A stretch of 64,000 nucleotides of DNA, from positions 434,001 to 498,000 of the forward strand of contig NZ_JABBWV010000004.1 of assembly GCF_012999535.1 (NCBI RefSeq). Direction: 5' to 3'. This document shows, in pieces, positions 1-64,000 of the stretch. How positions within the stretch are numbered: position 1 is the stretch's first letter; the number at the start of each line of letters is the position of its first letter. Origin of the DNA: Microbispora sp. H11081. Its GTDB lineage: Bacteria > Actinomycetota > Actinomycetes > Streptosporangiales > Streptosporangiaceae. The notes under the pieces were generated by a model that saw only the letters and a list, made by a program, of their open reading frames with translations, made no database searches and had not been told where the DNA came from. Position numbers and translations under genes: made by a program.

Positions 1-659
1 GCGGCGTCCGGCAGTCCCTTGCCGAGCGAGGCGGCCATCACGGCGTCGAAGGCCGACGCCATCTTGCGCGGGTCGCCCGGCAGCGCCACCACGGTCCCCT
101 GCCTGACCAGCGAGCCGTACGACGCGGGGGCGGGCACCTTCCGCGGGTCGTAGCCGATCGACATGTATCCGCCGTAGGCGGCGAACCAGCGCCCCTTCTG
201 CTCCTTGACGTCGTCGGGGATGTCCGCCCAGCCGGTCACCCGGTAGGGCGCGAAGAGCTTGGCGTTGGCGACGGCGACCTCGAGGGTGAGGTCGAAGACG
301 TCCGGCGCCTCCTTCGTCCCCTTAAGCCGTGCCGCGGTGTCGATCTCCTGCTTGCTGCTCGCCTCGGGCGCGATCGAGGTCACCTTGATGCCGTACTTGT
401 CGGAGAAGCGGGCGATGATCTCCTTGTAGCCGACCCAGCCGCCCGGCAGGCCCACGACGGTGAGCGCGCCCTCCTTCTTGGCCGCCTCGACGAGCCTGTC
501 CATGGTCCCGAACCCGGACTCCAGGCTGTCGGCGCGGGGGTTCAGGGGAGGCAGCGGCTTGTCCGGCGAGGACGGCGACGACGGCTTCGAGCACGCGGAG
601 GCCGCGGACAGGAGGATCGCCGCCGAGGAGATCGTCACGACGCAGGCACGTATGGTCAC
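1..659 (-). CDS. Extracellular solute-binding lipoprotein of an ABC transporter (partial, C-terminus outside window)
   Basis: About 219 residues are visible, beginning at a GTG at 659. The first 23 residues form a signal peptide with a weak lipobox ending at Cys23 (LSAASAC), followed by a Ser/Pro-rich linker, so the protein should be a lipid-anchored periplasmic-type binding protein. The segment '[20 protein letters not shown]' followed by '[20 protein letters not shown]' is the standard start of an iron/spermidine-type (family 1) binding protein fold. A GGGAG sits about 11 bases before the GTG. The ligand cannot be read from the sequence and the permease and ATPase genes would lie to the left of the window. 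Confidence 0.85.
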
Positions 660-745
660 GCCGCGTATGCTCCCCGCGTCGCGGTCGCCCTTCCCATCGG
701 CGCGCTGGGGGATTACCGAGTCGGCGTCCGCACCAGGCGCGGGGA

Positions 746-982
746 TTACCGGGGGCGCGGCGCCTGCGGCACGACCTTGGCGGCGGCCAGGGTGTCCTCG
801 GCGATCTCGACGAGACTTCCGTCCCGTTTCCGCACGGTGAGCACGCCGTCCTGCCAGGATTCCAACACGCCGACCGCGTCGCGGAACCCGCCGGGCGCCC
901 GGCGTCGCGTGGTCACCCGTTTGCCCACGTCGGCCGGGGTGAGCGCGATCACGAGACGGGCTCCGAGCCGAGGGGTCGTCAT
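746..982 (-). CDS. Small conserved protein with an SH3-like domain, resembling the N-terminal part of actinobacterial GNAT acetyltransferases
   Basis: This 78-residue protein is divergent from fdxA. It contains '[16 protein letters not shown]', then '[20 protein letters not shown]' and ends '[17 protein letters not shown]'. From memory, the same module is found as the N-terminal domain of a GNAT acetyltransferase next to fdxA/dapC in Streptomyces; here a TAA stop follows directly, so the domain stands alone. The ATG at 982 is the first reasonable start; longer upstream readings would run through the ferredoxin promoter. Function unknown; an SH3-like beta-barrel that binds nucleic acid or protein is an inference. 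Confidence 0.65.
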
Positions 983-1076
983 GATTGGCCCCCTCCTGTT
1001 CCGGCTAGTCGGCGCGCACCGCAATACTAGGGCTAGCAACCCGCGGTCGAGCCGTGCAACCCAGAAGGAGCCCGAG

Positions 1077-1403
1077 GTGACGTACGTCATCGCGCAGCCT
1101 TGCGTGGACGTCCTTGACAAGGCGTGCATCGAGGAATGCCCCGTCGATTGCATCTACGAGGGCGAACGCATGCTCTACATCCACCCCGACGAGTGCGTGG
1201 ACTGCGGTGCGTGCGAGCCGGTGTGCCCCGTAGAGGCGATCTTCTACGAGGATGACCTTCCCGACCAGTGGAAGGACTTCTACAAGGCCAACGTCGATTT
1301 CTTCGAGGAGCTCGGGTCGCCCGGCGGCGCCTCGAAGGTCGGCAAGATCAACAAGGACCACCCGCTGGTCGCGGCGCTCCCGCCGCAGGGTGAGGACCAC
1401 TGA
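1077..1403 (+). CDS. fdxA: Ferredoxin, 7Fe type ([3Fe-4S][4Fe-4S])
   Basis: The 108-residue product carries two cysteine clusters, '[20 protein letters not shown]' near the start and '[16 protein letters not shown]' at about residues 40-55, the pattern of bacterial 7Fe ferredoxins such as Mycobacterium FdxA and Streptomyces ferredoxins. It is a cytoplasmic electron carrier. The GTG at 1077 is preceded by AGAAGGAG at a spacing of about 6, which decides the start; readings from further upstream lack a ribosome site. The pair fdxA-dapC is conserved across actinobacteria, and dapC follows after 44 bases in the same direction. Confidence 0.97.
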
Positions 1404-1447
1404 CCGACGCTTCACCGGCGCGGTCGCGGACGACTGGGGGATTTTCT

Positions 1448-2527
1448 TTGCTTGCGTTGCCGGACTTCCCATGGGATCGGCTCGTGCCCTATCAGGACCT
1501 GGCGCGGGCGCATCCCGGCGGGATCGCCGACCTGTCGGTCGGCACGCCGGTCGACCCCGTCCCCCTGGTCGCCCGCGAGGCGCTCGCCGCCGCCGCCGAC
1601 AGCCCCGGCTATCCCCTGACGTACGGCACGCCGCGGCTGCGTGAGGCGGCCGCGGGGTGGCTTCGGCGGCGGCACGGCGTCACGGTCGACCCGGGCGACG
1701 TGCTGCCCACCATCGGTTCCAAGGAACTGGTGGCCTGGCTGCCCACGCTGCTCGGCGTGCGCCCCGGCGACCATGTCGTCTTCCCCGAACTCGCCTATCC
1801 CACGTACGACGTCGGCGCGCGGCTGGCCGGGGCCGAGCCCTACGCGTCCGACGGGCTCCTCGCGCTGGGCCCCGAGCGGGTCCCGCTCGTCTGGGTGAAC
1901 TCGCCGTCCAACCCCACCGGGCGCGTCCTGCCCGCCGAGCACCTGCGCAAGGTGGTCGCCTGGGCGCGCGAGCGCGGCGCGATCGTCGCGTCCGACGAGT
2001 GCTACATCGAACTCGGCTGGGAGGAGCACCCGGTCTCCGTGCTCCATCCGGACGTGTGCGAGGGCTCCCACGAGAACCTGCTCGCGGTCCACTCGCTGTC
2101 GAAGCGGTCGAACTTCGCCGGATACCGCGCCGGCTTCGTCGCCGGTGACTCACGGCTCGTACGGCGGCTGCTGGAGGTGCGCAAGCACGCCGGCATGATG
2201 ATGCCCGCGCCGGTCCAGGCCGCGGCGGCGGCCGTGCTGGACGACGACGCCCACGCCGACGAGCAGCGTGAGCGGTACGCACGGCGCAGGGCGGTGCTGC
2301 GGCCCGCGCTGGAGCGGGCCGGCTGGCGGGTCGAGCACTCGGCCGCGGGGCTCTACCTGTGGGCGACGAACGGCTCCGGCTGCTGGGACCAGGTGCGCGC
2401 GCTGGCGGAGAAGGGCATCCTCGTCGCGCCGGGCGAGTTCTACGGCGAGGCCGGGCGTTCCCACGTCCGCATCGCCGTCACCGCGACCGACGAGCGCGTC
2501 GATGCGGCGGTCAGCCGCCTCCAGTAG
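1448..2527 (+). CDS. dapC: N-succinyldiaminopimelate aminotransferase (PLP, class I/II)
   Basis: The 359-residue protein is a fold-type I aminotransferase. Visible features are 'SPSNPTGRVLPAEHL' (cofactor/substrate loop), 'SDECYIELGW' (Asp that pairs with the pyridine nitrogen) and 'HSLSKRSNFAGYR' with the Schiff-base lysine. It should convert N-succinyl-2-amino-6-ketopimelate to N-succinyl-LL-2,6-diaminopimelate in lysine and peptidoglycan precursor synthesis. dapE, the next enzyme of that branch, lies 1.5 kb downstream. The start is a TTG at 1448 after a GGGGGA site; a second in-frame TTG at 1457 is possible. Confidence 0.93.
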   Translation: MLALPDFPWDRLVPYQDLARAHPGGIADLSVGTPVDPVPLVAREALAAAADSPGYPLTYGTPRLREAAAGWLRRRHGVTVDPGDVLPTIGSKELVAWLPTLLGVRPGDHVVFPELAYPTYDVGARLAGAEPYASDGLLALGPERVPLVWVNSPSNPTGRVLPAEHLRKVVAWARERGAIVASDECYIELGWEEHPVSVLHPDVCEGSHENLLAVHSLSKRSNFAGYRAGFVAGDSRLVRRLLEVRKHAGMMMPAPVQAAAAAVLDDDAHADEQRERYARRRAVLRPALERAGWRVEHSAAGLYLWATNGSGCWDQVRALAEKGILVAPGEFYGEAGRSHVRIAVTATDERVDAAVSRLQ

Positions 2528-2538
2528 GATCGCCCGCC

Positions 2539-3171
2539 ATGACGACAGCGACGGTGACCGTGGTGAGCCTCGCGGCCGCCGTCGTGCTCGGCGTTCTCGC
2601 CGTGGCCCTGCGCACCCGGGCGGGCCGGCGGGCCCGAGCCCGGGCGGCCTCCGAGGGCGGGTTATCGCCGGCTGATCCCGAGGCGGACTCCGACTTCTTC
2701 GACCCCCGCACGATCAGGGTGGGGGACACGGTCTACGTGGAGGCCGCCCGCTTCCGGGCCGTCGGCGCGGTGCACTGCGCCATGCAGGGCGAGAGGTGGA
2801 CCGACTACCTGCTGGACGAGGGCGCCCGCCGGCGCAACTGGCTGTCGGTGGAGGAACGGCCGGGCCCGCAGGGCGAGCCCCTCCACCTGGAGGTCCTGCT
2901 CTGGACCGACGTGCCCACCCAGGGCATGGTGCCGGCCAAGCACATGCTGATCGTGGACGGCGTGGAGTTCTCCCCGATCGAGCGCGGCACGGCCGCCTTC
3001 CGCTCCGAGGGGACGACCGGGCTGCCCGAGCGCGGCCTGCTCGACTTCGCCGACTACCGGGCGGGCGACGGCCGCCTGCTGTCTTTCCAGCGGGTCCAGG
3101 GCGGCCAGTGGGAGGCGTCCTACGCCCGCCCGCTCACCCCCGGTTCCGTGCGGGTGGATCGCCTTCCCTGA
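2539..3171 (+). CDS. Membrane-anchored DUF4178 domain protein
   Basis: The 210-residue product begins with one membrane segment (about residues 5-23, 'VVSLAAAVVLGVLAVAL'), then a basic stretch and a DUF4178-type domain starting at 'RTIRVGDTVYVE'. Features such as 'WTDYLLDEG', 'NWLSVEE', 'LHLEVLLWTDV' and 'FSPIERGTAAFRSEG' match what I recall of that family. The ATG at 2539 starts 12 bases after the dapC stop, so it is probably cotranscribed. The function of DUF4178 is not established. Confidence 0.8.
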   Translation: MTTATVTVVSLAAAVVLGVLAVALRTRAGRRARARAASEGGLSPADPEADSDFFDPRTIRVGDTVYVEAARFRAVGAVHCAMQGERWTDYLLDEGARRRNWLSVEERPGPQGEPLHLEVLLWTDVPTQGMVPAKHMLIVDGVEFSPIERGTAAFRSEGTTGLPERGLLDFADYRAGDGRLLSFQRVQGGQWEASYARPLTPGSVRVDRLP

Positions 3172-3192
3172 TCTCCGGGGTAGGTTCTGCTC

Positions 3193-3993
3193 GTGGAACG
3201 GCGCCTTACCAAACCTGTCGTGACCGTCATGGTCATCGTCCTCCTGCTGGGCGCGGCCATCTTCTACGGCGCCTACCATCTGCTGAAGCGGACAGAGCCG
3301 TTCGCGCGCGGCGAGCACTGCCTCGTCGAGACCGCCGACGGCACGCTCGACATCGACATAGAGCAGGCCCAGATCGCCGCCACCATCGCGGCCGTCGCCG
3401 TGCGGCGCAAGCTGTCCGAGCGCGCGCTGCAGATCGCCTACGTCACCGCGATCCAGGAGTCGAAGCTGGCCAACCTGCCGTACGGCGATCGTGACTCGGT
3501 GGGGGTCTTCCAGCAGCGGCCCTCGATGGGCTGGGGGACGGCCGATCAGCTGCAGGACCCCGTCTACGCGACGCGGAAGTTCTTCGCCGCCCTGGAGAAG
3601 GTGCGCGACTACCGGAAACTGCCGCTGCACGAGGCGGCGCAGGCCGTGCAGCGCTCCGCAGACGGCTCCGCCTACGCCAGCCACGAGCACTCCGCCAAGA
3701 TCCTCGCGGCGGCGTTCATCGGACGCGTGCCCCAGGCCGTCCACTGCTGGTATCCGCCCTCGGAGAAGCCGGTCGCGCCGCAGCCGGAGGCCGCGCGCAA
3801 GCAACTCGTGCGCGCGCTCGGGGCGGACTCCGCGCCCAAGCGCGGCTGGCTGGTGGCCGCCTGGTACGTCGCCCACGCCCAGAAGTACCACCTGCGCCAG
3901 GTGCGCTTCGAGAACGTCACCTGGACGGCCGAGAGCGGGCACGACGGCTGGCGCAAGGACACCAGGCCCGTCGCCACCGTGCAGATCGCCTGA
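3193..3993 (+). CDS. Membrane-anchored extracytoplasmic protein with lysozyme/transglycosylase-like motif
   Basis: The 266-residue protein starts at a GTG. Residues 8-28 form a single N-terminal membrane anchor and the rest should be outside the cell. The stretch 'AIQESKLANLPYGDRDSVGV' followed by 'FQQRPSMGWGT' resembles the catalytic-Glu region of soluble lytic transglycosylases/lysozyme-fold proteins. Homologues are, as I recall, often labelled 'heavy metal transporter', which the sequence does not support. It lies between dapC/DUF4178 and dapE, with short gaps, so cotranscription with peptidoglycan precursor genes is likely. A wall-lytic role is an inference from the motif only. Confidence 0.7.
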   Translation: MERRLTKPVVTVMVIVLLLGAAIFYGAYHLLKRTEPFARGEHCLVETADGTLDIDIEQAQIAATIAAVAVRRKLSERALQIAYVTAIQESKLANLPYGDRDSVGVFQQRPSMGWGTADQLQDPVYATRKFFAALEKVRDYRKLPLHEAAQAVQRSADGSAYASHEHSAKILAAAFIGRVPQAVHCWYPPSEKPVAPQPEAARKQLVRALGADSAPKRGWLVAAWYVAHAQKYHLRQVRFENVTWTAESGHDGWRKDTRPVATVQIA

Positions 3994-4017
3994 CCGTGTC
4001 GATTAGGGTCGGATGCC

Positions 4018-5073
4018 ATGCGGCTTGACCTTGCCCAGGACGTGGGCGCGCTGACGGCGCGACTGGTGGACATCGAATCGGTGAGCGGCGCGGAGAAGGC
4101 GCTGGCCGACGCCATCGAGGAGGCGCTCGTGCCGCTGCCGCACCTGACGGTGCTGCGGGACGGCGACGCCGTGGTGGCGCGCACGGATCTCGGCAGAGCC
4201 GAGCGCGTGGTGATCGCGGGGCACATCGACACGGTCCCGGTGGCGGGCAACCTGCCCAGCAGGGTCGAGGACGGAGTGCTCCACGGGTGCGGCTCCTCCG
4301 ACATGAAGAGCGGGGTGGCCGTCCAGCTCAAGCTCTGCCTGCTGGCCGAGCCGAACCGCGACCTCACCTTCGTCTTCTACGACTGCGAGGAGGTCGAGGC
4401 GGAGCGGAGCGGTCTGCTGCGGCTCACCCGCACCCATCCCGAGTGGATCACGGGTGACTTCGCGGTCGTGATGGAGCCGACCGACGGACTCATCGAGGGC
4501 GGCTGCCAGGGCACGCTGCGGGCCGAGATCACCGTGAAGGGCGTGCGGGCGCACAGCGCCAGATCGTGGGAGGGCGTCAACGCCATCCACGGCATCGCGC
4601 CGGTGCTCGAGATCCTCTCCCACTACGAGGCGCGGAGCCCCGTGGTGGACGGTCTCCAGTTCAGGGAAGGGCTCAACGCGGTGGGCGTACGCGGCGGGGT
4701 GGCGGGGAACGTGATCCCGGACGAGTGCGTGGTGACCGTGAACTACCGCTTCGCCCCCGACCGCACGCTGGAGGAGGCGTTCGCCCATGTCCAGGAGGTC
4801 TTCGACGGCTTCGACGTGCGCCTCACCGACGGCGCGCCCGGCGCGCGGCCCGGGCTGACCCATCCGGTCGCCGCGGCGTTCGCCGGCGCGATCGGCGGCA
4901 CGCCCAGGGCCAAGCTCGGCTGGACCGACGTCGCGCGGTTCTCGGCTCTCGGCATGCCCGCCGTCAACTGCGGCCCCGGCAACCCCGACATCGCGCACAA
5001 GGCCGGGGAGAACGTGAGCCTGGCCAAGATCGTCGAGAGTGAGCGCCGCATGACGGCGTGGCTGACCGCGTAG
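4018..5073 (+). CDS. dapE: Succinyl-diaminopimelate desuccinylase
   Basis: This 351-residue M20 family metallohydrolase removes succinate from N-succinyl-LL-diaminopimelate in lysine and peptidoglycan synthesis. Metal-binding positions can be seen in 'IAGHIDTVPVAGN' (His), 'GCGSSDMKSGVAV' (bridging Asp), 'FYDCEEVEAERSG' (Glu pair) and 'NPDIAHKAGENVS' (final His). The dimerisation domain lies between, starting near 'GGCQGTLRAEITVKGVRAHS'. It starts at an ATG 24 bases after the preceding gene and is followed by a repeat and a strong hairpin terminator, so it probably ends the transcription unit. Confidence 0.95.
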   Translation: MRLDLAQDVGALTARLVDIESVSGAEKALADAIEEALVPLPHLTVLRDGDAVVARTDLGRAERVVIAGHIDTVPVAGNLPSRVEDGVLHGCGSSDMKSGVAVQLKLCLLAEPNRDLTFVFYDCEEVEAERSGLLRLTRTHPEWITGDFAVVMEPTDGLIEGGCQGTLRAEITVKGVRAHSARSWEGVNAIHGIAPVLEILSHYEARSPVVDGLQFREGLNAVGVRGGVAGNVIPDECVVTVNYRFAPDRTLEEAFAHVQEVFDGFDVRLTDGAPGARPGLTHPVAAAFAGAIGGTPRAKLGWTDVARFSALGMPAVNCGPGNPDIAHKAGENVSLAKIVESERRMTAWLTA

Positions 5074-5076
5074 CGC

Positions 5077-5112
5077 GTACACAGGAGCCCGTACACAGGA
5101 GCCCGTACATAG
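5077..5112. repeat. 14-bp direct repeat just after dapE
   Basis: The unit gtacacaggagccc occurs at 5077-5090 and 5091-5104 without interruption and starts again as gtacatag at 5105. It sits between the dapE stop and the terminator stem. It may be a replication slippage product; no function is apparent. Confidence 0.85.
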
Positions 5113-5114
5113 AA

Positions 5115-5160
5115 GAAAGTGGCTCTCCTCGCCGGCCATTTGGCGGGGAAAGCCACTTTC
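5115..5160 (+). terminator. Hairpin terminator after dapE
   Basis: Left arm gaaagtggct(5115-5124) pairs with agccactttc (5151-5160) and the inner bases (ctcctcgcc / ggcgggga) extend the stem. There is no long T-tract, which is common in actinobacterial terminators. It separates the dapE unit from the LOG genes. Confidence 0.75.
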
Positions 5161-5316
5161 GTCCCGAGCAGCACCCTCGTTTCTTAGACGGGGCCTCGGC
5201 GACGACCGGTTCCATCCTCCCGAGGATGTTTTTCAGATTCTTCCGGCGCGCCGCGGGCGCCGGTGCGGCGCGTCCGGCTTGCGCCGTTACCGATCCCGAG
5301 CGTTAGCGTGACCATC

Positions 5317-6063
5317 ATGAACCACACCCGACCCGAACGCCGGCAGGGGCCGTCTCTGGTCCGTGGCGGACTCGTCCCCGAATCCACCCACGACCAGCGC
5401 CTGCTCGACCGCCGCGGCCCGACCGGCTGGCTGCACGAGGACCCCTGGCGCGTGCTGCGCATCCAGTCGGAGTTCGTCGAGGGCTTCGGCGCGCTCGCCG
5501 ACCTTCCCCCGGCCGTGACCGTCTTCGGCTCGGCCCGCACCGGTCCCGACACCCCCGAGTACGAACTCGGGGTGAAGGTCGGCGCGGCGCTCGCCAAGGC
5601 GGGCTACGCGGTGATCACCGGAGGCGGCCCCGGCGTGATGGAGGCGGCCAACCGGGGGGCGCTCGAAGCCGGCGGCGTCTCGGTCGGCCTCGGCATCGAA
5701 CTGCCGCACGAGCAGCGTCTCAACGACTACGTGGACCTCGGCGTGGAGTTCCGCTACTTCTTCGTGCGCAAGACGATGTTCGTCAAGTACGCCAGCGGGT
5801 TCGTGGCCCTGCCCGGCGGCTTCGGGACGCTCGACGAGTTGTTCGAGGCGCTGACCCTGGTCCAGACGCGGAAGGTGACCTGGTTCCCGGTGATCATGAT
5901 GGGCGCCGAGTTCTGGTCGCCGCTGATCGACTGGATCCGTGACACGCTGCTGGCCAGCGGCAAGATCTCCAAGAAGGACGTCGAGCTGATCTCGGTCACC
6001 GACGACCCCGACGAGGCCGTGCGGATCATCGTCGAGGCCGACAGGCGCGCCGCCACTGAGTAA
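5317..6063 (+). CDS. LOG family protein (TIGR00730 Rossmann fold)
   Basis: The 248-residue product has the hallmark motifs 'ITGGGPGVMEAANRGALEAG' and 'ALPGGFGTLDELFEALTLVQ' of LOG/TIGR00730 proteins, cytokinin riboside 5'-monophosphate phosphoribohydrolases or related nucleotide hydrolases. It is cytoplasmic. The order dapE-LOG is conserved in actinobacteria (compare Rv1205). I use the ATG at 5317; an in-frame GTG at 5308 is an alternative, and no good ribosome site distinguishes them. A second LOG gene follows after 9 bases. Confidence 0.88.
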   Translation: MNHTRPERRQGPSLVRGGLVPESTHDQRLLDRRGPTGWLHEDPWRVLRIQSEFVEGFGALADLPPAVTVFGSARTGPDTPEYELGVKVGAALAKAGYAVITGGGPGVMEAANRGALEAGGVSVGLGIELPHEQRLNDYVDLGVEFRYFFVRKTMFVKYASGFVALPGGFGTLDELFEALTLVQTRKVTWFPVIMMGAEFWSPLIDWIRDTLLASGKISKKDVELISVTDDPDEAVRIIVEADRRAATE

Positions 6064-6072
6064 GGTTGGCGG

Positions 6073-6651
6073 GTGTTCGTCTGCGTGTACTGCTCGTCCA
6101 GCCAGAAGATCGACAGGAAGTACCTCGACCTCGCCAGGGACGTGGGGGCCGAGATCGCCCGCCGCGGCCACGGCCTGGTCAGCGGAGGTGCGATCGTCTC
6201 CTGCATGGGCGAGGTCGCCCGTGCGGTCAGGGCCGGCGGCGGCCACACCGTCGCGGTGATCCCCCAGGCCCTGGTCGACGTCGAGATCGCCGACACCGAC
6301 TCCGACGAGCTGATCGTCACGACCGACATGCGCGAGCGCAAAGGGATCATGGACGCCAGGGCCGACGCGTTCCTCGTGCTCCCCGGCGGCATCGGCACCC
6401 TGGAGGAGCTGTTCGAGATCTGGACCACCAGGGTGCTCGGCATGCACGAGCGGCCGCTGGTCGTCCTCGACCCCTGGGGCCTGTACGGGCCGCTTCGCGA
6501 CCTGGTCGACGGCATGTACGAGCAGGGCTTCACCCGGCCGAACGCGTTCGACGCGATCTCGTGGGCGACCACGGTGGACGAGGCGCTCGACCTGGTAGAG
6601 CGGCCCGCGCTCCGCCTCACCCCCACAGGCGAGGAACTGGGCGAAAGCTAG
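6073..6651 (+). CDS. Second LOG family protein (TIGR00730)
   Basis: The 192-residue protein starts at a GTG and has 'FVCVYCSSSQKID' at its N-terminus, typical of the short LOG type, and 'VLPGGIGTLEELFEIWTTR'. The first nucleotide-binding motif is altered to 'VSGGAIVSCMGEVARAV', with Cys-Met where GGG-x-GLMG is usual. Adenine nucleotide 5'-monophosphate phosphoribohydrolase activity is likely from family membership. Tight spacing suggests it is cotranscribed with the larger LOG gene upstream. Confidence 0.88.
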   Translation: MFVCVYCSSSQKIDRKYLDLARDVGAEIARRGHGLVSGGAIVSCMGEVARAVRAGGGHTVAVIPQALVDVEIADTDSDELIVTTDMRERKGIMDARADAFLVLPGGIGTLEELFEIWTTRVLGMHERPLVVLDPWGLYGPLRDLVDGMYEQGFTRPNAFDAISWATTVDEALDLVERPALRLTPTGEELGES

Positions 6652-6658
6652 CGCCGGG

Positions 6659-6931
6659 CTAGGCCAGGCCGCGGCGGGTCAGGGCGGGGAGCCTGCGGCC
6701 CAGCAGGGCCTCGGTCATGTCGAGGGCCTGCCGTACGTCGTGGGACGTCCGGAAGACGCTCGCCCCCGCCCAGGCGTACGCGGCGGCGGCGGCGAGGGCC
6801 TCGGTCTCGTCGCCGGGGAGCGTCACGACGACGGTGCGTCCCGCCCGGACCAGCGCGGACACTTCGGGCAGAGAGGCGGCCTCGGCCCAGCCGGGCTCGG
6901 TTTCCTCGTCGGGGCCGATCACGCGCGTCAT
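6659..6931 (-). CDS. 90-residue protein resembling the C-terminal end of dihydropteroate synthase
   Basis: The last 50 residues ('ALAAAAAYAWAGASVFRTS', 'DVRQALDMTEALLGRRLPAL', ending 'TRRGLA') closely follow the C-terminal strand-helix of actinobacterial FolP2, which in M. tuberculosis ends with ...GARMFRVHEV..., a LEM-like helix and TVRGLA. The FolP catalytic loops are absent because the protein begins well after them. In related genomes folP2 lies at exactly this place between LOG and the DivIVA-like gene, but on the other strand relation to its neighbours. It could be a degenerated folP2 paralogue or a stand-alone pterin-binding-like module. ATG start at 6931, convergent with the LOG gene. 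Confidence 0.6.
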   Translation of the reverse strand: MTRVIGPDEETEPGWAEAASLPEVSALVRAGRTVVVTLPGDETEALAAAAAYAWAGASVFRTSHDVRQALDMTEALLGRRLPALTRRGLA

Positions 6932-6974
6932 GCTTCCATGCTCGCACGCCAAAGAGTTGTGGCACGATTCGTAT

Positions 6975-7418
6975 GTGCTGGTCGTACTCGTCATCGCGGG
7001 GCTCGCCGTGATCGCCTGCGTGGTCATGGTCTCACTGGGACACGGCGGCGAGATGGCGGAGTTCCCCCCTGACACGCCGCCGCTCGATCTTCCCGCGGCC
7101 GCCCAGGTGACCTCCGCCGACCTGATCGCGCTCCAGCTCCCCATCGGGCTCGTGGGCTACAGCACCCAGGCGGTCGACGAGACCCTGCACCGCGTCTCGG
7201 TCGCGCTGGGGGAGCGCGACACGCGCATCGCGGTGCTGGAGCAGCGCGTGGCCGAGTTGTCGTACGCCCGGTCGCAGCCGCGTAGGGAGCCGCGCCGTGC
7301 CGAGATGGAGCGGGCCGAGACGGAGCGGGCCGAGGTGGGGCAGGCCGCGGCGGCGCGGGACGGCGACGACGAGAACCGCGCCGAGCGTGAGCGCGCCGAG
7401 GCGGAGGAGGCGTGGTAG
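6975..7418 (+). CDS. Small membrane protein with DivIVA-like motif and charged C-terminal coil
   Basis: The 147-residue product has an N-terminal membrane segment ('LVVLVIAGLAVIACVVMVSL'), then 'LIGLVGYSTQAVDETLHRV'-like sequence (residues about 50-70) matching the DivIVA N-terminal motif, then a coiled coil and a Glu/Arg repeat tail (AEMERAETERAEV, ENRAERERAEAEEAW). Its place just before tag matches Rv1209 in M. tuberculosis. A role in polar growth or division is an inference. It starts at a GTG and its last 7 bases overlap the tag start, implying translational coupling. Confidence 0.75.
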   Translation: MLVVLVIAGLAVIACVVMVSLGHGGEMAEFPPDTPPLDLPAAAQVTSADLIALQLPIGLVGYSTQAVDETLHRVSVALGERDTRIAVLEQRVAELSYARSQPRREPRRAEMERAETERAEVGQAAAARDGDDENRAERERAEAEEAW

Positions 7419-7993
7419 CCGCCGACGACGGGCTGGTCCGCTGCGGCTGGGCGGGCACGATGCCCGATTACGTCGCCTACCACGACGAGGAGTGGGGCCG
7501 CCCGGTCCGCGGAGACGACCTCGTCTTCGAGCGGATGACCCTTGAGGCGTTCCAGTCCGGCCTGTCGTGGCTGACGATCCTGCGCAAGCGGGAGAACTTC
7601 CGCAAGGCGTTCGCCGGGTTCTCGATACCCGCGGTGGCGGACTTCGACGAGAGCGACGTGGAGCGCCTGCTCGCCGACGCGGGCATCGTCCGCAACCGCG
7701 CCAAGATCGAGGCGGCCGTCGCCAACGCCCGCGCCGCCCTGGAGACGCCGGACGGGCTGTCCGCGCTGGTCTGGCGGTACGCCGAGGAGCCGGGGCGCAC
7801 GCCCGCCACCCTCGCCGACGTCCCCGCCCGCACCGCGGCGTCCACGGCGCTGGCCAAGGAGCTCAAGAAGAACGGCTTCCGCTTCGTCGGGCCCACCACG
7901 GCGTACGCCCTGATGCAGGCCATCGGCCTGGTGAACGACCACGTGGCCGGCTGCTACGTCCGAGAGGCCGTCGGCGCGCTTCGCCTGGCCTGA
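7412..7993 (+). CDS. tag: DNA-3-methyladenine glycosylase I
   Basis: The 193-residue protein removes 3-methyladenine from DNA in base excision repair. It shows the family zinc-binding residues: Cys in 'VRCGWAG', His in 'AYHDEEWG', and His/Cys in 'VNDHVAGCY'. 'EAFQSGLSWLTILRKRENF' and 'GFRFVGPTTAYALMQAIG' are the helix-hairpin-helix glycosylase motifs. It overlaps the DivIVA-like gene by 7 bases, and converges on the enoyl-CoA hydratase gene with only 14 bases between. Confidence 0.95.
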   Translation: MVAADDGLVRCGWAGTMPDYVAYHDEEWGRPVRGDDLVFERMTLEAFQSGLSWLTILRKRENFRKAFAGFSIPAVADFDESDVERLLADAGIVRNRAKIEAAVANARAALETPDGLSALVWRYAEEPGRTPATLADVPARTAASTALAKELKKNGFRFVGPTTAYALMQAIGLVNDHVAGCYVREAVGALRLA

Positions 7994-8007
7994 CGGTCCC
8001 GGGCGGC

Positions 8008-8802
8008 CTACCTGCCCTCGAAGCGGGGGCGTTCCCTGTCGAGGAACGCCTTTGTCGCCGCCGCGTGGTCGGCGGTGGCCGCGCACTCGTCCTGAAGCTC
8101 CGCCTCCCGCTCCAGCGCGTCGGCCAGGGAGCTGGACGCCGCGTGGTCCAGCGCCGCCTTCGTCGCGGCGTACGCCCGGGTGGGCCCCTGCGCGAGCCGT
8201 ACGGCGAGGTCCCGGGCGGCGGACGCCAGCCGGTCGGCCGGGACCACCTCGCCGACCAGGCCGAGCTCCAGGGCCCTGGCGGCGTCCACGACCTCGCCGA
8301 GCAGCAGCAACTCCCTGGCGCGCGCGGGGCCGACGAGCCGCTGCAGGGTCCACGACGCGCCGGAGTCGGGCGCGAGCCCGATCCCGGTGAACGCCATCGC
8401 GAACCTCGCGCCCTCCGCCGCCACCCGGAAGTCGCACGCGAACGCCAGCGAGGCGCCCGCCCCCGCGGCGACGCCGTTGACGGCGGCCACGACGGGCTTG
8501 CCCATCGTGGCGACGGCCAGCACGATCGGGTTGTAGTGCTCGCGCACGGTGTTCGCCAGCCCGAGGCCGCTTTCGAGGTTGCCGGCGTGCTCGCGCAGGT
8601 CCTGCCCCGCGCAGAAGGCCCGGCCCGCGCCGGTGATGAGCACGGCCCGCGCCGACGCGTCCTCGGCGGCGCGGCGCACGGCCGCGAGCAGGTCGGTCTT
8701 CATGGCGACGGTCAGCGAGTTCATCGCGTCGGGGCGGTTCAGGGTGATCGTGGCGACGGCCTCGTCGACGTCGTAGGTCACGGTGTCGTAGGTCGCGGTC
8801 AT
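8008..8802 (-). CDS. Enoyl-CoA hydratase/isomerase family protein
   Basis: The 264-residue crotonase-fold protein contains 'ITLNRPDAMNSLTVAM', 'GAGRAFCAGQDLREHAGNLE' (oxyanion-hole region) and 'MGKPVVAAVNGVAAGAGASL' (second oxyanion strand). The 'GQDL' form and 'APDSGASWTLQRLVG' resemble PaaG-type ring-1,2-epoxyphenylacetyl-CoA isomerases. The gene lies one base after a PaaX-type repressor gene, yet no other paa gene is present, so the substrate is open. The ATG at 8802 has GGAG 9 bases upstream; an ATG at 8817 would overlap paaX by 14 bases. Confidence 0.9.
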   Translation of the reverse strand: MTATYDTVTYDVDEAVATITLNRPDAMNSLTVAMKTDLLAAVRRAAEDASARAVLITGAGRAFCAGQDLREHAGNLESGLGLANTVREHYNPIVLAVATMGKPVVAAVNGVAAGAGASLAFACDFRVAAEGARFAMAFTGIGLAPDSGASWTLQRLVGPARARELLLLGEVVDAARALELGLVGEVVPADRLASAARDLAVRLAQGPTRAYAATKAALDHAASSSLADALEREAELQDECAATADHAAATKAFLDRERPRFEGR

Positions 8803-8803
8803 C

Positions 8804-9577
8804 TCAGGCGGCTCCATTCAGCGTGCGATCCACGAACGCGGCGGCGGCGGGCAGCAGCCGCGCGGCCTCCCGCTCGAAGAAGACGCGGGCCTTCTCGCCC
8901 TGCCAGCCGGGCGGCAGCAGGTCGGCGGGCAGTCCGGGATCGCGGAACAGGAAGTTGCGCCAGCCGTGCACCAGCCTGCTGCGGACGGCGAAGACCCGGT
9001 CGTCCGGGGCGTCTTCTGGCAGTGAGCCGACCAGGTCCGCGGCGCTGGCCAGCCAATCCTCGTACGCGTCGCCGATGGCGTCCAGGTCCCACGCGCGGGC
9101 GAGCAGGTCACGGGGGTCGCCCTCGAACGCCGCGTCGAACCGGTGGGCGGGCACCCGCAGCGCGTCGAGCTCCGGCGAGGGCCGGGGGCCGATCCAGGTC
9201 GTCTCGGACAGGGGGGCGTACCCGAGGAACGAGAGGTCGGCCCGCAGCCGCTCGCGCCGCGCCCGGTCCCTGACCGGTTCGAGCACCAGGACGTGCCAGC
9301 GGCCGGTCCACGGCGCGTCGCCTACGCGGTAGACGCGGGCCGCCGTCTCGTCGAGCCTGCGTTCGCACTTCGGTGTGACCGCGTATCCCGGTCCCTGCGG
9401 TAAACGCACGGGGTCGAGCCAGCCCTGTCTGACCATGCGGGATATCGCGGTCCGTACGGCCGGGGCCGCGATGTCGAGTGGCGCGAGCAGCCGCACGAGC
9501 GCGGCCACGCAGGCACGGCCGCCACGGGTGCGAAGGTGGTCCCCATAGAGATCGAAAAGCGCAGCTCGGGCGTTCAC
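8804..9577 (-). CDS. PaaX family transcriptional regulator
   Basis: The 257-residue product has the N-terminal winged-helix region starting 'ARAALFDLYGDHLRTRGGR' with 'VRTAISRMVRQGWLDP', and a central 'WTGRWHVLVLEPVRDRARR' and 'RADLSFLGYAPLSETTWIGP' typical of PaaX. PaaX proteins repress aromatic catabolism genes and respond to aryl-CoA thioesters. It is likely transcribed with, and controls, the downstream enoyl-CoA hydratase. The GTG at 9577 gives the standard N-terminus; the longer reading adds 18 unlikely residues. Confidence 0.92.
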   Translation of the reverse strand: MNARAALFDLYGDHLRTRGGRACVAALVRLLAPLDIAAPAVRTAISRMVRQGWLDPVRLPQGPGYAVTPKCERRLDETAARVYRVGDAPWTGRWHVLVLEPVRDRARRERLRADLSFLGYAPLSETTWIGPRPSPELDALRVPAHRFDAAFEGDPRDLLARAWDLDAIGDAYEDWLASAADLVGSLPEDAPDDRVFAVRSRLVHGWRNFLFRDPGLPADLLPPGWQGEKARVFFEREAARLLPAAAAFVDRTLNGAA

Positions 9578-9757
9578 CCCACCCAGTGTGGGGTCACGTC
9601 CGGTCTGTCCACAACGCGTGGGACGCCGCATTGATCCACTGACCGGAGCCGGGCCGTTACCTTTTTGAGCTCGGAGGCGGGATAATAGAACATCACAGAA
9701 ACGTGAATACGCCGGTTACCCTCCGGGGCGGCCGACAACGCGGGAAGGGATACACGC

Positions 9758-9925
9758 ATGGCGGCGATGAAGCCGCGGACCGGTGACGGTCCGCTGGAGG
9801 TCACCAAGGAAGGACGGGGCATCGTCATGCGGGTCCCTCTCGAAGGTGGCGGCCGACTCGTCGTGGAGCTGTCCGCGGACGAGGCCGGTGCCCTCGGCGA
9901 CGCGCTGAAGAAGGTGGTCGGCTGA
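9758..9925 (+). CDS. DUF3117 domain protein (55 residues)
   Basis: A short gene encodes MAAMKPRTGDGPLEVTKEGR, then a basic/hydrophobic segment 'GIVMRVPLEGGGRLVVELS' and 'ADEAGALGDALKKVVG'. This is the highly conserved actinobacterial DUF3117 protein (compare Rv1211 in M. tuberculosis, also next to tag). The ATG at 9758 is preceded by GGGAAGGGA. Function is unknown. Confidence 0.9.
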   Translation: MAAMKPRTGDGPLEVTKEGRGIVMRVPLEGGGRLVVELSADEAGALGDALKKVVG

Positions 9926-9949
9926 TCGTTCAGCCGACCTGTTCGATTA

Positions 9950-9985
9950 ACGGCCCTGGCGGCGGGTGATCCCGCCCCGGGGCCG
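9950..9985 (+). terminator. Hairpin after the DUF3117 gene
   Basis: The inner stem ggcggg(9961-9966)-tgat-cccgcc(9971-9976) is flanked by cggccc and ggggccg, which can extend it. It lies 25 bases after the DUF3117 stop and just before the pepA ribosome site, so it may act as a terminator or attenuator. Confidence 0.5.
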
Positions 9986-10002
9986 CCCTGTTGGAGGTGG
10001 AC

Positions 10003-11433
10003 GTGCCCATCGAGACCACGCCGGTCCTCACCGGTGTCCGCGGCGCAGAGCCCGCGCCGGACGCCGAGCTGGTGGCCCTGCCCTTCGGTCCTGACCTGAC
10101 CCCCGCCGCCGCGCCCTGGCTCGAGTCGCCCGTGCCGGTGGACGCGCTGCTCGCGCATTACGAGGCCAAGGGAGAGCCCGGCGAGGTCGTGGAGGTGCCG
10201 ACGGCGCGGGAAGGCTCCGTGCGCCGCGTCCTGCTGTACGGCGTCGGCGACGCCTCGGCCGCCGCGCTGCGCAAGGCCGGGGCGTCCGTCGCGCGGCGGG
10301 CGAAGGGCCGGGCCTCGCTGTCGGTCGTCGTCCCGTCCGAGGGGGAGACCGCCGCCCTGGTCGAGGGGGCGCTGCTCGCGGCGTACACGTTCACCATCGG
10401 CAACGGCCGCGCCAAGTCCGTGGGGGAGATCGTCTTCCTCGGCGGGGACGAGCGGGAGCTGAGGCGCGGCGAGACGGTCGCGCGGGCCACCGCGCTCGCC
10501 CGCGACCTCGTGAACACCCCGTCGTCGGTGAAGACGCCCGCGTGGCTCGCCGACCAGGCCAAGGCGGTCGCGGCCGAGTCAGGGCTCGCCGTACGGGTGT
10601 GGGAGGGGTCCGAGCTCGGCGAGTTCGGCGGCATCAGGGCGGTCGGGCAGGGCTCGATCAGCCCGCCGCGCCTGGTCCAGCTCTCCTACACGCCGGAGAA
10701 CCCGCGCGCCCACGTGGTGCTCGTGGGCAAGGGCATCACGTTCGACACCGGCGGCCTGTCCCTCAAGCCCACCGAGGGCATGAAGACCATGAAGACGGAC
10801 ATGGCGGGCGGCGCCACGGTCATCGCCGCGATGAGCGCGCTGGCGGCCTTCGACGTGCCCGTGCGGGTCACCGGCCTCGTCGCGTGCGCGGAGAACTCGA
10901 TCTCGGGATCGGCGCAGCGGCCGGGAGACGTCATCACCCAGTACGGCGGGCGCACGGTAGAGGTGCTGAACACCGACGCCGAGGGCCGTCTGGTGCTGGC
11001 CGACGCCCTGGCGTACGCGGACGCCGAACTCGACCCCGACGTCGTCGTCGACGTCGCGACCCTGACAGGCGCGGCGAAGATCGCGCTCGGCCAGTCGCTC
11101 GGGGCGGTCTACGCGACCGACGACGCGCTGGCCGCGGCGCTGACCGCCGCGGGGGAGGCCAGCGGGGAGCGGCTGTGGCGGATGCCACTCGTCGACGACT
11201 ACCGCGCGATGCTCGACTCAGAGGTGGCCGACCTGGCCAACGTCGACCGGACGATGTCGGGTGCGGCAGGGTCGATCGCGGCGGCGCTGTTCCTGCGCGA
11301 GTTCACCGGCGGGCGGCCCTGGGCACACCTGGACATCGCGGGGCCCGCGCGGGCCGGCTCGGACGAGGGGGAGATCACCAAGGGGGGCACCGGCTTCGGC
11401 GTGCGCCTGCTCCTGCGTTACCTGACCGCCTGA
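10003..11433 (+). CDS. pepA: Leucyl aminopeptidase (M17)
   Basis: The 476-residue protein has an N-terminal macro-like domain and the C-terminal M17 catalytic domain. Metal and active-site motifs are 'VGKGITFDTGGLSLKPTEGM', 'MKTDMAGGATVIAA' and the signature 'NTDAEGRL' (about residue 322), all intact. It removes N-terminal residues from peptides in the cytoplasm. GGAGGTGG precedes the GTG at 10003, so this start is preferred over the TTG at 9991. Confidence 0.95.
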   Translation: MPIETTPVLTGVRGAEPAPDAELVALPFGPDLTPAAAPWLESPVPVDALLAHYEAKGEPGEVVEVPTAREGSVRRVLLYGVGDASAAALRKAGASVARRAKGRASLSVVVPSEGETAALVEGALLAAYTFTIGNGRAKSVGEIVFLGGDERELRRGETVARATALARDLVNTPSSVKTPAWLADQAKAVAAESGLAVRVWEGSELGEFGGIRAVGQGSISPPRLVQLSYTPENPRAHVVLVGKGITFDTGGLSLKPTEGMKTMKTDMAGGATVIAAMSALAAFDVPVRVTGLVACAENSISGSAQRPGDVITQYGGRTVEVLNTDAEGRLVLADALAYADAELDPDVVVDVATLTGAAKIALGQSLGAVYATDDALAAALTAAGEASGERLWRMPLVDDYRAMLDSEVADLANVDRTMSGAAGSIAAALFLREFTGGRPWAHLDIAGPARAGSDEGEITKGGTGFGVRLLLRYLTA

Positions 11434-11455
11434 AGGCCGTTCGGGGAGATCTCCG

Positions 11456-12085
11456 TCAGGTCAGCTTGACGGCGGCCAGCAGGCCGGAACCGAGCGGCAG
11501 CATCAGCGGGCGCAGGCGATCGTCGTTCCTGACGAGCTTGCCCAGCTCCCTGACCGCCACGGTGTCGGGGTCGCGCTGGGTCGGGTCGGCCACCTGGTCG
11601 CCGCAGAAGGCGTCGCAGAAGACCACGACACCGCCCTGGCGCAGGAGCCGTACCGACTCGGTGAGGTAGTCGATGTACTCCTGCTTGGCCGCGTCGCAGA
11701 AGACCATGTCGTAGCCGCCGTCGGCGAGGCGGGGGAGGACGTCGAGCGCGCGGCCGCCGATCAGCCGGATCCTGCTGCCGGAGAACCCGGCCTCCGCGAA
11801 CGTCTGGCGGGCCATGCGCTGGTGCTCCGGCTCCACGTCCACACTCGTGAGCGTGCCGTCCGGGCGCATGCCGCGCAGCAGCCACAGGCCGGAGACCCCG
11901 CACCCGGTGCCGACCTCCACGACCGAGCGCGCGCTCACCACGGTGGCGAGGAAGCAGAGCGCCGCCCCGCACCCGGGCAGGATCGGGTGCGCCCCGACCT
12001 CGATGCCCCGCCGGCGCGCGGTCCGCAGGATGTCGTCCTCCGGGACGAACTCCTCCGCGTACTCCAGGCTGGCCGGTGTCGCCAT
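11456..12085 (-). CDS. O-methyltransferase, SAM dependent
   Basis: The 209-residue protein is a class I methyltransferase of the catechol/caffeoyl-CoA O-methyltransferase type: 'SVVEVGTGCGVSGLWLLRGM' binds SAM, 'DGTLTSVDVEPEH' follows, and 'YDMVFCDAAKQEYIDYL' carries the metal-binding Asp. It is divergent from sigE as in M. tuberculosis (Rv1220c). The ATG at 12085 has a strong GGAGGGGGAGG site. Natural substrate unknown. Confidence 0.9.
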   Translation of the reverse strand: MATPASLEYAEEFVPEDDILRTARRRGIEVGAHPILPGCGAALCFLATVVSARSVVEVGTGCGVSGLWLLRGMRPDGTLTSVDVEPEHQRMARQTFAEAGFSGSRIRLIGGRALDVLPRLADGGYDMVFCDAAKQEYIDYLTESVRLLRQGGVVVFCDAFCGDQVADPTQRDPDTVAVRELGKLVRNDDRLRPLMLPLGSGLLAAVKLT

Positions 12086-12143
12086 CGGCCTCCCCCTCCC
12101 CTGCTTCATCCTGGTCGCAGCCTAGGGGAGTCGGACCGGAACG

Positions 12144-12169
12144 GGAACTCACGCCACAACGGGGACGTT
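12144..12169 (+). promoter_or_regulatory. Candidate ECF sigma-factor (SigE-type) promoter upstream of sigE
   Basis: GGAAC at 12144-12148 and GTT at 12167-12169 are 18 bases apart, matching the GGAAC-N18-GTT pattern of mycobacterial SigE/SigH-type promoters. It lies about 100 bases before the likely sigE start, in keeping with autoregulation of this gene. Confidence 0.55.
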
Positions 12170-12276
12170 GCACGCTTTGAACGGTCTTTGTTCGAGACCG
12201 CTCGGCCCGCGGTGCGCAGGAAGGGGCGAAACCAGGCACTATGGCTGTAGCGACGATCCTGCAGAGAGGAATGCCG

Positions 12277-12879
12277 GTGGATGAGCACGACCACCAGGCG
12301 GAGACTTCGGTATCCGACTGGACGCCTCCCACCTGGGAGGAGGTCGTCCGAACTCATTCAGCTCGGGTCTACCGGCTGGCCTATCGGCTGACGGGCAACG
12401 TCCACGACGCCGAGGACCTCACCCAGGAGGTCTTCGTCCGGGTCTTCCGGTCCCTGTCGAGCTACACCCCCGGCACGTTCGAGGGGTGGTTGCACCGGAT
12501 CACGACGAACCTCTTCCTCGACACGGCGCGGCGCAAGCAGCGCATCCGCTTCGAAGGGCTCGCGGACGACGCCGCGGAACGGCTGCACGGCCGTGAGCCG
12601 TCGCCGGCGCAGGCGTACGACGACGCGCACCTGGAGCCCGACATCCAGGCCGCGCTCGACGCGCTGGCGCCGGAGTTCCGGGCGGCCGTGGTGCTGTGCG
12701 ACATCGAGGGACTGTCCTACGAAGAGATCGCCGCGACGCTCGGCGTGAAACTCGGCACGGTGCGCAGCCGCATCCACCGCGGGCGCGCCCAACTGCGGGA
12801 GGCGCTCGACCACCGGGCGCCCTCGGCGAACCGGAACGGCGACCAAACCCCCCCTTCATTCAGCAGGGAGGGACTGTGA
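12277..12879 (+). CDS. sigE: ECF RNA polymerase sigma factor SigE
   Basis: The product (200 residues from this start) has region 2 '[20 protein letters not shown]' with '[14 protein letters not shown]', and '[20 protein letters not shown]', and region 4 '[20 protein letters not shown]' followed by '[17 protein letters not shown]'. It closely follows M. tuberculosis SigE, an envelope-stress sigma factor. I prefer the GTG at 12277, which has GAGAGGA 6 bases upstream; ATGs at 12241 and 12271 are in frame but poorly placed relative to ribosome sites. Its stop overlaps the anti-sigma start by 4 bases (GTGA). Confidence 0.93.
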
Positions 12880-13439
12880 GTCATCTTGGCGAGCGCGTCT
12901 CCGCGCTCATCGACGGCGAACTCAGTCACAACGAGCGAGAACGCGCGCTCGCGCACCTGACGTTCTGCGCGGACTGCCGCGCGGAGGTCGACACGATGCG
13001 GGCGCTGAAGACCCGGTTGCGGTCCCTGGATCCGCCCGCGATGCCGGCGGACCTCACCATGTCGCTGCTGCGCATGGCGGAGCCTGGAGGGCCGTTGCCG
13101 CCGCGGATGCGGCCCTTTCCCGACCATCCGGCCTTCGGCGCCGGGCGGCTTCCCGGCATGCACGCCGCGGGACCGCTGGACAACCGGCCCCGCGGCAGAG
13201 ACGCGGGACGATCGGGTCCCGGGCGGCCAGGCAGGGTCAGACGGGCGGGATACGTCGTCGTGGGAATGGCCGGCGCCGCCGTCGCCCTCGGCACCATGCT
13301 CATGGCCGGCGGATCCGCCGCCACCCCGAACCCGACGCCCGGCCAGATGTTCTATCAGCATCCCGCCCAGAACAGGGCGCCCGTGGTGAGCGTGTCGCCC
13401 AGCCCGTCGCCCAGCGTGGTCAAGGGGCCTTCGCGCTGA
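12876..13439 (+). CDS. rseA: Anti-sigma factor, zinc-finger ZAS type (RseA-like)
   Basis: The 187-residue product begins with a ZAS domain: '[20 protein letters not shown]' and then '[13 protein letters not shown]', giving the His-x3-Cys-x2-Cys zinc motif. After a linker rich in Pro/Gly/Arg there is one membrane segment (about residues 126-146, '[20 protein letters not shown]') and a Pro/Ser-rich outer tail ('[10 protein letters not shown]'). It should bind SigE and hold it inactive. The start overlaps sigE by 4 bases, so the two are translationally coupled. Confidence 0.92.
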
Positions 13440-13562
13440 CCGGAGGAGACCGCATACGATCGGCACCGCAGCCGTCGTGTGCCGTGTCCTCGGGGTTTCC
13501 GGCGTGTTCCGGCGTCACGCGGCCGCAAGCGGATGACCCGTGCGCAAGGAGTGAGTGCCGCG

Positions 13563-14906
13563 ATGACCGACAACACGCGTTCCCACGGCGCGTCGGACCG
13601 GCCCGAGTTCCTTCCCGCGGGCGGGGAGCCGCCCCAGGAGCCCTCCCAGGAGCCGCCTGCGGGCCTGTGGGGCGCCTATGGTCAGGAGACCTCCCCAGGA
13701 GGCCCTCCGCCGCCCACCGGCGCGTACGGCATGGGCCCCGGCTGGGCGCCGCCGCCGCTCTACCCCGCGGCGCCGCGGCGTGAGCCGCGCGGCCCCAACA
13801 TCGCGTTGTACGCCGCGCTCGCCGTGGTCATCGCGCTCGTGTCGGGTGGGGCGGCGAGCTGGGGGACGTACCTGCTGACGCGCCCTGCCTCCGGCATCGA
13901 CCCCGACTTCTCGCTCCGCGCTCCGTCGAAGCAGCCCACCGCCCGGCCGCCGGAGTCGGTGGCGGGGGTGGCCGCCAAGGTCCTGCCCAGCGTGGTCTCG
14001 CTGGAGGTCAAGGGCAACAGCGAGGCCGGCACCGGCTCCGGCTTCGTGATCAAGGGCGGCTACATCGTCACCAACAACCACGTCGTGGCCGTCGCCGGGC
14101 AGGTGGGCGAGATCCGCGTGCGCTACAACGACCGCTCCTCCTCGGGCGCGCGTGTCGTCGGCCGCGACCCCAACTCCGACATCGCGGTGGTCAAGCCCGA
14201 CGCGCCGGTCAGAGCGCCTGAGCTTCCTCTCGGCAACTCCGACGGCGCGGTCGTCGGTGATCCGGTCATCGCGGTCGGCTCGCCACTCGGCCTGAGCGGC
14301 ACCGTCACCACCGGCATCATCAGCTCGCTCAACCGCCCGGTCGAGGCGGGCGGCAGCACGGGGTCGGACTACGCGCTCATCAACGCGATCCAGACGGACG
14401 CCGCCATCAACCCCGGCAACTCGGGCGGCCCCCTGGTCAACGCCTCCGGCGAGGTGATCGGGGTGAACTCGGCGATCGCCACGGTCGGCGGCTCCCTGCT
14501 GGGCCAGCAGTCGGGCAGCATCGGCCTCGGCTTCGCGATCCCGGTGAACCAGGTGCGCCGCATCGCCCAGGAGCTCATCACCACGGGATCGGCCCGCACC
14601 TCCAGGATCGGCATCACGATCGACCAGAGCTACCAGGGCCAGGGTGTGCGGATCGCCACCGAGACGACCGGGGGCGCGGAGCCGGTCACCCCCGGCGGAC
14701 CGGCCGCGAAGGCGGGGCTGCGCCCGGGGGACGTCATCCTCGAGGTCGACGGTCAGCCGGTCGGCGACAGCAGGGAGCTGATCGTCAACATCCGCAGCAG
14801 AGCCCCGGGCGATCAGGTGCGGATCAAGTTCCGGCACGACGGGGAGGTCCGTACGGCCACCGTCACCGTGGGCGCGGCGCCGGTTCCCAGCGCCCAACCC
14901 TCGTGA
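13563..14906 (+). CDS. htrA: HtrA/DegP-like membrane serine protease with PDZ domain
   Basis: The 447-residue protein has a cytoplasmic Pro/Gly-rich N-terminus, one membrane segment (about residues 80-103, 'IALYAALAVVIALVSGGAAS'), a trypsin-like domain with the triad His in 'VTNNHVVAV', Asp in 'NSDIAVVK' and Ser in 'NPGNSGGPL', and a C-terminal PDZ domain ('GGPAAKAGLRPGDVILEVDG'). It should act outside the membrane in envelope quality control. It follows sigE and its anti-sigma factor as in M. tuberculosis (Rv1223). AAGGAG lies about 11 bases before the chosen ATG at 13563. Confidence 0.94.
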   Translation: MTDNTRSHGASDRPEFLPAGGEPPQEPSQEPPAGLWGAYGQETSPGGPPPPTGAYGMGPGWAPPPLYPAAPRREPRGPNIALYAALAVVIALVSGGAASWGTYLLTRPASGIDPDFSLRAPSKQPTARPPESVAGVAAKVLPSVVSLEVKGNSEAGTGSGFVIKGGYIVTNNHVVAVAGQVGEIRVRYNDRSSSGARVVGRDPNSDIAVVKPDAPVRAPELPLGNSDGAVVGDPVIAVGSPLGLSGTVTTGIISSLNRPVEAGGSTGSDYALINAIQTDAAINPGNSGGPLVNASGEVIGVNSAIATVGGSLLGQQSGSIGLGFAIPVNQVRRIAQELITTGSARTSRIGITIDQSYQGQGVRIATETTGGAEPVTPGGPAAKAGLRPGDVILEVDGQPVGDSRELIVNIRSRAPGDQVRIKFRHDGEVRTATVTVGAAPVPSAQPS

Positions 14907-14982
14907 ACCGGCCCTCGGCCGTCCGGAGCTTCGGGCGCGGGCATTAGTCTGATTTCAGTCGTACCTGCAGGAGGAGATCGCC

Positions 14983-15330
14983 ATGTTCGGACTCGGCTGG
15001 GCAGAGGCCCTGGCGCTGGTGGTCATCGCCCTGCTCGTGTTCGGGCCGGAGAAGCTGCCCCAGGCCGCCTCGCAGGCGGGCCGTACGCTCCGGCAACTGC
15101 GGCAGATGGCCAACAACGCCAAGGAAGACCTTCAGGCCAACATGGGGCCCGAGTTCGCCAACTTCGACCCGGCGGACCTGAACCCCAAGAACTTCGTGCG
15201 CAAGCACCTGCTCGACGACGTGGAGAAGGACTGGAACGCCACCCCCGGAGTGGGGACGGAGACCGAGACCACCCCCACGCCGGAGCTGGGCGTGGGGGAG
15301 ATCCCGCCGTACGACAACGAGGCGACCTGA
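14983..15330 (+). CDS. tatB: Twin-arginine translocase subunit TatB
   Basis: The 115-residue product starts 'MFGLGWAEALALVVIALLVF' followed by 'GPEKLP', the TatA/B membrane helix and hinge, then an amphipathic helix ('GRTLRQLRQMANNAKEDL'). The adjacent acidic/Asn segment 'EFANFDPADLNPKNFVRKHL' is typical of actinobacterial TatB rather than TatA. It is part of the folded-protein export complex. GGAGGAGA precedes the ATG. It follows htrA, as in M. tuberculosis. Confidence 0.93.
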   Translation: MFGLGWAEALALVVIALLVFGPEKLPQAASQAGRTLRQLRQMANNAKEDLQANMGPEFANFDPADLNPKNFVRKHLLDDVEKDWNATPGVGTETETTPTPELGVGEIPPYDNEAT

Positions 15331-15334
15331 CCGG

Positions 15335-16474
15335 TCAGTGCTTGACCGGTGAGATGTCGAGCTTCAGGCCCTTGAGGCTGGTCGGCTTCTTGCCGAGGCC
15401 GGACGCGATCCGGATCAGCTCAGCCGCCGCCGGGGCGTCGGGGTCGGTGAGCACGAGCGGCTTGCCCTCGTCGCCGCCCTCACGCAGCCGCATGTCGATC
15501 GGCACCTGACCGAGCAGCGGCACCCGCGCGCCCAGCGTGCGGGTCAGCGCGTCGGCCACGGTCTGGCCGCCGCCCTCGCCGAACACCGAGATGCGCTCGT
15601 CGCAGTGCGGGCAGGGCAGCCACGCCATGTTCTCGATGACGCCGGCGATCTGCTGGTGGGTCTGGGCGGCGATCGACCCGGCGCGCTCGGCCACCTCGGC
15701 GGCGGCCTGCTGCGGGGTCGTCACGACGAGGAGCTCGGCCGTGGGCAGGCGCTGGGCGACGGAGATGGCGATGTCGCCGGTGCCCGGGGGCAGGTCCATC
15801 AGCAGGACGTCGAGGTCGCCCCAGTAGACGTCGGTGAGGAACTGGTAGAGCGCGCGGTCGAGCATCGGGCCGCGCCACACCACGGGAGTGTTGCCGTCGG
15901 GCTTGAACATGCCGACCGAGATGACCTTGATGTCATGCGCCACCGGCGGCATGATCATGTCTTGGACCTTGGTGGGCCGCTCGCTCACGCCGAGCATGCG
16001 CGGCACCGAGTGGCCGTAGATGTCGGCGTCCACGACGCCGACCTTCAGGCCCTGGGACGCCATCGCCGCGGCGAGGTTCACCGTGACGGACGACTTGCCG
16101 ACGCCGCCCTTGCCGCTCGCGACCGCGAACACGCGGGTCAGCGAACCGGGCTTGGCGAAGGGGATCTCCTTCTCCGGCCCGCGGTCGCCGCGCAGCTTCG
16201 TCTGCAGCTCCTTGCGCTGGTCCTCACTCATGACGTCCAGGTCCACCTGAACGCGGGTGACGCCGTCGACCTTGGAGACCGCCTCGGTGACGTCGCGGGT
16301 GATCCTGTCCTTCAGCGGACACCCGGCGACGGTGAGCAACACACGGACGCGCACCACCCCGTCCGGGGAGACGTCCACGTCGTCGACCATGCCGAGGTCG
16401 GTGATCGGCCGGCGAATCTCGGGGTCGTTGACCGTCGCCAGCGCGGCCATGACCAGTTCAGGGGATGCTGCCAT
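15335..16474 (-). CDS. mrp: Mrp/ApbC family iron-sulfur cluster carrier ATPase
   Basis: The 379-residue protein has an N-terminal DUF59/MIP18 domain ('VNDPEIRRPITDLGMVDDV') and a P-loop ATPase domain with the deviant Walker A 'ASGKGGVGKSSVTVNLA', 'GVVDADIYGHSVPRMLG' and 'DLPPGTGDIAISVAQ'. 'LPCPHCDE' supplies the CxxC cluster ligands. It should carry and transfer Fe-S clusters. It converges on tatB with 4 bases between stops. Confidence 0.94.
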   Translation of the reverse strand: MAASPELVMAALATVNDPEIRRPITDLGMVDDVDVSPDGVVRVRVLLTVAGCPLKDRITRDVTEAVSKVDGVTRVQVDLDVMSEDQRKELQTKLRGDRGPEKEIPFAKPGSLTRVFAVASGKGGVGKSSVTVNLAAAMASQGLKVGVVDADIYGHSVPRMLGVSERPTKVQDMIMPPVAHDIKVISVGMFKPDGNTPVVWRGPMLDRALYQFLTDVYWGDLDVLLMDLPPGTGDIAISVAQRLPTAELLVVTTPQQAAAEVAERAGSIAAQTHQQIAGVIENMAWLPCPHCDERISVFGEGGGQTVADALTRTLGARVPLLGQVPIDMRLREGGDEGKPLVLTDPDAPAAAELIRIASGLGKKPTSLKGLKLDISPVKH

Positions 16475-16491
16475 GAATCCATGCTATGGAC

Positions 16492-16986
16492 TCAGCGCGG
16501 GTTCTCCGAACCCGCCCCGGGTGATCTGTTCCCTGCTTCGGCCAACTCCTCCCGCAGGCGCTGGAGCTCCGAGCGGATGTAGTCGCGCGTGGCCACCTCG
16601 CCGAGCGCCATGCGCAGGCCGGCGATCTCCCGGGTGAGGTACTCGATCTCGGCCTGGTCGCGCTCGGCCGCCATCCTGTCCTGCTCGTACTGGACGCGGT
16701 CGCGGTCGGCCTGCCGGTTCTGCGCGAGCAGGATCAGCGGCGCGGCGTACGACGCCTGGAGCGAGAGCATCAGGGTCAGGAAGATGAACGGGTAGGGGTC
16801 GAACGTGACCGGCATGAACACGTTCCACAGCAGCCACACCGTGACGAACACGGTCATGTAGACGATGAACCGCGCGGTGCCGAGGAAGCGTGCGAACCGT
16901 TCGGAGAACTCGCCGAACGCCTCGGGGTCGTAGTAGAGCCGCAGCCGCGGGGTCAGCTCACGCGGCTGGTCGAGGCGTTCTGTCAT
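16492..16986 (-). CDS. DUF1003 membrane protein
   Basis: The 164-residue product has 'FSERFARFLGTARFIVYMTV' leading into a first membrane helix, then 'PYPFIFLTLMLSLQASYAAP' as the second, followed by a long charged coiled coil ('LILLAQNRQADRDRVQYEQD'...). This is the DUF1003 arrangement. The order MgtE-N/CBS, DUF1003, Mrp on one strand matches M. tuberculosis (Rv1232c-Rv1229c region), and gaps of 10-17 bases suggest one transcript. Function unknown. Confidence 0.88.
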   Translation of the reverse strand: MTERLDQPRELTPRLRLYYDPEAFGEFSERFARFLGTARFIVYMTVFVTVWLLWNVFMPVTFDPYPFIFLTLMLSLQASYAAPLILLAQNRQADRDRVQYEQDRMAAERDQAEIEYLTREIAGLRMALGEVATRDYIRSELQRLREELAEAGNRSPGAGSENPR

Positions 16987-16996
16987 GTGCGATCGG

Positions 16997-18202
16997 TCAT
17001 GGTCGTTCCCGCCAGTCCTCCGGGAGCATGTGGTCGAGCACGTCGTCGACGGTCACGGCGCCGAGCAGGCGGCCCAGCTCGTCCACGACGGGGATCGCGA
17101 CCAGGTTGTACGTCGCGAGGTACTGCGCCACCTCGTGCACCGTGAGCTCGGGCCTGATCGGGTCCACGGTGATGTCTATCACGCTGCCGAGCAGCGTCGA
17201 CGGCGGCTCTCGCAGCAGGCGCTGGAAGTGCGCCACCCCAAGGAAGCGCCCGGTCGGCGTCTCGCCGGGCGGGCGGGTGACGTACACCTGGGCGGCGATG
17301 GCGGGGGGCCGCTCCTGCTGGCGGATGTGGGCGAGGGCCTCGGCCACGGTCGACGTCGGCGGGAGGATGACCGGCTCGGTCGTCATCATGCCGCCGGCGG
17401 TGTACTCCCCGTAGGTGAGCAGCCGCCGGACCGGCGCGGCCTCCTCGGGCACCATGAGCCGCAGCAGCCCCTCGGCCTGCTCGGCGGGCAGCTCCTGCAG
17501 CAGGTCGGCGGCGTCGTCCGGGCTCATCTCCTCCAGCACGTCGGCGGCGCGCTCCCGGTTCAGCCTGCTCAGCACGAGCACCTGGTCGCGCTCGGGCAGC
17601 TCCTCCAGGACGTCGGCGAGCCGGTCGTCGTCCAGGGCGGCGGCGACCTCGGCCATCCGCTTGCCGGGCAGCTCGTGCAGCATGTTCGCCATGTCGGCGG
17701 GGCGCAGCGTCTCGAAGACGGCGAGCAGGTTGGCCGCTCCCTGGTCCTTCTGGATCCCCCCGAAGCCGCTGACCTCGTCCCAGTCCACGATCAGCGTCTC
17801 GCCCCTGCGCCGCGTGCCCCGGCGTACCGCGACCTTCGTGATGAGCCATTCGGACGGCCGCGGCTGCTCCATGGCCAGGTCCTGGACGGTCACGTGCTCG
17901 CCCTTGTAGTCGACGACGCGGTCGAGCATCTCCCCGATGGCGAGCGTCTCGGCGTCGCGGCACTCGAACCTGCGCAGGTTGAGCTTGCCGGTGAAGATGA
18001 GGGCGCGGGCCTCGATGCTGGTGATCCTGGTGATCGGCAGGAAGACCCGGCGGCGCGGCTGGACCTCGACGACGAACCCGTGGACCCGGGGGAGCAGCGG
18101 CCCCCGCAGCGAGACGACGACGTCCCGGATCCGGCCTATCTGGTCGCCGGCCGGGTCGAAGACCGCCAGCCCCGCCAGCCGGGCCACGAAGATCCGATCC
18201 AC
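16997..18202 (-). CDS. PRC-barrel / MgtE N-terminal / CBS-pair protein
   Basis: The 401-residue product has an N-terminal PRC-barrel-like region ('VFDPAGDQIGRIRDVVV'), an MgtE intracellular N domain made of repeated helical units ('ADMANMLHELPGKRMAEVA', 'RLADVLEELPERDQVLVL', 'AADVLEEMSPDDAADLLQEL'), and a CBS pair at the end ('YTAGGMMTTEPVILP', 'LVAIPVVDELGRLLGAVTVD'). It lacks the MgtE channel helices, so it is a soluble or peripheral sensor, perhaps of Mg2+ or nucleotides (inference). I start at the GTG 'VDRIFVARL'; an ATG at 18259 would add 19 residues. Confidence 0.85.
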   Translation of the reverse strand: MDRIFVARLAGLAVFDPAGDQIGRIRDVVVSLRGPLLPRVHGFVVEVQPRRRVFLPITRITSIEARALIFTGKLNLRRFECRDAETLAIGEMLDRVVDYKGEHVTVQDLAMEQPRPSEWLITKVAVRRGTRRRGETLIVDWDEVSGFGGIQKDQGAANLLAVFETLRPADMANMLHELPGKRMAEVAAALDDDRLADVLEELPERDQVLVLSRLNRERAADVLEEMSPDDAADLLQELPAEQAEGLLRLMVPEEAAPVRRLLTYGEYTAGGMMTTEPVILPPTSTVAEALAHIRQQERPPAIAAQVYVTRPPGETPTGRFLGVAHFQRLLREPPSTLLGSVIDITVDPIRPELTVHEVAQYLATYNLVAIPVVDELGRLLGAVTVDDVLDHMLPEDWRERP

Positions 18203-18288
18203 TCTGTCAGGGTACGCAAGGATGCGCGCCGTTCCTGGGTGTGACAGGATCAAAGCCATTTATTGGTCATTACATGGGCAGGTGAGGG

Positions 18289-19233
18289 ATGAAGGCGGTC
18301 AGCCTGGCGATCGCGGGCGTCTCGGCCTTCTGTTTCGGGTTCTCCGGACCGATGGCGAAGATGATCGGTATGGCGGGGCTGGCGCCGCTCGAGGCCGTGT
18401 GGGTCCGCATGGCGGGAGCGGGCGGGCTCCTGCTGCTGGTCCTGGCCGTCGTCAGGCCGCGGGCGCTGCGCATCCCGCGCGGTCGCCTGCTGTTCTTCGC
18501 AGCGTACGCGGTGGTCGCCGTGGCCGCCGTGCAGGCCCTGTTCTTCGTGGCCATCACCCGACTGCCGGTCGGCGTCGCGCTGCTGGTGGAGTACACGTCC
18601 CCGGTGCTGGTGGTCCTGTGGGTGCGGTTCGTCCGCAGGGTACGGCTGCCGCGCGCCGCGTACGTGGGGGCGCTGATCGCGATCGTGGGCCTGGCGATCG
18701 TCGTGCAGGTCTGGGAAGGGCTGCGCCTGGACGCCATCGGGTTGCTGCTGGCCCTGGCCGCCGCCGCCTGCTGCGCCGGATATTTCCTGATGAGCGACTC
18801 GTTCGGCGACGACGTGGACACGCTCGGCCTGATCGGCTGGGGCATGCTCGGCTCGGCGGTGGTCCTGCTGCCCATCTCCCGGCCCTGGGCGGTCGACTGG
18901 GCGGCGTTCGCGGGCACCGTCGAGGTCTCCGGGCGCACGGTGCCGGTCGCCGTCGCCGCCGTCGTGCTCGTCGTGGTCGCGACCGTCATCGCGTACACGA
19001 CGGGGGTCACCGCCGTACGCCGCCTGTCGGCGGCGGTCGGTGCGACGGTCGCGTCGGTCGAGGTGATCGCGGGGGCCGTGATCGCCTGGGTGCTGCTCGG
19101 CGAGCGCCTGGGGACCGCCCAGATCATCGGGGGCCTGATCGTGCTCGCCGGGGCGCTGCTGGCGCAGACCGCGACCGTGCGGAGGGGCGCGGAGCGTCAC
19201 GTGGCCCAGGCGACGGAGACCGTACGGGTGTGA
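18289..19233 (+). CDS. EamA/DMT family transporter
   Basis: The 314-residue protein has about ten hydrophobic segments in two EamA repeats; the first begins 'AVSLAIAGVSAFCFGFSGP', and the second ends 'AWVLLGERLGTAQIIGGLIV'. 'LPVGVALLVEYTSPVLVVLW' is typical of the RhtA/YdcZ-like branch that exports amino acids or metabolites. It is an inner-membrane exporter; the substrate is not evident. Divergent from the CBS protein. Confidence 0.88.
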   Translation: MKAVSLAIAGVSAFCFGFSGPMAKMIGMAGLAPLEAVWVRMAGAGGLLLLVLAVVRPRALRIPRGRLLFFAAYAVVAVAAVQALFFVAITRLPVGVALLVEYTSPVLVVLWVRFVRRVRLPRAAYVGALIAIVGLAIVVQVWEGLRLDAIGLLLALAAAACCAGYFLMSDSFGDDVDTLGLIGWGMLGSAVVLLPISRPWAVDWAAFAGTVEVSGRTVPVAVAAVVLVVVATVIAYTTGVTAVRRLSAAVGATVASVEVIAGAVIAWVLLGERLGTAQIIGGLIVLAGALLAQTATVRRGAERHVAQATETVRV

Positions 19234-19260
19234 GGCTCAGGAGGCGCAGGCCAGGGGGGC

Positions 19261-19638
19261 TCAGGCCCGGGGGGTGAGCCGCACGACCGTGGACCGCTCG
19301 GCCCACCGGGCGGTCAGGCCCGCGGCGTCGCGCGCGTTCAGGCGCTCCCTGGCCAGCGCGGCCACGACCTCGGGGGCGGCCGCCTGGTCCACCACCTCGG
19401 CGACGGCGGGGAACCTGACGAGTTCCGCGCCGTTGTCCTTGCTGCGCAGCACGACCTCGACCTCGCCGCGCTCCGCCGCGATCGCGGTCAGGCCGGGCAG
19501 TGGCCGCTCCTCGCCGCCGGTCACCACGTGGAGCGCCCCGTCGTGCCACACGTGCCAGGTCAGCCGTGGCCCGGACGGCAGGCCGAGCCACAGCACGCCG
19601 GACTTCTTCGCGCCTTCTTCGATCACGGACAGGGTCAT
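19261..19638 (-). CDS. Conserved hypothetical protein (about 125 residues)
   Basis: The product starts 'MTLSVIEEGAKKSGVLWLGL', continues 'RLTWHVWHDGALHVVTGGEE' and 'AIAAERGEVEVVLRSKDN', and ends 'LTARWAERSTVVRLTPRA'. The beta-strand pattern suggests a small split-barrel like pyridoxamine-phosphate oxidase-fold proteins, but no cofactor motif is clear. A GTG at 19659 would add 7 residues. It is divergent from the CitE-like gene with about 35 bases between. Function unknown. Confidence 0.7.
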   Translation of the reverse strand: MTLSVIEEGAKKSGVLWLGLPSGPRLTWHVWHDGALHVVTGGEERPLPGLTAIAAERGEVEVVLRSKDNGAELVRFPAVAEVVDQAAAPEVVAALARERLNARDAAGLTARWAERSTVVRLTPRA

Positions 19639-19673
19639 GAGGCCCAGCGTATTCACCACGCTACGGTTGGCCC

Positions 19674-20612
19674 ATGCGCGCTCGACGTTCGTGCCTGGCG
19701 GTGCCGGGCAGCAACCCCCGTTTCCTGGAGAAGGCCCAGAGCCTCGCGGCGGACGAGGTCTTCCTCGACCTGGAGGACTCCGTCGCCCCCGGCGTGAAGG
19801 ACGAGGCCCGCCGCAACGTCGTCGCCGCGCTCAAGGAGGGCGACTGGTCGGGCAGGACGGTCGTCGTCCGGGTCAACGACCTCACCACGCGCTGGACCTA
19901 CCGCGACGTCATCGAGATCGTCGAAGGCGCGGGCGACCGGATCGACTGCGTCATGCTGCCGAAGGTCTCCGACGCCTCCCACGTGGTCTGGCTCGACACC
20001 CTGCTCGGCCAGATCGAGCGGGCCGTGGGCCTGCCCGAGGGCGGCATCGGCGTCGAGGCGCAGATCGAGGACGCCAGAGGGCTCGTCAACGTGGACGACA
20101 TCGCCGCGTCCTCGCCCCGGCTGGAGACGCTGGTCTTCGGCCCGGCCGACTTCATGGCCTCGATCGGCATGCGGACGCTTGTCGTGGGCGAGCAGCCCCC
20201 CGGGTACGGCGAGGGGGACGCCTACCACTACATCCTCATGCGCATCCTGATGGCCGCCCGCGCCAACGGCCTCCAGGCGATCGACGGACCCTACCTGCAG
20301 ATCCGCGACGTGGACGGCTTCCGCCGGGTGGCGATGCGGTCGGCCGCCCTGGGGTTCGACGGCAAGTGGGTGCTCCACCCTGCGCAGGTGGAGGCGGCCA
20401 ACGAGGTGTTCTCGCCGTCCCAGGAGGACTACGACCACGCGGAGCTCATCCTCGACGCGTACGAGTACTTCACGACGGTCGAGAAGCGGGGCGCCGTCAT
20501 GCTGGGGGACGAGATGATCGACGAGGCCTCGCGGAAGATGGCCCTGGTGGTGGCGGCGAAGGGCCGCGCCGCCGGCCTGCCCCGTTCGAGCTCCTTCACC
20601 CCGCCCAGCTGA
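19674..20612 (+). CDS. HpcH/HpaI aldolase family CoA-ester lyase (CitE/Mcl-like)
   Basis: The 312-residue protein begins 'RARRSCLAVPGSNPRFLEKA' and has 'ADEVFLDLEDSVAP' (metal-binding Glu/Asp region), 'VVVRVNDLTTRW', 'LPKVSDASHVVWLD', 'GVEAQIEDARGLVN' and 'LGFDGKWVLHPAQVEAANEV'. These are hallmarks of L-malyl-CoA/beta-methylmalyl-CoA lyases and CitE. It probably cleaves or forms a malyl-CoA-type ester with Mg2+. No citrate lyase alpha or gamma subunit is nearby, so a stand-alone CoA-ester lyase is more likely than true citrate lyase. Confidence 0.88.
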   Translation: MRARRSCLAVPGSNPRFLEKAQSLAADEVFLDLEDSVAPGVKDEARRNVVAALKEGDWSGRTVVVRVNDLTTRWTYRDVIEIVEGAGDRIDCVMLPKVSDASHVVWLDTLLGQIERAVGLPEGGIGVEAQIEDARGLVNVDDIAASSPRLETLVFGPADFMASIGMRTLVVGEQPPGYGEGDAYHYILMRILMAARANGLQAIDGPYLQIRDVDGFRRVAMRSAALGFDGKWVLHPAQVEAANEVFSPSQEDYDHAELILDAYEYFTTVEKRGAVMLGDEMIDEASRKMALVVAAKGRAAGLPRSSSFTPPS

Positions 20613-20640
20613 TCACGCGCGGTTCGCGAAGAATGGACAT

Positions 20641-21732
20641 ATGAACGAACCACAGCCGGGCCAGGATCCGGCCGCGAGGCCGCCCCAGCTGCCCGGTCCC
20701 TACCTGGCGCCCGGCCCGTACGCGGGCGGGACCGCCTGGCCGGCCGGTCCGCCGCAGCCGCTGCCCGGTGCGGTGTGGCCGTACGCGGGCCAGGCTCCCG
20801 GCCCCTACGGGTGGGGGCCGCCGCCGCGGGCCCGCTGGGACGCCCCGCCGCCGTCCGGCACCCGCTACGACCGCCTGGCGCGTACGCGGTGGCACCGCTG
20901 GTGGCGGCCGATCGCGGGCACGCTCGCGATCATCGTGGGCTTCCTGGCGCTCTCGATCGCCGCAGGCCTGGTCGCGTTCCTGGTCTCGCTGGTCACCGGG
21001 GTGCCCATGGTGCGGTCGGGCACCCGGCTGTTCGCCGATCCCGTCGTCGACCTCGGGTTCCAGCTGGGGGTCATCGCGCTGCTGCTGCCGCTGGTGCTCG
21101 GCGCGGCGTGGCTGTTCCAGCGGCGGCCGCCGGGGTCGCTGTCGTCGGTGGCCCTGCGGCTGCGGTGGCGCTGGCTGGGGGCGTGCCTGCTGGTCGCGCT
21201 GGTCGCCGTCCTGCTCGGCCAGGCCGTCGAGGTCGTGACGCTGCTGTCGGCGGGGGTGGACCCCGGGCTCCGCTGGGCGGGCTGGGACCGGTTCCTCCCC
21301 GCCATCATCGTGATCCTGCTGCTGGTGCCGTTCCAGTCGGCGGCGGAGGAGTACGCCTACCGAGGGTGGGTCATCCAGGGGTTCGGGGCGTACCTGCGCA
21401 ATCCGTGGCCGGCGATCCTGGTGGGCGCGGCGGCCTTCGCCGCCTCGCACGGTTACACGGGCTGGGGCATCGTCTACGTCTTCGCGTTCGGGATCCTCAT
21501 GGGATGGCTCGCGGTCCGCACGGGCGGGCTGGAGGCGCCGATCGCCCTGCATGCGACCAACAACATCCTGGCGTTCGGAGTCGTCGCCGCGTCCGGGGAC
21601 ATGGGCAGCGCGATGGAACAGGGCGAGGTGCCCTGGGAGTCGCTGATCGGATCAGCCGTGCAGTTCGCGGTTTTCGGCGTCGGAGTGCTGATAATCGCCC
21701 GAAAGCGGGCAATTCAGACCCTCTCCCGATAA
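20641..21732 (+). CDS. CPBP family intramembrane glutamic endopeptidase
   Basis: The 363-residue protein has a Pro/Gly-rich cytoplasmic N-terminus (about 80 residues), then about eight membrane helices. The three catalytic motifs are 'SAAEEYAYRGW' (EExxxR), 'FAASHGYTGW' (His) and 'ALHATNNILAF' (HxxxN). It belongs to the Rce1/CPBP intramembrane proteases; bacterial members can cleave or protect peptides or modify membrane proteins. It starts at an ATG 26 bases after the CitE-like gene. Confidence 0.9.
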   Translation: MNEPQPGQDPAARPPQLPGPYLAPGPYAGGTAWPAGPPQPLPGAVWPYAGQAPGPYGWGPPPRARWDAPPPSGTRYDRLARTRWHRWWRPIAGTLAIIVGFLALSIAAGLVAFLVSLVTGVPMVRSGTRLFADPVVDLGFQLGVIALLLPLVLGAAWLFQRRPPGSLSSVALRLRWRWLGACLLVALVAVLLGQAVEVVTLLSAGVDPGLRWAGWDRFLPAIIVILLLVPFQSAAEEYAYRGWVIQGFGAYLRNPWPAILVGAAAFAASHGYTGWGIVYVFAFGILMGWLAVRTGGLEAPIALHATNNILAFGVVAASGDMGSAMEQGEVPWESLIGSAVQFAVFGVGVLIIARKRAIQTLSR

Positions 21733-21867
21733 ATCTCACTAGAGAGGTATGGCCCCAGCGCTCATCCCGTGTTGCGCTGGATCCGTGATGGGGTATCACT
21801 GTGATCGCTTTGCCGTACCACAGGTGGAACGGTCCGGATCGACCTCTCCGGGGAGGAGGTGCCGAGC

Positions 21868-24800
21868 GTGACCTCGGGCCCCCACGAGCGCGACCACAGG
21901 CACGCCGCGGACGACCAGGGATCGCCGGGCGCACGGGAGTCGCGACGCGCTGCGGCCACCCCCTCCACGCCCCCGCCGGAGTTGCACCACCGGCCGCCCG
22001 GCCCGTCCCCTTGGGCGCTGCCTCCGTTCGCCGCTCCCGTGCCTGAGGACGTGCCCGACGACGCGGCCGACCCGGACTTATCCGGCGGCGACCCTGACTT
22101 ACCCGGCGGCCGGCCTGGCGTGAGCCGGGATCGGCCGGAAGATCCCCCCGCCGCGCCGGGGACATGGGCGCCGCGCCCCGGCCCCGACGCGCCGCGCGAG
22201 CGCGGGCCACGGACCGGCCGCAGGCCGTACGCGGCGCCGTACGGCGGCGGGGAGCCGCGCCACGGCCGCTCCGAGGAGCGGCGTGAGTCCCGCGACGCGG
22301 GCGCGACCGGCCCGCCCGGTCCCGAGGGTTCCTCCGCGCCCCGGCACGGCGAGGGTGCCGGGGCGACGGAGGAGCCGGCCTCCGGCGGGGAGGGCCGCGG
22401 CCGCCGCATCGTGAACCGGCCGGACAAGCTGGTCGCCTCAGGCCCGCCACGACCGCGGCGCGCGCAGATCCCGCGAGAGAACCCCGACGGGCCGGACGCC
22501 CCGGAGATCGACACCCCGCCGTCCGGGCCGCTGCGCGAGGGGGACCCGGATGCTCCCGGGGAGCACGTGTGGACGCACGAGCCGCCCGCGCCCGCCTCCC
22601 GCCGCCCCGGCATCCGCATCAGCCCCGAGATCCCGGTCGAGCCCGAGCACCACGGCCCCGGCCTGCCGGTCCAGCCAGTCGAGCCGGTCCAGCAGGGTCA
22701 GCCGGTCGAGCGGATCGGGAGTCCCCCCGGGGGCCGTCCGGCGCGTCCCGACGTGCTGGTGGCCGCGGGCCCGCAGCGGGCGGGCGGCGGGCGCCGCCAC
22801 CGGCGGGTGCTGCGCGTGCGGCGGTTCCCGCCGCGCCCGTCACGGCTGTTCGCTCCCGCCGTGATCGCCGTGGTCCTCGTCGCGGCCGCCGTGCTGGGCG
22901 TGGCCGTCGTCAGGTGGGCAGGCGGTCCCTCCAGTGCGGGGCTCCGCCTCGCCGCGGGCGACGGCCAGTCGGGCGACGCCGCGTTCGCCGCGCCAGGGCT
23001 GCCCGGCAACGGCTCAAGCCAGGTGCTCAACGCGTTCGCGGCGGCGGGCGCGACGGTGGTGGCGGCGGGCAGCGACACGACGAGCCCGCTCACCCGGCCG
23101 CTGTTCCTCGTGTCCGCAGACGGCGGCGCGCACTGGGAGGCGGGCAGGGTCGCCGACGCCCCGGGGTACGAGTCCGCGCCGGGGGCGGTCGGCAGGGTCG
23201 CGGGCGGCGAAGGCCGCTGGCTCGCCGTCGGGACCGACGCGCCCGGCTCGGCGGGCCCGGCCGCGCGCGGCATGTGGGTCTCCTCCGACGGCCGGTCCTG
23301 GACGGCGGTGGACCCGGCACGCCTGACCGCGTTCTGGAGCCAGGACAGGATCACCGACGTGGCGCGGACCGCGACCGGGTTCCTGGCCGTGGGCGCCACA
23401 ACCCTGCGGGACGGCACGGCGGGCCCGGTCGCCTGGGTGTCGCCCGACGGCGTCGGCTGGACGAGGGTGGACACCGACCAGATCGGCACCCCGGACAAGA
23501 TCCGCGCGATGCGGGCGGTGGCCGCCAGGGGCGACCGGGTCGTGGCGCTCGCCGATCCCAGTTCCGGTAATCAGGGGTCGGGCGACTCCGTCTCGGTCGT
23601 CCTGCGCTCCGACGACGGCGGGCGCACCTGGCTGCGTACGGCCGCCGCCCTCGCTGACGTACGGCCGGAGCCGGGCGCGCTGGCCGTCACCGCGAAGGGC
23701 TTCGTGCTCGTGCCCACCCGGCAGAAGTCCGAAGGCGGCGAGGTGCGGGTCTACTGCTCGCCCGAGGGCGCCGACTGGACCCAGTGCGGCACGATCGGGC
23801 CGCTCGGCGCGGAGGGGACCGGCGTACGGGGCCTGGCCGCGTCGGCGGCGGGGATCGCGGCGGTCGCCGAGTCGGCCTGGGAGCGGTACGCCGTCTACAC
23901 CAGCCGCGACGGCCGCGAGTGGACCAGGAGCGCCGACCTCGGCGCCATCCCCGGCACCCTGCGCGGGCTGGCCGTCACCGACGCGGGGACGCTCGTGGCG
24001 GGCGGAGACAAGCGCGGGCCGGGCGACGTGGAGAACCTTCCGGTGCTGATCACCGCGAAGAAGGGCCAGGCGGCGCGCGGCGTGCCGCTCAAAGAGATCG
24101 CCGGGCTCAACCGGCTCGCCAGGGACACCGCGGACCTCGCCGCCGCCGGCGGCGTGTTCGTCGCCGTGGGCTCGGCCAACGGCGACGCCGCGATCTGGAC
24201 GAGCGGCAACAACGGCGCCAACTGGAAGGACGTGACGTTCCCCGACCTGCTGGGCGGACCGGGACGCCAGGCGCTCAGCGGCGTCGCGCACGGTCCCAAG
24301 GGATGGCTCGCCGTCGGCAGCGCGACGACCGACCCGGCGGTGACCCGCCCGCTGGTCGTCACCTCGGCCGACGGGAGAACCTGGCGGCCGGGTCCGGCGA
24401 TCGAGGTGCCCGCGGGCCACTTCCTGCTCGCGCCCGGCGTGGTTGCGGCGGGCCAGAAGGGCTACGTCCTCGCGGGGGAGGACCGCTCCGCCACGGGAAC
24501 GCTGCCCGCCCTGTGGTTCAGCCCCGACCTCAAGCGCTTCACCCGCTCCGCGCCGGGCAGCATGCCGGCGGGCGGGGCCGGCGTGCGCCTGCACGACGTC
24601 ACGGCGACGCCCAGGGGGTTCATGGCCGTCGGCGGATCGGGCACCGCGGACCGCGAGACGGGAGTGGTCTGGGTCTCCTCCGACGGCGTCAACTGGAACG
24701 CCAGGGGCCGGGTCCTGCCGCCGGACGCCACCTCGGCGGGGCTGCGCCACGTGGTCGCGACCGAAAAGGGCGTGGTGGTCGTGGGCACCGCGATGACCGA

Positions 24801-25164
24801 CAAGGGCCCCCGCCCCTTCTCCGCGCTGTCCACCGACGACGGCGCCGAGTGGGAGTACGGCAGGCTGCCCGCCGAGGCCGCCGCCTCGGTCCTCGACGTG
24901 ACCGCGACCGGATGGGGACTCGTCGCCGTCGGGTCGCACCGGTCGTCCGCGCAGGGCGGCGAGACCGACAGCGCGGCCTGGGTCTCCGCGGACGGGGTGA
25001 ACTGGTCGCGCCGGGCGCTCACCCAGGACGGCCTCGGCGGTGAGGGGTCGCAGTGGCTCGGAGCGGTGGCGGTGTCCGGAGACCGGGTGGTGGCCGTCGG
25101 CAGGTCGGCCGGCCACGCCGACGACCATCTGACGATCTGGCGCAGCACGGTCACGGAGCGCTGA
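21868..25164 (+). CDS. Large membrane-anchored protein with an Asp-box beta-propeller-like outer region
   Basis: From the GTG at 21868 (GGAGGAGGT 7 bases upstream; GTG at 21859 is less well placed) the protein has about 1,098 residues. Residues 1 to about 325 are Pro/Gly/Arg-rich and probably disordered in the cytoplasm. A single membrane helix follows ('[20 protein letters not shown]', about 327-350). The remaining 750 residues contain repeated S/T-x-D-x-G-x-x-W units such as '[11 protein letters not shown]', '[10 protein letters not shown]', '[10 protein letters not shown]', '[11 protein letters not shown]' and '[10 protein letters not shown]', which are Asp-boxes of sialidase/BNR-type propellers. 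No sialidase catalytic residues are evident. A sensing or adhesion role is an inference. Confidence 0.85.
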
Positions 25165-25582
25165 TCCCCGGGAGGGTGCCGGAACCGGTCCCGGGGATGA
25201 GCCCCCACTCGGCGAGGGTGTCGGCGAGGCCGTCGGTCAGCGGGAGCCGCGCCAGGTCGGCCGGCGCGCACCAGCGGGCGTCCGCGGCGTCGTCCCCGGC
25301 GACCGGCACGCCCGAGGCCGTCGCCACGTAGTCGTGGATCTCGTAGGTGGCTCCGCCGGGGGCGGGCCACAGCACGGTCCCCGCGAGCCGTACGACGGTG
25401 ACGTCGAGGCCGGTCTCCTCGCGCAACTCGCGGCGCAGCGCCTGCTCGTCGGTCTCGCCGGGCTCGACCCTGCCGCCGGGCAGGGACCACAGCCCCTCGC
25501 CGGGAGGGCGGCCCCGCCGTACGAGCAGGAGACGTCCCTCGGGGTCGGCGACCACGGCGCCCACACATCTGATGAACCGCAC
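25151..25582 (-). CDS. NUDIX hydrolase
   Basis: The 143-residue product contains the Nudix box '[20 protein letters not shown]' continued by 'ETGLDV', fully matching GX5EX7REUXEEXGU. It should hydrolyse a nucleoside diphosphate linked to another moiety; the substrate is unknown. It starts at a GTG at 25582 with no clear ribosome site, so it may be leaderless. Its last 14 bases overlap the 3' end of the convergent Asp-box gene. Confidence 0.9.
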
Positions 25583-25654
25583 ATCACCAAGATTACGACT
25601 AGATAACGGGCAGACTCTTGACGAATGGACATCACGGACGCACCGTGAATATTT

Positions 25655-26299
25655 GTGAGAACCGCGCCAACCTGTCCGCGGTGCTTCGGGCCGCTGCATG
25701 AACCGAATGTCTGGTCGAGTTCCTGGCGCTGCGCCGCCCATGGGGACGTCCTGCCCTTCCAGCCGCCCAGGCGGCCCTCCACGGCCGCGCTGGAGGCGCT
25801 CTGCGAGACGGCCAGGGTGCCCGTATGGCTCCCGTGGCCGCTCCCCGCTGGGTGGCTGGTGACGGGCTTCGCCGAGGTGGGTGACGAGCGCACCGGAGTC
25901 AGGGCGAGCGTCGTCGCCCTCTCCGGCCCGTCGGTCACCCACGGCCCCGCCGACATGCTGCTCATCGCGGAGGAGCCCGGCATCGGTCTCGGCGCCGCGT
26001 ACGCCGGGCTGCCCGGCCCCGACCCGGGGGCGGGATTCGACGCCGGGCCGCCGCACGCCAAGATCGACGCGCGCGGCCACCCCACGGCGCTGTGGTGCGC
26101 GGGGCGGGCCGTGCCCGGCGACCGGGCCGTCTACGTGGGCGAGGCGCTCGGCAACTGGCTGTGGACCGTCGCCTGGCCGGTCGAGGCCGGCTGCTTCATC
26201 GCGCTGGCCAACCTGTCACTGCGCGATCTCCGCGACCAGGATCAGGTGCTCGACCTGCCCTTCGGCGCCTTCTCGCCGCGTCTGGACGGGGAAGGATAG
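25655..26299 (+). CDS. Conserved actinobacterial protein with N-terminal zinc-ribbon-like cysteines (DUF6758-like)
   Basis: The 214-residue product begins '[20 protein letters not shown]' and '[18 protein letters not shown]', a C-x2-C ... C-x2-H pattern likely to bind zinc. The rest includes '[20 protein letters not shown]', '[20 protein letters not shown]' and '[20 protein letters not shown]'. I recall this as a family of unknown function conserved next to MBL-fold proteins in actinobacteria. The start is a GTG; the spacing to the next gene is 14 bases, suggesting cotranscription. Confidence 0.75.
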
Positions 26300-26313
26300 T
26301 AAGGTTCAGAATC

Positions 26314-27024
26314 GTGACAGCGCGTATCGAACGAGTGGTGACCTCGGGCCTCGTGGACTACGAAGGCGACGAGCACAAGGTCGAGAACAACACCTGGATC
26401 GTGGGTGACGACGACGAGGTGATCGTGATCGACCCGGCGCGGGACGCCGAGAAGATCCTGGAGCAGGTCGGTGACCGCGAGATCCTCGCCGTCATCTGCA
26501 CCCACGGCCTGCCCGACCACGTGGGTGCCGCGATCGAGGTGGCGGCCAGGGACGAGGCCGTGATCGCCGTGCACGTCAAGGACAAGCGCCTGTGGCGGCA
26601 GACCTGGGAGGAGACCTGGCCCGACATCGACATGGAGGACGAGGGACTGTTCTCCGTTGCCGACGTCGAGCTGGAGGTGCTCTCCACGCCGGGGATCACG
26701 CCGGGTGGCGTCTCGCTCTACTGCGAGGGCCTCGGCGCGGTCTTCTCCGGCAAGACCCTGCTCATGGACGGCCCCGGCAAGCTCGGCGGGGAGTATCCCG
26801 CGCTCGCCGACCAGCTCACCTCGATCGGCGAGCGTCTGTTCACGCTTCCGCACGAGACCAGGGTGCTGCCCGCCCACGGCGAGGAGGGCAGGATCGGCGA
26901 CCTGGAGCCCGAGTTCGACCGCTGGCTGTCGGGGTCGCTGACGGGAGCCCAGGAGGCCGACCCGACGCCGCCGCTCGTGGACGGCACCGGGGCGTCCGGC
27001 ATCAAGCTGAACCTCGACGAGTAG
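26314..27024 (+). CDS. MBL-fold protein with degenerate metal site
   Basis: The 236-residue protein follows the glyoxalase-II-like MBL fold throughout ('NTWIVGDDDEVIVIDPARDA', 'ICTHGLPDHVGAA', 'STPGITPGGVSLYCEG', 'VFSGKTLLMDGPGKLGGEYP', 'LPAHGEEGRIGDLEPEFDRW'). In active relatives these positions read HxHxDH, TPGHTPG and SGDTLF. Here they read H-G-L-P-D-H, TPGITPG and SGKTLL, so one His of the first motif, the His of the second and the bridging Asp are replaced. A binuclear metal site is unlikely. It could be a non-catalytic binding or regulatory protein. GTG start at 26314; nuclease gene follows after 6 bases. Confidence 0.88.
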   Translation: MTARIERVVTSGLVDYEGDEHKVENNTWIVGDDDEVIVIDPARDAEKILEQVGDREILAVICTHGLPDHVGAAIEVAARDEAVIAVHVKDKRLWRQTWEETWPDIDMEDEGLFSVADVELEVLSTPGITPGGVSLYCEGLGAVFSGKTLLMDGPGKLGGEYPALADQLTSIGERLFTLPHETRVLPAHGEEGRIGDLEPEFDRWLSGSLTGAQEADPTPPLVDGTGASGIKLNLDE

Positions 27025-27030
27025 AGGGCC

Positions 27031-27933
27031 GTGGAGCAGCTCGGCCTCGACGGCATGCCGACGAGGCGGCTCTACACCTGCACGCCGTCGCGCCTCAACA
27101 CCTGGCTCGACTGCCGGCGCCGCTACCGCTTCACCTATCTCGACCGGCCCGCTCCGCAGAAGGGGCCCCCATGGGCGCACAACAGCGTGGGGGCCTCGGT
27201 GCACAACGCGCTGGCCGCGTGGTGGCGGGAGCCGTACGACCGGCGTACGCCGGTCATGGCGGCCGTGCTGCTCACCAACGGCTGGATCCGCGAGGGCTTC
27301 AGGGACGAGGAGCAGTCGGCCACGTGGCGTGACCGCGCCCGCGCGATGGTGTCCTCGTACGTCGCCACGCTCGACCCCGGCGAGGAGCCGGTGGGCGTCG
27401 AGCGCACCGTCGCCACGCGTACGTCCGTGATCGCCATCTCAGGCCGGGTGGACCGGCTCGACAGGCGCGGGGACGAACTGGTCGTGGTCGACTACAAGAC
27501 CGGCCGCCGCCCGCCGACCTCCGACGACGCCCGCACCTCGGTCGCGCTGGCCGTCTACGCGATCGCCTCGTCCCGCATGATGCGCCGGGCGTGCCGCCGG
27601 GTGGAGTTACACCACCTGCCCACCGGGACGGTCGCGGAGTGGGAGCACACAGACGAGTCGCTCGCCCGCCATCTGGGCAGGGCCGAGGACATCGCGACGG
27701 AGGCGGCGGACGCCGACGACGCCTACCGCGAGTGGGCCGGGCGGGAGAGGAAAGGCGTGCCGGCCCCGAGGCGGGAGGACGGCGCGGGGGCGGCCGCGGT
27801 GCCGCCCGAGATCGACCGGCTGTTCCCGCCGGAGCCGGGCCCCATCTGCTCCTGGTGCGACTTCCGCCGCCACTGCCCGGAGGGCCGGGCCGTGTCCCCC
27901 GACAAACTCCCTTGGGACGGCCTCCCCGCGTGA
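27031..27933 (+). CDS. RecB/Cas4-like PD-(D/E)XK nuclease with iron-sulfur cysteines
   Basis: The 300-residue product starts 'EQLGLDGMPTRRLYTCTPSR' and 'LNTWLDCRRRYRFTYL'. Catalytic features are 'VGASVHNALAAWW' (His), 'SGRVDRLDRRGDELVVVDYK' with 'TGRRPP' (Asp, then D-x-K). Four cysteines (Cys in 'LDCRRRYRF' and three in 'PICSWCDFRRHCPEG') match the Fe-S cluster of AddB/Cas4/RecB-type nucleases. Single-stranded DNA exonuclease activity in repair is the likely role. The TGA stop lies inside the left end of the 27930-28166 inverted repeat. Confidence 0.88.
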   Translation: MEQLGLDGMPTRRLYTCTPSRLNTWLDCRRRYRFTYLDRPAPQKGPPWAHNSVGASVHNALAAWWREPYDRRTPVMAAVLLTNGWIREGFRDEEQSATWRDRARAMVSSYVATLDPGEEPVGVERTVATRTSVIAISGRVDRLDRRGDELVVVDYKTGRRPPTSDDARTSVALAVYAIASSRMMRRACRRVELHHLPTGTVAEWEHTDESLARHLGRAEDIATEAADADDAYREWAGRERKGVPAPRREDGAGAAAVPPEIDRLFPPEPGPICSWCDFRRHCPEGRAVSPDKLPWDGLPA

Positions 27934-28166
27934 TCTTGTAGTTTGTCGCACGTACCCCCGCTGAGCTGGCCTTATGGCCTCCGTGATCTTGCACGTCGTG
28001 CGCGCTCACCGATGCTGACCTGCGCCGATCGACTTCGTGATCTTGCAATTCCAAGATCACGAATCGCGTTTGGTGAGGTCGGGCTGCGAGTCGGCGAAAA
28101 ACTGCAAGATCACGAACGGTCGATGCGCAGGTGAGACGTGCCGGGTGCGACAAACTACAAGATCAC
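27930..28166. repeat. 237-bp symmetrical inverted repeat element with six GTGATCTTG units
   Basis: The outer 22 bases (27930-27951 and 28145-28166) are perfect inverted copies beginning GTGATCTTGTAGTTTG. Inside, GTGATCTTG recurs at 27930, 27983 and 28037 on the plus strand and its complement at 28052, 28105 and 28158. Spacing is 53, 54, 15, 53 and 53 bases, so the element is symmetrical about 28048. Bases after each unit drift from TAGTTTGTCGC (outer) to CAGTTTTTCGC (inner right); the rest of each 53-base period is not conserved. Both convergent neighbouring genes take their TGA stop from the outermost GTGATC. It contains no gene. Confidence 0.9.
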
Positions 28167-29080
28167 GGTGGGGGTGGGGGTGAGGGGGTGGGGTGGCGGC
28201 GGGGGTCGACCAGTGCTCTGAGGCCCTTGCCCACGTCGTATCCGGCGGCACCCAGGCGCTCACGTGAGGCCCGCAGCATGGTCCTGGTGCGCTCGTCCAG
28301 CACCTGCTGGTGGAGGAAGTCCGGGATCGTGTTCATGGTCAGCCGGAAGGCCCGCAGCGCCGCCGTGACCATGATCTGCGGCACCTCGGGCAGCACGCCG
28401 TACATCCGGCGCGCCCAGTCGGGCAGCGTGTAGTAGCACAGCGCCCCGAACGGGAAGTAGACCGGCTTGGCCGGGGATAGGAAGCGCATGTCGTCCGGCA
28501 GGCGCGGCCAGAGCAGGAACCGCACGGCGGCGGCCGACTCCGGAATGACCCGGAGGACCGGCCGCATCCGCGCGAAGTAGTCGTCCATCTCGCTGACCGA
28601 GCCGGGCACGTCGTCGGCGTCGAGCCCGACGTACGTGGCGCTGCGCCGCTGCTCGGCGAGGTACCGGTCGGCCTGCTCCGCGGTGATCCCGGCCCCCGCG
28701 CGGCGGACGACGTCCAGGTAGGACATGACCTCCGCGCAGTGCACCCACAGCAGCAGTTCTGGGTCGTCCACGCGGTGGGTCCGGCCCGTGTCGGGATCGT
28801 GGATGCGTAGCGCCCGGTGGATCGCGCGCACCCGCCTGCCGATCCTCTCGGCCTCCTCAGGGCTGCCGTACGTCACGCGGCCCACGAAGTCCGCCGTACG
28901 GCGGAGCCGCCCGAAGGGGTCCTCCCGGAAGTTGGAGTTCTGCCACACGCCCCGCATCGCCAGCGGATGCAGGGCCTGCAGCATGAGGCCGCGCACGCCG
29001 CCGACCCACATGGTCCTGTCGACGTGGACCAGCCACGTCGCGGACTCCGGGGGCTGGGCGGTCAGGCCGGCGCCGGGCAT
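28163..29080 (-). CDS. MpaB/DUF2236 family oxygenase-like protein
   Basis: The 305-residue protein starts near 'LTAQPPESATWLVHVDRTMW' and has 'GLMLQALHPLAMRGVWQNSN' followed by 'FREDPFGRLRRTADFVGRVT' and 'VRAIHRALRIHDPDTGRTHR', then 'LLWVHCAEVMSY'. These are motifs of DUF2236 (MpaB/latex-clearing-protein-like) heme-binding oxygenases; the conserved Arg/His residues are present. It ends in a Pro run whose stop is in the inverted repeat element. The hydrolase gene lies upstream by 10 bases, so they are probably one unit. Confidence 0.88.
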   Translation of the reverse strand: MPGAGLTAQPPESATWLVHVDRTMWVGGVRGLMLQALHPLAMRGVWQNSNFREDPFGRLRRTADFVGRVTYGSPEEAERIGRRVRAIHRALRIHDPDTGRTHRVDDPELLLWVHCAEVMSYLDVVRRAGAGITAEQADRYLAEQRRSATYVGLDADDVPGSVSEMDDYFARMRPVLRVIPESAAAVRFLLWPRLPDDMRFLSPAKPVYFPFGALCYYTLPDWARRMYGVLPEVPQIMVTAALRAFRLTMNTIPDFLHQQVLDERTRTMLRASRERLGAAGYDVGKGLRALVDPRRHPTPSPPPPP

Positions 29081-29090
29081 GACGACCGGC

Positions 29091-29975
29091 TCAGCCGTGC
29101 TGGTGCTGGAGCAGCCGGCTTTCCGCCGCGTTCCAGAAGCGGGTCAGGGCCGCCGCGGTGGTCTCGGGGGCCTCGACGGCCGGCGAGTGGAGCGCCCCGG
29201 GCACCACGACGCACTCCGCGTGGAGCCTGCGGGCCATCTCGGCCTGCAGCAGCGGCGGCCAGCCGTCGTCGTGCTCGCCGTACAGGACCAGGAGGTCGAG
29301 CCCGCACCCGGCCAGTTCCTCGCAGCGGTCGCGGGCGCCCAGGACCTCCTCCGCCATGGCCGCGAGGCCGGTGGGGTGGTTGGCGAGCAGCCGCTTGCGC
29401 AGGAACGCGACGATCTCGTCGGGTACGCCGGCCGCCAGCGCCTCCGGCTCCAGCCGGTTCGACCACATGTAGTCCAGGCCGTACTCCGGGAGCTCGGCCA
29501 GCAGGACCCGGCCCATCCGCTCCCGGGGGCCGACGATGCCCGCGGGGCCTGAGCTCATGAGCGTGAGCGAGGCGAGCTTGGCGTCACCGTTCAGCGCCGC
29601 CTCCCTGGCGACGAGCCCGCCGAAGGAGTGTCCCAGGAGGTGGACGGGTTCACCCTGGCCGACGACCGCGGCGATGGCGTCGATGTCCGTGCCGAGGGCC
29701 CCGCAGGTGTAGGCCGCGGGGTCGTCCGAGCCCTGCGTCTCGTACTGCCCGCGCATGTCGACCGCGATCACCCGGCGGCCGGCCTGTGCGAGCGTCTGCA
29801 GCACGGCGATGAAGTCCTCCTTCGACCCCGTGAAACCGGGGACGAGAAGGGCGGGCCAGCGCTCGGGGACACCGCTGACGGGAAGCGCCTCCAGGGCCGC
29901 GAACGAGCCCAGCGGCGTGTCGATCTGCTCGCTGCTGACACCCGGTGGAAGGGTCAGGAACCGTGGCGTGCTCAC
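29091..29975 (-). CDS. Alpha/beta hydrolase
   Basis: The 294-residue protein has 'ALLVPGFTGSKEDFIAVLQT' (oxyanion region), nucleophile elbow 'LLGHSFGGLVAREAAL', acid 'LYGEHDDGWPPLLQ' and catalytic His in 'GALHSPAVEAPE'. The ester or amide it hydrolyses is unknown. It starts at a GTG at 29975 with GGAGG 6 bases upstream, and is followed by the MpaB-like gene. Confidence 0.9.
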   Translation of the reverse strand: MSTPRFLTLPPGVSSEQIDTPLGSFAALEALPVSGVPERWPALLVPGFTGSKEDFIAVLQTLAQAGRRVIAVDMRGQYETQGSDDPAAYTCGALGTDIDAIAAVVGQGEPVHLLGHSFGGLVAREAALNGDAKLASLTLMSSGPAGIVGPRERMGRVLLAELPEYGLDYMWSNRLEPEALAAGVPDEIVAFLRKRLLANHPTGLAAMAEEVLGARDRCEELAGCGLDLLVLYGEHDDGWPPLLQAEMARRLHAECVVVPGALHSPAVEAPETTAAALTRFWNAAESRLLQHQHG

Positions 29976-30194
29976 GAGGCCTCCTCCACCTCACCCCGGA
30001 TCCCGGGAACCGATGCGCCGGACCGGCCCCACGTCCTGGACCGTCTGCTGAAGGCTCGCTCACTCACGTGGCATCACGATACCCAGGAAAGATCCCGACG
30101 ACACTGCCGAAGCGACTACGCCGGTTTCTGATGGTCATAGCGCATGCCTCCTGTCCACGTCATACCCACTGCGGGCGAACCGGCCCCAACACGA
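29976..30194. other. Intergenic stretch between hydrolase start and the DEAD-helicase terminator
   Basis: About 220 bases contain the upstream region of the minus-strand hydrolase gene. I see no gene, clear operator or repeat in it. Confidence 0.6.
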
Positions 30195-30238
30195 AGGGGC
30201 AGGGCGAGCGCCGGCCGTCCGGCACTCTCCCTGCCCCT
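30195..30238 (-). terminator. Hairpin terminator of the DEAD-box helicase gene
   Basis: aggggcaggg (from 30195) pairs with ccctgcccct (ending 30238), separated by a GC-rich loop. It lies about 40 bases after the helicase stop on the minus strand. Confidence 0.75.
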
Positions 30239-30276
30239 GCTTCCTGCTCATCGACGAGCGGGCCTGTGGCGGCCCC

Positions 30277-32406
30277 TCACCCCGTACGGCGAGGTCGTGG
30301 CCGGGGCGGGCGGCGCCGCTGCTGGGCTCGCTCGCTCGCGGCGGACGGCGCGGGGTCGTCGTCCGCGGTCGCGAGGTCGGGCGACCTGAACACGATCGAG
30401 AACGGGCTGGCGGGGATGATCCGCTCCGGTTCCGGCCGCTCGGCGGGCTCCGCCGCGACGACCTCGATCTCCGGCTCGGCCTCCCCGGCCGGCTCCTCGA
30501 TCGGGAGTTCCTGCCTGGTGTCGGCGGCGCGGGCCCTGCGGCGGCGCGCGGGGCGCTCCTCCGCCGGCTCCTCGGCCGGCCTGGCGGCCACGGTGTCAGC
30601 CACAGCGTCGGCCACGCTCTCAGGCGCGGTGCCGGTCGCAGTGCCGGTGGCAGGGTCGGCCGCGGCGTCGCGGGCCCTGCGGCGCGTGGTCCTGCGCGTG
30701 GACGCCGCCTTCCGCTCCTGCCCGTCGCCGGCGGGCGCGGTCTCCCCGGTCACGGGTGCTCCGGCCTGCTCTTCCGCGCGGTCCCCCAGGGACCCCGTCG
30801 CCGCGACGTCGGCCAGCGCGCCGCTCAGGGCCGCGGTGTTCGCGCCCCTGCGTCCACGGCGGCCCAACGCGGCCTCGGCGGGCGCCACCTCCACGGGAGC
30901 CTCCACGGAAGCCTCTACGGGCGCCTCGGAGGCGATTCCCGCGGACGGCTCCGCGAGAGCCTCCACCGGAGCCGGCGCCGCGGTCTCGCCCTCAGGGGCC
31001 GTGTCGGCGTCCTGGAGGCGGCCGCTGCGGGTACGCCGCCGCTCGCGGGTGCGGGCGGGGCGCTCACGGCGCTCCTCCCGGTCACGGCGCTCTTCCCGCT
31101 CGCCGCGAGCCGGCTTGCCGCGGGACCGGCTCCGGCCCGTCTCGCCCAGGTCCTCGATCTCCTCGGCCTCCAGGCCCGCCCGGGACCGCTGGGCGCGCGG
31201 CAGCACGCCCCTGGTCCCCTCGGGGATGTCGAGCTCGGCGTACAGGTGCGGGGAGCTGGAGTAGGTCTCGACGGGCTCGGCGAAGTCGAGCGAGAGCGCG
31301 TTGTTGATGACCTTCCAGCGGGTCAGCTCGGTCCACTCGACGAAGGTCACCGCTACGCCGGTGCGCCCCGCCCGGCCCGTACGGCCGATCCGGTGGACGT
31401 AGGTCTTCTCGTCCTGCGGGCAGTCGTAGTTGACGACGTGGGTGACGTCGTCGATGTCGATGCCGCGCGCCGCGACGTCGGTCGCGACCAGCACGTTGAT
31501 CTTGCCGTTGCGGAACGCCCGCAGCGCCTGCTCGCGCTGGCTCTGGCCGAGGTCGCCGTGGACGGCGGCCACCGCGAAGCCCTTGTCCTTGAGCTGCTCG
31601 GCGACCATGTCGCAGGCCCGCTTGGTCTCGCAGAACACCATCGTGAGCCCGGTGCCCTTGCTCTGCAGCAGACGGGCCACGATCTCGATCTTGTCCATGC
31701 GGTGCGTGCGGTACACGTGCTGCGTGGTCAGCGTGGTCGTCTCGGCGTCGGCCGTGCCGCTCTCCGCCCTGACCCGGATCGGCTGGGTCAGATAGCGACG
31801 AGACAGGTTGACGATCTCGCCGGGCATGGTCGCGGAGAACAGCATCGTCTGCCGGCTCTCGGGCACCAGCTTGATGATCCGCTCGATGTCCGGCAGGAAG
31901 CCGAGGTCGAGCATGCGGTCGGCCTCGTCCAGCACGAGCATGGTGATCTGGCCGAGGTCGAGGTGCTTCTGCTTGACCAGGTCGAGCAGCCGCCCTGGCG
32001 TGCCGACGATCACGTCGACGCCGTTCTTGAGCGCCTCGATCTGCGGCTCGTACGCACGCCCGCCGTACACGGTGAGAATGCGCGACCCCAGCTTGCCCGC
32101 GGCGAGGACCAGGTCCTCGGTCACCTGGAGAGCCAGCTCGCGGGTCGGTACGAGGACCAGACCGCGTGGCTTCTTGCGGTTCTTCCTCGGCTTGCCGACG
32201 AGCTGCAGCATGGCGACGCCGAAGGCATAGGTCTTGCCCGTGCCCGTGCGCGCCTGTCCGATGACGTCCTGGCCGGCCAGCGCCAGCGGGAGCGCCATCT
32301 CCTGAATCGGGAATGGTGAAGTGATGCCCTCGGTCTCGAGAGCATCGGCGATCTCCGGGATGACTCCCAGGTCTCGAAACGTCGTTGTCAGCGTGGCCTG
32401 CCTCAA
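30277..32406 (-). CDS. rhlE: DEAD-box RNA helicase with long disordered C-terminus (RhlE-like)
   Basis: The 709-residue protein has the full helicase set: Q motif 'FPIQEMALPLALAGQDVIGQ', Walker A 'ARTGTGKTYAF', 'VPTRELALQV', 'GTPGRLLDL', 'LDEADRMLDLGF', 'FSATMPG', 'ATDVAARGIDID' and 'HRIGRTGRAG'. After about residue 400 it is Arg/Glu/Ala/Pro-rich ('RGEREERRDREERRERPART'), probably an RNA-binding disordered tail. It matches Rv3211 in position. The only available start is a TTG at 32406, directly after a TGA stop; the true start is uncertain because no good ribosome site is visible. Confidence 0.9.
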   Translation of the reverse strand: MRQATLTTTFRDLGVIPEIADALETEGITSPFPIQEMALPLALAGQDVIGQARTGTGKTYAFGVAMLQLVGKPRKNRKKPRGLVLVPTRELALQVTEDLVLAAGKLGSRILTVYGGRAYEPQIEALKNGVDVIVGTPGRLLDLVKQKHLDLGQITMLVLDEADRMLDLGFLPDIERIIKLVPESRQTMLFSATMPGEIVNLSRRYLTQPIRVRAESGTADAETTTLTTQHVYRTHRMDKIEIVARLLQSKGTGLTMVFCETKRACDMVAEQLKDKGFAVAAVHGDLGQSQREQALRAFRNGKINVLVATDVAARGIDIDDVTHVVNYDCPQDEKTYVHRIGRTGRAGRTGVAVTFVEWTELTRWKVINNALSLDFAEPVETYSSSPHLYAELDIPEGTRGVLPRAQRSRAGLEAEEIEDLGETGRSRSRGKPARGEREERRDREERRERPARTRERRRTRSGRLQDADTAPEGETAAPAPVEALAEPSAGIASEAPVEASVEAPVEVAPAEAALGRRGRRGANTAALSGALADVAATGSLGDRAEEQAGAPVTGETAPAGDGQERKAASTRRTTRRRARDAAADPATGTATGTAPESVADAVADTVAARPAEEPAEERPARRRRARAADTRQELPIEEPAGEAEPEIEVVAAEPAERPEPERIIPASPFSIVFRSPDLATADDDPAPSAASERAQQRRRPPRPRPRRTG

Positions 32407-32705
32407 TCAATGCGAAGGCGGCCCTTCCGGGACAGCCGGCCGGCAGATCTTTCCCGGTCCGGGTCCTCGCGGACAGTCGCGCCCTCGTCGTGATCAGCGA
32501 CCGCGGCATCCAGTGGTTCCTGGGGGTCCGGGGGTGGCCCCGGATCGACACAGTGAGTGGCACAGTGCGGTCGCACTTCCACGAACCAGTCTACTCGATA
32601 CCACAACACGGAACCGATTTCTGCGTCTTCTCGCTAAAAGCTCTTGCTGTGCCGCCGGGCCGGGAGCCGCCGGAAGGAGGCGCTCCGGAGCCGTACGCTG
32701 CACCC

Positions 32706-33365
32706 ATGAGTGATTCCTCTCCCGGGATTGTGGACCTGCTCGGTGTCCTCGCGTACGCCGAGCTCACCGCCTTCCTCCGGCTGGCCGAGGACGCCGCGCT
32801 GCTGGCTCCCACGCTGAACGACAGGGCCGCCCTCGGGGACGTGGCCGCCACCGAGTACGGGCACTTCCGGGTGCTGCGCGACCGGCTGGCCTCGCTCGGC
32901 GTCGATCCGCAGGAGGCGATGGCCCCCTTCGTGGAGGCGATCGACGCCTGGCACGCCCAGACCAGGCCGAATGACTGGCACGAGGCGCTGATCAAGGCGT
33001 ACGTCGGTGTGGGGATCGCGGGGGACTTCTACCGGGAGGCGGCGCGTCACACCGCTCCTTCGATCAGGGCCCTGGTGGACGAGGTGCTGACCGACGAGAG
33101 CCGTGGGGAGTTCGCGGTGGAGCGGGTGCGGGCCGCGCTGGACGCCGACCCGCGGCTGTGCGGCCGCCTGGCGCTGTGGGCGCGCCGGATGGTCGGCGAG
33201 GCGCTGAGCCAGGGGCAGCGGCTCGCCGCGGCCAGGCCGCAGCTGGCCGCCCTGCTGGTGGGCGAGAACGGGGAGGATCTGGCGGAGGTCGGGCGGATGT
33301 TCGCCAGGCTGACCGAGGAACACGGCAAGCGGATGGCGGCCCTCGGGCTGACGCCCGGCCCGTAG
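32706..33365 (+). CDS. Ferritin-like fold protein (MiaE-like)
   Basis: The 219-residue, mostly helical protein has 'LLGVLAYAELTAFLRLAEDA', 'DVAATEYGHFRVLRDRLASL', 'IKAYVGVGIAGDFYREAARH' and 'RMFARLTEEHGKRMAALG'. Glu and E-x2-H positions fit a ferritin-like di-iron helical bundle. This is the protein next to rhlE in actinobacteria (Rv3210c), usually placed near tRNA-(ms2io6A) hydroxylase. Whether iron binds is an inference. Divergent from the helicase. Confidence 0.85.
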   Translation: MSDSSPGIVDLLGVLAYAELTAFLRLAEDAALLAPTLNDRAALGDVAATEYGHFRVLRDRLASLGVDPQEAMAPFVEAIDAWHAQTRPNDWHEALIKAYVGVGIAGDFYREAARHTAPSIRALVDEVLTDESRGEFAVERVRAALDADPRLCGRLALWARRMVGEALSQGQRLAAARPQLAALLVGENGEDLAEVGRMFARLTEEHGKRMAALGLTPGP

Positions 33366-33898
33366 TATTCACGGGTTCCGCGTACGTCGAGGACCGGCGT
33401 CCTGGGCGCGGCCGGGCCGGACTACCTGGTGAGACTTCCGGCGCGGCCGGATCGGGAGGTGCGGGAGGCGGCCTTCCCGCGGCGGCCGGTGCGGCGTTCT
33501 TGGGTCGCGCACGTGCCAAACGGATGTACGGTGCGAGCATGAGGGCCTCGCGCCGCTACGGCAGTTCCTTGACAAGATGTGGGCCGAACCCCTGGACTCC
33601 GCGTGCGGTGTTGCGGAGAGGAAGCGCGGGCTGTCCGACGATCAGCGGGAGACGAGATCCCCATCAGGCGGATCTGACGCGCCGTCCCCGCGGATGCGGT
33701 TACGGACGCACCTGAGACGGCGGCGGTTCCCAGGCGGCTGATCGGTGGAGCCCACATCGGAGCACACGGTCAGCCGCCGGGACGGCGCGCGTTGATGGGC
33801 GCGCGCCGCCCGCCGGCCGGTGCGGAGTCACCCGGGACCGCGGTGGGGGACTGTCGCGGTGGGTCAGAGGGTCTCGCGCGGTGGGTTGGCGCGGAGGG
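33366..33898. other. 533-bp intergenic stretch
   Basis: This stretch lies between the ferritin-like gene and DUF3107. It holds a probable ArsR-type regulator remnant (33526-33640) and, at 33830-33900, a G-rich run with repeated gcggtggg. I found no intact gene or RNA. Confidence 0.6.
33526..33640 (+). pseudogene. Possible remnant of an ArsR-family regulator C-terminus
   Basis: Reading in the frame of 33541 gives 'CEHEGLAPLRQFLDKMWAEP' then 'LDSACGVAERKRG', which resembles the C-terminal helix of ArsR regulators that precede SRPBCC genes (…GLAPLRRFLDxMWxxxLDxL…AER). No start codon, HTH or partner gene is present around it. The call rests on remembered family patterns only. Confidence 0.35.
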
Positions 33899-34129
33899 TT
33901 AGAGGGTCCCGCCGAAGCCCACGGGGCGCGTCTCGTCCTCGCCGATCTCGACGAACCCGAGCGATGCCACGGGGACGACCACCCGGCGGCCCTTGGTGTC
34001 GGTGAGCGAGAAGACGCCCTTCTCCGAGGCGAGCGCCTTGCGGAGCTCCTCCTCGATCTCCTCGGCCGACGCGTTGGTCTCCACCACTAGCTCACGGTGC
34101 ACCGACTGCACGCCGATCTTTATTTCCAT
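33899..34129 (-). CDS. DUF3107 protein
   Basis: The 76-residue product reads 'MEIKIGVQSVHRELVVETNA' then 'SAEEIEEELRKALASEKGVF' and 'TDTKGRRVVVPVASLGFVEI', the conserved actinobacterial DUF3107 protein (Rv3208A/TB9.4 in M. tuberculosis, also beside a TetR gene). An AGGGGAG-type site precedes the ATG. Function is unknown. Confidence 0.93.
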   Translation of the reverse strand: MEIKIGVQSVHRELVVETNASAEEIEEELRKALASEKGVFSLTDTKGRRVVVPVASLGFVEIGEDETRPVGFGGTL

Positions 34130-34223
34130 GGGGCTCCCCTTTCACGAGGGCTGGTCCCTACCCATCGTCGTCCCCTCAGGAAGCGGCGCGCCGTGTGATC
34201 GCGTGAAGCGAACAGGATTCCGG

Positions 34224-34844
34224 TCAGCCGGTGCGCGGGAAACCGCTGATGCCACGCCAGGCGAGGCGCGCCATCAGCTGGGTCGCCGCCTCCTTGGGAA
34301 TCGAGCCGTGACTGCTCAGCCAGTAGCGCGCGCTCACCTCGGCCATGCCCACCAGGCCGACGCCGAGCAGGTGCGCCTCGTCGCTGGAACAGCCCGTGTC
34401 CTCCTGGATGACCTGGCTGATCGCCTCGGCGCTCTCGTGCAGCGAACGCTCCATGCGCTGCCGTACGGGCGCGACGTTGCGCAGGTCGGATTCGAAGACG
34501 AGCCGGAACGCCTCGCCCTGGCTGGAGACGAAGTCGAAGAAGGCGCCGATGGCGGCCTGCACCCGCTGCTTGTTGTCACTGGTCGACTCGAGCGCCTGCC
34601 GGATCCGGGTCACCATGTCGTCGACGTGCAGGTCCAGCAGCGCCAGGTACAGCTCCAGCTTGCCCGGGAAGTGCTGGTAGAGCACCGGCTTGCTCACCCC
34701 GGCCCGCTCGGCGATCTCGTCCATCGCCGCCGCGTGGTAACCGTTCTCCACGAACACTTCCTGCGCCGCGCTCAGCAACTGACGGCGGCGCGCCATCCGG
34801 GGCAGGCGGGTGCCCCGGGGCTTGGCGTCCGGGGTAGCGGTCAC
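34224..34844 (-). CDS. TetR family transcriptional regulator
   Basis: The 206-residue protein has an N-terminal HTH: 'RRRQLLSAAQEVFVENGYHA' and 'AAMDEIAERAGVSKPVLYQH' followed by 'FPGKLELYLALLD'. The C-terminal helical domain would bind a ligand or dimerise. The TetR-DUF3107 pair is conserved (Rv3208/Rv3208A). Its targets cannot be read here. Confidence 0.93.
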   Translation of the reverse strand: MTATPDAKPRGTRLPRMARRRQLLSAAQEVFVENGYHAAAMDEIAERAGVSKPVLYQHFPGKLELYLALLDLHVDDMVTRIRQALESTSDNKQRVQAAIGAFFDFVSSQGEAFRLVFESDLRNVAPVRQRMERSLHESAEAISQVIQEDTGCSSDEAHLLGVGLVGMAEVSARYWLSSHGSIPKEAATQLMARLAWRGISGFPRTG

Positions 34845-34917
34845 GGCAGTCTCCTTGGCAGATGCGCATCGGGGGCTCCCGCCCCCGGGGCCTCATCCTA
34901 CGCGTCGGTAACTCGGG

Positions 34918-35118
34918 TCAACGATAGTCGTCGTCGTCCAGGTCGACCGTGCGCTCCTGTTCAGCCACGTCGGCCGGGTCGGCGTCGAACGGGACGTGCT
35001 CGGGCCAGCGCCTGTCTTCTGGGACCGTGACGAGCTGGTGCTGCTCGACCGCGTCGGCCTCCGGCGCCTCGATCGAGATCTCCTCGACCATCTCGTCGAG
35101 GGGGTCCATCTCGGACAT
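34918..35118 (-). CDS. Small acidic hypothetical protein
   Basis: The 66-residue product reads 'MSEMDPLDEMVEEISIEAPE', then 'ADAVEQHQLVTVPEDRRWPE', ending 'AEQERTVDLDDDDYR'. It is strongly acidic, with no membrane segment or known motif. Codon third positions are GC-rich in this frame and an ACACGCGGATG context precedes the ATG. I do not recognise a family. Confidence 0.6.
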   Translation of the reverse strand: MSEMDPLDEMVEEISIEAPEADAVEQHQLVTVPEDRRWPEHVPFDADPADVAEQERTVDLDDDDYR

Positions 35119-35187
35119 CCGCGTGTCCTTCCGTTCGTGGTCGGCTGCGACAGGTCCAACACTAAGGCCAGGGCGGCGGCGGCGGGG

Positions 35188-36069
35188 CTAAGCGGTGAGG
35201 GGCAGAAACAGGTCGCCGTGTTCCGCCACCCGGTCGAGCACGTCGGGAGCGGTGAACACCAACTGGTCCGGGCTGTCGCACGCCTCGACCTCCTCCCACA
35301 GCAGGGGAGTTGACGCGGTCGGCCGCCGGGCGGCGCGCAGCGAGTAGGGCGCGATGGTCGTCTTGGCCGGGTTGTTCTGGCTCCAGTCGATGAAGACCTT
35401 GCCCGGCCGTTCCTTCTTCGCCATCACGCTGGTCACGAACGGGTGCTCCGCCTGCATCCGCCGGGCAAGCGCCTTGGCGTAGTCGGACGTGCCCGGCCCC
35501 CGGTCCCAGGGGACGTAGAGCTGCATGCCCTTCTGCCCGCTGGTCTTGGGACGGCAGTCCAAGCCGTCGTCCGCCAGGGCCTCCCGCAGCAGGACGGCGA
35601 CGCGGCAGCAGTCGACGATGGTGGCCGGTGCGCCGGGGTCGAGGTCGAAGACCAGGGTGTCGGGCGGCTGCGGCTCGCCGTCCTTGGCCACCCGCCACAT
35701 CGGCACGTGGATCTCCAGGGCGGCCAGGTTGGCGTAGTAGACCAGGGCCGGCAGGTCCTCCACGACCGCGAAGTCGATCTCCTCGCGGTTCTTGGTGCTG
35801 CCCGGCGCGGGCAGGGTCACCGTACGGATCCAGTCGGGCGTGTGCTCCGGGGCGTTCTTCTCGAAGAAGAACTGGCCCTCGACGCCGTTCGGATAACGCT
35901 TGACCGTGAGCGGGCGTCCCTTCAGGTGCGGCAGCAGGACCGGCGCGATCCGGGTGTAGTAGTCGATCACTTCGGCCTTGGTGAACGCAGCGCCGGGATA
36001 GAGGACCTTGTCCAGGTTGGTCAGGGTAAGCAGGCGGCCCTCGGTCTTCACCCGCACCTTCTCGGTCAT
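35188..36069 (-). CDS. ligD: LigD-type primase-polymerase domain protein for non-homologous end joining
   Basis: The 293-residue protein begins 'TEKVRVKTEGRLLTLTNLDK' and 'VLYPGAAFTKAEVIDYYTRI', typical of stand-alone LigD polymerase domains. Catalytic features include 'VKRYPNGVEGQFFFEKNAPE', 'DTLVFDLDPG' (DxD metal ligands), and 'TSGQKGMQLYVPWDRGPG'. It fills gaps at broken DNA ends. Its ATG overlaps the ligase stop by 4 bases (ATGA), so the two are coupled; Ku is divergent next door. In mycobacteria these domains are fused with a nuclease in one LigD protein; here they are separate. Confidence 0.93.
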   Translation of the reverse strand: MTEKVRVKTEGRLLTLTNLDKVLYPGAAFTKAEVIDYYTRIAPVLLPHLKGRPLTVKRYPNGVEGQFFFEKNAPEHTPDWIRTVTLPAPGSTKNREEIDFAVVEDLPALVYYANLAALEIHVPMWRVAKDGEPQPPDTLVFDLDPGAPATIVDCCRVAVLLREALADDGLDCRPKTSGQKGMQLYVPWDRGPGTSDYAKALARRMQAEHPFVTSVMAKKERPGKVFIDWSQNNPAKTTIAPYSLRAARRPTASTPLLWEEVEACDSPDQLVFTAPDVLDRVAEHGDLFLPLTA

Positions 36070-37022
36070 CCCTGCTCCTCCCGCCGCACGTCCGCGGGCA
36101 CCCTGTCCACGCGCACGCCCCGCCACACAGGGTTGCGCAGCCGCCCGTCCCGCGTCCACATCGTGAACGCCACCTCGCCCACCACCTCGGGCCTGACCCA
36201 CCGGGCGTTCCTGGAGATCTCCCTCGGCAGCCCGTCCGAGAAGGGGCTCTGCCCGATCTCGAGCGGCTCAATCAGCCGGAGCAGGTCGCCGAGCATCGCG
36301 TCGGTGAACCCGGTGCCCACGTGGCCGGCGAACAGGAATCGGCCCGGGGAGCCTCCGGCGTACACGCCGAGCAGGAGCGAGCCGACGCCGCCCGCGCGGC
36401 GGCCCTTGCCGGGCCGCCAGCCGCCGACGACGACCTCGGCGGTGAGCAGGTTCTTGACCTTGATCCACCATTCCGTCCTGCGCCCCGGGCGGTACGGCGA
36501 GTCGAGGCGCTTGGCGACCACGCCTTCGAGCCCCTGCCGCCTGGTGGCCTCCAGCACCGCGGGCTCGCAGGGGAAGTGGGGCGGCGCGCCCACGCCGAGC
36601 GAGTCGAGCAGGGCCCGCCGGTCCCGGTACGGCACGTCGAGCAGCGTGTGCCCGTCGAGGTGGAGCAGGTCGAAGGGCAGGTAGGAGACCGGCAGCCGGC
36701 CGAGCAGGTGGGCGCCGGCGGGATCGGTGATGTGCATGCGCTTCTGCAGCCGGGCGAAGCTGGGCCGGCCGTCGAGGTCGAAGGCCACCACCTCGCCGTC
36801 GACGACCGCCCTGCGGCCGGCCAGCGGCGCGAGGGCGGCGGAGATCTCCGGATACCGGGAGGTGAAGTCGGCGCCGTGCCGTCCGGTGACCCGCACGCCG
36901 CCGTCGACGTACGCGAGCGCGCGGATGCCGTCCCACTTCACCTCCAGCGCGTACGCCTCGGCGTCGAGAGGGATTTCTCCTGGAATGGCAAGCATCGGCT
37001 CGATCGGATACGGCACCGCCAT
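36066..37022 (-). CDS. ATP-dependent DNA ligase (LigD ligase-domain type)
   Basis: The 318-residue protein has the nucleotidyl-transfer motif 'LEVKWDGIRALAYVDGG' with the adenylated Lys, 'VVDGEVVAFDLDGRPSF', 'LEGVVAKRLDSPYRPGRR', and motif V 'TEWWIKVKNLLTAEVVVGGW'. The OB-fold lies in the last 100 residues. It seals ends in Ku-dependent end joining. The ATG at 37022 gives 'MAVPYPIEPMLA', the usual N-terminus; longer readings run into the ku promoter. Confidence 0.93.
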   Translation of the reverse strand: MAVPYPIEPMLAIPGEIPLDAEAYALEVKWDGIRALAYVDGGVRVTGRHGADFTSRYPEISAALAPLAGRRAVVDGEVVAFDLDGRPSFARLQKRMHITDPAGAHLLGRLPVSYLPFDLLHLDGHTLLDVPYRDRRALLDSLGVGAPPHFPCEPAVLEATRRQGLEGVVAKRLDSPYRPGRRTEWWIKVKNLLTAEVVVGGWRPGKGRRAGGVGSLLLGVYAGGSPGRFLFAGHVGTGFTDAMLGDLLRLIEPLEIGQSPFSDGLPREISRNARWVRPEVVGEVAFTMWTRDGRLRNPVWRGVRVDRVPADVRREEQG

Positions 37023-37098
37023 AGTGGGTACCTGCCCATCGGGTGACTCCCTTGAATCCACCATAGCGTTGTTCGAACACAGAGACGAGAATGTGGCT

Positions 37099-38040
37099 AT
37101 GCGCAGCATCTGGAAAGGCGCGATCTCGTTCGGTCTTGTCACCATCCCGGTGAAGCTCTACTCGGCGACCGAGCAGAAGGACGTGGCGTTCCACCAGGTG
37201 CACAGGGAGGACGGCGGGCGGATCAAGTACAAGCGGGTCTGCTCGGTCGACGGCGAAGAGGTGCCGTACTCCGACATCGCCAAGGGATACGAACTCGCCA
37301 CCGGCGAGATGGTCGTGCTGACCGACGAGGACTTCTCCGACCTGCCGCTGACCACCTCGCGCAGGATCGACGTGCTGCAGTTCACCCCCGCGGAGCAGAT
37401 CGACCCCATTTACTTCGCCAAGTCGTACTACCTGGAGCCGGACGGGCAGGGCGCCAAGCCGTACGTGCTGCTGCGGGACGCGCTGGAGCGCTCGGGACAG
37501 GTGGCGGTCGTGAAGATCGCCCTGCGGCAGCGCGAGTCGCTGGCCGCGCTCCGCGTGCGTGACGGCGTCTTCGTGCTGGAGACCATGCTCTGGCCGGACG
37601 AGATCCGCGAGGCCGACTTCGGGTTCCTGGAGGAGGACGTCGACGTACGTCCCCAGGAGCTGAAGATGGCCGAGTCCCTGATCGAGACCATGGTGGCGGA
37701 CTTCGACCCCACCGAGTACAAGGACGCCTACCGCGAGGCGCTGCAGGAGGTCATCGAGGCCAAGGTGGCGGGCAGGGAACTGGTCGCGCCCGAGGTGCCC
37801 ACGGAGGCCGGTCCCGCCGTCGACCTGATGGCCGCGCTGCGGGCCAGCGTGGAAGCGGCCAAGCGGGAGCGCCAGGGCGTCACCGCGGCCAAGCCGGCCG
37901 GTGGAGCCGCCAAGACGAAGGCCGCCGCCTCCGGCACGAAGTCCGCCGACGCAGGCGCCGCAGGCAGGAAGGCCGGATCGAACGGAGCCGGCGAGGAGGA
38001 GAAGGCGCCCAAGAAGCGGAAGACGCGCCGCTCGGCCTGA
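37099..38040 (+). CDS. ku: Ku protein, DNA double-strand break end binding
   Basis: The 313-residue product starts 'MRSIWKGAISFGLVTIPVKL' and has 'KYKRVCSVDGEEVPYSDIAK', 'AEQIDPIYFAKSYYLEP' and 'YKDAYREALQEVIEAK', the bacterial Ku core. It ends with a long Lys/Ala-rich basic tail ('KAPKKRKTRRSA') as in Streptomyces and Mycobacterium long Ku forms that bind DNA more tightly. It is divergent from the ligase/polymerase pair, with about 75 bases of shared promoter region. Confidence 0.95.
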   Translation: MRSIWKGAISFGLVTIPVKLYSATEQKDVAFHQVHREDGGRIKYKRVCSVDGEEVPYSDIAKGYELATGEMVVLTDEDFSDLPLTTSRRIDVLQFTPAEQIDPIYFAKSYYLEPDGQGAKPYVLLRDALERSGQVAVVKIALRQRESLAALRVRDGVFVLETMLWPDEIREADFGFLEEDVDVRPQELKMAESLIETMVADFDPTEYKDAYREALQEVIEAKVAGRELVAPEVPTEAGPAVDLMAALRASVEAAKRERQGVTAAKPAGGAAKTKAAASGTKSADAGAAGRKAGSNGAGEEEKAPKKRKTRRSA

Positions 38041-38078
38041 CACGTCAGGTCTGTGCTTTCCTCACGTCGATGCTGAGG

Positions 38079-38111
38079 AGCCCCGGCGGGTCGTCCCGCC
38101 GGGGCTTTCTT
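38079..38111 (+). terminator. Rho-independent terminator after ku
   Basis: AGCCCCGGCGGG (38079-38090), loop TCGT, CCCGCCGGGGCT (38095-38106), then TTCTT. The perfect 12-bp stem and T-rich tail make this a strong terminator. It may also serve the convergent P1 gene. Confidence 0.9.
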
Positions 38112-38253
38112 CACGGTACGGAAGCGGGTGATTCGTAAAGGGCCGCAGGCTCGCGGCCGCCCGGTCACCGCCGTCCGGTCATCACGGAGATGGCGGAGGC
38201 GTGATCAGGGCGAGCCCCGGCGGCCCCGTACGAGTGGGTGTCACCCGTCAGCG

Positions 38254-38562
38254 TCAGTCGTCGTCGTCGCCGTCGATCTCGATGACGGCGTCACCGGATG
38301 CGAAGGCCACGTTCTTCCGGTGGACCTTCTTCTCCTTCTTGAACTTGAAGACGCGGAAATCGTTGCGGTTCTCCAGCTTGTTGCGGTTCTTGTTGCAGTT
38401 GCGAGCGCGCCTGCAGCCGTCCGGGCCGTGCCACCAGGAGCTGGACATCGTGGTGGTGGTCGGGGTGGAGGCGTGGGCGGTGGTGGCGGTCAGCGCGAGA
38501 GCGCCGCCGGTCATCGCCGCGCTGATCGCGAGGCCGGTGATGACGTTCCGGAATTTGGGCAT
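38254..38562 (-). CDS. Small secreted protein P1 of the 38-45 kb array
   Basis: The 102-residue product has a signal peptide 'MPKFRNVITGLAISAAMTGG' ending near 'TTAHA' (cleavage about residue 31), almost the same as in P2-P6. The mature part starts Thr/Ser-rich, has 'WWHGPDGCRRARNCNKNRNK' with two cysteines, a Lys-rich segment 'VFKFKKEKKVHRKNVAFASG' and ends 'DAVIEIDGDDDD'. GAGGAGGG precedes the ATG. It differs from P2-P6 in its mature sequence but has the same pre-ribosome-site element (GGGCAATCCATCCTTTGAGGA). Function unknown; not similar to any family I can name. Confidence 0.85.
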   Translation of the reverse strand: MPKFRNVITGLAISAAMTGGALALTATTAHASTPTTTTMSSSWWHGPDGCRRARNCNKNRNKLENRNDFRVFKFKKEKKVHRKNVAFASGDAVIEIDGDDDD

Positions 38563-38970
38563 AGAGGCCCTCCTCAAAGGATGGATTGCCCGTGGTTCCG
38601 ACATCCCCACTACTGCCGGGAATGTCCGATGATGGCCGATATGTCCGGTCATCGCCGTGATGTCTAGATTGCCGAGAGGGCCGAGAACCAAACGCGGCGG
38701 TGAGGAGTTTGATCTCTCGTTACGGCTTGATACGGCCGGATAGGCGACTGCTGACTGAATCAGCGGCCGGCCTCCGATTCGCCGGTTGCGGGACGGGGTA
38801 GACGGCGGAGCCGCGTTTCCCCGTGACGGCCTTCCCCAACCCTCCGCCGAGGCTGTTTCCCCGGCGGTCTCGCGGCTCCGGCAGCGTGGCCGTGCCCGTA
38901 CGCGGCGGTCCGTCCCGGCCGTACGGGTTTCGTCGTGTGCGGCGGCGGATCGGGGGGTCCGCGATTCACG
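38563..38970. other. P1 leader and gap up to the P2 terminator
   Basis: The part next to P1 holds a hairpin (38598-38608 with 38618-38627), similar to hairpin B of the other leaders, and several copies of a ATGTCCG/CGGACAT motif (38622, 38640, 38648). The GTTTGTC box and hairpin A are absent. I see no gene in the rest. Confidence 0.6.
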
Positions 38971-39011
38971 GAAAAAAGTCAGGGCTCCGGCGGACATATC
39001 CGCCGGAGCCC
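38971..39011 (-). terminator. Rho-independent terminator of P2
   Basis: On the minus strand GGGCTCCGGCGGA pairs with TCCGCCGGAGCCC around a four-base loop, followed by TGACTTTTTT. It lies 170 bases after the P2 stop. Confidence 0.9.
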
Positions 39012-39181
39012 GTGTCTCATGTCCGGAACGATGAATCAGCGATTCCGGAGATGCGTTTTCGATGAACCGTCCGCCCGCACTCCGCGTCCCCCTGTCCGGC
39101 GGACGGAGGCGTGAGAGCGGATCAGCGCTCCTGGTCCTCCGTCACCGGCACAAGGGATTGGCGGTGCGGGTCGGGCACTCA

Positions 39182-39844
39182 CTAGCGCAGGTTGTTGTGG
39201 AACCGGTTGTTGTTGAGCTGGTCGCGGACGTTCCACCAGTGGTTGTTGTTCAGCCAGTGGTTGTTGAACCAGTTGTTGTCGCGGTTCGTCTTGTCCTGGA
39301 AGCCGAGGGCCACGTCCTTGGCGACGACGCCGAAGGCGGAGTGGTCGTCACGGGCGTCCTTGTAGAGGCCCTGGTTCCAGAAGCCCTGCTGGTTCCACCA
39401 GGAGTTGTCGCCCCGGTTGTTGGCGAGGTTGTTCAGGTTGCCGTTGTTGCCACCCTCGTTGAGGCCGTTGCCGAGGCCACCGGCCCCGCAGCCGCCGCTG
39501 CCGCAGTTGTTACCCGGGCCGAAGCCGAAGTTGTTGAACGGCACGGTCTGGTTGAAGAAGGCGGGGGTGCCGTTGTTGCCCTGGGCGATACCGCCGGTGC
39601 CACCCCGGTTGCCGTTGGCGACGCCGTCGTCGTTGCCGGAGTTGAAGCCGGGGAAGAACCCGAAGTTGCCGAGACCTGTGTTGTCCTGGGCGATGCCGCC
39701 GGTGCCCCCGCGATTGCCGTCGGCGACGCCGTTGTTGTCACGACCCAGGTCGGCGCTGGCGGCGGTGGCCCCCAGAGCGATGGCACCGCCGATAACCGCG
39801 GTGCTGAGCGCGAGGCCTGCGATGATCTTGTTCAGCATGGGCAT
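39182..39844 (-). CDS. Secreted Asn-rich protein P2 of the 38-45 kb array
   Basis: The 220-residue product begins 'MPMLNKIIAGLALSTAVIGG' with predicted cleavage after 'TAASA' (about residue 31). The mature chain is unusually rich in Asn, Gly, Phe and Trp. It holds two copies of a 16-residue unit ('DGNRGGTGGIAQDN', 'NGNRGGTGGIAQGN'), a Gly/Cys patch 'NNCGSGGCGAGG', then the C-terminal block shared with P3 and P4: 'WWNQQGFWNQGLYKDARDD', 'FGVVAKDVALGFQDKTNRDN', 'NWFNNHWLNNNHWWNVRDQL'. AAGGAGG lies 7 bases before the ATG. Low-complexity Q/N-rich secreted chains can form amyloid; that is an inference here. Stop gives 'NNLR' as in P3. Confidence 0.9.
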   Translation of the reverse strand: MPMLNKIIAGLALSTAVIGGAIALGATAASADLGRDNNGVADGNRGGTGGIAQDNTGLGNFGFFPGFNSGNDDGVANGNRGGTGGIAQGNNGTPAFFNQTVPFNNFGFGPGNNCGSGGCGAGGLGNGLNEGGNNGNLNNLANNRGDNSWWNQQGFWNQGLYKDARDDHSAFGVVAKDVALGFQDKTNRDNNWFNNHWLNNNHWWNVRDQLNNNRFHNNLR

Positions 39845-39994
39845 TATGTATCCTCCTTGGCAGGATTCGATTTCGATTGCCCTTATAGTCGGGGACATTT
39901 CTCGCCTTTCACGATGCGGGAAATGCCTTTATGGCCCCTATTGGGCCCTGCTCCCTACGCTAGCTGTGATTTCCTCTCGGCCTGCGTGACAAAC
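39845..39994 (-). promoter_or_regulatory. P2 leader: GTTTGTC box, two hairpins and pre-ribosome-site element
   Basis: In the gene direction: GTTTGTCA (39987-39994), hairpin A GGGCCC-AATA-GGGGCC (39933-39948), hairpin B with GGCATTTCCCGC / GCGAGAAATGTCC (39893-39927), then GGGCAATCGAAATCGAATCC and the AAGGAGG site before ATG. The same order and spacing occur before P3, P4 and P6. Confidence 0.75.
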
Positions 39995-40705
39995 GAGTAT
40001 CTGACGCCTTTGATCAATGATTAGCTACTTATAAGCTTGATTCGATGGATAATGCGCCTTTTGTGTGAAAGGTACGATTTGCCCCCCCGGCGGGAGTCGT
40101 GGTGAGAAGGCGGCGAGCGGGAGGGGTGGCCGGCGGAACTCGTGCGGATGGGTGGAGTCGCCGGTAGCTGACACCCGACCGGTTTCGAGCCGTCGTCCCG
40201 CGCGCGGGACGACGGGCGCAGCGGGTGGGGCAGCAGGCTGAGGCAGCGGAGTGGGGCTGCGGGTGGAGCAGCGGGGTGGGCGTCCGGTCGGACTGGCGCC
40301 GCGAGGGCGGCCGGGCTCTGCCGGAGGGGCGACTTCGCCGGGTTCGCCGGCTCTGTTCGCGGGGGGTGGCGCTGCCCCTGCTCACTGCCTGTGTGCGCCG
40401 GCTCTGTTCTCCGGCTCTGTTCTCCGGCCGGAGTGGTGCTTCGCGGTGGGGGAGTGCACCGCAGGTCCGGCGGTGACCTCGGTGGCGCTTGGACGCTCCG
40501 ACCGGGTGCGCCCGGGCGGGGTGCGTCCGGGCGGGGTGCGTCCGGGGTGCGTCCGGGGTGGGGGAGGTCGCGCGGACCGGACGACGGAGCGCGGGGGAAG
40601 GGGCGGGGAAGGTAGGTGTGCCACCGGGGTGCGGTCGCCGCGGATTCGGCGACGGTGGGGCGGACGGTGGGGCGGACGGTGGGGCGTCGGTGCGGCGTAT
40701 GGGAC
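39995..40705. other. Gap between P2 promoter and P3 terminator
   Basis: The first 80 bases are AT-rich (TTGATCAAAGG near 40010) and probably belong to the P2 control region. From 40090 on the sequence is G-rich, with simple repeats (see 40347-40690), and I see no gene. Readings on both strands give only Arg/Pro/Gly-rich nonsense. Confidence 0.6.
40347..40690. repeat. Cluster of short tandem repeats
   Basis: Three separate arrays are present: ccggctctgttct at 40398-40410 and 40411-40423 (a third copy near 40348); a 15-bp unit gtgcgyccgggcggg at 40506-40520 and 40521-40535 with shortened copies to about 40560; and gacggtggggcg three times at 40651-40686. They lie in the non-coding gap between P2 and P3. 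Confidence 0.8.
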
Positions 40706-40738
40706 AGGGCCCCGGCGGAAGTTTCCCGCCGGGGCCCT
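40706..40738 (-). terminator. Hairpin terminator of P3
   Basis: AGGGCCCCGGCGGA and TCCCGCCGGGGCCCT form a 14-bp stem around a short loop. It lies about 205 bases after the P3 stop. There is no T-tract on the minus strand. Confidence 0.75.
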
Positions 40739-40943
40739 TAATTGGTGCGTTTGAGGTTGAGTCGGCCGCTTCCCGGTGGCGAATCGCTCAGGGAGCATTC
40801 GCCCTGCCGGAGAAGCGTCTCTGCATTCAACGACGCCGCTCTGGCGGACGGGGCGCAGAACCTTGGCGGGTTATCGCCCGGGTCCTACCCCTCACCGCGG
40901 AGATGTGGCGCGGTCACTCGCAGGGCCTGTTGACGGCACCCTC

Positions 40944-41456
40944 TTAGCGCAGGTTGTTGTTGAACCAGTTGTTGTGCAGCTGGTCACGGTTGTTGAACAG
41001 GTTGTTGTGCTGCCACCAGTTGTTGTTGAACCAGTTGTTGTCGCGGTTCGTCTTGTCCTGGAAGCCGAGGGCGACGTCCTTGGCGACGAGGCCGAACCCG
41101 GACGTGTCGTTCAGGCGGTCCGCGAACAGGCCCTGGTTCCAGAAGCCCTGCTGGTTCCACAGGTTGTTGTTGTTCCAGTTGTTCTGCTCGTGGTTCTGGA
41201 TCGGCGTCCGGTTGTTGTTGTTGTTGTTCGGCACCTGGTTGACGAACACAGGGAAGTTACGCTCGAACGGAATGAAGTTGTCCTGGGCGATGCCGCCGGT
41301 GCCTCCGCGGTTGCCGTTTGCGACGCCGTCGCGACCGCCGTTGTCGCACCCGCCCGAGCACGACGCGTTCGCAGCCACGGCCCCCATGGCCAGCGCGCCG
41401 CCGATGACGGCGGTGCTGAGAGCGAACTGTGCGACGATCTTCTTGAACTTGGGCAT
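40944..41456 (-). CDS. Secreted Asn-rich protein P3 of the 38-45 kb array
   Basis: The 170-residue product starts 'MPKFKKIVAQFALSTAVIGG' with cleavage after 'AANA'. The mature chain has 'CSGGCDNGG', one copy of the unit 'DGVANGNRGGTGGIAQDN' found twice in P2, an Asn run ('VPNNNNNNRTPIQNHEQNNW'), and the shared block 'LWNQQGFWNQGLFADRLND', 'FGLVAKDVALGFQDKTNRDN' and 'WFNNNWWQHNNLFNNRDQL'. It ends 'NNNLR'. It is the closest relative of P2. AGGGGGAC lies just before the ATG. Predicted extracellular; function unknown. Confidence 0.9.
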   Translation of the reverse strand: MPKFKKIVAQFALSTAVIGGALAMGAVAANASCSGGCDNGGRDGVANGNRGGTGGIAQDNFIPFERNFPVFVNQVPNNNNNNRTPIQNHEQNNWNNNNLWNQQGFWNQGLFADRLNDTSGFGLVAKDVALGFQDKTNRDNNWFNNNWWQHNNLFNNRDQLHNNWFNNNLR

Positions 41457-41601
41457 TGCGTGTCCCCCTTGACAGGATTTCGATTGCCCTGATTCTTGAG
41501 GCGATTCCGGGCCTCGCGGCCCTTTGGAATTGCCCGATGGCCCCCGTTTGGAGCTTGGTTCCTGCGATTACGTTCATTTCCTGGGCGGCTGGGTGACAAA
41601 C
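41457..41601 (-). promoter_or_regulatory. P3 leader: GTTTGTC box, two hairpins and pre-ribosome-site element
   Basis: GTTTGTCA lies at 41594-41601, hairpin A GCTCC-AAAC-GGGGGC at 41539-41554, and hairpin B GGCAATTCC / GGAATCGCC at 41500-41534. GGGCAATCGAAATCCTGTCA and AAGGGGGAC precede the ATG. A CGGACATT-like box (here CAGACATTTCG) lies about 75 bases further upstream at 41676-41690. Confidence 0.75.
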
Positions 41602-42072
41602 GGTTCTCCCGGCCTTTTAATCAATACTTAGACCTATATGACGGCTATTAAAGCCATTAGGGTCAATATGTCGCGAAATGTCTGAATCGGGAAGCGTCGT
41701 GCCGCAACCTCAAGGCGTGGGAAGCGGAAGCGGAGCCGATGAGAGCCGTCGTAGCCAAGAGCGAACGCGTGGCCATACAGCCGCTTGCGGGCCTGGTGGC
41801 CCCTGTGAGCGCTGCGGCCTCGCGGCGCTGGTGAACGGCGCTGGTGAACCCCCTGCGGCCGTGCGGGACGGCACGGCCTTGCGGCCAGTAGGCCCCGGTG
41901 AACCGTGCCGCCTGTGAGCCGTGCTGCCTTGCGGCCCTCGTGGACCGGGCGGCCTTGTCGGACGGTACGGCGCTCGATCCGGACGGTGGTCGGCGTGTGC
42001 CGGCCGCGTGTCGGCCGCGTGCCGGGAATCCCGGGTCGCCGCCGGGTGCGGTGAAGCCGTCGGCGGACGGTG
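41602..42072. other. Gap between P3 promoter and P4 terminator
   Basis: It starts AT-rich (TTTTAATCAATACTTAG) in the P3 control region and turns into a low-complexity stretch with repeats such as ggcgctggtgaac (41828-41853) and variants of gtgaaccgtgccgcctgtgagc. No gene is seen. Confidence 0.6.
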
Positions 42073-42112
42073 AAAAAGTCAGGGCTCCGGCGAGAACGTC
42101 TCGCCGGAGCCC
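42073..42112 (-). terminator. Rho-independent terminator of P4
   Basis: GGGCTCCGGCGAGA and TCTCGCCGGAGCCC pair around 42083-42112, followed on the minus strand by TGACTTTTT. Sequence and tail are almost the same as in the P2 terminator. Confidence 0.9.
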
Positions 42113-42311
42113 TTTGCGTGTCATCCCTATGGTTCGAACGGCCGTTCCCGGATGGTGTCTCCATCACCTGGTGCGCGATGGGTCCGGGAGCGGGTGGCTG
42201 CGCTCAATGCGCCCTTTTCCTGGTCGGGTCGCATCGGCCAGGATCGTTGGTCGTCCTGGTCGTCACGTCATCCGGCCGATCGGAAGGCGGCGTTGCCTCG
42301 CAGGCCCCGCG

Positions 42312-42800
42312 TCAGAAGCCGTTGCCGAAGCCGGGGTTGTTCCACACGTTGTTGTTGTTCCGGTTGTTCATGAACGTGTTGTTGTTCCAGAAGCCGTTGT
42401 TGAACCAGTTGGTGTTCCGGTTCGTCTTGTCCTGGAAGGCGATGGCGGCGTTCTTGCCGATGATGGCGAACCCGGAGTTGTCGTCGACGTTGTCGGTGAA
42501 CGCGTTCTGGTTCCACATGCCCTGCTGGTTCCAGAACATGTTGTTGTCGTTGTTGCAGAAGCCGTTGCCGAAGCCGTTGCCGAAGCCTCCGCCACCGCAG
42601 CCGCCGCCGCACCCCTCATTGCCACCGAAGTCGATGGGAACGAAGTTGTTGAACATGGGCATTCCGCCGCCCAGGAAGCCGCCGCCGAAGCCGCCGCCGA
42701 AACCTTCGGCGTTCGCGGCGGTGGAGCTCATGGCGATGGCGCTGCCGGCGATGGCGGTGCCGAGAGCGAGCCCGGCGAAGACCGTCTTGAACTTGGGCAT
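42312..42800 (-). CDS. Secreted Asn/Gly-rich protein P4 of the 38-45 kb array
   Basis: The 162-residue product starts 'MPKFKTVFAGLALGTAIAGS' with cleavage after 'AANA'. The mature chain opens with Gly/Phe repeats ('EGFGGGFGGGFLGGG'), then 'NEGCGGGCGGGGFGNGFGNG', and the block shared with P2/P3: 'MFWNQQGMWNQNAFTDNVDD', 'FAIIGKNAAIAFQDKTNRNT' and 'NWFNNGFWNNNTFMNNRNNN'. AAGGGGGAC precedes the ATG. The conserved 'FQDKTNR' followed by Trp-Phe-Asn-Asn defines the P2-P4 family. Predicted extracellular; function unknown. Confidence 0.9.
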   Translation of the reverse strand: MPKFKTVFAGLALGTAIAGSAIAMSSTAANAEGFGGGFGGGFLGGGMPMFNNFVPIDFGGNEGCGGGCGGGGFGNGFGNGFCNNDNNMFWNQQGMWNQNAFTDNVDDNSGFAIIGKNAAIAFQDKTNRNTNWFNNGFWNNNTFMNNRNNNNVWNNPGFGNGF

Positions 42801-42943
42801 TGCTGTCCCCCTTGAAAGGATTGGATTTCCCCCGCATCCTCTTCGGCATTTCTCTTGGTGAGGAAGTGAGAAATGCCTTTGTGGCTCCGTGTGGAGCCGG
42901 GTTCCTGCGATACGTTGATGTCCGGTGGCCCAGCCCGACAAAC
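42801..42943 (-). promoter_or_regulatory. P4 leader: GTTTGTC box, two hairpins and pre-ribosome-site element
   Basis: GTTTGTC lies at 42937-42943, hairpin A GGCTCC-ACAC-GGAGCC at 42883-42898, hairpin B GGCATTTCTC / GAGAAATGCC (perfect 10 bp) at 42845-42877, then GGGGGAAATCCAATCCTTTC and AAGGGGGAC. AATCGGACATT lies about 76 bases upstream of the box (43019-43028). Confidence 0.8.
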
Positions 42944-43330
42944 GCCGCCTTATGGCTTTTGATCAGCTATTAGCAGCCTATGGAATGAATTAGAGGCAAA
43001 AGGGGCGACTTGTCCCATAATGTCCGATTCGAATCCACGGTGCACACGAGGGCGAAGGACCGGGACAAGCGACGGTGGAGTGCCGCGATCCGCCGAGGCA
43101 CGGCCGGTCGGGCTCAGGCGGGGGCGCTCCAGGAGACGAGAGACGAACCTGGTGAGGGGACGAGGCGGTCACGGCGTGGACGGCCCGGAGGAGGGCGATG
43201 GGCGCGGGGGAGGAGCGCAGAGGGGGACGGAGGAACGAGAGGCGGAGACGGCGGCCCAGGGGCCGCAGGGGCCCGCCGGCGCGTCCAGGGGCGGGCGCGG
43301 AGGGAGGCCCGAATCCGAATGTGCGACGAC
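42944..43330. other. Gap between P4 promoter and P5 terminator
   Basis: The first 80 bases resemble the other array promoters (CTGATCAAAAGCC, CGGACATTATGGG). The remainder (43050-43330) is G/A-rich without a gene. 'gattcgaatcc' at 43025 looks like a tRNA T-loop but no cloverleaf forms around it. Confidence 0.6.
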
Positions 43331-43388
43331 GAAAAGTGCCCGTGCTCACGTCGGGCGCGGAAATCCACGCCCAGGCGAGCACGGGCAC
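43331..43388 (-). terminator. Rho-independent terminator of P5
   Basis: GTGCCCGTGCTC (minus strand) pairs with GAGCACGGGCAC around a loop that itself contains a GGGCGTGG/CGCGCCC pairing, followed by TTTTCGTCG. A smaller hairpin CCCGGGCC-GGT-GGCCCGGG lies just before it at 43402-43420. Confidence 0.9.
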
Positions 43389-43461
43389 ATTTCATCCTGC
43401 TCCCGGGCCGGTGGCCCGGGGTTCAGCGTGGCCGGTCAGCCCGGCCTGTGGCGGACACGGA

Positions 43462-44061
43462 CTACGGGATGGCCTCGTAGCCGGGCCGCGGGTAGCGGTC
43501 CTTCTTCTTCTCGATGTCGACGTCCGCGTCGACGTCGACGTCCTTGACCTTGGTCCGCGGGTTGATGGCCGTGGCCTGGTTGGTCCGAGGCGTGGCGACC
43601 GAGGACTGGCCCTGGCGCGGCAGGTTCTGCGACTGCGTGTTGTCGTACTGCGAGCTGAAGGGCAGCGCCTGCGTCTGGCTCCACTGAGCGTTGTACGGCA
43701 TGGCGCCCGAGCCGTTGGTGGACTTCTGGAACGGCGTGAGCACGAGCGTGAAGTCACGCATCAGGAACTGGTCCTGGGTCTCCGACTGACGGAGGTGCTG
43801 CCACTGGTTGTTCTTGTTCTTGTTCTTGTTCTTGTTGCCGTTCGCGGCCTTGTGGCGCTGGCCCTGGCGGTTGTAGTTCCAGTTGACGTTGGCGCTGCGC
43901 GGGTAGGAGCGAGCCGCCGGGGCGGGAGCGGGAACGTACCCGCCCATCACGGTGGTGGCACCGGCGGTGCCGGCGGTGAAGCCGACGCCGAGCACGACGG
44001 CCGCGCCGCTCAGCGCGGTGCCGAGGGCCAAAGCCCCGGCGATGTTCTTCAACACGGACAT
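43462..44061 (-). CDS. Secreted Asn/Gln/Lys-rich protein P5 of the 38-45 kb array
   Basis: The 199-residue product starts 'MSVLKNIAGALALGTALSGA' with cleavage after 'TAGA'. The mature part begins 'TTVMGGYVPAPAPAARSYPR', then a basic Asn/Lys run 'NGNKNKNKNKNNQWQHLRQS', the block 'RDFTLVLTPFQKSTNGSG', 'VATPRTNQATAINPRTKVKD' and an Asp-Val alternating tail 'DVDVDADVDIEKKKDR'. P6 has the same order of blocks, so P5 and P6 form a second family. GAGGAGA precedes the ATG. Unlike P2-P4 and P6 it lacks the hairpin leader. Function unknown. Confidence 0.88.
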   Translation of the reverse strand: MSVLKNIAGALALGTALSGAAVVLGVGFTAGTAGATTVMGGYVPAPAPAARSYPRSANVNWNYNRQGQRHKAANGNKNKNKNKNNQWQHLRQSETQDQFLMRDFTLVLTPFQKSTNGSGAMPYNAQWSQTQALPFSSQYDNTQSQNLPRQGQSSVATPRTNQATAINPRTKVKDVDVDADVDIEKKKDRYPRPGYEAIP

Positions 44062-44136
44062 CTGGATGGTTCTCCTCTGAATATCGCGACCCTCCCCCGG
44101 TGCCGTACGGAGCCGGACGAGGGTGGTAGTAGTGCG

Positions 44137-44156
44137 GCGCCGTGTCGACACGGCGC
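44137..44156. promoter_or_regulatory. 20-bp perfect palindrome upstream of P5
   Basis: gcgccgtgtc-gacacggcgc is a perfect 20-bp palindrome about 80 bases upstream of the P5 start. It may be an operator; a transcription factor cannot be named. Confidence 0.5.
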
Positions 44157-44234
44157 GATGCGGTGGCTCGCGCCGGCGGCCCTCTCCTCGAAGCCGCCGC
44201 CGGCGCTCTGCTTCCTCAACTGCTCACCCGTCCG

Positions 44235-44267
44235 CCTGTGGGGCGGTGGACACCTCCGCCCCACAGG
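44235..44267 (-). terminator. Hairpin terminator of P6
   Basis: CCTGTGGGGCGG (44235-44246) pairs with CCGCCCCACAGG (44256-44267) around a 9-base loop, about 80 bases after the P6 stop. No T-tract. Confidence 0.75.
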
Positions 44268-44347
44268 TCACGAGTACGGATGGCCGTCCGGTGCCGCGTC
44301 ACCTGCCGTGGCCGGGACGTTCACCGAGGCCGCTTGTGCGGATTCGG

Positions 44348-44926
44348 TCAGGGCACGATCTCGGGCTCGGTCTCGTAGCCCTTCCGCTCCTTCTGCACGT
44401 CCAGGTCGATGTCCGCGTCGATCTCCTTCTTCTTCAGACGCGGGTCGATCTCGGTGGCCTGGTTCGTCTTCGGCGTGGCCGCGGACGCCTGGGCCTGACG
44501 CGGGTTGTTCAGGGAGTCGGCGTTGGTGTACATGCGGTTCCACGGAATCGCCTGCGAGGAGCCCGCCTGCCAGTTGTACGGCAGCGCCCGCGAGTCGGAG
44601 TCCGTCTTCTGGAACGGCGTGAGAACGAGCGTGAAGTCACGCAGCAGGAACTGGTGCTGTCCCTGGTTCTGACGCTCGTGCTGCCACTGCTTGGTGCGGT
44701 TCTTGTTCTTGTTCTTGTTGCCGTTCAGCGCCTTGTGCTTCTGCTTCTGCGAATTCCGGTTGGCGTTGTAGTTGTAGGGGTACGGGTAGCCGCCGCCCAC
44801 GTAGCCGCCCATGACGGTGGCGGCGTTCGCGCTGGTGGCGGCCACAGCGGTACCCAGGGTGACGGCACCACCGGTGAGCGCGGCGCTGATCGCGAGGATC
44901 CCGACCAGGTTGTTGAACTTGGGCAT
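44348..44926 (-). CDS. Secreted Asn/Gln/Lys-rich protein P6 of the 38-45 kb array
   Basis: The 192-residue product starts 'MPKFNNLVGILAISAALTGG' with cleavage after 'TSANA'. The mature part has 'TVMGGYVGGGYPYPYNYNAN', 'NGNKNKNKNRTKQWQHERQN', 'RDFTLVLTPFQKTDSDSRAL', 'ATPKTNQATEIDPRLKKKEI' and an alternating tail 'DADIDLDVQKERKGYETEPE'. It pairs with P5 block by block, while its leader is of the P2-P4 kind. AAGGAGGAC precedes the ATG. Tyr/Asn/Gln-rich character suggests an assembly or surface role (inference). Confidence 0.9.
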   Translation of the reverse strand: MPKFNNLVGILAISAALTGGAVTLGTAVAATSANAATVMGGYVGGGYPYPYNYNANRNSQKQKHKALNGNKNKNKNRTKQWQHERQNQGQHQFLLRDFTLVLTPFQKTDSDSRALPYNWQAGSSQAIPWNRMYTNADSLNNPRQAQASAATPKTNQATEIDPRLKKKEIDADIDLDVQKERKGYETEPEIVP

Positions 44927-45060
44927 TTCATGTCCTCCTTGAAGGATTGTTGCCCCGACACTCCGGCGTTTTCCAAGTCGTTCGGAAAATGCCCTTACTG
45001 ATGATCCTTGGTGGATCATCCCTGCATTGTCTTGTTTTCCTCGCCGTCCGACTGACAAAC
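44927..45060 (-). promoter_or_regulatory. P6 leader: GTTTGTC box, two hairpins and pre-ribosome-site element
   Basis: GTTTGTCA lies at 45053-45060, hairpin A GATGATCC-ACCAA-GGATCATC (perfect 8 bp) at 45000-45020, hairpin B GGCATTTTCC / GGAAAACGCC at 44965-44993, then GGGGCAACAATCCTTC and AAGGAGGAC. ATTCGGACATTTCG lies about 100 bases upstream (45159-45171). Confidence 0.8.
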
Positions 45061-45318
45061 GGCGATCGGCGGCTTTTGCCATTCACTTATCGCTTTATTG
45101 GCATCGTTGGCACCGATAGGAGCGCATTAGTCCGGATTGTCATTCGTATCCGCATTTCGAAATGTCCGAATAGGGGTGATATTGGCGCTATGTCGCGCTC
45201 GCCGATCGGGCGAACCCGGATGATCGGTCCCCTGTGGCCCGGGTAGCGGGAGTGCCCGCCGAGGAGGTGCGCGGGCGGCGTTATGGTCGAGAAACGCGAG
45301 GAGAACAGGGGAGGACGC
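45061..45318. other. Divergent region between P6 and the hydrolase gene
   Basis: It contains AT-rich sequence of the P6 control region (AAAGCGATAAGTGAATGGCA) and the CGGACATT box. Nearer the hydrolase no clear promoter is seen. An ATG at 45283 is in frame with the hydrolase but lacks a good ribosome site. Confidence 0.5.
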
Positions 45319-46233
45319 GTGGGTGTCGAGCCGATTCCACTGTGGCCCGGCCGGCTCATCGACGTGGGGGACACGCGCCTCCATGTGCGGACGACCCCGG
45401 AGGGGCCGCCCGAGACCGCCTTGTACGTGCACGGATTGGCGGGCTCGGCGACCAACTGGACCGACCTGATGGGCCAGCTGGCCGACGAGGTGCGGGGGGT
45501 CGCCGTCGACCTGCCGGGAGCGGGGCACTCGCCGGAGCCGGCGGACGGCGACTACTCGATCCCCGCCCACGCCGCGGCGGTGGTCCGTCTGATGGAGACG
45601 CTGGGAGGCGGGCCCGTCCACCTCGTCGGCAACTCCATGGGCGGCGCGGTCTCTGTGCGGGTCGCGGCCATGCGGCCCGACCTCGTGAGGTCGCTGACCC
45701 TGGTCTCGCCGGCGATGCCCGACCTGCTGCCGAGGTACGGCCCGGCCAGGATCGCCATGTCCGCCGCCCCGCGCCTGGGCGAGCTGGCCGTCCGCTGGCT
45801 CAGCGCGCTGCCGCCGGAGCGGCGCGTCCAGGCGACGCTCGCCATGTGCTACGCCGACGCGGGGCGCGTCCACCCCGAGCGGCTGCGCGAGGCGATCGAG
45901 GAACTGCGCCGCCGCGACGGCCTGCCGCACGCGGGGGCGGCCATGGTCGGCTGCGCCCGCGCGATCGTGCGCGAGTACTTCCGCGTCGGCCCCGACAACC
46001 TCTGGCGGCAGGCCGAGCGGGTCACCGCGCCCACCCTCGTCGTGTACGGCCTGCGCGACCGGCTGGTCCACGCGCGCATGGCGCACCGGGCGGGACGGGT
46101 CTTCCGCGACGTGCGCCTGGTCACACTTCCGCACGCCGGTCACGTGGCGCAGATGGAGTATCCCGAGCTCGTGGCCAGGGAGGCGCGCCGCCTGCTGGCC
46201 TACACGAGGAAGTCCCTGCGCCGAACAGCGTGA
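45319..46233 (+). CDS. Alpha/beta hydrolase
   Basis: The 304-residue protein has 'ALYVHGLAGSATNWTDLMGQ' (oxyanion region), 'VDLPGAGHSPEP', nucleophile 'LVGNSMGGAVSVRVA', acid 'VYGLRDRLVHARM' and His 'LPHAGHVAQMEYPE'. The triad is intact. It lies 100 bases upstream of moeZ. I start at the GTG at 45319, which has GGGGAGGA 5 bases before it; the ATG at 45283 lacks a site. Substrate unknown. Confidence 0.9.
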   Translation: MGVEPIPLWPGRLIDVGDTRLHVRTTPEGPPETALYVHGLAGSATNWTDLMGQLADEVRGVAVDLPGAGHSPEPADGDYSIPAHAAAVVRLMETLGGGPVHLVGNSMGGAVSVRVAAMRPDLVRSLTLVSPAMPDLLPRYGPARIAMSAAPRLGELAVRWLSALPPERRVQATLAMCYADAGRVHPERLREAIEELRRRDGLPHAGAAMVGCARAIVREYFRVGPDNLWRQAERVTAPTLVVYGLRDRLVHARMAHRAGRVFRDVRLVTLPHAGHVAQMEYPELVAREARRLLAYTRKSLRRTA

Positions 46234-46331
46234 TTGGGGAATGCGGGGCTACCCCGGTTAAGTTGTGAGAAGAGCTTGTGATGGGCCCATGGAGCCGAGC
46301 GCGACATTGGCACGAAAACGGGAGTGGAACT

Positions 46332-47510
46332 GTGTCGTTGCCACCGCTGGTAGAGCCGGCAGCAGAGCTGACGGTTGACGAAGTGCGCCGCTACTCGCGC
46401 CATCTGATCATCCCCGACGTCGGCATGGCGGGTCAGAAGCGCTTGAAGAACGCCAAGGTCCTGTGTGTGGGCGCGGGCGGCCTGGGCTCTCCCGCGCTGC
46501 TGTACCTGGCCGCGGCCGGGGTCGGGACGCTCGGCATCGTCGACTTCGACGTCGTGGACGAGTCGAACCTGCAGCGTCAGGTCATCCACGGGCAGTCGGA
46601 CGTGGGCCGCCTGAAGGCCGAGTCGGCCGCCGCGAGCGTGCGCGAGATCAACCCGCTGGTCAACGTCATCATCCACAACGTCGCTCTCACGACCGACAAC
46701 GTGATGGACATCTTCTCCGGCTACGACCTGATCGTGGACGGCACGGACAACTTCGCCACCCGCTACATGGTCAACGACGCGGCCGTGCTGCTCGGCAAGC
46801 CGTACGTGTGGGGGTCCATCTACCGGTTCGACGGGCAGGCGAGCGTCTTCTGGGCCGAGCACGGCCCGTGCTACCGCTGCCTCTACCCCGAGCCCCCGCC
46901 GCCGGGCATGGTCCCGAGCTGCGCCGAGGGCGGCGTGCTCGGCGTGCTGTGCGCGTCGATCGGCTCCATCCAGGTGAACGAGGCCATCAAGGTCATCACC
47001 GGTGTCGGCGAGCCGCTCGTCGGCCGGCTGATGATCTACGACGCCCTTGAGATGAAGTACCGCGACGTCAAGGTCCGCAAGGACCCCGAGTGCCCGCTGT
47101 GCGGCAAGAACCCGTCGATCACCGAGCTGATCGACTACGAGGCGTTCTGCGGCACCGTCTCCGACGAGGCGCAGCAGGCCGCGGCGGGCAGCACGATCAC
47201 CGCGGCCGAGCTCGTGGAGATGCGCGAGCGGGGCGAGGAGATCATGCTCATCGACGTCCGCGAGCCGAACGAGTACGAGATCGTCAGCATCCCCGGCGCC
47301 GTGCTGATCCCCAAGGGCGAGTTCCTCAACGGCTCGGCCCTGGAGAAGCTGCCGCAGGACAAGAAGATCGTGCTGCACTGCAAGTCGGGCGCCCGCTCGG
47401 CCGAGGTGCTCGCGGTCCTCAAGAACGCCGGCTTCTCCGACGCCGTCCACGTGGGCGGCGGCGTGCTGAGCTGGATCAAGACGGTCGACCCCAGCCTGCC
47501 GGCCTACTGA
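46332..47510 (+). CDS. moeZ: Adenylyltransferase/sulfurtransferase MoeZ
   Basis: The 392-residue protein has an N-terminal E1-like (MoeB/ThiF) domain: 'RYSRHLIIPDVGMAGQKRLK', 'VGAGGLGSPALLYLAAAGVG', zinc Cys pairs 'CYRCLYP' and 'CPLCGK', and 'DGTDNFATRYMVND'. A C-terminal rhodanese domain ('MLIDVREPNEYEIVSIPGAV') carries the persulfide Cys in 'VLHCKSGARSAEVL'. It activates and sulfurates ubiquitin-like carriers for molybdopterin, thiamine or cysteine synthesis. Length equals that of M. tuberculosis MoeZ. GTG start at 46332 after GGAG. Confidence 0.95.
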   Translation: MSLPPLVEPAAELTVDEVRRYSRHLIIPDVGMAGQKRLKNAKVLCVGAGGLGSPALLYLAAAGVGTLGIVDFDVVDESNLQRQVIHGQSDVGRLKAESAAASVREINPLVNVIIHNVALTTDNVMDIFSGYDLIVDGTDNFATRYMVNDAAVLLGKPYVWGSIYRFDGQASVFWAEHGPCYRCLYPEPPPPGMVPSCAEGGVLGVLCASIGSIQVNEAIKVITGVGEPLVGRLMIYDALEMKYRDVKVRKDPECPLCGKNPSITELIDYEAFCGTVSDEAQQAAAGSTITAAELVEMRERGEEIMLIDVREPNEYEIVSIPGAVLIPKGEFLNGSALEKLPQDKKIVLHCKSGARSAEVLAVLKNAGFSDAVHVGGGVLSWIKTVDPSLPAY

Positions 47511-47523
47511 TTCGCGGCCACGC

Positions 47524-47560
47524 GACGGCCGCCGCCTCCTCATCGGAGACGGCGGCCGTC
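47524..47560 (+). terminator. Hairpin terminator after moeZ
   Basis: GACGGCCGCCG (47524-47534) pairs with CGGCGGCCGTC (47550-47560), and CTCC/GGAG continue the stem inside. Short direct repeats of aggcgtggtggtccc follow (47586-47617). Confidence 0.85.
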
Positions 47561-47599
47561 GTCGTCCCTAGGCGTCGTCGTCCCCAGGCGTGGTGGTCC

Positions 47600-47911
47600 C
47601 TAGGCGTGGTGGTCCCGCACCACGCTGAGGCCGCTGGGCGCGACGATGCGCTGCAGGGTCTCGACGTACGCCGTGAACGCGGCCCGGCCCTCGTCGGTGA
47701 GCTTGAACCACGTCTTGGGCCGCTTGCCCACGTAGCCCTTGCGCACGGCGACGTACCCGGCGGCCTCCAGCGCGCTGCCGTGTTTGGACAGCACGGAGTC
47801 GCTGACGCCGACGGTGTCGCGGACGAACGAGAACTCCGCCTCCTCGGCCGCCGCGAGCAGCGAGACGATCTGCAGCCGGGTGGGGGCGTGGATGACCGGA
47901 TCGAGGTCCAT
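47600..47911 (-). CDS. Winged-helix transcriptional regulator
   Basis: The 103-residue product starts 'MDLDPVIHAPTRLQIVSLLA' and has 'FSFVRDTVGVSDSVLSKHGS' then 'ALEAAGYVAVRKGYVGKRPK', and 'TWFKLTDEGRAAFTAYVETL'. This is the compact winged-helix (ArsR/MarR-like, HTH_34) type. Its ATG shares one base with the stop of the upstream membrane protein gene (TGATG), so both are coupled; it probably controls the pair through the palindromes at 48401-48448. Confidence 0.9.
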   Translation of the reverse strand: MDLDPVIHAPTRLQIVSLLAAAEEAEFSFVRDTVGVSDSVLSKHGSALEAAGYVAVRKGYVGKRPKTWFKLTDEGRAAFTAYVETLQRIVAPSGLSVVRDHHA

Positions 47912-48375
47912 CAGCGGTTCTCGATGCCGCGGGCGAGCAGGACGGAGACCCAGCGCCCGACCAGGGGCCCGGTGACGAGCTGGAAGGCCGTCATGACGAG
48001 GCCGGCGTAGGTGCGGGCGTAGGCCACCTCGGCGGCGCTCAGGCGGAAGGCGACGGCGAAGCAGATCCCGATGCTCAGGAGAAGCCAGACCGCGAAGACG
48101 GCGATGGCGTCCGCGCGCATCAGGCTGCGGTGGGTCGTCATCGTGCGGGTCCGGACGAAGGCGGCGATCAGCGCGCCCAGGCCGGCGCACAGCAGGACAC
48201 TCGTGATCACCGTCACCGGAACGGGGGTGCCCGGCTCGGTGACGAACTGCACACCCGTGACGAACAGCCCGACCCCGACGCCGTACCAGGCCGGGAACCA
48301 GGGCTGGGACCTGACGGCCTTCACCTGCGTCTGCCGGATCGTCGCCAGGCTGCGCGCGGCTTCCTCGGGGTCCAT
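47911..48375 (-). CDS. Small integral membrane protein
   Basis: The 154-residue product has a charged N-terminus ('DPEEAARSLATIRQTQVKAV') and four membrane helices (about residues 30-46, 52-70, 88-108, 120-145). AAGGAG precedes the ATG. It is cotranscribed with the winged-helix regulator. No transporter motif is recognised; such regulator/membrane protein pairs are common in actinobacteria and of unknown role. Confidence 0.8.
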   Translation of the reverse strand: MDPEEAARSLATIRQTQVKAVRSQPWFPAWYGVGVGLFVTGVQFVTEPGTPVPVTVITSVLLCAGLGALIAAFVRTRTMTTHRSLMRADAIAVFAVWLLLSIGICFAVAFRLSAAEVAYARTYAGLVMTAFQLVTGPLVGRWVSVLLARGIENR

Positions 48376-48400
48376 GAGGCTCCTTCCAATGGTCTTTCCA

Positions 48401-48448
48401 TCATGGAAAGTATTTTCTACTTTCCGAAGCGTCAAGTACTTTCCATGA
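48401..48448. promoter_or_regulatory. Nested palindromic operator upstream of the membrane protein/regulator pair
   Basis: TCATGGAAAGTA (48401-48412) and TACTTTCCATGA (48437-48448) are perfect 12-bp inverted repeats. Between them, GGAAAGTA-TTTTC-TACTTTCC forms a second perfect palindrome (48405-48425), and TCTTTCCA adds a half-site at 48393. It sits 26 bases before the membrane protein start, where a dimeric regulator would block transcription. Confidence 0.8.
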
Positions 48449-48524
48449 CATTTGTGGGGATGCCAGGCGGTAGGTCGCGTTAAGGTCACTGAAGGAGGGA
48501 GGCCACCACGGAAACGGAGGCGCA

Positions 48525-49244
48525 GTGGGTGAGACGCGCACCTGGCCCGCCGTGGCCGTGGCCTCCGCGATCACCCTCGTCCTGGCGGTCGTCGGCGGGA
48601 TCGCGGCCAGCGCCGCCGTCGCGGAACTGACCAGAGGGCCGAGGGTCGCCGAGCTGCGCGAGGCGCAGGCGGCCGAGAGGGCGCTGCGCTGGCAACGCTG
48701 GCCGGCCGGCCGGATCTTCCCAGCCACCCTGGTCTACACGAGCGAGCAGGGCGGGCGTGAGCTCGCGCGGCGGGTGGGCATCTCCTCGCGCACCGACTGC
48801 CGCGGCGCCGTCGACGCGGCCATCGCCGACCAGATGAGGACGGCCGGCTGCCGGGCGATCCTGCGGGCCACCTACCTCGACGCCCTGCAGGGCATCGTGG
48901 TGACGATCGGCGTGGCGGCCTTCCCCGACGAGCTCGGGCCGCGTTCCGCCATCCCGATCTTCCCGGGAGACGGGTCGGCGGCCCCCGGGCTGCGTGCCCT
49001 CGCCTTCCCCGGCACGGTGACCGACCGCTTCACCGCGAGCGGACGCCAGGCGCTGACCCTGCGGGTGGCCGGGCCCTACCTCGTGATGACGACGGCGGGA
49101 CAGGTCGACGGGCGTCCCGCCCGCGCGCTCGGGAAGCAGCGGGACACCATGTTCTCGTTCACCGAGGACCTGGCCGAGGACGTCGGCGCGATCCTCACCG
49201 CCCCGGCGTCCCCTGACTGCACCGCCAAGGAGTGGCGATGCTGA
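48525..49244 (+). CDS. Single-pass membrane protein A1 of the subtilase cassette
   Basis: The 239-residue protein has an N-terminal membrane segment ('AVAVASAITLVLAVVGGIAA', about 9-30) and an outer domain. Landmarks shared with the second copy at 50540 are 'WPAGRIFPATLVYT', 'ARRVGISSRTDCRGAVDAAI', 'GCRAILRATYLDA', 'VTIGVAAFP' and 'AFPGTVTDRF'. Four cysteines (DC, GC and two in the last eight residues, 'CTAKEWRC') are in corresponding places in both copies and may form two disulfides. The GTG start follows GGAGG. The last 7 bases overlap the protease start. Function unknown. Confidence 0.85.
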   Translation: MGETRTWPAVAVASAITLVLAVVGGIAASAAVAELTRGPRVAELREAQAAERALRWQRWPAGRIFPATLVYTSEQGGRELARRVGISSRTDCRGAVDAAIADQMRTAGCRAILRATYLDALQGIVVTIGVAAFPDELGPRSAIPIFPGDGSAAPGLRALAFPGTVTDRFTASGRQALTLRVAGPYLVMTTAGQVDGRPARALGKQRDTMFSFTEDLAEDVGAILTAPASPDCTAKEWRC

Positions 49245-50530
49245 CCGCGCTCGGGGGAAAGCTCGGGGGGAAGCTCGGGCGGAAGGTCGTGGCCGCCTCG
49301 GCCGCGGCGCTGCTCGCCCTGCCCGGCGGCGCGTTCCTCGGTGCCGGCCCCGCCCGGGCCGACGACGTACGGATGAGCCAGCAGGACGTGCTGCGCACCC
49401 TCGACGTCGACGACGCGTGGCGGCTGACCAGGGGCAAGGGCGTCACCGTCGCGGTCCTGGACTCCGGTGTCGATCCCAACCACCGCGACCTGGTCGGGTC
49501 GGTCGTCACCGGAAGGGACTTCACGGTCGGGGCGAACCCGCGCGGGGTGCAGCCGGTCCGCCTGCACGGCACGTACATGGCCTCGCTCATCGCGGGGCAC
49601 GGGCACGGCCCGGGCGGCGCCGACGGCATCATCGGCATCGCGCCGGAGGCCAAGGTGCTGTCCGTACGGGTGATCCTGGAGGACGAGGAGCCCGGCTTCG
49701 GCACGTTCAACTCCGACTCGCGGTACGAGGCCGTGGTCGCCAAGGGCATCAGGTACGCCGTGGACCACGGCGCGAAGGTCATCAACCTGTCGCTGTCGAA
49801 GGACATGCCGACGAAGGACGAGCGCACGGCGATCCGCTACGCGATCTCCAAGGGCGTCGTGCTCGTCGCCGCGGCGGGCAACGACGGCGCGGGCAAGCGG
49901 ACCGCGCCGTACTCCTACCCCGCCTCGATCCCCGGCGTGATCTCGGTGGCCGCCGTCACGTCCACCATGCGGCGGGCCTCGTTCTCCAACCGCAACTCCT
50001 CGGTCATGGTGGCCGCCCCCGGCGTCGACGTACTCGGGGCGGGGCCGGGCGACGAGTACTGGGTCGGCCGGGGGACCTCCCAGGCGACCGCGCTCGTCTC
50101 CGGCGTCGCCGCGCTCATCAAGTCGCGCTACCCCCGCATGTCGCCCGCCCTCGTCGCGCAGGCGCTCGCGTCGTCCCCGGCCGACCGGGGGCCGTACAAC
50201 ACCGGAACGGGGTTCGGGGTGGTCAACGCGCACCGGGCGCTGACCGTGGCGGCCACCCTCTCCCGCCACCGCGCCACGGCGTCGGGGACCGGCGTGCAGA
50301 ACCCGTCGCGTCCGGTCCGCTCCGCCGGGGCGCCCCACGACCCGATCGTGGTCGTGCAGCGCGACACCGGGGCGATCCTCCTCTACGGCGGCATCGCGAT
50401 CGGCGCCTTCGCCGGCTCGGGCGCCGGCCTGGCCGTCCTGCTCGTGCTCACCCGGCGGGCGCGCGTACGGCAGCGGGAGGAAGACGACGCGCTGCCTCCG
50501 GCTCCTTGGCCGACGGGCCTGCCGACGTAG
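49238..50530 (+). CDS. Subtilisin-like (S8) membrane protease, mycosin-like, catalytically intact
   Basis: The 430-residue protein has a signal peptide (to about 'GPARA', residue 41), the S8 domain and a C-terminal membrane anchor ('LLYGGIAIGAFAGSGAGLAV'). The triad is intact: Asp in 'AVLDSGVDPNHRDL', His in 'RLHGTYMASLIAGHG', Ser in 'RGTSQATALVSGVAALIKS'; the oxyanion Asn is in 'VAAAGNDGAG'. The layout is that of type VII secretion mycosins, but no ESX gene is in the window. ATG at 49238 has AAGGAG upstream and overlaps the A1 stop (ATGCTGA). Confidence 0.93.
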   Translation: MLTALGGKLGGKLGRKVVAASAAALLALPGGAFLGAGPARADDVRMSQQDVLRTLDVDDAWRLTRGKGVTVAVLDSGVDPNHRDLVGSVVTGRDFTVGANPRGVQPVRLHGTYMASLIAGHGHGPGGADGIIGIAPEAKVLSVRVILEDEEPGFGTFNSDSRYEAVVAKGIRYAVDHGAKVINLSLSKDMPTKDERTAIRYAISKGVVLVAAAGNDGAGKRTAPYSYPASIPGVISVAAVTSTMRRASFSNRNSSVMVAAPGVDVLGAGPGDEYWVGRGTSQATALVSGVAALIKSRYPRMSPALVAQALASSPADRGPYNTGTGFGVVNAHRALTVAATLSRHRATASGTGVQNPSRPVRSAGAPHDPIVVVQRDTGAILLYGGIAIGAFAGSGAGLAVLLVLTRRARVRQREEDDALPPAPWPTGLPT

Positions 50531-50539
50531 CATCGAGGT

Positions 50540-51445
50540 ATGCCGCCCGAGCAGTCCCGCACCCCGAAGACGGCATCGACGCCGTCCCGCCTCGGGCGGG
50601 CGGGCTCTCGGCCACTGCCGCTCGGCGCGTCCGCCCGCCGCACCCGCGCGCGGCCCTGGACGGCGTCCAGGGGGCGCGCCGCCGCCGCGCGGGAGGCCGG
50701 TGAACGGGCCGAACTCGAGCGCGGCGTCCGGTTCCGCTCGCTCTATCTCACGATCATGGGCGTGGTGCTCGCCGTCGCGGCGGTGAACGTGCTGCTGGGA
50801 TCGGTCGGGCTCGTCCAGGAGAACAGGGCCAGGCCTCTCACCGACGCCGAGCGTGCCCGTTACGTGGCCGAGGACGTGGCCCGCCGCTGGCGCGCCTGGC
50901 CCGCCGGCATGGTCTTCCCCGAGGAGCTTCCGTACACGGCGCTGGGCCGCGCTCAGCAGTACGCGCGCAGGGTCGGCATCGCCCCCGAGACGGCGTGCCA
51001 TGCGGCGGTCGACTCGCCGGTGGCGTCGGTGCTGCGCAAGTACGGCTGCCAGGCCATGCTGCGTGCCACGTACGTCGACCAGACCTCGACGTTCGCCGTG
51101 ACCGTGGGCATCGCCGTGCTGCCGGGCGAGCAGGCCCGCACCGACGCCGCAGGTGAACTGCCCGTGGACGACCGGGTCGGCGTACGGCCTGTGGCCTTCC
51201 CCGGCACGGTCACCGACACCTTCGGCGCGGCGCAGCGCCAGCGCACCGGGTGGGTGGGCGCGGGGCCGTACATCGTCTTCTCCACGGTGGGGTACACCGA
51301 CGGCAGGACGCGCGCCTCCGTCCCCTTGGAGGAACAGGTGAACAGCGAGATGTGGCCCATGGCCGAAACCCTGGCCGGGCGCATCGCGCGCGCACTCGGT
51401 GAGCCCCCGGACGTCCCCCGCTGCACCCAGGGGAACGTGTGCTGA
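50540..51445 (+). CDS. Single-pass membrane protein A2 of the subtilase cassette
   Basis: The 301-residue protein is a paralogue of A1 with a longer basic cytoplasmic N-terminus (about 70 residues), a membrane helix ('LYLTIMGVVLAVAAVNVLLG') and the same outer-domain landmarks: 'WPAGMVFPEELPYT', 'ARRVGIAPETACHAAVDSPV', 'GCQAMLRATYVDQ', 'VTVGIAVLP', 'AFPGTVTDTFG' and a final 'CTQGNVC'. The four Cys are kept. Its last 7 bases overlap the pseudo-protease start (GTGCTGA). It begins 10 bases after the protease stop. Confidence 0.85.
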   Translation: MPPEQSRTPKTASTPSRLGRAGSRPLPLGASARRTRARPWTASRGRAAAAREAGERAELERGVRFRSLYLTIMGVVLAVAAVNVLLGSVGLVQENRARPLTDAERARYVAEDVARRWRAWPAGMVFPEELPYTALGRAQQYARRVGIAPETACHAAVDSPVASVLRKYGCQAMLRATYVDQTSTFAVTVGIAVLPGEQARTDAAGELPVDDRVGVRPVAFPGTVTDTFGAAQRQRTGWVGAGPYIVFSTVGYTDGRTRASVPLEEQVNSEMWPMAETLAGRIARALGEPPDVPRCTQGNVC

Positions 51446-52632
51446 GGCCGGCCGCGCTCTGCGCGGCGCTGACGGCGGTCGTCCTGGGGATCGGCCCGGC
51501 GGCCTGGGCGGCGCCGGGCGGCGAGGACGCGACGTGGGCGCTGGACGCCGTCGGCGCTCCCGCCGCGTGGAAGGTCAGCAGGGGTGCGGGCGTGACCGTC
51601 GCCCTGCTCGGCGACGGGCAGCCCGACGCCGGCCTGCCCGGGCTGGGCGGCCGGGTGGAGCACGGGCCGGACCTGACGGGCGCGGCGGCCGGCGGCGAGC
51701 CGGCGCGGCCGGGCGACGACATGACCGCGATGGCCTTCCTGATCGCCGGGAGCGGGAGCGGCGGGGGGATCTCCGGGGTCGCGCCGGAGGCGCGGGTGCT
51801 GTCCGTGCCCGTGGCGGCCCGGCGGCCACAGGACGGCTCCGATCCCCGGGACCCGGGGCAGGACACACCGCGGCAGGAGACCCCGCGCCAGGAGACGCAG
51901 GACAGCCCGATCGCCCGCGGCATCCGCGCCGCGATCAGCAGGGGAGCCAAGGTCATCTGCCTGCCGGTCCCCGCGTACGCGGTGGACCGCGCGGAGCGCG
52001 ACGCCGTCTCCTTCGCGCTGGCCAGCGGCGTCGTGCTCGTGGCGGCGGTGGGGGACGCGGGCAGGTCGCCGTACGCCCGCCAGAACGGCACCTCCTACTG
52101 GGCGTTTCCCGCGGGCTACCCCGGGGTGATCGGCGTCGGCGCCGTCGACCGCAGGGGCGCCAAGACGGCGGGCAGCAGCGACAACCTCTCGGTTCTGGTC
52201 GCGGCGCCGGGGGACGAGGTGCCCGCGGCTCTGGCCGGAGGCCGCCAGGGGACCGTGTCGGGAACGGGAGCGGCCAGCGCGATAGTCGCGGGAACTGCCG
52301 CGCTAATAAAGGCCAAATACCCGAATTTGCCGCCGGAATTGGTGTCGCGTGCTCTGACGTCGACGGCCCATCCCCGCCCGCCGACGGGTTATGACGACAA
52401 AATCGGATTCGGAGTAGTCGACGCGGCGGCGGCTCTGCGGAAGGCGGGGGAACTCGGTGGATACGGCCCCGCATCGGCGATCCAGGACGACGCGCACTTC
52501 GGCAAGGGCCCGGTCTCGCAGGGACCCGCGCGCCCCGGGCCGGATCCGGTTAGGCTCTGGATCTACGGCCTCACCGTTCTGCTCGGAACGGGTGGTTTCG
52601 TCGCGGGCGCCGTGGCGCTGCGCCGCCGATGA
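51439..52632 (+). CDS. Subtilase-fold pseudoprotease with all catalytic residues replaced
   Basis: The 397-residue protein has a signal peptide (to about 'PAAWA'), an S8-like domain and a C-terminal membrane anchor ('LWIYGLTVLLGTGGFVAGAV'). Aligned to its neighbour at 49238, Asp of 'VLDSG' is Gly in 'LLGDG', His of 'LHGTYMAS' is Asp in 'DDMTAMAF', Asn of 'AAGND' is Asp in 'AVGDA', and Ser of 'GTSQATA' is Gly in 'GTGAASA'. The fold signature otherwise remains ('AGTAALIKAKYPNLPPELVS'). It should be catalytically dead and may bind a peptide or partner. GTG start overlaps A2. Confidence 0.92.
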   Translation: MLRPAALCAALTAVVLGIGPAAWAAPGGEDATWALDAVGAPAAWKVSRGAGVTVALLGDGQPDAGLPGLGGRVEHGPDLTGAAAGGEPARPGDDMTAMAFLIAGSGSGGGISGVAPEARVLSVPVAARRPQDGSDPRDPGQDTPRQETPRQETQDSPIARGIRAAISRGAKVICLPVPAYAVDRAERDAVSFALASGVVLVAAVGDAGRSPYARQNGTSYWAFPAGYPGVIGVGAVDRRGAKTAGSSDNLSVLVAAPGDEVPAALAGGRQGTVSGTGAASAIVAGTAALIKAKYPNLPPELVSRALTSTAHPRPPTGYDDKIGFGVVDAAAALRKAGELGGYGPASAIQDDAHFGKGPVSQGPARPGPDPVRLWIYGLTVLLGTGGFVAGAVALRRR

Positions 52633-52750
52633 CCGAATGCCGCCGGTGATCACATGTTGGCCGCCGTTTCGCAGCATTTCGGACGCGGTGCTCCCGATGT
52701 TCGCGTTTCTGGTGACACGGCCGGGTCAAGTTTCGCTAATGTCGCGGCTC

Positions 52751-53119
52751 ATGGGGTACGAGCTGCGCGTAGAGCGGGACGCACCGTTCGCCTACGCCGA
52801 ACTCGCGAACATCTCGGCACAGGCCGGATTCGAGCTGCGCGGGTCGCACGAGGCGGGCGAGGTCGTCGCACGACACGGCGATACCGTGTATCCGGTCGCG
52901 ACCTGGTCGGGCCGGCTATTCGGCCAGCCCGGGTCGGACTGGCAGGTCGCCCAGATGGCCCGTCTCACCGACCTCATGGGCGCCCGTCTCGTGGGCGAGG
53001 ACGGCGAGGCGTACGGCATCAGGAACGGAGTGGTCGAGCAGATCAACGGATCGTCGTCGTACGAGTTCGGCAAGCTCGAAGAGATCATCGCGGCCGGGCC
53101 GACCGAGTGGAGCGCTTGA
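52751..53119 (+). CDS. Conserved hypothetical protein (about 122 residues)
   Basis: The product starts 'MGYELRVERDAPFAYAELAN' and has 'AQAGFELRGSHEAGEVVARH', 'DWQVAQMARLTDLMGARLVG' and ends 'KLEEIIAAGPTEWSA'. It looks like a cytoplasmic alpha/beta protein of no known family. An ATG at 52739 ('MSRLMGYEL') is an alternative start; no ribosome site is clear for either. It overlaps the alkyltransferase-like gene by 13 bases. Confidence 0.7.
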   Translation: MGYELRVERDAPFAYAELANISAQAGFELRGSHEAGEVVARHGDTVYPVATWSGRLFGQPGSDWQVAQMARLTDLMGARLVGEDGEAYGIRNGVVEQINGSSSYEFGKLEEIIAAGPTEWSA

Positions 53120-53427
53120 GGGACGGCAGCGGCGGGCCGTCGCCGTACGCGGAGCGGGTGCTCGACCTGGTCGAGCGGATCCCGCCCGGCAAGGTGATGT
53201 CGTACGGGGACATCGCGGAGTACCTCGGCGAGGGCGGCCCCCGGCAGGTCGGGCATGTGATGTCGTTGTGGGGCGGAGCCGTCCCGTGGTGGCGGGTGAT
53301 CCGCGCCGACGGCACCCCGGCGGCCGGCCTGGAGGCCGAGTGCCTGGCCCGCTGGCGCGACGAGGGCACCCCGGTCCGCGGCGCGAGGGCCGACATGCGC
53401 GCGGCGCGGTGGGACGGCCGCGCCTGA
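53107..53427 (+). CDS. Alkyltransferase-like (ATL) DNA-binding protein, MGMT family
   Basis: The 106-residue protein has the MGMT fold: 'YAERVLDLVERIPPGKVMSY', 'GDIAEYLGEGGPRQVGHVMS', 'GAVPWWRVIRADGTPAAGLE'. In O6-alkylguanine transferases the motif reads PCHRV; here the reactive Cys is Trp (PWWRV). ATL proteins of this kind bind alkylated DNA and recruit nucleotide excision repair. It is next to the helicase region as in M. tuberculosis (Rv3204). GTG start at 53107. Confidence 0.92.
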   Translation: MERLRDGSGGPSPYAERVLDLVERIPPGKVMSYGDIAEYLGEGGPRQVGHVMSLWGGAVPWWRVIRADGTPAAGLEAECLARWRDEGTPVRGARADMRAARWDGRA

Positions 53428-53451
53428 CGCCGTGACCGTCGACGGTGGTCG

Positions 53452-53559
53452 TCAATCCGACTTCTCAGGGGCTTTGACGGGATCACTGACAACCGGGACC
53501 GTGATCGGCCTGACGCGCGTCTTCTTTCCCCTGTAGTGCCGCTCGTCACCGCCCGCCAC
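53452..53559 (-). CDS. Possible small basic protein (35 residues)
   Basis: A short frame reads 'MAGGDERHYRGKKTRVRPIT' then 'VPVVSDPVKAPEKSD', with GC at almost every third position, unlike random non-coding sequence. It starts at a GTG but has no ribosome site. It lies between the alkyltransferase-like gene and the TagF-like gene, and is divergent from the latter. I do not know a family. Confidence 0.3.
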   Translation of the reverse strand: MAGGDERHYRGKKTRVRPITVPVVSDPVKAPEKSD

Positions 53560-53678
53560 GGCGGTGTCACCGGGTGATTCACAGGAAATCCACAGGCTTC
53601 GATGAGTCAGGTTCGGCAGTGTTCTGAGGGCATTACCATTTTCAGAACACAGGTCTGGCGAAGGGTGGTGCCTCCCGT

Positions 53679-56576
53679 ATGACACCCGCACCCACGAGCG
53701 ATGCCGTCGCCGAGCGACTGCGGGCTGTCCAGGAGCTTTACGACCGGGGCGAGCCGATAGACGCGCTGGTCGAGCTCGTACGCGCGGAGGGGCTGAGCCC
53801 CGCGCAGCGCCGGGAGGTCGACCGCGAGGCGATCGCCGGTCCCCTCGGTCTGCGCCTCGACGCCGCGGCCAAGCGCGGGCCCGCCCGCCGCCGCCAGGCC
53901 ATCGACGTGCTCCGGCCGTACCTCGCCGAGGTCGACCAGAAGGTCAAGCGGGACCTGCCGGTCGGGCGCCGGGTCGCCTGCCACCTGATCGAGACCCGGG
54001 ACCCGGGCGAGCTCGCGGAGAGCGACGCGCTGGGCAAGCTCGCCGCCGCCGCGGCCGAGCCCTCGCGGCGGGTCCGGCGCGGCCTGCGGTGGTACGCCGA
54101 CCTTCCGGTCGAGGTCGCCGACCACTCACTGCTGCGCCTGCGGGCGGCCGACCTCGTGCCGGTCACGCAGATCGACGACATCACCTGGGTGGGCAACCGC
54201 CTGAGGGTGACAGGGCACGCCTACATCGCCGGCCTGTCGGTCCGCAGCGGGCGGTTCAACCGCGCCACCGTCGTGCTGCGCGGCCCCCGCTGGCTGCCCC
54301 GGATCACGATGAGAACCCGCAGGACCTACCGCCCCGAGGCCACCCACGCCGCCCGCGAACCCGGGTGCAACTACGACTGGGCGGGCTTCACGGCCGAGCT
54401 GCATCCGTTCGCCCTGCGCTGGCGCGCCGGGGTGCGCGCCCTGGTGCGCGGCACAAAGCGGGTGCTGCGCCGCCGCCACATCGTCCAGGACACCACCACC
54501 TGGCGGGCCGAGATCGTGATCTGGAGCCGCGCCGCCCGGGCCAAGGGCGTGCTGCGCGGGCCCGTGATCGGCCGCACCGAGCGCCCTGCCGGGTTGCGGG
54601 TGCGCCCGCGCTGGTGGGTGCGGCCCGTCTGGACCTCCGACAAGGCGCTGCAGGTGGTCTACCAGCCGACCCGCGCGCAGCTCACCGGCGTGGGGCTGAA
54701 CGGCGACAACATCGAGCTCACCGGCTTCCTGCCGGGCAGGGCCGTCACCAAGGGCAAGGCCCGCGTCGGCGGGCACCGCATGTCGGCCGACTTCACCCCG
54801 GTCGAGGGCGGCAGCCGGTTCTCGCTGTCGCTCGCGGTCGGCACCCTGCTCAGCGCGGAGTCCCGGCGGCTGTGGGTCGAGCCCAAGGGCGACCCCGCCG
54901 CGGCCGTGATGCTGGAGGGCGCGGAGGAGACCCGCCTGCTCGTCGGCGAGCGTGAGGTCACGGTGCAGGGCGACCGGCGCGACCGGGTCGTCATCTCCGG
55001 CCACAAGATCCTGCCCGTGATCACGTCGGCCGTGTGGCAGGACGAGTCGATCATGCTGACCGGGCGTTACCCCGACCCGGACGACGGCCCGCGCGACCTC
55101 GTGCTGCGGCACAGGGGCGGGCTCACGATCCGTGTGCCGATCGAGCGCGACGGCGAGCGGTTCACCGTCCGGCTGTCGCCCGGCGCGATGCCGCGCTTCG
55201 GCTCGGCCGTGCCGCTGGCCGAGGGCACCTGGAACATCTCCGTGGCCCCGCCCGGCAGGTACGGCCCCGCCATGGTGCCCACCCGGTTCGACCACGCGGC
55301 GCTCGACGGGCTGGACGAGGGACCCCGGACGATCGGCGGCCGGGTCTACCGGTTCGTCGCCACCCGTTACGACGTGCCGGTGCTGGTGGCGGCCGAGGAC
55401 CGGCCGGGCGACGAGCGCAGCGCCGCGGGGGTGTGGGCGCTCAGCCGCACCTTCTACCCGGCCGAGCGCGCCCGGCCCCTGCGGGAGGCCACCGTCTACG
55501 TCTCCTTCGACGGCCGCGCGTACTCGGACAACCCGCGCGCCATCTACGAGGAGCGGCTGCGGCGCGGCGACGAGAGCGAGCACATCTGGGTCGTCAGGGA
55601 CGGCGCGTTCGTGCCGCCCGGCTCGCGCGAGCTGGGGCTCGGCGACGGCGTGACGCCCACGGTCGTCCGTGAGGGCAGCCGGGAGCACTACGAGGCGCTG
55701 GCCCGCGCCCGCCACATCGTCTCCAACGGCTTCCTGCCGCAGTGGTTCCGCACCCGTGAGGACCAGGTGTGCCTGCAGACCTGGCACGGCACGCCGGTCA
55801 AGCACATCGGCCGCGACCAGGCCCACATGAAGCGCGAGCCCCGGCCCCCGGTGTGGCACCGCCAGGCCGTGGAGGTGCGCGGCTGGGACGTGCTGCTGTC
55901 ACAGAGCCCGTGGGCGTCGGGCGTGCTGCGCAAGGCGTTCGGCTACGAGGGCGAGATCCTGGAGTCGGGCTACCCGCGCAACGACATGCTCGTCTTCGAC
56001 GACCGGGACGCCATGGCCGCGGAGATCCGGCGCAGGATCGGCATCCCCGAGGGCAAGCGGGTCGTCCTGTACGCGCCGACCTACCGTGACTACGACCGCA
56101 GGAACGCCTCGGTCAAGCTCGACCTGGCCGACGCGAAGCGGGCGCTGGGCGCCGATCACGTCGTGCTGGTGCGCGGCCACATGATGCAGGCGTTCCCGCA
56201 CGTGAACGCGCACGACGGCTTCGCCATCGACGTGACCACCTACCCCGACACCGCCGACCTGCTGCTGATCGCCGACGTGCTCGTCACCGACTACTCCTCG
56301 GTGATGTTCGACTTCGTCGCGACCGGGCGGCCGGTGGTGCTGTTCACGCCGGACCTGGGCAAGTATCGGTCGTCCCGGGGGATCTACCTCGACCTCGAGT
56401 CCCAGCGCCCGGGGCCGCGTCTGGAGACCTCGCCCGAGGTCGTCGAGGTCCTGCGGAACATCGACGCCGTGACCGCCAAGCTGGCCGACCGCTACGCGGC
56501 CTTCGTACGGACCTACGCGCCGCACGACAACGGCAAGGCCACCGCCCGCGTCATCGACCACGTGTTCTCCTCCTGA
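53679..56576 (+). CDS. CDP-glycerol glycerophosphotransferase family protein (TagF-like)
   Basis: The 965-residue protein has a long N-terminal part (1 to about 580) of beta-rich domains and a C-terminal polymerase domain of the CDP-glycerol:poly(glycerophosphate) type: 'QTWHGTPVKHIGRDQAHMKR', 'LESGYPRNDML', 'RVVLYAPTYRDYDRR', 'VLVTDYSSVMFDFVATGRPV'. The catalytic His of 'WHGTPVK' is present. It should polymerise teichoic-acid-like chains at the inner membrane face. No membrane helix is seen, so attachment is probably peripheral. A single gene with its own terminator. Confidence 0.92.
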   Translation: MTPAPTSDAVAERLRAVQELYDRGEPIDALVELVRAEGLSPAQRREVDREAIAGPLGLRLDAAAKRGPARRRQAIDVLRPYLAEVDQKVKRDLPVGRRVACHLIETRDPGELAESDALGKLAAAAAEPSRRVRRGLRWYADLPVEVADHSLLRLRAADLVPVTQIDDITWVGNRLRVTGHAYIAGLSVRSGRFNRATVVLRGPRWLPRITMRTRRTYRPEATHAAREPGCNYDWAGFTAELHPFALRWRAGVRALVRGTKRVLRRRHIVQDTTTWRAEIVIWSRAARAKGVLRGPVIGRTERPAGLRVRPRWWVRPVWTSDKALQVVYQPTRAQLTGVGLNGDNIELTGFLPGRAVTKGKARVGGHRMSADFTPVEGGSRFSLSLAVGTLLSAESRRLWVEPKGDPAAAVMLEGAEETRLLVGEREVTVQGDRRDRVVISGHKILPVITSAVWQDESIMLTGRYPDPDDGPRDLVLRHRGGLTIRVPIERDGERFTVRLSPGAMPRFGSAVPLAEGTWNISVAPPGRYGPAMVPTRFDHAALDGLDEGPRTIGGRVYRFVATRYDVPVLVAAEDRPGDERSAAGVWALSRTFYPAERARPLREATVYVSFDGRAYSDNPRAIYEERLRRGDESEHIWVVRDGAFVPPGSRELGLGDGVTPTVVREGSREHYEALARARHIVSNGFLPQWFRTREDQVCLQTWHGTPVKHIGRDQAHMKREPRPPVWHRQAVEVRGWDVLLSQSPWASGVLRKAFGYEGEILESGYPRNDMLVFDDRDAMAAEIRRRIGIPEGKRVVLYAPTYRDYDRRNASVKLDLADAKRALGADHVVLVRGHMMQAFPHVNAHDGFAIDVTTYPDTADLLLIADVLVTDYSSVMFDFVATGRPVVLFTPDLGKYRSSRGIYLDLESQRPGPRLETSPEVVEVLRNIDAVTAKLADRYAAFVRTYAPHDNGKATARVIDHVFSS

Positions 56577-56609
56577 CCCGGGCGGAGAACGTCGCGGACT
56601 GCGAGGCAG

Positions 56610-56634
56610 GGGCGCCGGACGTCGGCCGGCGCCC
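56610..56634 (+). terminator. Hairpin terminator after the TagF-like gene
   Basis: GGGCGCCGG (56610-56618) pairs with CCGGCGCCC (56626-56634) around 7 bases. It lies between convergent genes. Confidence 0.7.
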
Positions 56635-56651
56635 GGGCCGGTGAAAGCCCG

Positions 56652-57320
56652 TCAGCCACCTTCCTCGTCTTCCGCGAGCGTGGTGACAAGTCCCCGTGCG
56701 GTCGAGCGGAGCAGCAGTCGCAGCCTCGGCGCGAAGTCCAGGGCCGCGTGGCCCCATTCAGGGACCTCCTCGTAAAGGGCGGCGAGCGTCGGGGTCGGGT
56801 GGGAGATCTGCCAGAAGTGCCCGGCGAACGACAGGGCCGCAGCGACGAGGGCGGCAAGCTGCGCGGTCGTCATGCCGCTCGCAGCCCTCAGAGCCGCCAC
56901 GAGCGCGTCATGCGCCTCGAAGGCGCGGGTCTTGTACCGGCGGGCGCGGTCCGCGGAGACATCCCCTTCGAGGCTGAGCGCCACATGGGTGAGGAGGTCG
57001 CAGAAGACAGGCTGCTCCGCGATGGTGTCGGCGAGCAGGAGCCCGACGTCCTCGGGTGACAGGCGGACGTCGGCCGCGCATCGGTCCCGCACGGCGGCGC
57101 TCCAGCGGCGCCAGCCGTCCTCGGCGAGCGCCAGGAGAAGTTCCTCTTTGCTCGCGTAGTAGCGCCGCACGCCGGTGCGGTGCAGCCCCGCCCGTTCTGT
57201 GACGCCCGCGAGCGTGACGAAGCGGACGCCGCCGCGGGCCTGGGCCTCCGCCTCGGCCGCGACCAGGAGGTCCTCCGAGCGGCGCGCCTTGTCCTGCGCG
57301 GAACGAGCTCTCTGCTGCAC
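56652..57320 (-). CDS. TetR family transcriptional regulator
   Basis: The 222-residue product has the HTH 'VRFVTLAGVTERAGLHRTGV' and 'RRYYASKEELLLALAEDGWR', then a helical ligand domain ('GHFWQISHPTPTLAALYEEV'). It is divergent from the quinone oxidoreductase gene, with two matching palindromes between them, so it most likely represses both. GTG start at 57320. Confidence 0.93.
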   Translation of the reverse strand: MQQRARSAQDKARRSEDLLVAAEAEAQARGGVRFVTLAGVTERAGLHRTGVRRYYASKEELLLALAEDGWRRWSAAVRDRCAADVRLSPEDVGLLLADTIAEQPVFCDLLTHVALSLEGDVSADRARRYKTRAFEAHDALVAALRAASGMTTAQLAALVAAALSFAGHFWQISHPTPTLAALYEEVPEWGHAALDFAPRLRLLLRSTARGLVTTLAEDEEGG

Positions 57321-57329
57321 GCCCCGATT

Positions 57330-57353
57330 TTAACGCACCCGTTGATGCGCTAA
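57330..57353. promoter_or_regulatory. TetR operator site 1
   Basis: TTAACGCA-N8-TGCGCTAA, an inverted repeat with 8-bp arms and 8-bp spacer and one mismatch, 10 bases from the tetR start. It matches operator 2 in arms and spacing. Confidence 0.75.
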
Positions 57354-57375
57354 CACTCGACGCGGTGTACCGTGA

Positions 57376-57399
57376 ATAACGCATCACGAGGTGCGTTAT
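57376..57399. promoter_or_regulatory. TetR operator site 2
   Basis: ATAACGCA-N8-TGCGTTAT, a perfect inverted repeat, 31 bases upstream of the oxidoreductase ATG. Centre-to-centre distance to site 1 is 46 bases. Confidence 0.85.
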
Positions 57400-57429
57400 C
57401 TTCAGTCCGCCGATCGAGGAGCGAGACCC

Positions 57430-58425
57430 ATGCAAGCCGTACAAGCCACAGTCTTCGGAGACCCGTCCGTACTCGCCGTCCGGGAGGTGCCGACACCCGA
57501 GCCAGGGCCGGGGGAGATGACCATCGACGTGACGCATGCGGCGGTCGGCCTCGTGGACGTGTTCCTGCGCCAGGGGCTCCTCAAGGGCCGGCCGGGCATG
57601 CCGCAGGCTCCCTTCGTTCCCGGCCTCGAAGTCGCGGGCACCGTCCGCGCCCTCGGCGAGGGGGTGAGCGGGTTCGTCGAAGGGGAGCGCGTCGTCTCCA
57701 TGTCCGCGGGCCACGGCACCGGGGGATACGCCTCCGTCTACCTCGCGAAGGCGCTCTTCGTCGCCTCACTTGACGGCTACGACATCGACTCCGCCCTCGC
57801 GGTCTCGGTGCTTCCCAACGCGGCCATGGCGCACGTGGCCCTGACGCGGGTCAGCCGCATGGTGAAGGGGGAGAGCGTCCTGGTCCACGGCGCTCTTGGC
57901 GGGTTCTCGGCCGCGTTCCCGGGGATCGCCAGACAACTCGGCGCCTCCAGGGTCGTCGGCACGGTCCGCGCGAGCAAACTGGACGCCGCGGCGCGCAGCC
58001 GGCTGCCGTACGACCGGATCGTCGACTCCGCCGAGATGACCGAGGCCCTGGCGGGAGAGACCTTCGACGTCGTCATCGATCCGGTCGGCGGGGAGCTCCG
58101 CACCCGGAGCCTGGACCTGATGGGGCCCGGCAGCCGGCTGCTGGCCTCCGGGAACGCCAGCGGCGACTGGGGTCACACGTTGGACAGCAACGATCTGTGG
58201 GGGCGCAACGTCACCGTGAGCGGCTTCAACGCCGGCGCCTACCTGCCCTCGGTCCCCGACGCGATCCGTCCCGCCCTGGAGGCGGCCCGCGCCGCGTTGG
58301 CGGCGGGGCTCGGCGCGACCGAGATCGAAGTGCTGCCCTTCTCGGAGGCGGTGACCGCACACGAGCGGATGGAGAACCGCTCGCTCGACGGCCGGCTCGT
58401 CCTTGTGCCCGACCGGCTTGCCTGA
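57430..58425 (+). CDS. NADPH:quinone oxidoreductase / zinc-free medium-chain dehydrogenase
   Basis: The 331-residue protein has 'QAVQATVFGDPSVLAVREVP', 'GPGEMTIDVTHAAVGLVDVF', 'PFVPGLEVAGTVRALGEGVS', and a nucleotide-binding region 'ESVLVHGALGGFSAAFPGIA' with 'VGTVRASKLDAA'. 'FDVVIDPVGGELR' is typical of quinone oxidoreductases. The structural-zinc Cys cluster of alcohol dehydrogenases is absent. GAGGAGCG precedes the ATG. Probably induced by an electrophile or quinone through the divergent TetR. Confidence 0.92.
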   Translation: MQAVQATVFGDPSVLAVREVPTPEPGPGEMTIDVTHAAVGLVDVFLRQGLLKGRPGMPQAPFVPGLEVAGTVRALGEGVSGFVEGERVVSMSAGHGTGGYASVYLAKALFVASLDGYDIDSALAVSVLPNAAMAHVALTRVSRMVKGESVLVHGALGGFSAAFPGIARQLGASRVVGTVRASKLDAAARSRLPYDRIVDSAEMTEALAGETFDVVIDPVGGELRTRSLDLMGPGSRLLASGNASGDWGHTLDSNDLWGRNVTVSGFNAGAYLPSVPDAIRPALEAARAALAAGLGATEIEVLPFSEAVTAHERMENRSLDGRLVLVPDRLA

Positions 58426-58636
58426 GCTGGTTGATGTCGATACCTTCCGTCCGGTCGACTCTGCTGCCCGACCGGGAAGCGGCCAGCCTCGGGGCCTGGC
58501 CGGTGAAGCGGGCCTGTCAGGGTGATCTGGATAAGCCGGACGTACGGGTGACGGCGGCGGGCTGATCCGCCCTACTGGGACATGGAGTGGGCATTCGGGC
58601 ACGATCTGTCTCAGTGATCTGGTGGAATGCTGTGTT
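58426..58636. other. Intergenic stretch before the helicase pair
   Basis: About 210 bases with no gene or clear hairpin. The tract TGTCTCAGTGATCTGGTGGA near 58608-58627 lies at the helicase start. Confidence 0.5.
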
Positions 58637-61600
58637 GTGAGTGGTCAGAACTACCGGCTGGTGCGTCGCGGGGGAGTGGGACGTCGCGCGGCTCCCGTGC
58701 TGGACGAACATCAGCGGGCCGTAGTCGCACACGAGAGCGGGCCCCTGCTCGTGCTCGCCGGGCCGGGCACCGGCAAGACCACCACGATCGTGGAGACCGT
58801 CGTCGACCGGGTCGAGCGCCGGGGCGTGGACCCGGAACGCGTGCTCGTCCTCACGTTCAGCCGCAAGGCGGCCGGTGAGCTGCGCGAACGTATCACCGCC
58901 CGGATGCGTCGGACCACCCGGACGCCGCTGGCCCTCACCTTCCACAGCTACGCGTACGCGCTGCTGCGCCGGGAGGCGGTGCTGGCCGGCGAGCCGCCGC
59001 CGCGCCTGCTCACCGGTCCCGAGCAGCTGCTGGAGATCCGGCGGCTGCTGCACGGCGAGCTGGAGGACGGCGCGCGCCACTGGCCCGCCGACATGCGGGA
59101 GCTGCTCAAGACCCGTGGGTTCGCCGAGGAGCTGCGCGACTTCCTGTCACGGGCGGCCGAGCGCGGCCTGTACGGCGACGCGCTGGTGCGGCTGGGCCGC
59201 GAGCACGGCAGGCCCGACTGGGAGGCCGCCGGGCTGTTCTCCTTCCGCTACCAGGACCGGTTCGACCTCGATCCGGTGCCCGCCCTGGACTACTCGGAGC
59301 TGATCCGCGAAGCGGCCGGCCTGCTGACCGACGGCGAGGTGCGGCGGCGCGAGCGGGACGCCTACGACCTGGTGCTGGTCGACGAGTATCAGGACACCGA
59401 CCCGGCGCAGGAGTTCCTGCTCAGGCAGCTCGCGGGGGACGGCCGCGACCTGATCGCCGTGGGCGACCCCGACCAGTCCATCTACGGCTTCCGCGGCGCC
59501 GACGTGCAGGGCATCCTGCGGTTCCCCGAGCGGTTCCCCACCCGGGACGGACAGGACGCCCCGGTGATCGCGCTGCGCGTGTGCCGCCGCAGCGGCCCCG
59601 CCCTGCTTGAGGCGTCCCGCCGCGTCGCCCTCCGCCTCCCGGCCGTGCCTGGCTCCCATAACAGCCACGAGAACAGGACCGGCGGCCACCGCGACCTGAT
59701 CCCGGTGGAGGACGCCGAGCCGGGCGAGGTGAAGGTCCTGCTGGCCGACAGCGCCACCCAGGAGGCCGCGGTCGTGGCCGACACGCTGCGCCGGGCGCAC
59801 CTGCTCGACGGGGTGCCGTGGTCGCGCATGGCGGTGCTGGTGCGCAGCGCGGCCCTGCAGGTGCCGCTGCTGCGGCGGGCGCTGGTCTCCGCCGGAGTGC
59901 CCGTCGTGGTCGCGGGCGACGAGCTTCCGCTGGTGCGGGAGCCCGGCGTACGGCCGCTGATCACGCTGCTGCGGATCGCCGCCGCGCCGGCCGCGCTCGA
60001 CGTGGCGACCGCCGAGGAACTGCTGACGGGCCCGCTCGGCGGCACCGACATGATCGGCGTACGCAGGCTGCGCCGCGCGCTGCGGATCGCCGAGCACGAG
60101 GCGGTCGCCGCGGAGGCCGCCGTCGAGGGGGAGGGCCAGCCGGCGCTGCCGTTCACCCCGCGCTCGTCGGACGAACTGCTGGTCGCGGCGCTGCGCGACC
60201 CCCGGGAGCTGAACGGCGTCGAGCCGCACGTCGCGGCGCCGGCCGAACGGCTCGGGCGGTTACTCGCCACCGCCCGCGACGCCGTACGGCACGGCCGGGG
60301 CGCCGAGGAGGTGCTGTGGGAGATCTGGCAGGCCAGCGGGCTCGCGGAGCGCTGGACGGAGGCCAGTCTCATGGGCGGGGCGCGTGGTGCGCAGGCCGAC
60401 CGCGACCTCGACGCCGTCGTCGCGTTGTTCGACCACGTGGCCCGTTTCGCCGACCGGCTGCCCAAGGCCGGGGTCGCGGTGTTCCTCGACGACCTGACCT
60501 CCCAGGAGATCGCCGGTGACACGCTGGCCGAGTCCGCCCCCGAGGGCGACGCCGTACGGATCCTGACCGCGCACAGGAGCAAGGGCCTGGAGTGGGACGT
60601 GGTGGTGGTCGCGGGCGTGCAGGAGGGCCTGTGGCCCGACCTGCGCCTGCGCGGCTCGCTGCTCGGCACCGAGGCGCTGGTGGAGTTCGCGGGCGGCTCG
60701 GCGCTGGACACCGCCCAGGCGGCGACGGCCGCGCTGGCGTCCAAGATGCTGGCCGAGGAACGGCGGCTGTTCTACGTGGCGGCCACCCGTGCCCGCAGCA
60801 GGCTCGTCGTCACCGCCGTCGGCGGCGAGGACACCGACGAACGGCCCTCCAGGTTCCTCACAGAGTTGCTGCCCGGCGGCGTGGAGCCGGCGACCGTGGA
60901 CGACCGGGCGCGGTGGCTCAGCATGTCCGCGCTGGTCGCGGACCTGCGCGCGGCCGTGTGCGACACGACCAAGTCCGAGGCGATGCGCCGCGAGGCCGCC
61001 GCGCATCTCGCCAGGCTGGCCCAGGCGGGGGTGCCCGGCGCCAACCCCGGCGAGTGGTACGCGCTGACCCCCATCTCCGACGACCGGCCCCTCGGCTGGC
61101 CCGACGACGTCGTCCAGATCTCGCCGTCGTCGGTGGAGAGCTTCACCAAGTGCGGGCTGCGCTGGATGCTGGAGACCGCGGTCGGGGCCGGGTCGTCGAA
61201 CGTCACCCAGAGCCTCGGCACGGTCGTCCACGCGATCGCCGCGATGGCCACCGAGGACGGCACCGACTACGTCAAGCGGCTCGACGACATCTGGGACCAG
61301 TTCGACTTCGGCGGGCTGTGGTTCAACCGCAAGCAGCGCCGCGTCGCCGAGCAGATGGTCGACAGGTTCGTCCGCTGGCAGAAGGACAGACCCCGTGACC
61401 TGGTCGCCGTGGAGGAGGCGTTCACCGTACGGGTGCCCGGCCACGACATCCAGATCACCGGCCGGGTGGACCGGGTCGAGCGGGACGAGGCGGGCCGGGC
61501 CGTGATCATCGACATCAAGACCGGCGGCGGCAGGCCCAAGGACGCCGAGATCGACCGGCATCCGCAGCTCGGGGTCTACCAGCTCGCGACGACGCTCGGC

Positions 61601-61867
61601 GCGTTCGAGCGGCACGGCCTCGTCCAGCCGGGCGGCGCGGCCCTCCTGCAGCTCGGCAAGGCGGCGGGCCAGTCGGCCGACGCCAAGGAGCAGGCGCAGC
61701 GGGCGCTCGCCGACGACCCAGAGCCCGGCTGGGCGGACGAGCTGGTCAAGACGGTGGCGACCGGCATGTCCGCAGGAGTGTTCGTCGCCACGGTCAACGA
61801 CGGCTGCCGCACCTGCGCCGCCAAGATCGCCTGCCCGGTGAACGACAACGGAGGACAGGTGTGCTGA
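58637..61867 (+). CDS. UvrD/AddB-like helicase with C-terminal PD-(D/E)XK nuclease and Fe-S cysteines
   Basis: The 1,076-residue protein has the superfamily 1 helicase set: Walker A 'AGPGTGKTTTIVETV', 'LTFSRKAAGELRERI', 'LVDEYQDTDPAQEFLLRQLA', 'AVGDPDQSIYGFRGAD', 'LTAHRSKGLEWDVVVVAGVQ' and 'VAATRARSRLVV'. The C-terminal nuclease has 'LGTVVHAIAAM', 'GRVDRVERDEAG' and 'VIIDIKTGGGRPKDAE', with Cys in 'FTKCGLRWML' and 'CRTCAAKIACPVND' for a cluster. It matches Rv3202c, part of a proposed DNA end-processing pair. Start taken at GTG 58637; GTG at 58622 also possible. Confidence 0.92.
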   Translation: MSGQNYRLVRRGGVGRRAAPVLDEHQRAVVAHESGPLLVLAGPGTGKTTTIVETVVDRVERRGVDPERVLVLTFSRKAAGELRERITARMRRTTRTPLALTFHSYAYALLRREAVLAGEPPPRLLTGPEQLLEIRRLLHGELEDGARHWPADMRELLKTRGFAEELRDFLSRAAERGLYGDALVRLGREHGRPDWEAAGLFSFRYQDRFDLDPVPALDYSELIREAAGLLTDGEVRRRERDAYDLVLVDEYQDTDPAQEFLLRQLAGDGRDLIAVGDPDQSIYGFRGADVQGILRFPERFPTRDGQDAPVIALRVCRRSGPALLEASRRVALRLPAVPGSHNSHENRTGGHRDLIPVEDAEPGEVKVLLADSATQEAAVVADTLRRAHLLDGVPWSRMAVLVRSAALQVPLLRRALVSAGVPVVVAGDELPLVREPGVRPLITLLRIAAAPAALDVATAEELLTGPLGGTDMIGVRRLRRALRIAEHEAVAAEAAVEGEGQPALPFTPRSSDELLVAALRDPRELNGVEPHVAAPAERLGRLLATARDAVRHGRGAEEVLWEIWQASGLAERWTEASLMGGARGAQADRDLDAVVALFDHVARFADRLPKAGVAVFLDDLTSQEIAGDTLAESAPEGDAVRILTAHRSKGLEWDVVVVAGVQEGLWPDLRLRGSLLGTEALVEFAGGSALDTAQAATAALASKMLAEERRLFYVAATRARSRLVVTAVGGEDTDERPSRFLTELLPGGVEPATVDDRARWLSMSALVADLRAAVCDTTKSEAMRREAAAHLARLAQAGVPGANPGEWYALTPISDDRPLGWPDDVVQISPSSVESFTKCGLRWMLETAVGAGSSNVTQSLGTVVHAIAAMATEDGTDYVKRLDDIWDQFDFGGLWFNRKQRRVAEQMVDRFVRWQKDRPRDLVAVEEAFTVRVPGHDIQITGRVDRVERDEAGRAVIIDIKTGGGRPKDAEIDRHPQLGVYQLATTLGAFERHGLVQPGGAALLQLGKAAGQSADAKEQAQRALADDPEPGWADELVKTVATGMSAGVFVATVNDGCRTCAAKIACPVNDNGGQVC

Positions 61868-64000
61868 CGCCGGGTGAGCTGGCGGGCCGGCTCGACATCC
61901 TCCCGCCCACCCCCGAGCAGGCGGCCGTCATCGAGGCGCCGCCTGAGCCGATGGTGGTCGTGGCGGGGGCGGGGTCCGGCAAGAGCGAGACGATGGCCGG
62001 GCGGGTGATCTGGCTGGTCGCCAACGGCCTGGCCAGGCCCGAGCAGATCCTCGGCCTCACCTTCACCCGCAAGGCCGCCGCCGAGCTGGCCGAGCGGGTG
62101 CGCCGGCGGCTGGCCGGGCTGGCGGCCGCCGGGCTGGTCGAGCCCGAGCTGCTCGACTCCGAGCCGACGGTGTCCACCTACCACGCGTACGCCGCCCGGC
62201 TGGTGACCGACCACGCGCTGCGGGAAGGGCTGGAGCCCACCATGCGGCTGGTGACGCCCGCAGTCGCCTGGCAGATGGCGGCCCGGGTGGTCGGCCAGTA
62301 CGACGGCCCGATGGACCGGGTGGACCTCTCCCCGCCGAGCGTCACGGCCGCCGTGCTGGATCTGGCCGGCGAGCTGGCCGAGCACCTGCGCGAACCGGCC
62401 GACGTACGCGAGATCGGCGACTGGCTGCGCGAGCGCCTGGCCTCGCTCACCGGGCGGATCGTGAAGGACCAGCGCAAGCCGGTCGAGACCCAGGCCGTCC
62501 GTGAGCAACTGCTGCCGATGGTCGAGGCGTACGAACGGCTCAAGCGCAGACGTGAGGTCATCGACTACGGCGACCAGATGGCGCTGGCGGCCCGGATCGC
62601 CTCCCGGCATCCGGAGGTCGGCGCGTCAGAGCGGTCCCGGTTCTCGGTCGTGCTGCTCGACGAGTATCAGGACACCAGCCACGCCCAGCTCGTGCTGCTG
62701 CGTTCGCTGTACGGCGGGGGCCACCCGGTCACGGCGGTCGGCGACCCCTGCCAGTCGATCTACGGCTGGCGTGGCGCGTCGGCGGGCAACCTGTCCCGGT
62801 TCCCCCAGGACTTCCCGGCGGCGTCCGGAGCCCCCGCGCAGGTGCGCAGGCTGTCGGTCAGCTTCCGCAACGGGGAGCACGTGCTCGGTGTCGCGGCCCG
62901 GATCCAGGCGCCCCTGCGCCGGGAGGCCCGTGAGGTGCCGGTGCTGGTGCCCGGCGGCAACCGGGTGGGCCGGGGGCGCGTGTTGTGCGCCTTCCACGAG
63001 ACGGCCGACGACGAGGCCGAGTGGATCGCCGAAGGGCTGGCCGGCATGCTCGACGGCGAGGGCGCCCCGGACGGCCTGCCCTGGGGTGAGGGCGAGCGGG
63101 CCAGGCGCGGCCCCGCCCTGCAGCCGCAGGACGTCGCGATCCTCGCCCGCAAGCGGTCGCAGTTCCCGGCGCTGCGGCGCGCGCTGGAGGCGAGGGGCGT
63201 CCCTGTGGAGGTCGTCGGGCTCGGCGGGCTGCTGACGGTGCCCGAGGTGGCCGACATCGTGGCGACCCTGCGCGTGCTGTACGACCCGACCGCGGGGGAC
63301 GCGCTGGTCCGGCTGCTCGCCGGGCCCCGCTGGCGGATCGGCCCCGCCGACCTGAAGGTGCTCGGCGACCTGGCCCGCGAGCTCAACAAGGAGATCAGAG
63401 CCGCGAGGGGAGGGCCACGGCCCGCGGACCCGCTGGACCAGGTCGTCACCGACCTCGCCGAGGAGCGCGGCAGCCTCATCGACGCGCTCGACGAGCTGTC
63501 CGACCGGCCCGACTGGCTGGAGCGGTTCTCCCCGCTCGCGCGGGTGCGGCTGCCGGCGGTCGCCAGAGAGCTGCGCCAGACGCGCGCTCACGCGGGACAG
63601 CCGCTGCCCGATCTGATCAGCGAGATCGAACGCCGGCTCGGCCTCGACGTGGAGGTCGCCGCGAGGGGCGGCAGCCCGCTGGCCGCCCGCGCCGATCTCG
63701 ACGCATTCCTCGACGCCGCCTCCCGGTTCGCCGGCGACTCTGAGGACCCGACGCTGGGCGCGTTCCTCGCGTACCTCAAGGCGGCGGAGACGGAGGAGTT
63801 CGGGCTGGAGGCAGGACGCGTCGGCGACAGCAACACCGTGAAGCTGATGACCGTCCACGCGTCGAAAGGGCTGGAGTGGCCGGTCGTGGTGGTGCCCGGC
63901 CTGTCGCAGCTCACCTCGCAGAAGGGCGGGCTGATCAAGGGCAGCGTCTTCCCCGCGACCCCGGTCACCAACTCCCGGTGGACGGAGAACGCGCGCAAGC
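61861..64000 (+). CDS. UvrD-family helicase, second of the pair (partial, runs off the window)
   Basis: About 713 residues are visible. Motifs are Walker A 'VAGAGSGKSETMAGRV', 'LTFTRKAAAELAERVRRRLA', 'LLDEYQDTSHAQLVLLRSLY', 'AVGDPCQSIYGWRGASAGNL', and near the window end 'VKLMTVHASKGLEWPVVVVP'. It corresponds to Rv3201c. The GTG at 61861 overlaps the upstream stop as GTGCTGA (7 bases), with GGAGGACAG as ribosome site. The C-terminal end, including any nuclease domain, is outside the window. Confidence 0.93.
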   Translation, partial: MLTPGELAGRLDILPPTPEQAAVIEAPPEPMVVVAGAGSGKSETMAGRVIWLVANGLARPEQILGLTFTRKAAAELAERVRRRLAGLAAAGLVEPELLDSEPTVSTYHAYAARLVTDHALREGLEPTMRLVTPAVAWQMAARVVGQYDGPMDRVDLSPPSVTAAVLDLAGELAEHLREPADVREIGDWLRERLASLTGRIVKDQRKPVETQAVREQLLPMVEAYERLKRRREVIDYGDQMALAARIASRHPEVGASERSRFSVVLLDEYQDTSHAQLVLLRSLYGGGHPVTAVGDPCQSIYGWRGASAGNLSRFPQDFPAASGAPAQVRRLSVSFRNGEHVLGVAARIQAPLRREAREVPVLVPGGNRVGRGRVLCAFHETADDEAEWIAEGLAGMLDGEGAPDGLPWGEGERARRGPALQPQDVAILARKRSQFPALRRALEARGVPVEVVGLGGLLTVPEVADIVATLRVLYDPTAGDALVRLLAGPRWRIGPADLKVLGDLARELNKEIRAARGGPRPADPLDQVVTDLAEERGSLIDALDELSDRPDWLERFSPLARVRLPAVARELRQTRAHAGQPLPDLISEIERRLGLDVEVAARGGSPLAARADLDAFLDAASRFAGDSEDPTLGAFLAYLKAAETEEFGLEAGRVGDSNTVKLMTVHASKGLEWPVVVVPGLSQLTSQKGGLIKGSVFPATPVTNSRWTENARK

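Follow-up and report, generated by a model that had tools for sequence, protein, structure and literature searches.

The window, by which we mean the whole stretch of 64,000 nucleotides analysed here, comes from the genus Microbispora (Streptosporangiaceae) and carries on its minus strand an array of genes, P1 to P6, with leaders containing two hairpins, A and B (Table 1). The first-pass annotation had described such leaders before P2, P3, P4 and P6, with a GTTTGTC box, hairpin A, hairpin B and the ATG in this order; the order holds and the spacings were right within a few bases. These four copies stand, but the list was not complete: a fifth copy precedes P1. It scores 20.7 bits with R1, the covariance model made from the four copies, and 59.3 bits (E 6e-19) with R3, an RNA-only, promoter-free covariance model of 54 leaders, including three P1-type leaders of relatives. 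Paralogues exist within the array (P2-P4; P5-P6). No leader was found before P5, where there is neither an R3 match nor a GTTT-N15-17-GG..A in the 338 upstream bases searched. Protein-family searches gave no Pfam match at cut-off (P1 scores 22.6 bits for New_glue, whose cut-off is 31 bits) and no NCBIfam match. Terminator-like hairpins with a T-run sit 3' of P2 and of P4.

Table 1. Positions, within the window, of the leaders, their parts and the open reading frames of the array.
Feature	Position	Strand	Remarks
P1 leader with promoter, fifth copy	38560..38694	-	R2 70.8 bits
P1 hairpin A	38627..38656	-	interrupted stem
P1 hairpin B	38600..38626	-	
P1 ORF	38254..38562	-	102 aa, signal-peptide-like start
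P2 leader with promoter	39842..39995	-	R2 85.0 bits
P2 -35 element	39988..39995	-	CGTTTGTC
P2 -10 element	39969..39974	-	GGAAAT
P2 hairpin A	39933..39947	-	5 bp
P2 hairpin B	39894..39927	-	
P2 anti-SD, SD and start	39836..39867	-	first ATG at 39842-39844
P2 ORF	39182..39844	-	220 aa, Asn-rich, signal-peptide-like start
P3 leader with promoter	41454..41602	-	R2 81.7 bits
P3 -35 element	41595..41602	-	CGTTTGTC
P3 -10 element	41576..41581	-	GGAAAT
P3 hairpin A	41540..41554	-	5 bp
P3 hairpin B	41499..41535	-	
P3 anti-SD, SD and start codon	41454..41479	-	
P3 ORF	40944..41456	-	170 aa, Asn-rich, signal-peptide-like start
P4 leader with promoter	42798..42944	-	R2 90.9 bits
P4 -35 element	42937..42944	-	CGTTTGTC
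P4 -10 element	42918..42923	-	GGACAT
P4 hairpin A	42883..42898	-	6 bp
P4 hairpin B	42845..42877	-	10 bp
P4 anti-SD, SD and start codon	42798..42822	-	
P4 ORF	42312..42800	-	162 aa, Asn-rich, signal-peptide-like start
P5 ORF	43462..44061	-	P6 paralogue without leader
P6 leader with promoter	44924..45061	-	R2 103.6 bits
P6 -35 element	45054..45061	-	CGTTTGTC
P6 -10 element	45035..45040	-	GGAAAA
P6 hairpin A	45000..45020	-	8 bp, 5-nt loop
P6 hairpin B	44965..44993	-	
P6 anti-SD, SD and start codon	44924..44949	-	anti-SD UCCU, SD AGGAGG
P6 ORF	44348..44926	-	192 aa, signal-peptide-like start

When hairpins A and B were compared with dinucleotide shuffles, they folded clearly better in P4 (z -4.7) and P6 (z -4.5) and modestly better in P2 (z -1.9; 8/200 shuffles as good) and P3 (z -1.95; 7/200), so that the window by itself is no proof of the element. 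The leaders compared below derive from 213 matches (86 at E 0.05 and 127 at E 0.01): 2 without a start codon were dropped, then 5 of the remaining 211 which lack GTTT, and the 206 leaders left were thinned until any two were under 75% alike across 51 bases; hairpin B is absent in 2 of the resulting 67, which gives a set of 65. Alignment A7 contains 57 leaders, picked partly for stable hairpins: the 10 of the 67 in which hairpins are missing or weak were excluded, a choice which favours structure. From a further alignment, A8, 3 long leaders were excluded.

In the 57 leaders, paired cells amount to 80.6% (71.2 after shuffling, 0/500), two-sided changes number 152 (shuffled 61.3, 0/500) and the covariation score is 0.390 (shuffled 0.235, 0/500; slid registers at most 0.199), counts which are not independent because the leaders are related. 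One of the five covariation measures, the number of pairs changed on both sides, is not significant (16 versus 13.8 in shuffles, 63/500). A structure-blind scan which took in all 67 leaders ranks hairpin B at the top, with 89% pairing and 57 two-sided changes, and hairpin A sixth and eighth, with 84-85% pairing and 50-57 two-sided changes. When arms were swapped among the 65 leaders, the energy went from -10.9 kcal/mol (native) to -6.3 for A and from -11.8 to -5.9 for B; the native arms are better than the median swap in 59/65 leaders for A and 62/65 for B, and better than all 12 swaps in 18/65 and 25/65. The covariation which had been claimed for the stems is thus far beyond controls once homologues are included, and it persists with many of them. 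From this comparison, the pairing of both hairpins is under selection: the letters change and the pairing is kept across many genera.

The two hairpins differ in composition. A-U pairs make up 164/200 of the core of hairpin B and 38/245 of that of hairpin A, in a window whose G+C content is 0.715. That an A-U core is kept in DNA with 71.5% G+C suggests that hairpin B is read by a putative trans factor. Hairpin A is G+C-rich. No conserved aptamer core was seen by eye in the hairpin loops, and a third hairpin between B and the SD is weak (-2.63 native versus -1.94 shuffled, p 0.026).

The GTTTGTC box had been counted as part of the RNA element. It behaves instead like the -35 element of a promoter whose -10 element, GGAAAT, lies a nearly fixed distance away. 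The promoter motif is GTTTGT-N14-GGAAAT, with 14 nt between the hexamers and little information in the spacer; phased A-tracts, that is A-rich peaks about 10 bp apart, lie upstream of it. GTTT is present in 206/211 leaders, a conservation which among R1 and R2 matches is partly selected because both models contain the box. At the -10, the two G keep a constant position in 98% and 95% of the 67 leaders, the A at the fifth place is conserved, and the third base is A in 74%, C in 19% and G in 1%. The promoter pattern has 3 matches in the genome of origin, all at leaders (control 0), and 77 matches in 297 family genomes against 1 in the control. Starting from the RNA, the check took the best 150 of the 212 R3 matches, plus 10 weak ones chosen by hand: among the fetched loci, GTTT-N16-GG.AA lies upstream in 136 of these best 150 (0.9% by chance), and among the matches listed it is absent upstream of 7 weak ones. 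Starting from the promoter pattern, an R3 match was found behind it at 9/10 newly fetched places; at one locus, L176, a copy of the promoter has no hairpins, and at L038:5505-5602 there are hairpins but no promoter. The gap between the -10 and hairpin A is 14-21 nt in P2, P3, P4 and P6 and 11 in P1, and in the middle half of the 65 leaders hairpin A starts about 10-18 nt past the -10. Transcription is thus predicted to begin shortly before hairpin A.

This promoter resembles the SigB/SigF/SigN type. Promoters of the Streptomyces SigB family (SigF, SigH, SigN; sspA, nepA) have, in passages of PMC8346170 and PMC4282423, a GTTT -35, a spacing of 12-16 nt and a GG..A -10, and targets of this family include small exported developmental proteins; the sporulation-group consensus with its GTTT -35 is given in part of PMC8346170. 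Our leaders show this GTTT and a distance within 12-15 nt between hexamers. They differ by their tight spacing, by their phased A-tracts and by a third -10 base which is mostly A, so that their -10 departs at this one base from the family pattern of three leading G with an A in position five. The sigma assignment is tentative because of this third base; some SigF promoters in the same part of PMC8346170 also deviate from the -10 consensus, e.g. GGACAT. A further difference is that the sspA mRNA of Streptomyces is leaderless, whereas here the leader is structured.

Covariance models, whose search over genomes the first-pass annotation had proposed, find matches in 15/15 genomes of the genus and, with the stricter filters used in scans of more than 40 genomes (weak matches are lost), in 114/345 genomes of the order sample, 9/394 of the class sample and 1/296 of the phylum sample, all matching genomes of these last two being Streptosporangiaceae. 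Within the samples scanned, the element is, by these matches, limited to this one family. It had been suggested that it could coordinate the array. The leader is indeed common to array genes, but it is not confined to them: it is dispersed in the family and also precedes genes that differ in sequence. Its position is steady ahead of one class of genes, those of apparently secreted proteins, the target proteins having by eye a signal-peptide-like start in 84/86 and 66/67 cases (overlapping sets).

An RNA of this kind appears undescribed, as had been supposed. A comparison of the window with Rfam 15 gave nothing that reached gathering score; in E-value mode there are four hits, the best being sodF_sRNA (34.9 bits versus 46), outside the leaders. 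No prior description of the leader was found in the titles and abstract starts of the open PMC literature. Structured actinobacterial leaders are represented in Rfam by motifs such as Actino-pnp, mraW, msiK and ykkC-III (part of PMC2864571), and the present leader is comparable to them, with no Rfam 15 model at gathering score. As far as sequence goes, it is also similar to the B. subtilis aprE and E. coli ompA leaders, in which a 5' stem-loop and strong ribosome binding precede the gene of an exported protein (passages of PMC7509114); unlike them, it has two hairpins, compensatory changes across a family and many genes.

What sequence and comparison establish is a two-part motif, selected pairing in both hairpins, a conserved anti-SD/SD pair and targets whose starts are signal-peptide-like. 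The leader is probably an RNA control element setting message lifetime and translation efficiency, because it combines a shared start signal with folds which relatives keep while the letters change. Our leading reading, held tentatively and a little short of an even chance, is a 5'-UTR stability and translation element for developmental secreted proteins with a SigB-like promoter upstream. Each leader-bearing gene of the array would be a separate expression unit, whose SigB-family-like developmental promoter would initiate a 5' UTR about 95-120 nt long, beginning a few to about 15 nt before hairpin A and continuing with hairpin B, then a strong SD (G-rich columns 177-181 of A7) and its adjacent anti-SD. 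Hairpin A, whose letters are free to change and which is predicted to lie close to the 5' end, might protect the mRNA as in the ompA and aprE leaders; the several unpaired 5' nucleotides expected before it would be more than is ideal for end protection. Hairpin B, through its conserved A-U core, would be the putative contact site of a factor acting in trans, either an RNA-binding protein or an RNase. Hairpins and SD region together would set the lifetime and translation of mRNAs whose products are abundant secreted surface proteins of aerial growth or sporulation.

A somewhat unlikely alternative is a translational switch. The ribosome site would be masked by the anti-SD/SD helix, and a small RNA or an RNA-binding protein touching hairpins A/B would open or close it, toggling the whole regulon at a post-transcriptional level. 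In SD-sequestering leaders and RNA thermometers, the anti-SD lies just 5' of the SD. The place is alike here, with two extra conserved hairpins: the anti-SD adjoins the SD in 59/65 leaders, against an expectation of 38.9 when those bases are shuffled and of 5 when bases are drawn from elsewhere. By prediction the SD is unpaired 34% of the time, which hints at regulated translation, and the A-U core of B and the single kind of target would also suit a switch. The helix hardly varies, however, and is thereby beyond the covariation test, and the alternative pairing which a switch needs is unsupported: an upstream competitor of the anti-SD occurs in 39/59 leaders versus 35.0 expected, no excess, and the pairing of upstream purines with the anti-SD (5' segment versus pre-SD) is -4.21 native and -4.14 swapped (p 0.36). 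A metabolite riboswitch, also offered earlier, is quite improbable. The leader is structured and conserved and has a GGGCA block between B and the SD in 39/67 leaders, but the GGAAATCAA block sits at the -10, the loops are variable, the two hairpins are separate and independent, an alternative platform was not found, the targets are of one kind and look structural, and no known class is matched in Rfam 15. Were GGGCA to pair with the start AUGCCC, the native value (12.66) could not be told from the swapped one (12.52), since both sequences are conserved.

The hairpins could instead act as DNA, as palindromic operators to which dimeric transcription factors bind close to the promoter. The two arms of hairpin B are frequently GACATTTCC/GGAAATGTC, and the promoters of P3, P4 and P6 are preceded by GACATT-like half-sites; yet half-site spacing is not fixed (the arms of B are 8 to 44 nt apart), A varies in length and loop, the arms covary and both hairpins lie downstream of the promoter, which makes this improbable. 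Their place between promoter and gene would suit a transcription attenuator or leader-peptide control, a very improbable reading: the attenuator proposed earlier is contradicted, since 0/65 leaders show UUUU in the 12 nt that follow hairpin B, terminator-like hairpins being instead downstream of P2 and P4, and the uORFs of 6-60 codons present in 34/65 leaders are at scattered places. That the likeness merely reflects recent duplication, shared descent without function, finds some ground in the paralogy within the array, but is hardly credible given two-sided stem changes with pairing kept across many genera, a P5 without leader, and leaders before dispersed genes of other sequence.

Among the readings first offered, a leader which binds a protein, or acts on stability and translation, fits best. 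A possible though unlikely extension is a dedicated post-transcriptional regulon. In it, a single developmental protein, RNA-binding or an RNase, would recognise hairpin B by its A-U core and so time the translation or decay of a family-wide set of Streptosporangiaceae mRNAs for secreted proteins of the coat or surface in aerial growth and sporulation. Streptosporangiaceae are known for aerial spores.

Finally, the leaders delineate an RNA family unmatched by Rfam 15, and their promoter motif is so specific that a regulon can be listed from it, that of apparently secreted, low-complexity proteins of Streptosporangiaceae. The promoter pattern, the covariance model and the exact stems offer a direct handle on the sigma factor, on the RNA-binding partner and on the surface proteins, and developmental control of exported proteins by a SigB-type factor, as in Streptomyces, would be extended to the Streptosporangiaceae.

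The minus strand of the window carries the genes P1 to P6 as a tandem array. The first-pass annotation had reported two hairpins, A and then B, before P2, P3, P4 and P6; both are found on the minus strand in all four leaders. P1 has promoter and leader too, in a more divergent fifth copy that had been missed. The hairpin fold clearly outdoes dinucleotide shuffles in P4 (z -4.7) and P6 (z -4.5) and does so only modestly in P2 (z -1.9) and P3 (z -1.95), so that the window would not on its own have been proof. P5, a paralogue of P6 (56% identical), has neither promoter nor leader, and its control may be different from that of the leader-bearing genes. Of 12 terminator-like sites in the region (8.3 expected), those after P2 and P4 have by far the longest stems; these two hairpins are strong and very alike, and P2 and P4 thus resemble each other at both ends, 3' and 5'. 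Genes for Ku and LigD-type proteins flank the array. GACATT/GGACAT half-sites, like one arm of hairpin B, occur upstream of P3, P4 and P6 and within the P1 leader, and are a possible transcription-factor site.

Features of the gene array and its flank (window coordinates)
Feature	Coordinates	Strand	Source
P1 leader, fifth copy	38560-38694	-	covariance-model matches
Terminator-like hairpin and T-run after P2	39011-38982	-	terminator scan
Terminator-like hairpin and T-run after P4	42113-42081	-	terminator scan
P5, without leader	43462-44061	-	
Ku and LigD-type (ligase and primase-polymerase) genes	35188-38040		Pfam

The search that the annotation had suggested, with a covariance model of the four window copies (R1), finds matches in all 15 Microbispora genomes and in 73 of 250 genomes of the family sample (13 of 68 genera). 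With an improved model of 57 leaders (R2), matches come from 114 of 345 order genomes (15 of 70 genera), from 9 of 394 in the class sample and from 1 of 296 in the phylum sample, this one being the genome of origin itself. The large scans, from family to phylum, have stricter filters and lose weak matches. Every matching genome belongs to the window's own family, Streptosporangiaceae. At E 1e-3 or better, seven matches fall in the genome of origin, five of them within the array. The match at C33:118103 precedes another signal-peptide-like protein. The one at C43:138855-138939 (-), L176, has the promoter of the leaders, a start codon only 82 nt past the -35 and a short leader with no clear hairpins; its gene product is P5/P6-like (326 residues). 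This promoter without clear hairpins offers a ready-made comparison for the contribution of the hairpins.

From 213 matches, 211 with a start codon and 206 of these with GTTT, we kept 67 leaders at <75% identity over 51 bases. A best hairpin was found at both the A and the B place in 65 of the 67 (weakest A, -0.7 kcal/mol), with a median of 9 pairs for A and 11 for B. When arms were swapped between leaders (780 swaps each), stability fell from -10.9 to -6.3 kcal/mol for A and from -11.8 to -5.9 kcal/mol for B; the native hairpin wins over the median of its own swaps in 59/65 (A) and 62/65 (B) leaders, and over all 12 in 18/65 and 25/65. In a sequence-only alignment of 57 leaders, paired cells (80.6% against 71.2% shuffled), two-sided changes (152 against 61.3) and the covariation score (0.390 against 0.235) are reached by none of 500 shuffles, while the count of pairs in which any two-sided change occurs (16, shuffled 13.8) shows no significant excess; sliding the registers gives scores up to 0.186. 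An RNA-only alignment of 54 leaders agrees (0.402; slid registers <=0.199). The 57 leaders have stable hairpins, hairpin strength having been partly a selection criterion, and we therefore also ranked all six-pair helices in an alignment of the full set of 67, without supplying a structure. On the fraction paired, a helix of B leads (89%; 57 two-sided changes). The pairing of UCCUUU with GGGGGA at the ribosome site takes third place (88%; 1 change), and helices of A rank sixth (85%; 50 changes) and eighth (84%; 57 changes). Sorted on two-sided changes instead, the list opens with three registers of B, followed by one of A. None of these counts is independent, as orthologous leaders are related. 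The covariation first claimed from four copies holds with more homologues: pairing is kept and two-sided changes exceed those of shuffles.

The GTTTGTC box, earlier taken as a component of the leader, reads instead as part of a promoter. When the 67 leaders are aligned on GTTT, information peaks at CGTTTGTC and at GGAAATCAA, nearly a fixed distance apart across a spacer of little information, the GG 16 bases past GTTT being present in 98% and 95%. A-rich peaks near -16, -27, -38, -47, -57, -67 and -77, about one helical turn apart, suggest curved DNA or an UP-like element over some 70-80 bp upstream of the -35. The pattern CGTTTRYC-N13-GGMAAW has three matches in the genome of origin, all at leaders (P2, P3, P6; reversed control 0), and misses P1, P4 and C33:118103; a longer pattern has 77 matches in 297 family genomes against 1 for the control. 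As GTTTGT-N14-GGAAAT, the promoter resembles the SigB-family type (B. subtilis SigB, GTTTAA-N12-14-GGG(A/T)A(A/T), PMC8346170); we write "resembles" because the third -10 base differs. PMC8346170 has GTTT more conserved where the sporulation sigmas SigF, SigH and SigN act, and PMC4282423 gives the Streptomyces sspA promoter as GTGT-16N-GGTTAC. On our reading of Table 2 in PMC8346170, most of its starts lie 7-10 nt past the -10; with such starts both hairpins would be transcribed.

Promoter and hairpins mostly occur together. A promoter-free model trained on 54 leaders (R3) matches behind the motif at 14 of 15 fetched places (out of 77 with the promoter pattern) and at 9 of the 10 newly fetched; among the 15, L193 had itself served for training, and most lie in genomes from which training leaders had been taken. 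At E 1e-3, R3 has 212 matches in 85 sources. Among the best 150, GTTT-N16-GG.AA lies within 60 nt upstream in 136 (chance 0.9%) and a looser form in 10 (chance 6.5%), a co-occurrence which is not independent since the sources were mostly chosen by box-containing models; of the four left, three (L106, L123, L128) have a spacing one base off in the 57-leader alignment. The promoter is absent in 7 of 10 hand-picked weak matches. One of these seven, L038:5505-5602 (+; 48.3 bits), lies directly behind a terminator-like hairpin without T-run; perhaps this gene is now read from its neighbour, the RNA leader having been kept after promoter loss. Of six places that R3 alone matched in the genus scan, two have the strict promoter, three show by eye GTTT and GGAAA at another spacing, and one shows neither. 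At L044:5770-5885 (+), and also in L201, a weak leader-like match directly follows the preceding gene's stop codon, ahead of a further signal-peptide-like protein whose start codon is GTG.

Hairpin A lies close to the predicted 5' end; its sequence is free, and it is rich in G+C (38/245 core pairs A-U). Hairpin B keeps an A-U core (164/200 core pairs) in a window of 71.5% G+C, a bias beyond what pairing alone needs. Its arms stand 8 to 44 nt apart across leaders, a variability that speaks against an operator read as duplex DNA. In 59/65 leaders a 4-nt anti-SD adjoins the SD on its 5' side; 38.9 keep one when those bases are shuffled, and 5 when bases are drawn from other parts of the leader. 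The SD is predicted to be unpaired only 34% of the time. Given the G+C-rich A near the predicted 5' end, the A-U core of B, the anti-SD and the low SD accessibility, we favour a 5' UTR in which A would protect the message, on the model of the ompA and aprE leaders (PMC7509114), and B would offer a factor a binding site near a ribosome site that would be partly masked. The leading alternative is a purely translational switch. In L126, L128 and L123 (one genus) and L119 (another), an AGAGGAA-like sequence in place of GGGCA can pair with the anti-SD UUCCUUU, and is a possible lineage-specific anti-anti-SD.

An ORF with a signal-peptide-like start stands behind 84 of 86 matches of one set and 66 of 67 of another, overlapping one (by eye). 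The N-termini, often MPKF or MPKL, read as those of secreted proteins and are followed by a mature part with many Asn, Trp, Cys or charged residues; the proteins match no Pfam entry at cut-off and no NCBIfam family. At gathering score the window has no match to any Rfam 15 family, and we found no description of the leader in open PMC literature. We file these structured mRNA leaders, with their own promoter type, as an undescribed family for which a molecular role is proposed only.
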